From positions 1 through 21,704 of the IMG/VR virus record IMGVR_UViG_3300048549_000746: a DNA stretch of 21,704 nt; one strand, written 5' to 3'. Of the stretch, positions 1 to 21,704 are shown piece after piece; positions within the stretch are counted from its first letter, which is position 1, and each line of letters begins with the position of its first letter. The stretch comes from a virus. The position numbers and the translations under genes were made by a program. The notes beneath the pieces were generated by a model that had not been told where the DNA came from, did no database searches, and was given only the letters and a program-made list of their open reading frames with translations.

Positions 1-1807
1 TAGTTGTATTAGTAGCTGTATCATGTATGTCAAGTCTCCATCCTATGTTAACACCAACATACGCATAATATAGTTGCCATCCACCACCTGTCGCTCCTGC
101 AGTTTTATTATTACTTCCAGCAAGAGTGCCAGCAGATTTTGATACAATAACATACTTATCATTTACCCCAGTCAGAGAAGCGTTTGGTGCGGAATCTATA
201 TTAATCCAAAACTCTAATGTAAATGTGTTAGTGAAATCATAGTCACTTCTGTCGTCATACCTAACACCATTACCAACTGTTTTTAGAACTTTCGCTCCAT
301 AATTGGCGGGGGTTCCTACAAGGGTTGAGGCAGCTATACCGCCATAAATTTGAGCAGTGCCAGTGTCACCAAACTTTACGTCGTTAAAATCACTATCGAA
401 AGTGGATCTTAATAGAACCTTATCCCAATCAGTTTCTGCTGGGATAGTAGCTGTTTGAGTGCTACCAAGAATAAACTCTTGCCAGTTACTTCCATCATAG
501 AAATGTGGTTTACCACTAATCTGTCTGATCTCACCTTGTGTTGCTGTTGGACCAGATCCTTCATTGACGCCAAACTTGAATCCATTAGCAGTGAATGGGT
601 CGCCACCACCAGCTACGCTGATAACACCATTGCTATCAACAGCGATGGTTGTGCCATCTGGTTGTACAACACCAGTAGAAGATGTGGTTGCGGCACTACC
701 TGCAGTGAATGGAGAACCACCAACTGTGAATGCCGTAGCATCAAGAGTTCCTGTGACTGTTACACCAGTGGAGGTAGTCTGTAATTTTGTACTATTAGAG
801 TGTTGAAGTGTAACTGGTGCAGCATCAATTTCAATTTCACCAGCAGTTAATCTTTCAAATTTAACAATATTTCCAGTGTTGTTATAAATTAATCTTGCAT
901 CATTGTTACTACCAAGATTAATTGCATTCTCATCATACATGTATAGTGAACTATTTCCACTAGCTGCTTTGAATTCAACGTGTGCATTTACATCAACAGC
1001 ATCATTGAAATCAACAGTACCACCAAAAGTAGCAGTGCTACCAATGTCCAGGGTGCCAGCAAACGTGACATTACCAGCAGCATCGATTTCTGATGTGATT
1101 CCAGCAGTTCCTACTTGTCTACCCTTCCAAAGAGCCTGTGCGCTAATGTTAGCAATATAAATCTGTCCACCGTTGCTTACACTAAATCCAGCATTAGTAG
1201 ATGTCTCGTTGATACCACCACCAGGAAATTCAGCAATAGGATATGTACTAAAACCGTATGGTACATACATTGATCCACCAAAGACAGCTTCAGTAACCAT
1301 CTGACCAGGAGTTATCTGATCTGCCGTTTTAATAATAAAACTACCTGATGCAGAATGTAACTCGTCATTAACTTCGAGATCTCCTAAAACTGTCGCACCT
1401 GTAAGATTAGTTCCAATTTTTTTAGCACCGTCATAGTAAAGTTCGACAGGACCATCTTTGAGAGCTGTGAGATACAGTTCACTAGTATCAGTCTTTGATC
1501 TGATCTGCAAAGCATCAGAATCAATGAATGATGTTAGGACACCTACAGATCCATCGTAGTAAATTTTTAGGTCAGCATCATCACCAAAGTTTGCTGCTAC
1601 ATTATCAGAAAAGGTAGGACTGCTATTGAATGTTGCAATGCCGTCAAAGTCTACAGTGCTTTGGAATGTTACATCACTAGAGAATGTTTTACTCCCACCA
1701 AATGTTTTCGTGCCCTCGACCGCATTATCGAGATCAGATGCAATTAAGTTAATCTCTTGACGCTGCTGTTCCAGCGTATGCGCCTTTGGTACGTTACGTA
1801 GTGTCAT
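1..1807 (-). CDS. Fibre/adhesin-like structural protein, N-terminal 602 residues (cut by window edge)
   Basis: The ATG at 1805-1807 overlaps the previous stop (ATGA). The frame stays open to base 2, so the C-terminus is missing. Residues 1-30 (MTLRNVPKAHTLEQQRQEIN…) resemble the N-terminus of cyanophage fibre-like proteins and may be the anchor. Next come short beta repeats with alternating hydrophobics (residues 35-75, 248-282) and motifs of the type FGDDADLKIYYDGS (74-87), VELYYDGAKKIGT (121-133) and SLYMYDENAINLGS (287-300), typical of elongated trimeric beta-structured shafts. A mini-module IRQISGKPHFYDGSNWQEF occurs at 427-445. From about 461 a concanavalin/LamG-like lectin segment begins (LLRSTFDSDF, then YDFTNTFTLEFWINIDSAP, GGGWQLYYAY). 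This suggests glycan binding at the cell surface, but the domain is cut off by the window. The assignment as fibre is by type, not by match to a named gene. Confidence 0.85.
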   Translation of the reverse strand, partial: MTLRNVPKAHTLEQQRQEINLIASDLDNAVEGTKTFGGSKTFSSDVTFQSTVDFDGIATFNSSPTFSDNVAANFGDDADLKIYYDGSVGVLTSFIDSDALQIRSKTDTSELYLTALKDGPVELYYDGAKKIGTNLTGATVLGDLEVNDELHSASGSFIIKTADQITPGQMVTEAVFGGSMYVPYGFSTYPIAEFPGGGINETSTNAGFSVSNGGQIYIANISAQALWKGRQVGTAGITSEIDAAGNVTFAGTLDIGSTATFGGTVDFNDAVDVNAHVEFKAASGNSSLYMYDENAINLGSNNDARLIYNNTGNIVKFERLTAGEIEIDAAPVTLQHSNSTKLQTTSTGVTVTGTLDATAFTVGGSPFTAGSAATTSSTGVVQPDGTTIAVDSNGVISVAGGGDPFTANGFKFGVNEGSGPTATQGEIRQISGKPHFYDGSNWQEFILGSTQTATIPAETDWDKVLLRSTFDSDFNDVKFGDTGTAQIYGGIAASTLVGTPANYGAKVLKTVGNGVRYDDRSDYDFTNTFTLEFWINIDSAPNASLTGVNDKYVIVSKSAGTLAGSNNKTAGATGGGWQLYYAYVGVNIGWRLDIHDTATNTT

Positions 1808-2001
1808 TTGATTAACTGCTTAAGGAGGGACTTGATTTCGGACATTTCTTCCTTCAAAGTATTTAGATCATCCTGCACATTTCGGAACTCTTCTGCGAGT
1901 CTCTTTTTTGGTTTGGGTGCCGTGTTGATAATGGCACCCGTATTCATGTCTCGGACAAGTCCTTCTTGACCTTCGACTTGCAAATATTCAGATAGTTTCA
2001 T
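1804..2001 (-). CDS. Small conserved-type phage protein with C-terminal coiled coil
   Basis: I place the start at the ATG at 1999-2001, one base after the stop of the DUF4815 gene, giving 65 residues. A frame extension to a TTG at 2016 would overlap the previous gene and add MLLSN; MKLSEYL is the more natural beginning. Seen: an N-terminal segment with EYLQVEGQEGLVRDMNTGAI, a basic linker (KPKKR), then a heptad-patterned helix EEFRNVQDDLNTLKEEMSEI continuing to LLKQLIK, a likely oligomerising coiled coil. Small proteins with this 'LxRD..TGAI.N' plus coiled-coil layout are, as I recall, common in cyanomyovirus structural regions but have no known function. The TGA stop overlaps the ATG of the next gene. 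Its place between two tail genes suggests a trimeric connector or chaperone; that is inference. Confidence 0.8.
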   Translation of the reverse strand: MKLSEYLQVEGQEGLVRDMNTGAIINTAPKPKKRLAEEFRNVQDDLNTLKEEMSEIKSLLKQLIK

Positions 2002-2002
2002 A

Positions 2003-5000
2003 TTAGAAAGAAGCAACAGTTCTCATGTCCTGAATCTTGGGAACATAAGAAGGATTATCAGACTTCATAACAATCTTAATAGCGAAGGATGAGAAGTCTG
2101 GGATATCAGATACTGTGAATGACAATTCTTGATATGCGCTTTGAGATTCATATTGACCAGAAATGCTATTCTGTGCCGTAGCGATTACATCATTGTCAGA
2201 AGAACCATCTTCATTGAAGTAGGTCCAACTAATATCATCAAATTTTTGTTGCGATGCTTCTGGTTTTGTCTTATACAGAACTTGGATATTGTTAACATCC
2301 GTTGCGTTGACTGTAAGTTTGGTGGACAGAGAAGCAGCAGAACTTGCTAGAGAGATCTCTTTAGTTACATACTTCGCAACAGCAGACGTGTTGACAGATC
2401 CATTTTCTGCAACAAAGTCAATGCCATTTCCAAATTCCATCGCCTTGATTTCAGAGAACTTGGATGTCTCGAAAGAAGCACCGTCAAAATCAATTAGATC
2501 TCCAACTCTGAATACATCAGATGTTTGTAGACTTGTGGTTGCAGTTCTAGCAAAGTCACTGCCTAATGTGATTTCACTAGTATAGTCACCATTAATAGGT
2601 CTCTTATCATTCTCAAGAGTCAGTGTCTTGGTATTGGAATCCCAGAAGATTACTTTTCCACTGACTTTGTTGTCATACTTCTCGGTTCTTGCCGAAGGGT
2701 TGAATGCAGTAACGGTTGAACCAACTACGAAGTTTGGAAGTTGATTGAAGATACCATCATTTGTGATTGTAACTGTGATACCGTCTAGTTCACCACCACT
2801 GGCAGACTGTGTACTGAAGTATAAAGTTTCGCCCAAAGTAAAGTTTACAGAGTTTTTAATTTTGACAAAGATGTCATTGTCACGAACTCGTAAGACTTCA
2901 GATTCTGCACCAGAAGTTACGCCAGTGACATTCTGGTTGATGACGATAGGAACAAGGTTCCCCCCAACTTCATTTCCTTGAATAGTAAATTTGTATACAG
3001 GGAATATTTGAATTTTCTGATATCTCTTGCCATATCTATCTTCCTTTCCATAAGAGTTTTCAACTCTGTTGGTAACAGTTTTTGCAGAAGCAGATCTTAA
3101 ATCAACTACTGGGGAGAGATAGGATTGATCAGACTTTAATGTCATCTTGTACATTAAAGATGCATCCATGTTATTGAGACTTTCGTTGATTGGTGATGCA
3201 ATCATCTTCTGGTTCAAGAAGTATTGCTCTTCATTCAGGAAAGTTGTTTCATAATCCGTCATGGAATATGAAGTGTAGTTATTAGTGTCAGAGTCAACAG
3301 GAATAACATTGGTAGTCTTGACCATGCTGTCGATGGAAGTTCCACTTACCTGTAGATATGGAATCTGTGCATAAAGTTTTTCGTACTTTCTGTTGTAGGA
3401 TGCAAGAACTGCATCACCACCAAAGAATCCAGTATCTGATGCTCTAGATGGTCCAACGATATTGTAAGAGTCAATGCCTGCATTAGAAACTTGGAATAGG
3501 GTGGACTCTAGTTCGATGGCATCATATCCAGCGAAATCAGGCAGTCCTCTGAAGAATACTTTAGAATCTCCACCTTGTTCAAATCCATTGTCTCTATGAT
3601 ATACCTTAATGATACTGCTGTTGTTTTTGAACAGAGGAGAAGTTGCTGTGCTGTTAGCAAGAGCATATGTCTCAAGTGGATCTGATAGTAGTTTTTCGTA
3701 TCCCAGATCCTCGTTCTTGATAACCAGTTCGCCATTTCTAGAAGTGTCGAATTCTGCTCTGTATAGAGTGAATTTAATATCTTCAAACAGATCTTCTTCC
3801 CAGTTAGCAGTATTTTGAGACTTGAATAGAGATCCAAGGAGAGGTTGTGCATTGACAACCAGACCAGAAGAAATATCTTCCTCTCCCAACTTGGAAGACC
3901 ATAGTTTGTATTCAACAGCATCACACTCAATATTGAGTGCATACTCGGTATCATTCTGTAGATAAACAGGATACTCGAAGTTGAAACGTGTGGGTGTGGT
4001 GGATCTGATTCCACCTTCAGGATCGATTGCAACACCCATTCTTACAGCAGGTTCATCGACCTCGATTTCAGACTCGATAACAGCACCGTTATTACCAGCA
4101 CCAGTTCCTCTGATAACAACAGATGGTGCTTCGGTGTATCCTCTACCAGCAAGACTTACTTCACTGAAGAATAGTTGACCACCAGATACTTTGACAGATC
4201 CAGTAGCATTGCTTCCACCAGGTAGCTGTGGACTCTCGATAGTGATGGTTGCACTCTCATATCCAGATCCCAGATTAGTAATATTCAGTTTGGATACGCG
4301 ACCAGAATCTTTAGCAATCTTCAGACCTACTGTAGCATTGTTAGCATTATTGTATGCAGTAACTGTGCCGATGGTTAGATCTTCATTTGGTAAGAAGTCT
4401 CTTCCATTGTGATTACTCAAGATGAACGTATAAGTCTGCTCATTTGTTAGAGAAATCTCACCATTGCTGGAAGGGGTAACTTCAAAGTTGTTTCTATCCA
4501 AAACTTTGGTGATAGGTCCTTTAGCAAGACTTCTGTTGCCAGTGATGTCTTCATCCTTCTGAATAGTGATGTTTCCAGAAGAATATACCTTGAGGAAAGT
4601 ATCTGGATAAAGGGTCTTGATAGAACCAGGAAGGATGTACTTACCAGGTTTGTCTGATTCTACGTTAGAGAGATACACTCTCAATGGAACAGTAGAACTC
4701 TTCTCGGAGAAGAACAGGTCAACGCCTGTTGCAAACATACCACCCTCAAAGCTTTCGACTTTGAAAGTCTGTGCCATTGGGTTGGGTCTTTCTTTATTCT
4801 CTGTGTTGCTATCAATCTCCTGAACACCTTCATTTGCTTTGAAGATCGCAGGGGTTGTAGAGATAATAGAAGAAGGATTCTCTGGAAGAATACCAGTTGC
4901 ATAGAACTTAACTTCTGCGAAAGAACTTACTCCATCAACATCAGTGATGGGAGCATCAGACATACTAGAAGTAAATCTAATCGTCTTGATACCAGTAGTA

Positions 5001-8000
5001 AAGTAAATCTCTTCAGCAGTATCATCATACTGCATGGTGTCGATATTTCCAGTCCAGAAAGAATTTTCTGCTGGTGCATAACCCGATGGAATTAAGATAA
5101 TGCCACTAGCATTACCATATTCATCTGTAGTAATACTAGTACCAAATGTAGTAGGAGAGTTCGCAGCAATACCAGTAAATCTTGAGTCTGGGTTGATCCA
5201 TCTAGCGATGTTTCTACCTTCCATGAAGACATGCAGTTTTGTCTTGGGTTTCATACGCCTTACGACATACTTAACAGGAACAGATCTAGCATAGAACTTC
5301 AGTGCATTTGATACGTTAGTACCATTGATAGTCTTGTATCCAACACCCTTCGCAATCTCGTTGTTCTGTGGACTGACGTTAGATGAAGATGAAATGGATG
5401 CACTGCTTACAGTAGACTCTGCAGATCTTCCATTGTTTTCTGCAAAACTCTTCAGGTTGTAGAAGGTCTTGTTCACACCAACCCAGTTGATTACAAAAGA
5501 GTTGTAGATACTGGAGAATGCTACTCTTGCATCTTGCTTTGCCAAGAAGACCGAGAACAAATTAGTATTGTTTTCAGTAACCAGAGGTGCTACAAAACTG
5601 TTATACCATTGATCAATATTTGGATCTAATGCAGCATCACCAACATATTGTAGAACAACGAATGGGTTTGGATTTACTGTCTTTGTTGCAAATACATTAC
5701 TTGCGTATTCAACACTCGTAAATGGCAGTGTGATCACACCATTAGAATTTGTGTAACCAGAAATAACTCTTTGATCGTCTCTTGTATTGACTTCTTTGAG
5801 TGCAAAACTGTCTTCTTTGGATTGTGGTCTCAATACAGACTGCTGTGCATCAATGGAACATAGATGATCAATAGACTTGACATTACCAACATTATGAGTT
5901 TCGTAGTTGTCTACAAGGAATCCACTCTTGGATCTATCAATACCAAGAGAATCCTTGACTTGCATGTTAAGTGCTTGCTGCTCAAGAACACTCAATGTAG
6001 TGTAATACTCAAGACGTTCAATACGCTTCTCTAGTTTACCGATGTCACGCATCGTGTAACGACGGTTGTCAACAGGAGTAATTCTTACATCCTTGCTAGA
6101 CTTCGTGAAAGCAGGGATGAACATATAGTAAAGAGGAATGCCATCCTCAATGATCTCTGGTTTGCTTGGGTTCAGAGATGCATTTCCTTTCTTGACAATG
6201 AACTCACCTTTCTTATTGAGGAAGACGCCATCAATTCTGTCAAGATACTGTGACTCACTGAAAGAGATGGTATAAGGAATATTTCTAGCAGAAGATGGTG
6301 TACTGGAAACAGAACCACCAGGTCCAATGAAGTTGATGTACTCCGACTGTGACAGTAGTGATGTGTCCTGATAACCAGGAATAATTGCAGTAGAATCTAC
6401 TTTTGGTCTGAAGTCAATAACGTTCTTAAGACTTACATTACCATGAACGTTGGAGTTGAAATCAGGAATCTCATCTAGGACTACACCTGCTTCATGAATG
6501 TAGGAATCAACCGTGCAGAAATCACCTTGAGAATGCTCAAAGTAATCGAAAGCAACAACTAGTTGACCTGTGGGTGGATCGAATCCAGGTTTCAGAACGA
6601 TTCTGGACACGTCATAGAATGTATCCCTTTGTCCATCATCAAAAGTAAATCTGTTAGTAAGATCTGTACCAACAACTAGATTACCATTGACATCAACCGT
6701 TGGTGGGGCAGAAGATGATCCTTCATAGATGTATCTAATACGGAATGCATCTGAATAGGAGAATACTTCACTGCTATCGCTATCGTAGTCCAAACCGCGA
6801 AGAGGTAGAACCTGATCACCAGGAGATTGGACGATAACTCTCTTATTCTTAATTGCTGTCTTGAGTTTTGGTCTACCCTTGGAAACTTCAATGGTAGCAG
6901 TCAACTTCAGTTTGGGGAAGTTGGTTACATTGTTACCAAAGTAATTGCCAGGGAAAGTCAGAGTGATACTACCCGAAGACAAACCAGAGGTAGCATCTGT
7001 AGTATTCAGAATGCTGACAAACTCGGGAGAAACGTAAATAACATCGCCAGTTTCTACTAGGTCAGAACCACCTTTGTCTAGGACAGTGATGAGGAAGTCT
7101 CTTTCTGTAAATTGAGTAAATCTCTGTGTACCAAAGTCTAATTGTGCAGCGAAAGTAACGTTACCACCGTTATCACTACCAGTAGTTACAAAGTCTCTTC
7201 TGATATAGTATGTGATCTTCGTGTTTTCTGTGGAAGAAACAAGACTGCCGACTTCTTTACTTCCCGTTGGGAAAATCAACGTAGAAGTAGATCCATTTAA
7301 TACCTTTCCTCTCTGTCTGATGACAGTTTTAGCAGTCATCGAATCTGGTAGAGCACCATTCAAATAAACTCTAGACTTATCAGTTCCTCTAGGTTGGGTA
7401 ACCTGTGAAACGGAGAACTTGTTTAATCTTCCAGTGTCATCATTAAATTGAACAATGTCTCCCTGTTGGAGAACTAAAGATGCATCGGAATTGAATCCAT
7501 TACATTCGATAAATCTGTAACCTTTTGTACCAGAGAAAGTATTCTCGGTTACATCTCTCGTATCACCAAGAGAGTCATCTCCAGTTTCGATATCAGCGGA
7601 GAATTTGTTGTTAGAACCAAAAGTCGAGTACAAAGACTTGACGTTCTGTGAGTTGTAAGTAAGAACACTATCTCTGAACAGAACAGGAGCAATATTTACA
7701 GCGATAGTGCTTGAACCAAGAACCTCACAGACAGGAGGTGCAGCAAATTCTGTTTGCAATGCATCTCTGTTCTTAATTGTAACTTTGTAAACAGTACCAC
7801 CATCAATGCCAACTTCTACGTCAGCACTTTCAAAGATAGTTCCATTGATATTGATTTTTGATCCTGCAGTGTAACCAGTTCCTTGACGTTGTACAACGAA
7901 GTGAGAAATAGTATTGTTCTTTGGAATACGTAATGTAGATCCTTCTTCGCTGGTGATTGTTTCACCAGGAATGAAGTTGCCATACAGAGTTTTTACATAC

Positions 8001-10123
8001 AAACTCCTTCCCAGAGACATATATCCATTGGAAGCACCCTCTATGACCCCATAAGCGCCGCTTTGGGCACCTATGATGTATTTGCCAGGAGAGAAGTCAG
8101 GAGTGACTGGAGAGTCTACTAGGAGTCTTGTGAAGAAGACAGGGTTGAAGTATGAAAGGTTGAAGTTGCCGCTGTAAGTATCTCTACCATCAGCAAGTTT
8201 TCCACGAGAGATAACAATGTCAGTGTCTTGATTAAATCCGTCTGGTCTCTTTGTTAAAGAAAAGTCTTTAGGTTTTGCAATACCAACAACAGGAACAATG
8301 CTCTCTGTATAGTCTACAATGTATCCAATGTTATTAACTTCCTGTTGGACGTTAGCAAGACTGGTGTAAAGAAGTCTTCTTCTGATTGATACATCATCGT
8401 CATATTCAAGGAACATGTTGTCCAGTAGATCCTTTCTACCTTGAACAGTCAATTGAAGGAATTGTGCATTCAAATCACCAATTTCTGGTCTGGTGACCTT
8501 TGCAAATGACAAGCACTTAACTGTATTTGTTGTTGCAACACCACCAGTAGAAGATCTAGTCTGAACAAAGTACAAAGTTCTCAAATCTAGTTTTCCAGCA
8601 CCAGGAGAATCGGAAATACTAGTGTCGTCAATAAGACCTAGATCAGCAGCTGCCTGAATCCAGATAGTCTTAATGGCATCATCTTTGTCAAATCCTTGTC
8701 CTCTTCTAGAAATAGTCTGTCTGTATTCAGCAACTTCCTCTAGATTGTTGAGACCAACAGTTCCATCATTATGTACTGCATTCAGGAAAATAGTTGGGTA
8801 TGCAGTAAGATCTGCTCCCTCTGCATTCAGTGGGAGTGTGTTGTATACATTGGTTAGTGTAAATGTCGAAAGTCCATTAGACTTGATCGATACATTGTCT
8901 CTAGATAGGGTTTCTCTTGCCTTATCAACTTCTAGATACTTGGTTTCTTTGTTTACAATCTCGAAACCACGGACATATGCTCTACCAGCACCAACGGTAG
9001 CAACTAGTTTATCCGCAGCATCAGCTGCAGAAATGCCATTGGGTCCTACAGTGCCATCACGACCAGCGGTGTATAGACCAAAGTTTCCATCTCTCTGATA
9101 GAACTCTCTAATGTCAACGTCAAAACTATCTACTACGTAGTCTCCAGACTCATCGTAGGTTCTTCGTGCAAGAGTATTCTCAAGCGTATTATATGCTGCT
9201 TGCTTGACTTGCTTCTGGATAACTCCATTCTTGATAGACAGGAGTTGAATAAAATTCTTATCAGGAGTCTCTTCAAATTGATACTTGACTAGAGATAGTG
9301 AAATCTGTAATCTATGTGCTCCAGGTGCAGCATAGTTAGAAGATCCAAACGCATTGTCATACAAAGAGGGTTCATCCTCTGGTGTGACTAGAGTTTCATC
9401 AATTTTGAATCCAACTTTTACAGAAGGATTGTCACTGTAACCATCAACAACGATTAGACCAGAATCATTTCTTACAAAGAAACCATTGACAAAATATACA
9501 CCTTCTTCTACTTGAACAGCAGAACCAAATCCCATTGCACCACTGTCTACAAATGTAGTCTCACTGGTATCAGGATTTAAGACTGCAACGCTAGTAGGTA
9601 GAACGCTGCCGTCAGTGCCAACAACGAGTAGAGGGCTATTAATGCCATCGATAACTTCGAGCGTTTCTCCTTGGCGGAACCTTTCTTCATCTCCACTGTC
9701 ACCTGCCGTCAAATATTTTACATATAGTGTATCAGAGTTATTCTCTGTTGCTTTTACAACAGTCTGAACAATCGCAATGACACCAGAAGATAGTCCGTTG
9801 ATCTTTTGACCAATCAGACCATCGATGTCATACTTTTGATATACCAATTCGCCGTCTACGTTGACAGCAACTTCAGAAACAGACGATAGTTTTACAAAGT
9901 CAAGTTTTTTGTTGAGACCGACCTCTCCAGGGACAACTAGGTCGCCCTGTTTGAAAGCATATTTGCCATAGCTTTCGATTTGATTCTGTAGGATAGATTG
10001 CGTAGTATTAAGTTCCCTGCCCTGTACAGGGTAACCAGGGCGGTATAATACTTTATAGAAATCTTTCCTAGAATCGTAGTCGTCAAAATATGGGGCGGCT
10101 TTAAGATTAGTCTTCTGTGGCAT
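2003..10123 (-). CDS. Giant DUF4815-type virion structural protein (baseplate/tail periphery)
   Basis: The product has 2706 residues from an ATG to a TAA at 2003-2005. Residues about 9-410 look like the DUF4815 family: RKDFYKVLYRPGYPVQGREL, GVYFVNGFFVR, DNAFGSSNYAAPGAHRLQIS and a GRAYVRGFEI segment. Near 1355-1385 a charged helix (DIGKLEKRIERLEYYTTL) could form a coiled coil. Later come a domain with KLHVFMEGRNIARWINPD (about 1630-1650), an NPMAQTFKV motif (about 1783) and GSGY-type repeats (about 748, 1954 and 1996). The C-terminus has a beta sandwich-like tail ending VPKIQDMRTVASF. I see no enzyme signature, signal peptide or membrane helix. It lies between gp8 and the fibre region, where T4 carries genes 9-12, so it probably forms the outer wedge, pin or fibre-attachment part of the baseplate. 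I cannot align it with T4 gp9, gp10, gp11 or gp12. The DUF4815 call is firm; the exact place in the virion is inferred. Confidence 0.87.
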   Translation of the reverse strand: MPQKTNLKAAPYFDDYDSRKDFYKVLYRPGYPVQGRELNTTQSILQNQIESYGKYAFKQGDLVVPGEVGLNKKLDFVKLSSVSEVAVNVDGELVYQKYDIDGLIGQKINGLSSGVIAIVQTVVKATENNSDTLYVKYLTAGDSGDEERFRQGETLEVIDGINSPLLVVGTDGSVLPTSVAVLNPDTSETTFVDSGAMGFGSAVQVEEGVYFVNGFFVRNDSGLIVVDGYSDNPSVKVGFKIDETLVTPEDEPSLYDNAFGSSNYAAPGAHRLQISLSLVKYQFEETPDKNFIQLLSIKNGVIQKQVKQAAYNTLENTLARRTYDESGDYVVDSFDVDIREFYQRDGNFGLYTAGRDGTVGPNGISAADAADKLVATVGAGRAYVRGFEIVNKETKYLEVDKARETLSRDNVSIKSNGLSTFTLTNVYNTLPLNAEGADLTAYPTIFLNAVHNDGTVGLNNLEEVAEYRQTISRRGQGFDKDDAIKTIWIQAAADLGLIDDTSISDSPGAGKLDLRTLYFVQTRSSTGGVATTNTVKCLSFAKVTRPEIGDLNAQFLQLTVQGRKDLLDNMFLEYDDDVSIRRRLLYTSLANVQQEVNNIGYIVDYTESIVPVVGIAKPKDFSLTKRPDGFNQDTDIVISRGKLADGRDTYSGNFNLSYFNPVFFTRLLVDSPVTPDFSPGKYIIGAQSGAYGVIEGASNGYMSLGRSLYVKTLYGNFIPGETITSEEGSTLRIPKNNTISHFVVQRQGTGYTAGSKININGTIFESADVEVGIDGGTVYKVTIKNRDALQTEFAAPPVCEVLGSSTIAVNIAPVLFRDSVLTYNSQNVKSLYSTFGSNNKFSADIETGDDSLGDTRDVTENTFSGTKGYRFIECNGFNSDASLVLQQGDIVQFNDDTGRLNKFSVSQVTQPRGTDKSRVYLNGALPDSMTAKTVIRQRGKVLNGSTSTLIFPTGSKEVGSLVSSTENTKITYYIRRDFVTTGSDNGGNVTFAAQLDFGTQRFTQFTERDFLITVLDKGGSDLVETGDVIYVSPEFVSILNTTDATSGLSSGSITLTFPGNYFGNNVTNFPKLKLTATIEVSKGRPKLKTAIKNKRVIVQSPGDQVLPLRGLDYDSDSSEVFSYSDAFRIRYIYEGSSSAPPTVDVNGNLVVGTDLTNRFTFDDGQRDTFYDVSRIVLKPGFDPPTGQLVVAFDYFEHSQGDFCTVDSYIHEAGVVLDEIPDFNSNVHGNVSLKNVIDFRPKVDSTAIIPGYQDTSLLSQSEYINFIGPGGSVSSTPSSARNIPYTISFSESQYLDRIDGVFLNKKGEFIVKKGNASLNPSKPEIIEDGIPLYYMFIPAFTKSSKDVRITPVDNRRYTMRDIGKLEKRIERLEYYTTLSVLEQQALNMQVKDSLGIDRSKSGFLVDNYETHNVGNVKSIDHLCSIDAQQSVLRPQSKEDSFALKEVNTRDDQRVISGYTNSNGVITLPFTSVEYASNVFATKTVNPNPFVVLQYVGDAALDPNIDQWYNSFVAPLVTENNTNLFSVFLAKQDARVAFSSIYNSFVINWVGVNKTFYNLKSFAENNGRSAESTVSSASISSSSNVSPQNNEIAKGVGYKTINGTNVSNALKFYARSVPVKYVVRRMKPKTKLHVFMEGRNIARWINPDSRFTGIAANSPTTFGTSITTDEYGNASGIILIPSGYAPAENSFWTGNIDTMQYDDTAEEIYFTTGIKTIRFTSSMSDAPITDVDGVSSFAEVKFYATGILPENPSSIISTTPAIFKANEGVQEIDSNTENKERPNPMAQTFKVESFEGGMFATGVDLFFSEKSSTVPLRVYLSNVESDKPGKYILPGSIKTLYPDTFLKVYSSGNITIQKDEDITGNRSLAKGPITKVLDRNNFEVTPSSNGEISLTNEQTYTFILSNHNGRDFLPNEDLTIGTVTAYNNANNATVGLKIAKDSGRVSKLNITNLGSGYESATITIESPQLPGGSNATGSVKVSGGQLFFSEVSLAGRGYTEAPSVVIRGTGAGNNGAVIESEIEVDEPAVRMGVAIDPEGGIRSTTPTRFNFEYPVYLQNDTEYALNIECDAVEYKLWSSKLGEEDISSGLVVNAQPLLGSLFKSQNTANWEEDLFEDIKFTLYRAEFDTSRNGELVIKNEDLGYEKLLSDPLETYALANSTATSPLFKNNSSIIKVYHRDNGFEQGGDSKVFFRGLPDFAGYDAIELESTLFQVSNAGIDSYNIVGPSRASDTGFFGGDAVLASYNRKYEKLYAQIPYLQVSGTSIDSMVKTTNVIPVDSDTNNYTSYSMTDYETTFLNEEQYFLNQKMIASPINESLNNMDASLMYKMTLKSDQSYLSPVVDLRSASAKTVTNRVENSYGKEDRYGKRYQKIQIFPVYKFTIQGNEVGGNLVPIVINQNVTGVTSGAESEVLRVRDNDIFVKIKNSVNFTLGETLYFSTQSASGGELDGITVTITNDGIFNQLPNFVVGSTVTAFNPSARTEKYDNKVSGKVIFWDSNTKTLTLENDKRPINGDYTSEITLGSDFARTATTSLQTSDVFRVGDLIDFDGASFETSKFSEIKAMEFGNGIDFVAENGSVNTSAVAKYVTKEISLASSAASLSTKLTVNATDVNNIQVLYKTKPEASQQKFDDISWTYFNEDGSSDNDVIATAQNSISGQYESQSAYQELSFTVSDIPDFSSFAIKIVMKSDNPSYVPKIQDMRTVASF

Positions 10124-10147
10124 TGTATTAAACTACCGTCTTGTTTT

Positions 10148-10155
10148 CGTTTATA
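10148..10155 (-). promoter_or_regulatory. Possible weak late-promoter-like box before the DUF4815 gene
   Basis: In the 33-base gap between gp8 and the next gene the minus strand reads TATAAACG, which matches six of the eight bases of the T4 late consensus TATAAATA, including the first six. Its distance to the ATG (25 bases) resembles that of the gp8 promoter. The two mismatches are at the end of the box, and A/T-rich gaps give such matches by chance, so this is only a candidate. Confidence 0.25.
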
Positions 10156-10156
10156 A

Positions 10157-12022
10157 TCAGAATTCGATGACTAACTTGATATCCTCAATCTGGTCAGCTG
10201 CTCTAGTGATTAGTCTTCTGTTCTCTATGTATATGAGATCGCCCGTGTTCGCTTCGATCTCGGGGTCTGATAGACCATCGGTGAATACGGAACCAATTAG
10301 TTCTGTACCATCTGCCAATGCAACATCAACAGTACCTTGAGAAGCAGAATCTACACCTACAATTGCGTTAGCAGCATCAGATGCAAATGCTCTCACAATG
10401 TAGTTAGCATCCATATGATACTCGGAACTTTGCATGTACTTCAGAACGCCGCTACCAGGGGTTCCTGGCGTTGGAGTGGGAGATCCAGCATCTAGGGTCC
10501 AAGAGACTACGGTGCCCTTTGCAGTGCCTCCTGCAACAGTCTGGGTGATCATCTCATCAGGGGTGAAGTCTCCAGTTGCTCCAGTGATCTTGACTGCCTT
10601 CAATCCAGAAAGAGTGTCCGAAGTAGAGAAGGTAGTAGTACCGTAATCATATGGGTCCTTGATGATGCCGATACGACGGAAGTCGTTATCGACGGGGAAG
10701 TCGCCAGCACTTTCAACGAAAGTGAGACGAATGTTTGCCATAACGCGCTTTGCGTTGAATTCTGTCTCGAAGTCAGAACCGTGACCACCTTGGGGAGGAA
10801 TGATTACTTCTAGTGAAGGAGCAGATGTTGCTGCAACTGCTTGGGATACTGTGAGAGCATTATCGGAGAATAGACCAATTGCTTCAGTGCTTCCAGCAGT
10901 TCCAGAAGGAATACCAGTTGTAACAGGAATAGATGCATAGGTGTAACCAGAACCTACCGTTTCCATTTCGATTTGGTCGATAGCACCACCAGCAACTACT
11001 AGTTTAGCAACAGCGCCAGTGCCGTCTCCTAGTACAGGAGCATAGAAAGTGCCGTTGGTAAGACCAGTGCCAGCATCTTTAATTAGAGCAATGTTGAGAC
11101 TGCCTGCAACAGCAGCGGTTTCGGTTGCAACTCTGCTTGTTTCTCCTACTGCCGCAAGAGGCATAAAGTCGGAGGAGAGGAATGCTAGTACATCATCAGT
11201 AGGCATGGTGTACATGTACTTCCAGACATAAGAACCGTCAGGAGCAGTAAAGATGCCATTAGCATATGTACCAAGACCCGAAGAAGGGTTGGTTTTGGGT
11301 TCGTGAACTACGTTAACGCCAGATGGGTTAGCAACAGTCTCACCGTTGTAAAGGCACTTGAATACCTCATAACCCTGGTTCATTACATAGAACTTTGCTC
11401 CAGAGATGGAAGATCCACCAAGAGCAGTTCCAACACCGACCTGACCACCACCAGCAGGGGTAGCAGAGTAGTTGGGTTTCCACATGTCGAACTTTGGATT
11501 GTTCGCTGTGTCCCAGTTGTATCTTCTTACAACAGATCTTGCATAGGAAGAAGTGATTCTCTTCGCTGCAATGATGTCACTATAAACGCTGAATTTCTCG
11601 GTTAGGTTATCAAGAGGTACAGGAGGAACGTTCTCTGTAGAATATCTGTAGACACCCGTGGTTGCTTGGACACCCGTATCCGCCGAACCGTCGTATTCTT
11701 TTAACAGAGATCCTAGAGCAGGAGCACTAGTTGGAAGTGGTCCTACCAAGTTAAGTAGAAGACTTTCAGGAAGAACCTTTGCGATTGTTGCCTTGAACGT
11801 AGCGCCTGCGTAATTGGCACCAACATATACTTCATTACCTACGGCGAACGAACCACCGTCTGTAGAGTATACTTCTAAAAATGAATCCCATGCTTGGGGT
11901 CTGCCGACAAAGAAGTACATACGACTTCGATCGACACCAGTATCGCTAGAACCTTCAGTAAGAGACTCTAGGAACTGCTTCGCATTAAAAATTCTGAACT
12001 TTTCCGAGATAATAGCAGCCAT
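10157..12022 (-). CDS. gp8: Baseplate wedge protein gp8
   Basis: The product has 621 residues, against 334 in T4. The start is an ATG preceded by a 54-base gap holding the late promoter. gp8 is a wedge subunit that joins the gp7-gp10 complex and gp6 in T4. Motifs shared with T4 gp8: the N-terminal SEKFR segment followed by MYFFVGRPQAW (T4: TSKFR…FITFGRSEPW); a middle segment with GYEVFKCLYN and DGSYVWKYMYTMP (T4: LVYRCLD, DGYVWEYLFEIP); and the C-terminus with YIENRRLITRAADQIEDIKL (T4: YMENRPPIIMAMDQTEEINI). The extra length includes beta-rich inserts: one with a GSGYTYAS repeat near residue 355 and one with DFTPDEMITQTVAGGTAKG near 484-525, both of kinds also found in the neighbouring giant proteins. 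Sampled lines look richer in G and C (near 48%) than gp7. The stop is a TGA 33 bases before the next gene. Confidence 0.92.
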   Translation of the reverse strand: MAAIISEKFRIFNAKQFLESLTEGSSDTGVDRSRMYFFVGRPQAWDSFLEVYSTDGGSFAVGNEVYVGANYAGATFKATIAKVLPESLLLNLVGPLPTSAPALGSLLKEYDGSADTGVQATTGVYRYSTENVPPVPLDNLTEKFSVYSDIIAAKRITSSYARSVVRRYNWDTANNPKFDMWKPNYSATPAGGGQVGVGTALGGSSISGAKFYVMNQGYEVFKCLYNGETVANPSGVNVVHEPKTNPSSGLGTYANGIFTAPDGSYVWKYMYTMPTDDVLAFLSSDFMPLAAVGETSRVATETAAVAGSLNIALIKDAGTGLTNGTFYAPVLGDGTGAVAKLVVAGGAIDQIEMETVGSGYTYASIPVTTGIPSGTAGSTEAIGLFSDNALTVSQAVAATSAPSLEVIIPPQGGHGSDFETEFNAKRVMANIRLTFVESAGDFPVDNDFRRIGIIKDPYDYGTTTFSTSDTLSGLKAVKITGATGDFTPDEMITQTVAGGTAKGTVVSWTLDAGSPTPTPGTPGSGVLKYMQSSEYHMDANYIVRAFASDAANAIVGVDSASQGTVDVALADGTELIGSVFTDGLSDPEIEANTGDLIYIENRRLITRAADQIEDIKLVIEF

Positions 12023-12054
12023 TGAAATAAGAGATACGGGTTGGATTTCTGTGT

Positions 12055-12068
12055 TATTTATATTTATA
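12055..12068 (-). promoter_or_regulatory. Tandem overlapping T4-type late promoter boxes before gp8
   Basis: On the minus strand this reads TATAAATATAAATA: two exact copies of the T4 late-promoter consensus TATAAATA, at 12061-12068 and 12055-12062, sharing two bases. They lie just after the gp7 stop and 33-46 bases before the gp8 ATG. In T4 such boxes are read by the late sigma factor gp55 with the sliding clamp gp45, starting transcription a few bases downstream. Here that would put the start near 12048-12054, leaving a leader of roughly 25-32 bases. I found no other exact copy on this strand in the window. The gp8 leader shows no strong Shine-Dalgarno sequence. Confidence 0.75.
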
Positions 12069-12076
12069 CGGTGTTT

Positions 12077-15000
12077 TTAGAGAGTTGTCTCTAGACCGAT
12101 AGTCCTGATGAATGTACCTGCAGTATGTGCTTCTGCAGTGGTGCCATCGACACCCCTTGTAACACCAGCAAAACGATCAGCTGACTTGCTAGTATATGTT
12201 ACAAGTTCTTTACCCAATAAGAGTTTTCCAGAGTCAGGGAATCTAGATGTGTCGGGAACATAAAGAACAATTGACACATCAGTTGCAGGAGCATCCAAGA
12301 AACTGACATGCTCTTGTAGAGATGGAACACCTGGGTTGAATAGCGTTCCATTTGTCGTCAATGAAGAGGCATTGATTGCCATATTTTCCATCCAGGTATC
12401 AACTCCTTCGCTGATACCATTGAATTGTGTATAAGTCAACTCAAGTTGCTCAAGGGTGATACCAGATACATTTGCGTATCCAACATCTAGATATAGATAA
12501 TCGAGGAAAGATGCTACTGTAGTTCCCAACTTACCTTGAGAGTAGTATTCGGGGTTAGCAACAGGGTTCTCATCCAATGCAACAACACCAGAACTAAAGT
12601 ATCTGGTTTTAATTGCTCTGAATGACTCAAAAGCAACATCCATATTCTCTGGGAAGATTCTCGTAAATGCAGGTTGTGATACCGCAGCAGGAGATTCTGT
12701 AGCAACAACATACTGAATTTGAGTGAGGATATTCTGTTCAGATACTTCACCCATTCCAATTGCTGGACCAATAAATTGAATAATTCTAGTAACTTCAGCG
12801 CCAAAAGAAACTGGATCCAATACCTTGACAACGCCAACAGATTCAATGATGTTCTTGTAGTAGAGAGGAATGACAGTCGATACTGCAGTGATAGTGGCAA
12901 CTAGATTCTGACCTCCACCACCAGTGGTATATCTGGTCATGAAGAACTCTGGATGGTTATTCTCACGAAGGATTGAATAACCTCTGGAGATTACGACTTT
13001 AGGTGCCTTGGTATAACCAGATCCAGGATCTACGATCTCAATATCAATGATTTGTCCACCATATACAATCACTCTTGCTTTAGCACCACCACCTTCACCA
13101 TTGACAGGAACAAAGTTTAGGACTGGTGGGGTGTTGTAATTATATGCAGTGGGATTAACAAGAATACCATTATTGAAATAGTATGAGAGATCTCTACGAT
13201 TCCAATCAAGGGAAGTTACTTTACCAGCATCAACATTAGCAATTACAGACAGACCTTCTCCAAATTTTTCTTTGTCATAACCACTTGCAGCAATTTTTGT
13301 GAAGAAGTTATTGGAGATTTGTTCTCCATCACGATAATCAGTTGGTCTAGCAAATAGTGGTGAACTGATAATACTTCTGTATGATTTTTCACCATCAATT
13401 TGGATCTTATCACCAACACGAAGGTTTGGATGTTGCTTCAGAATCTCACCTCTGTAGTCATAACTATCAAAGGCATCACCTGTAGGTAAGTAAGGAATAT
13501 AGTTTGCCTCTAGTCTATTGAGGATTCTATCGCCATCTTCATTAGTTACATATGTAATGGTGAAACTATCTGGATTCAGTGTAAGAGGAGTTCCATCATT
13601 TCTATCGAAGATGATTGGTTCTGATGCAGAGGATGAGATATTCTGCGAACGGAGCTCAATAACAAACTTGTTACCAGAACCTAGAGAAACCGAGATAAGA
13701 TCTCCCCATACATTATTGCCCTGCTTGACAATAGTAGTATCAGTGGTGTTTTGTGTACGCCAGGTTGTTAGGGAATCATAACCACTAGCAAGGTCTATTT
13801 CAACCTTTGCTCGGTTGTAGTAAACATCAGGTTCATGATTAAACAGAGTAACTGTTGGGATTGCATCCTTTCCATATAAACGAATGATGTCAACTCTTGC
13901 AGATGCATAAGTACCATCTGCTTGTTCTGCATAAGGAACTGCTTGATTGAATCTAATCAAAGATCCAGCAATTTTATAAGATAGTTCCCTATTCTGCAAT
14001 ACACCATCGACATAAACATATAAGTTTTTGTCGTCAACAGAATTGATTACATTATTATTGCTATCGTAAATGAGGTATTGATTATATTGGTTGTATGGTA
14101 CTACTCTTTCGTCAATTCCAAGTCTTTCGTATAGACCCACACCAAATCCATAGAAATATGTTTCATTCTGTAGTTCTTGTGGAAAAGCATCAGCATCGTA
14201 TAAGTCTTTGTAGTTTTTGGGTGCTTTAGCAAAAGCGATACGATCTGCTTTGTTTGCGCTTGAAAATCGTCTGATTTCATACGAACCTTGCTGTAATACT
14301 CCATCAAGATAGATAAACAAATCTTCTTTATCAGATGTCTTTACAAGACTACCATCTTCCCATTTAAGATCGAAGATTCTAGTTCTACCATCAAAAGAAT
14401 CTGCAATGTTTTGCAGTCTCTTGAGATAACGAGAATTGTCGGTGTCTTCTCTAAACCTAAAGGATCTGATGTACTCTTTCTGTGCTGGGACTTCCTGATC
14501 TTCGTTGATTCTGATACCTAGAGGTGGTTCGTAGAAATTGAGTTGGTTGCCAGTCACCTTGAAAGAATAACCAGGTCGCTGTGCAACACCATCAATAGTC
14601 ATGAGCAGTTCTTGCTCATTATATGGAGTGTATGCAGTGCCTGTTGCTTTATCAATGATAGTGAACTGGGTATTACCAATCTTCAGACCTGTTTGAGGAT
14701 CGTATCTACCATCAAAGGCAGGAGTGAGTTCTAACTCTCTAGTTCTGAATAGAGTCTCGTCAAACTCATCAACAGATACAGAACCAGCACCTCTCGAAAC
14801 TCTAGAGTCTTTTACCTTGAATATACTAGTAGTAATAGATCTCTTGGTAGAAACAGTAGATAGACTTACAGGGGGACCTGTAATAATCACCGTAGTCTTT
14901 TTGACAGGTTGATTAACAGGCATGATCGCAGGTGCCTGTGTTTCCAGGTACACCTCACCAAATGCCTTGAATCCTGCAGGGTGTGTAGTATCTTTGATGA

Positions 15001-18000
15001 TATTACGCCACTGCTTGATTGGAGTTCTAGATCTAATTACATACGAGTAATCTTGATAGAAATCTGAATCATGGATTCTCTGATTTCCAGAACTGATCTT
15101 TCCTCTATCAGACTTGAATACGCCAAGAGTCTTGTCTCTAGTTACGATAACAGGAGAGAATATAGACTTCCTGATGCTATCAATGATAGCAGTACCTTTA
15201 TTCTTACTCTTCCCAACAATCTGTTTGCCAGCTTCAAATACACCTACAATTTCTTGTAGTCTCATTATATTTGAACCTTTCTTCCATCCGTCAGGTGCTA
15301 CTCTACCTTGAGCAGTAACAGTTTGTCCAGAACGCTGTTCAATGATCTCACCCGCTTTAAACGCATCCAATTCAAAATCTTTCAAGATAAAGATGGATGG
15401 TGTCGAGTATTCAGAAATAATTGTGTTGTCTGTATGGAATCCAGATCCATACTTAACAAAATTGACATTTTGTGGAACACCAATATTTTCTGATTCAAAG
15501 AACAATTTGTTATCAGTTTCAATGACTTCTACTAATGGAGTTTCTGTATATGTACCTCCATTGATAATTCTGATCTGTTTGACAACACCGAGCTCAATAT
15601 CAATTTCTGTCTGTAATCCAGATCCATTACCACTCGCAACCACTAATTCTGGTTTAGAATACTTCTGACCAGGATTATCAATAGTAATTGCTTCAATTGC
15701 ATTAGTAGAGGCATTTCTAACTGCCGTTACTTGTGCCTTACATGAATCAGCAGGCACAACGCCTTTGATAACTGGCATTTGGGTATATCCAGAACCCAGG
15801 TTATCTAGTTTGACAGATGCAATTTTTCCAACAGATCTTCCTGTATAGTTAATATCTCCAGATCCATCATATTGTGGGATGTTTCCGATTTCATACACAA
15901 CTTTGGTGTCTGATGTGTATGTAACTCTCTTTCTACCAGAAAGAGGATCATCGATGACTCTCAAGAAAGATCCTTCTGTGTCTGTGGAAGAATTAGTGAG
16001 GAAGTAATAGTAACTAGTGAAGTTTACATCTTTACGTGTCTTTTCACCGATGTCTGCACCATAACCAAGTCTGATTCTGACATATGCACCAGGATTACCA
16101 GGTTCAGTCAGACCGACTTCTTTCTCTTCTGTAAAGACATTGAAGTTTGGACTTGTAGAAATATCCAGGTATGAATTCAGCATCGAAGGATGACTGACAT
16201 CGAACTTATAGAAGTAATACTTCTGAATGTCTACAACAGGATTAGTTATAAAGTTGTTGTTATCTAGAGAGAAGAGAAGTTTCTCTTTGATAGGATAAGT
16301 ATTAGAAATAGACACCACTTTAGATGGTGTGCTCTGGTCTTCAATAGAAGACACAGTTGTTAGAGGAACTGTAGATGTTGCGTTGTAATCCCAGTTGACA
16401 ATTAGTCTCTTGGTAGTCTTATTGTAAGACACAACAACAGGATCATTAGCAGTATTGCCGCCAAGTCTAGATCCAGGTGTAAAGTTGTAAGATGGATTGA
16501 AAGACGTTATATCCTTTCCATCACCATGATCTGACTTACTGGTGCCTTCCTGTGCTCTCAACACAGTCATCTTCTTATTAGCGTTGTCAACTGTGACAAC
16601 CTTGATAACTTCAGATCCGATAGACAGTAAATCATTTACTGCAATACCGAAAGTGTTAGTTACATTGAGATCTGTTCTGTCAACACCAAATCCAGCAGAA
16701 TCTACATTGATTAGAGGAGTGGATGATCCTGGGGAAGGATACACAGTAATGGTTCCAACCATTTCTGGGTGGGCAATACAGATATAGTAGTATGTACCAG
16801 CAAATTGTGGTGTGAATGTAATTGGGACAGATTGATCGGTAGAAGATCCAGTAGCAATATCATAATCCTCAATCTTCAATGCATATCCATCAAGTGCCAG
16901 CGTTGTGCTGTAATCAGACACCACATAGATGGTATGACCACCCATGTTGGGAATAGTGAGTGTGCTGCCAACACGAAGGTTGTAGGTGGGGTTTTCTTCG
17001 TTGGTAGTTAGATCTTTGAATATGTACTGTGGTAACAGTGAACCAGGAGGATAGAAGGTATCTACAGCAGTAATTACATATCCACCAATTGTATCGGAAG
17101 TTGTGATTTCATCTCCCTCTTCATCAACAATAAAATACTGAATACTAAAATTATTTGGATCTGTGCCCTGATAAATGAAGTTTACGTTACCACCGTCATT
17201 TACACCAAAAGCAGCTGCCACATATTCATTGGCAATGAAATTATCGTAGTCAGCTTCTGCAACGAAGAATCTCTTCGATAGATTTGCTTCTACTTGCGAT
17301 TGGTTGGTATACACCATACCAAGATTAGGACTCTGATCCAAATCAGCAGGATCTACTCTAGGGATAGCAGTTGGTTCTAAAGTTAAGATATCATCTCTAC
17401 GATAGTTAGAACCTGGATCGGTAACAGTAATGCTTTCGATATTGCCACTACCATCAAAATTACCAGTACCAACAACTACAGTCGCTTTTGCCTGAACAAT
17501 ATCATCTCTGTTCTTTGCAGAATTTGCAAATACCAGGGGTACATCATTATATGTGTTTGAATAGTAGTCTTTACCCAAACCGATGACAGTAGATGCTCCG
17601 ATACCACTATCGTCTACTTTGGCACTATATTGTAGATCAATTAGATCTAGTTCTTGGAATTTCTTCTTCGTGACATAGTAAGTAGTCTCTGTAGTTGCTT
17701 CATCAGGATCTACAATAATATCGATGATATCTCCACCACCAAAGTCATGTGCTTCAGCAGTTTCTAGAATAGCAATATTCTCTTCAATATCAGTGACTCT
17801 GATATTTCTACTTAACTCATTAATAATGACAATTTCTGTTCCAGCAGTGTTACCTAGGTCACTACTCTTCAAGATTACTTCGCCTTCTTCATAATTTAGA
17901 TAGTCATCAAAACTACCAGTCAATACTTTTAGTCTAACAGCATTCTGTTCGACTGTTCCTGCTAAAATCTGACCAGTAGCAATTTCTGTGGTGGGATCGT

Positions 18001-21000
18001 CAAAAAGTACAAGAGCAAGTGTTTCACCTTGAGTGTATGTACTATTTTTAGACAAGAGTATGTTAATTACTCTAGTAGAAGAATTGATGTCATATCCTGG
18101 TTCAAAAGTACCACTGATGTTTCTCAACACCATGGTGTTCTCTTCACTCACATCTCGGATGAGTTCGCCAGTAGCATTAGTTCCCTGTTGAGTGATTGTA
18201 TCGCCAGTAAAACCAAAGAAGGTTTGTAGTGTGGAGATTTGCGCTGCTTTTAGTTCTTTTGATTCGATACCAGTGACATCTTTACCAAATGTGGATGCAA
18301 CGATACCAGAAGCACCACTACCACCAGTTCCAGAGTCATCAACATAAATTCTACATCCAACTTGGAAATTGGGTTGCGAATCTTCAATCTTCACTGAAGA
18401 TACAAATCCAGAACTGACAGAATCTACAAATGCAATTTCATCAGCACCATTCTTCAATGTGCCAGGGACAAACAACCTTCTAGAGTTAGAAGGAATGGAT
18501 TTCTGTGTGATCTTACTTTCGTAGTTAGATCTAACAGGCAGAGAATAGAAATTGTCTCCAAGGATATATGGATATACAGGTTTGTTCGTAGCATCCATCG
18601 AAATGAAGTATGCATACGTTCCCTGTGGGAATTCTGGTGTTACACAGAATCTACCATTATTGATATCAAGACGAGTCTTACCAGTATCAACTGTAGCAAC
18701 CCACTCGTAGTCATCAACAAATGTGCCCATCTCGTATGGAGCATCGACGGGACCATCAGTTCTTGTATTCTTGAGTTCGTACCCACTGTTCATTCTCGCA
18801 ATGGAAGATGAACTGTCTAGAGGGTCAGAGAATGCATATGGACCATAAATTGGATTTCCATCATAAGCATACCCGAGAATTGGTGAGTGAGTGAGAGTTG
18901 CTGTCTCCTGAAGAGTGACTGGATTGATGTTATCCTGTAACTTTACACGCAGTCTTTTGGGGTTTGCAGCAACACCATAATAATATTCATTTTCAATTGC
19001 ATCCTTTACTGCTAGTCCGTTGTTATCATCTAAAACGAGCTCATTTTCAAAGTACCTATTTCGCACCCAACGATAAATTTTTGCAGTCGCTGCAGCTGGG
19101 TTGTTCTGACCTTCGGAGAACAGTTCGACTCTTACATTTTCTTGTGTATAGAATTTACCACCAGAGACTTTTTCAAATTCGGTGATTTTTCCTAACGTGT
19201 TGATCTTTGCACGATATTCTGCAAACCTACCTTTACCTGCTAGGTCACTGATTAAGATGAGAGGAGGGGCAGAATAATACTCACCACTGTTAATAACTCT
19301 GATGCTAGTAATTTCTCCAGAAGTCACAACCGCTTCTGCTGCACCATATCTACCAGCAGTGATCTCGATCAGTGGATCTGCTGTATAATTTTTATTTTTG
19401 ATCGTTGTGATTGCATTAACAGTATCACCTGCCAAAGAAGACAGAGCAATCGTTGAATCACCGTTCACCAGAACATAAGGAGGTTTGGTGTATCCAGAAC
19501 CACGATTCGTAAGGTTGTAAGTCTGAATATCACCATAAGCAATATTATTCTCACTCTTGAAACTAAAAGCAATAGAACCATCAACAAAGATGCCAATATC
19601 TCTTGTTGGGGTTTTATATACTTCTGGTGTTGTACTAGACTGCTTTGGAATTAATTTAAGCAGTTGAGGATCAACCAAAGGTGTAGGTTGAGTAGCACCT
19701 GTCAAAATCCTTGTAGAAGGATATGAAGATGTTGAGATGTAGAAATACTGACTATCTTCGTATATTGCACCTACATCAGCAACATAATTTGACAACCCTT
19801 GACCAACACCAGGATTCAGTGGAACTGAAGGTGTTAATGAACCAGGGTTCATCTGCCAACGAATTCTGTTAGCAGTTTGATCATAGATTACAGGATTCTT
19901 GGTTTCAAATCCTGGTTTGGAGATTTGTACCTTATCTCCAACTTTAGAATATGGTTCAGCAACATCAACATTTAAATTTGTTAGTGTTCCATAGACAAGT
20001 AACTTGACATCACCTTGATCAGTAGATGCAGTGACATTAGAATAACCTACTACAAGGTCACCCACATCGTGAGTTCTTGTGACATTACCACGCTCTCTAA
20101 TAATAAACTGTCTAGAACCCTTTCCTTCGTATCGGATGACTTCATTATTAATTTGAACGTATCCATTCTGTGTATTCCAACCTAATGTGGAGTCTACAGT
20201 GACTCTACTACCAGCACCTTGACTAGGCGTGAGAACCCTGTCCAGCACTGTCTTTTCAGGGATTGTAAATTCACCATTTACGGTACTTGGGTTAATGATC
20301 AGGTTGAACAACCCATAATCACCAACTTTACCAATGCCAATGACATTCTCAATACCTACAGATGCATATGAAGCATTTGGAGAGTTCTTGTCAGACTGCT
20401 GAACAATAGTTTGTCCAATCAACCAGTCGGCATCACCTTGTAGAACAATGACTTGTAGTGCAAATGAAGCATCCCAGTTGGATTCTGATACTTTTACAGT
20501 AAAGTCTTTTGGATAGTATGTTGTGGGGATATCATCAGCACTCTTCGAGACGATAGAGTTGAAGATAAACCTAATTGACTTGTCAGTTCCTTTGACTTTG
20601 TAAAAGTCAGCGATGTTCTTGATTAACTGACGTTTGTCGATATCTCCTTTGAGATATACTTCTGGCACATCAACCAGATATTCTCTCTCAAACGCCTTCA
20701 CAAGAGCGTACAGGAAGAGGTGACTTAAATTATGTACTACCGAACTGGTAGCGTGAAACTTTGCGTCAGAGGACGTGTATTGGGACTTTTCGTAGAGATC
20801 CCCTAGTTGGGTGGTTCCACTGACTCCTCTGGAGACTCCCAAAAACTCTGTATCTGTTCTGGAAGCATAAAAACAAATTTCATCACCAATTTTGACATAT
20901 CCATTCTTTCTGGGGAATGAAGATGCATCAGCAACCGCAATGGTGGTATCTGTAACAGAAATGCCAGCAGTTGTGGTAGTTTGTTCTGTTAGTAGATTTT

Positions 21001-21175
21001 TTTCGTAAAAATCGATATCACGGTATGATGTGATGTTCGATATAATATCTAAAGACTGACCAGTAGATTCTAGTTGCTCATAGTATGCTTCGATGACTGC
21101 CGCGACATTTCCATATTCAGAAACGATAAACGCAGGAAGCTGTGTCTCAATTAGCGATGAAATTTTATTACTCAT
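12077..21175 (-). CDS. gp7: Giant gp7-like baseplate wedge protein with YHYH and cupredoxin-like domains
   Basis: The product has 3032 residues; T4 gp7 has about 1032. The ATG start lies 4 bases after the gp6 stop. gp7 initiates wedge assembly and binds gp8 and gp10 in T4. T4-like core motifs: residues 10-60 (VIEAYYEQLESTGQ, YRDIDFY), 174-208 (VYLKGDIDKRQLI, DFYKVKGTDKSIRFIF; compare T4 IYLNADKRDAV and DFYSTKGIEASYKFLF), 253-315 (IGQTI…) and about 2040-2075 (SYVIRSRTPIKQWR, HPAGF; compare T4 VHPVGF). Extra material: an RG-x-x-GT beta module at 71-125, 321-377, about 1485-1545 and 2960-3028; a YHYH-type domain at about 760-882; a cupredoxin-like domain at about 1393-1480 (His1414, Cys1466, His1469, Met1472); GSGY repeats; and three DGV-type repeats near 2196, 2292 and 2391. 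I see no signal peptide or membrane segment. The N-terminal two thirds of T4 gp7 has no visible counterpart. The gp7 call is based on remembered T4 motifs plus synteny; a databank may simply call it a virion structural protein. Confidence 0.8.
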   Translation of the reverse strand: MSNKISSLIETQLPAFIVSEYGNVAAVIEAYYEQLESTGQSLDIISNITSYRDIDFYEKNLLTEQTTTTAGISVTDTTIAVADASSFPRKNGYVKIGDEICFYASRTDTEFLGVSRGVSGTTQLGDLYEKSQYTSSDAKFHATSSVVHNLSHLFLYALVKAFEREYLVDVPEVYLKGDIDKRQLIKNIADFYKVKGTDKSIRFIFNSIVSKSADDIPTTYYPKDFTVKVSESNWDASFALQVIVLQGDADWLIGQTIVQQSDKNSPNASYASVGIENVIGIGKVGDYGLFNLIINPSTVNGEFTIPEKTVLDRVLTPSQGAGSRVTVDSTLGWNTQNGYVQINNEVIRYEGKGSRQFIIRERGNVTRTHDVGDLVVGYSNVTASTDQGDVKLLVYGTLTNLNVDVAEPYSKVGDKVQISKPGFETKNPVIYDQTANRIRWQMNPGSLTPSVPLNPGVGQGLSNYVADVGAIYEDSQYFYISTSSYPSTRILTGATQPTPLVDPQLLKLIPKQSSTTPEVYKTPTRDIGIFVDGSIAFSFKSENNIAYGDIQTYNLTNRGSGYTKPPYVLVNGDSTIALSSLAGDTVNAITTIKNKNYTADPLIEITAGRYGAAEAVVTSGEITSIRVINSGEYYSAPPLILISDLAGKGRFAEYRAKINTLGKITEFEKVSGGKFYTQENVRVELFSEGQNNPAAATAKIYRWVRNRYFENELVLDDNNGLAVKDAIENEYYYGVAANPKRLRVKLQDNINPVTLQETATLTHSPILGYAYDGNPIYGPYAFSDPLDSSSSIARMNSGYELKNTRTDGPVDAPYEMGTFVDDYEWVATVDTGKTRLDINNGRFCVTPEFPQGTYAYFISMDATNKPVYPYILGDNFYSLPVRSNYESKITQKSIPSNSRRLFVPGTLKNGADEIAFVDSVSSGFVSSVKIEDSQPNFQVGCRIYVDDSGTGGSGASGIVASTFGKDVTGIESKELKAAQISTLQTFFGFTGDTITQQGTNATGELIRDVSEENTMVLRNISGTFEPGYDINSSTRVINILLSKNSTYTQGETLALVLFDDPTTEIATGQILAGTVEQNAVRLKVLTGSFDDYLNYEEGEVILKSSDLGNTAGTEIVIINELSRNIRVTDIEENIAILETAEAHDFGGGDIIDIIVDPDEATTETTYYVTKKKFQELDLIDLQYSAKVDDSGIGASTVIGLGKDYYSNTYNDVPLVFANSAKNRDDIVQAKATVVVGTGNFDGSGNIESITVTDPGSNYRRDDILTLEPTAIPRVDPADLDQSPNLGMVYTNQSQVEANLSKRFFVAEADYDNFIANEYVAAAFGVNDGGNVNFIYQGTDPNNFSIQYFIVDEEGDEITTSDTIGGYVITAVDTFYPPGSLLPQYIFKDLTTNEENPTYNLRVGSTLTIPNMGGHTIYVVSDYSTTLALDGYALKIEDYDIATGSSTDQSVPITFTPQFAGTYYYICIAHPEMVGTITVYPSPGSSTPLINVDSAGFGVDRTDLNVTNTFGIAVNDLLSIGSEVIKVVTVDNANKKMTVLRAQEGTSKSDHGDGKDITSFNPSYNFTPGSRLGGNTANDPVVVSYNKTTKRLIVNWDYNATSTVPLTTVSSIEDQSTPSKVVSISNTYPIKEKLLFSLDNNNFITNPVVDIQKYYFYKFDVSHPSMLNSYLDISTSPNFNVFTEEKEVGLTEPGNPGAYVRIRLGYGADIGEKTRKDVNFTSYYYFLTNSSTDTEGSFLRVIDDPLSGRKRVTYTSDTKVVYEIGNIPQYDGSGDINYTGRSVGKIASVKLDNLGSGYTQMPVIKGVVPADSCKAQVTAVRNASTNAIEAITIDNPGQKYSKPELVVASGNGSGLQTEIDIELGVVKQIRIINGGTYTETPLVEVIETDNKLFFESENIGVPQNVNFVKYGSGFHTDNTIISEYSTPSIFILKDFELDAFKAGEIIEQRSGQTVTAQGRVAPDGWKKGSNIMRLQEIVGVFEAGKQIVGKSKNKGTAIIDSIRKSIFSPVIVTRDKTLGVFKSDRGKISSGNQRIHDSDFYQDYSYVIRSRTPIKQWRNIIKDTTHPAGFKAFGEVYLETQAPAIMPVNQPVKKTTVIITGPPVSLSTVSTKRSITTSIFKVKDSRVSRGAGSVSVDEFDETLFRTRELELTPAFDGRYDPQTGLKIGNTQFTIIDKATGTAYTPYNEQELLMTIDGVAQRPGYSFKVTGNQLNFYEPPLGIRINEDQEVPAQKEYIRSFRFREDTDNSRYLKRLQNIADSFDGRTRIFDLKWEDGSLVKTSDKEDLFIYLDGVLQQGSYEIRRFSSANKADRIAFAKAPKNYKDLYDADAFPQELQNETYFYGFGVGLYERLGIDERVVPYNQYNQYLIYDSNNNVINSVDDKNLYVYVDGVLQNRELSYKIAGSLIRFNQAVPYAEQADGTYASARVDIIRLYGKDAIPTVTLFNHEPDVYYNRAKVEIDLASGYDSLTTWRTQNTTDTTIVKQGNNVWGDLISVSLGSGNKFVIELRSQNISSSASEPIIFDRNDGTPLTLNPDSFTITYVTNEDGDRILNRLEANYIPYLPTGDAFDSYDYRGEILKQHPNLRVGDKIQIDGEKSYRSIISSPLFARPTDYRDGEQISNNFFTKIAASGYDKEKFGEGLSVIANVDAGKVTSLDWNRRDLSYYFNNGILVNPTAYNYNTPPVLNFVPVNGEGGGAKARVIVYGGQIIDIEIVDPGSGYTKAPKVVISRGYSILRENNHPEFFMTRYTTGGGGQNLVATITAVSTVIPLYYKNIIESVGVVKVLDPVSFGAEVTRIIQFIGPAIGMGEVSEQNILTQIQYVVATESPAAVSQPAFTRIFPENMDVAFESFRAIKTRYFSSGVVALDENPVANPEYYSQGKLGTTVASFLDYLYLDVGYANVSGITLEQLELTYTQFNGISEGVDTWMENMAINASSLTTNGTLFNPGVPSLQEHVSFLDAPATDVSIVLYVPDTSRFPDSGKLLLGKELVTYTSKSADRFAGVTRGVDGTTAEAHTAGTFIRTIGLETTL
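16736..16999 (-). other. Cupredoxin (plastocyanin/amicyanin)-like domain inside gp7 (about residues 1393-1480)
   Basis: The segment has the shape of a small blue-copper fold. It begins with a strand (RVGSTLTIPNMGGHTIYVV, His1414) and, after a variable middle, reaches FAGTYYYICIAHPEMVGTIT (Cys1466, His1469, Met1472). These are the four ligands of a type 1 copper site in the correct order. The Cys-x2-His-x2-Met loop has the short spacing of amicyanin rather than the Cys-x2-His-x4-Met of plastocyanin. The glycine-tyrosine lead-in and the closing MVGTITV strand also match the family. Whether copper is bound in a virion is unknown. Confidence 0.78.
18530..18898 (-). other. YHYH-type domain inside gp7 (about residues 760-882)
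   Basis: The segment starts with SPILGYAYDGNPIYGPYAF (residues 764-782), which closely resembles the 'GYA.DG.PIYGPY' signature of the YHYH family (Pfam YHYH). It continues through a GTFVDDYEW stretch to an NGRFCVTPEFP segment and ends near YPYILGDNFY. The tetrapeptide that names the family is replaced by YAYF (residues 854-857), so both histidines are missing. The family's function is poorly known. Here it is embedded in a phage structural protein, so a structural or surface-binding role is more likely than catalysis; that is inference. Confidence 0.72.
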
Positions 21176-21179
21176 CTAC

Positions 21180-21704
21180 TTACTCTGGGTATACCGCGAA
21201 CTTACTATTAGCAACATCTACATCCAAGTACATATGTCTAGATGCATCGATATCGTTATTACGAGGAACGACACGAACTGAAATTCTGTTGTCGAAGAAA
21301 GTACCTTCTATAATAGTCACGTCATACAACTTGATTTCACCCTCGTCGTAATCAACATCGCCAATATAGTCCTTCAATACTATCTTTTCGCCAGTTCCAG
21401 GATCTAGTCTATATAGGATCATTTTGCCGAAGCGATCTTCCATATAGACATCAGTAACAGGATATTCACTGACTCTAAATGCTGTACTCTGAATTACAGG
21501 ACCATCTTCAGGGCAATTGCTCTTAAATGCGTTCTGGAAGCAAAGTTCATAGAAAGAAGTGCTGTTGATAAGAGGATAGAAATCCTTTCTCATCATTACG
21601 GTTGTAGTGTTAGATGTGATCGATCTATCAGAAGAATCGATGACTCCAATGTACTTACTATATCTAAACTTACCGTTGAATTTCTCGGTGCTTGATGCTT
21701 TGGT
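21180..21704 (-). CDS. gp6: Baseplate wedge protein gp6, C-terminal part (cut by window edge)
   Basis: The reading frame is open from the window edge (21704) to a TAA at 21180-21182, giving 174 visible residues. The methionines at 21591-21596 are internal: the frame continues upstream without a stop (…KFRYSKYIGVIDSSDR…), so they are not the true start. Seen: a beta-rich tail with YMEDRFGKMILYRLDPGTGE, then DYDEGEIKLYDV and a final segment with RISVRVVPRNNDIDASR, ending in YPE. In T4-like phages gp6 is the wedge protein that dimerises to form the inner baseplate ring, and gp7 and gp8 follow it in the genome. The assignment rests mainly on this order and on the general look of the tail, since only the end of the protein is visible (T4 gp6 is about 660 residues). 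The gp7 start lies 4 bases after the stop, which fits coupled translation. Confidence 0.72.
   Translation of the reverse strand, partial: TKASSTEKFNGKFRYSKYIGVIDSSDRSITSNTTTVMMRKDFYPLINSTSFYELCFQNAFKSNCPEDGPVIQSTAFRVSEYPVTDVYMEDRFGKMILYRLDPGTGEKIVLKDYIGDVDYDEGEIKLYDVTIIEGTFFDNRISVRVVPRNNDIDASRHMYLDVDVANSKFAVYPE

Follow-up and report, generated by a model that had tools for sequence, protein, structure and literature searches.

Our sequence and structure searches of the window, by which we mean the whole stretch of 21,704 nucleotides analyzed here (IMG/VR record IMGVR_UViG_3300048549_000746), indicated with moderate confidence that residues about 1385–1481 of its largest structural protein form an exposed cupredoxin accessory domain with a predicted type-1-copper-type site (His, Cys, His, Met/Ala), probably serving attachment. 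The window content corresponds to the gp6-to-tail-fibre stretch of a cyanophage, and the protein in question is called gp7 by its position between gp6 and gp8. This gp7 was 99.8–100% identical over 2,932 residues to that of seven records of Synechococcus phage S-CAM1, for which Synechococcus WH7803 is the host wherever the record names a strain. It scored 24.3 against Pfam Baseplate_wedge (PF23786; cut-off, 27) and contains 5 Cys, 18 His, and 20 Met. The relevant features in the window are as follows.

12077–21175, minus strand: open reading frame of the gp7-position baseplate wedge protein, 3,032 amino acids (PHROG 4406, virion structural protein)
18587–19069, minus strand: YHYH domain of gp7, residues 703–863 (Pfam PF14240; E, 1.4e-27)
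16733–17344, minus strand: insertion of 204 amino acids, residues 1278–1481 (alignment of nine gp7 proteins)
17024–17344, minus strand: first part of the insertion, residues 1278–1384 (same alignment)
16733–17023, minus strand: cupredoxin-like domain, residues about 1385–1481 (profile and structure searches)
16934–16936, minus strand: His1414, predicted first equatorial ligand, invariant in 26 of 26 distinct gp7 inserts
16778–16780, minus strand: Cys1466, predicted thiolate ligand, invariant in 26 of 26
16769–16771, minus strand: His1469, predicted second equatorial ligand, invariant in 26 of 26
16760–16762, minus strand: Met1472, predicted axial ligand, Met in 13 and Ala in 13 of the 26

Alignment of nine gp7 proteins revealed a clean insertion at residues 1278–1481 that was present in S-CAM1, S-CAM3, and two further loci (L049 and L052) and absent from the remaining five (S-PM2, Syn1, S-RSM4, Sf-FR1, and AG-345-P14). 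At the level of sequence comparison, this demonstrated that the domain and a second short segment were inserted into a loop of one cyanophage gp7 lineage. In a pairwise search with the domain (E up to 10), it was found within gp7 in 11 of the 44 phage records matched (7 of S-CAM1 and 4 of S-CAM3); for comparison, the gp7 query was covered to at least 80% in 59 phage records. Relatives of the first 107 residues of the insertion (17024–17344) were conserved in 21 viral loci.

The initial annotation had pointed to His1414, Cys1466, His1469, and Met1472 as a complete blue-copper ligand set with the short loop of amicyanin, and both observations held: the four residues occur in this order in the open reading frame at 12077–21175, inside 16736–16999, and the C-x2-H-x2-M loop has the amicyanin length. 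The best match of the domain in a phmmer search of the PDB was amicyanin itself (2gb2; E, 0.0029), in an alignment that includes the Cys-His-Met loop. The predicted ligands follow the type 1 arrangement, in which an upstream His is followed, close to the C-terminus, by Cys-x(n)-His-x(n)-Met. Chance origin of the motif was rejected, as the composition of gp7 predicts about 0.0002 C-x2-H-x2-M motifs in the protein, or about 0.00002 when a His is placed 40–60 residues upstream. Across the five translated proteins of the window, C-x2-H occurs once, at this position in gp7.

Cupredoxins are familiar as electron carriers and as domains of enzymes, and the homology of the gp7 domain to this family was demonstrated by sequence profiles. 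The domain scored 22.8 bits (E, 9e-5) against NCBIfam amicyanin (TIGR02657), far under the equivalog cut-off of 110.2; 15.3 bits against NCBIfam plastocyanin PetE (TIGR02656), below its equivalog cut-off of 87.85; and 19.0 bits (E, 0.0019) against Pfam Copper-bind (PF00127), with a curated cut-off of 21.2. The last cut-off was exceeded by the related phage copy L074 (25.5), a P-SSM2 tail spike (23.3), and three Bacteroidetes relatives (32.9, 23.3, and 21.3), while five other phage copies stayed under it (13.1–21.0). A profile built from 77 rows matched PDB sequences of copper nitrite reductase (E, 2e-10), rusticyanin (8e-9), plastocyanin (5e-8), and amicyanin (2e-7). The AlphaFold model of residues 1366–1490 (67 sequences; pLDDT, 84.4; pTM, 0.77) predicted a cupredoxin beta sandwich over residues about 1385–1481, in which the Cys ends one strand and the Met lies just ahead of the last strand. 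VIA-align 2 ranked nitrite reductase at the top for this model (Z, 8.9; rmsd, 6.8), followed by rusticyanin (Z, 8.8; rmsd, 2.9; 97 residues), and copper proteins or their relatives made up nearly all of the 50 matches listed. Foldseek matches in the PDB were weaker (best, plastocyanin with E 1.1e-3, TM 0.37–0.45, and rmsd 9.0) and also included Ig folds; in the viral library, Foldseek returned 25 matches at E up to 0.001, the named ones being mostly cyanophage tail or structural proteins. The profile, the AlphaFold model, and the rusticyanin match support the cupredoxin fold that had been proposed from the sequence. The domain resembles amicyanin, rusticyanin, and plastocyanin in its fold, in the order of the four ligands, and in loop length, but it differs from type 1 cupredoxins in that it is inserted in a virion baseplate protein, reaches no equivalog model, carries an axial Ala in half of its orthologues, and has a putative copper site known from sequence. 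The residue after the first His in classical type 1 sites is mostly Asn or Ser; a Pro directly follows this His in 48 of 53 clusters of the phage family, and gp7 has a Thr.

Retention of the ligands was tallied with profiles in which the four ligand columns were set to X, and matches had to span at least 70% of the columns of the model, which removed 21 of 148 from a first tally and 60 of 408 from a later one. All four ligands (HCHM) were present in 210 of 255 full-length viral copies. Phage copies formed 77 clusters at 70% identity, of which 66 have both the first His and the Cys-x2-His loop, 9 have neither, and 2 are discordant. A count by fixed columns gave 67, 8, and 2 (Cys only), respectively; the motif-based count was preferred because fixed columns could misplace a shifted Cys. 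In the cluster scored as His only (L101), a longer loop of the form C-x4-H is retained, and several copies lacking the ligands keep a Cys adjacent to the expected column. The persistence of ligand-less copies indicates that the fold does not need a metal. Comparison of the phage sequences demonstrated that the ligand set of the cupredoxin-like insertion is under selection as a unit. Tandem cupredoxin copies, two or three in number, were observed in three viral open reading frames (L096, L066, and L073), and in L073 one tandem copy is without His, Cys, and His, which were lost together.

Because the pattern of the first scan and one of two later patterns contained Cys, this residue was favored in the phage and cellular tallies, and gp7 loci were therefore fetched again with a ligand-free flank (residues 1485–1760). 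This yielded 44 loci, of which 42 were analyzed after two truncated ones (L392 and L397) were left out; they comprised 28 distinct gp7 proteins, 26 with the domain and 2 without the insertion. His, Cys, and His were invariant in all 26 inserts, against a background in which 23 of 86 domain columns were invariant and the commonest letter of the median column reached 69%, and the axial position was occupied by Met or Ala in equal numbers, with no other residue. Free variation of Cys, His, and Met among homologues had been named in advance as grounds for abandoning the copper site; the Cys and both His did not vary, but the Met did, being replaced by Ala in half of the inserts. The presence of an axial Ala in half of the orthologues indicates that His-Cys-His is the essential part of the predicted site. 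In a quick-search tree built from the flank, with SH-aLRT support values, strongly supported branches forced at least three Met/Ala changes, although between-phage recombination of the domain could also have caused these changes. Ala at this position is encoded by three different codons. A Cu(II) structure exists for a Met-to-Ala amicyanin, judging by the title of PDB entry 2idq. The dN/dS was about 0.08–0.16 against four orthologues at dS 0.3–0.7, and the codon of the first His has undergone synonymous change (CAT/CAC) among close orthologues. The earlier argument that intact ligands speak against pure structural drift is thus strengthened by the invariant His-Cys-His and by the all-or-none pattern across the phage copies.

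The YHYH domain of the same protein offered an internal comparison. According to a previous study (PMC7824862), a Zn site is predicted in YHYH domains, which like the cupredoxin domain are metal-type accessory domains on cyanophage tail or baseplate proteins. The name-giving motif reads YAYF in S-CAM1 gp7 and YAYF or YAYY in nine of nine gp7 proteins, so the proposed metal site of the gp7 YHYH domain looks lost from its sequence. Unlike this motif, the cupredoxin ligands were kept, and their retention is therefore not automatic. PMC7824862 mentions neither cupredoxin nor plastocyanin nor copper. In the Actinomycetia phage DSL-LC01 (L018:5041–6411), a cupredoxin domain lies between the two parts of a YHYH domain, and several large viral open reading frames (such as L257 and L251) carry a cupredoxin copy directly upstream of YHYH-like sequence.

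To place the domain among phage and cellular proteins, copy L074 was used as a query against 50,697 phage records. At E up to 0.001, it matched 66 of them, comprising 48 Synechococcus, 13 Prochlorococcus, 3 marine virus, 1 Actinomycetia phage, and 1 other record; among their annotations are tail spike, tail fibre, baseplate wedge tail fibre connector, peptidase S8, and hypothetical protein. The search of bacterial and archaeal genomes confirmed 158 places, and the best 80 of these were mostly from marine Bacteroidetes, with 13 or more Thaumarchaeota-type records and one from Euryarchaeota; some of the cellular contigs could be misbinned viral DNA, and others are chromosome-sized. The Bacteroidetes surface proteins (L150–L207) belong to the same family as the gp7 domain in pairwise comparison (E down to 3e-12), have the same ligands, and are up to 73% identical to L074. 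The examples inspected comprised a small secreted protein and secreted proteins that also carry DUF285, Ig-like, thrombospondin, cadherin, or sorting domains; the cupredoxin domain was mostly C-terminal where it accompanied DUF285, Ig-like, or sorting domains. By fixed columns, HCHM was present in 61 of the 93 cellular copies from the best 80 of the 158 places; the others were not counted as losses, since they are mostly thaumarchaeal two-domain proteins in which the loop length is probably different.

These relatives bear on the alternative origins of the domain. The initial annotation had raised the possibility of a captured host domain, with plastocyanin in mind, and either the capture of a host plastocyanin or a photosynthetic electron carrier borne on the virion would fit the fact that plastocyanin is a known cyanophage gene, as described in PMC3037559, and that S-CAM1 and four others among the eight phage records searched encode it as a separate gene. 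However, a pairwise search with the gp7 domain, run to E 10, matched none of five phage-borne plastocyanins but 80 of the 93 cellular copies (from the best 80 of 158 places) and 205 of 255 viral copies; plastocyanins were reached by the family profile only, as distant relatives. A recent capture from host plastocyanin is therefore unsupported, and the nearest cellular proteins are the Bacteroidetes surface proteins. The low plastocyanin profile score and the embedding of the domain in a 3,032-amino-acid structural protein also argue against this origin, which we regard as highly improbable. A captured copper protein might instead serve as a structural beta-sandwich spacer whose ligand residues are a relic. 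Many Ig-like sandwiches are reused in phage tails, Ig folds appeared among the Foldseek matches, 9 of the 77 clusters persist without the site, and the axial Met was replaced in half of the gp7 orthologues. Against these points stand the invariance of His-Cys-His in 26 of 26 inserts, the keeping or loss of the ligands as a set rather than singly, the rarity of Cys in gp7 (5 in 3,032 residues), and the YHYH domain, which illustrates that a metal motif can be lost within the same protein. On balance, we consider a relic spacer unlikely.

The identity of the metal can also be questioned. The ligands could hold Zn(II) or Cu(I) on Cys-His-His for stability, without redox use, a non-blue-copper arrangement with which the axial Ala in 13 of 26 inserts and the Pro after the first His in most copies would be compatible. 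The Cys-x2-His-x2-Met loop and the fold match type 1 copper proteins, however, and the Met was kept in most copies of the family, as the HCHM count for viral copies indicates, making this arrangement quite improbable in our judgment.

We therefore return to the exposed accessory domain with a copper-type site as our preferred reading. The site would bind copper, taken up from seawater once the cell has lysed or from the host while it lyses; its acquisition is placed at or after lysis because virions are assembled in the cytoplasm, which contains little copper. The bound metal may lock the Cys-His-Met loop and the exposed face carrying this loop, and that face would project from the baseplate and serve host-surface contact. 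A role in host contact is suggested by the recurrence of the domain on tail spikes, gp9-type connectors, and tail proteases as well as on surface proteins of bacteria. Met/Ala changes at the axial position might tune the site without abolishing it. Redox use of the predicted site is possible but unsupported. Domains of this kind are numerous on the tails of marine phages, and the baseplate domain, being one of them, suggests that metal sites occur on the attachment machinery of these viruses. The literature searched, which comprised non-subscription papers other than preprints, yielded no description of a phage-tail cupredoxin domain, and the gp7 domain is a known fold in a setting that we did not find described. 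If our reading is correct, a metal cofactor would be added to virus attachment, infection would be tied to seawater copper, and virions would be a possible copper carrier. The natural orthologues of S-CAM1 and S-CAM3 differ at the axial ligand, which is Ala in S-CAM3, rendering this reading directly testable.

More tentatively, and with a good deal less conviction, we propose that a mobile cupredoxin module, present also in surface proteins of marine Bacteroidetes, has been repeatedly installed in gp7, gp9-type connectors, tail spikes, tail subtilases (partly as nested natural permutants), and YHYH proteins, that its axial ligand alternates between Met and Ala, and that the virions are loaded with copper and put the site to use at the host surface. 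The subtilase copies are represented by the following locus.

L149:659–2914 (NC_020837 1658–3913), minus strand: subtilase with permuted domain (relatives, L308–L332)

In the S-CAM1 tail-fibre-locus subtilase SXBG_00005, which lies outside the window, the domain order is permuted, with model positions 72–99 followed by 2–75. A permuted, loop-nested cupredoxin was found in 20 of 25 related subtilase loci, the other five being partial or without the insert and left out before the counts, and 8 of the 20 have a second permuted copy in another loop; one relative of 638 amino acids (L329) has neither copy. The model of a permuted copy was moderate (pLDDT, 69.6), and four other models reached 39–52. 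Its best VIA-align match was an azurin engineered as a circular permutant (5yt7; Z, 5.3; rmsd, 2.7; 80 residues), a weak match in that an unrelated protein came next at Z 4.8, tied within 1, and Foldseek gave no match in the PDB at E up to 0.001 (best E, 0.13, unrelated). The predicted permutation thus draws on sequence order together with the weak 5yt7 match, and the phage arrangement, unlike that of the engineered azurin, would be a natural one. Across 13 distinct permuted copies, the Cys, His, Met, and first His were invariant.
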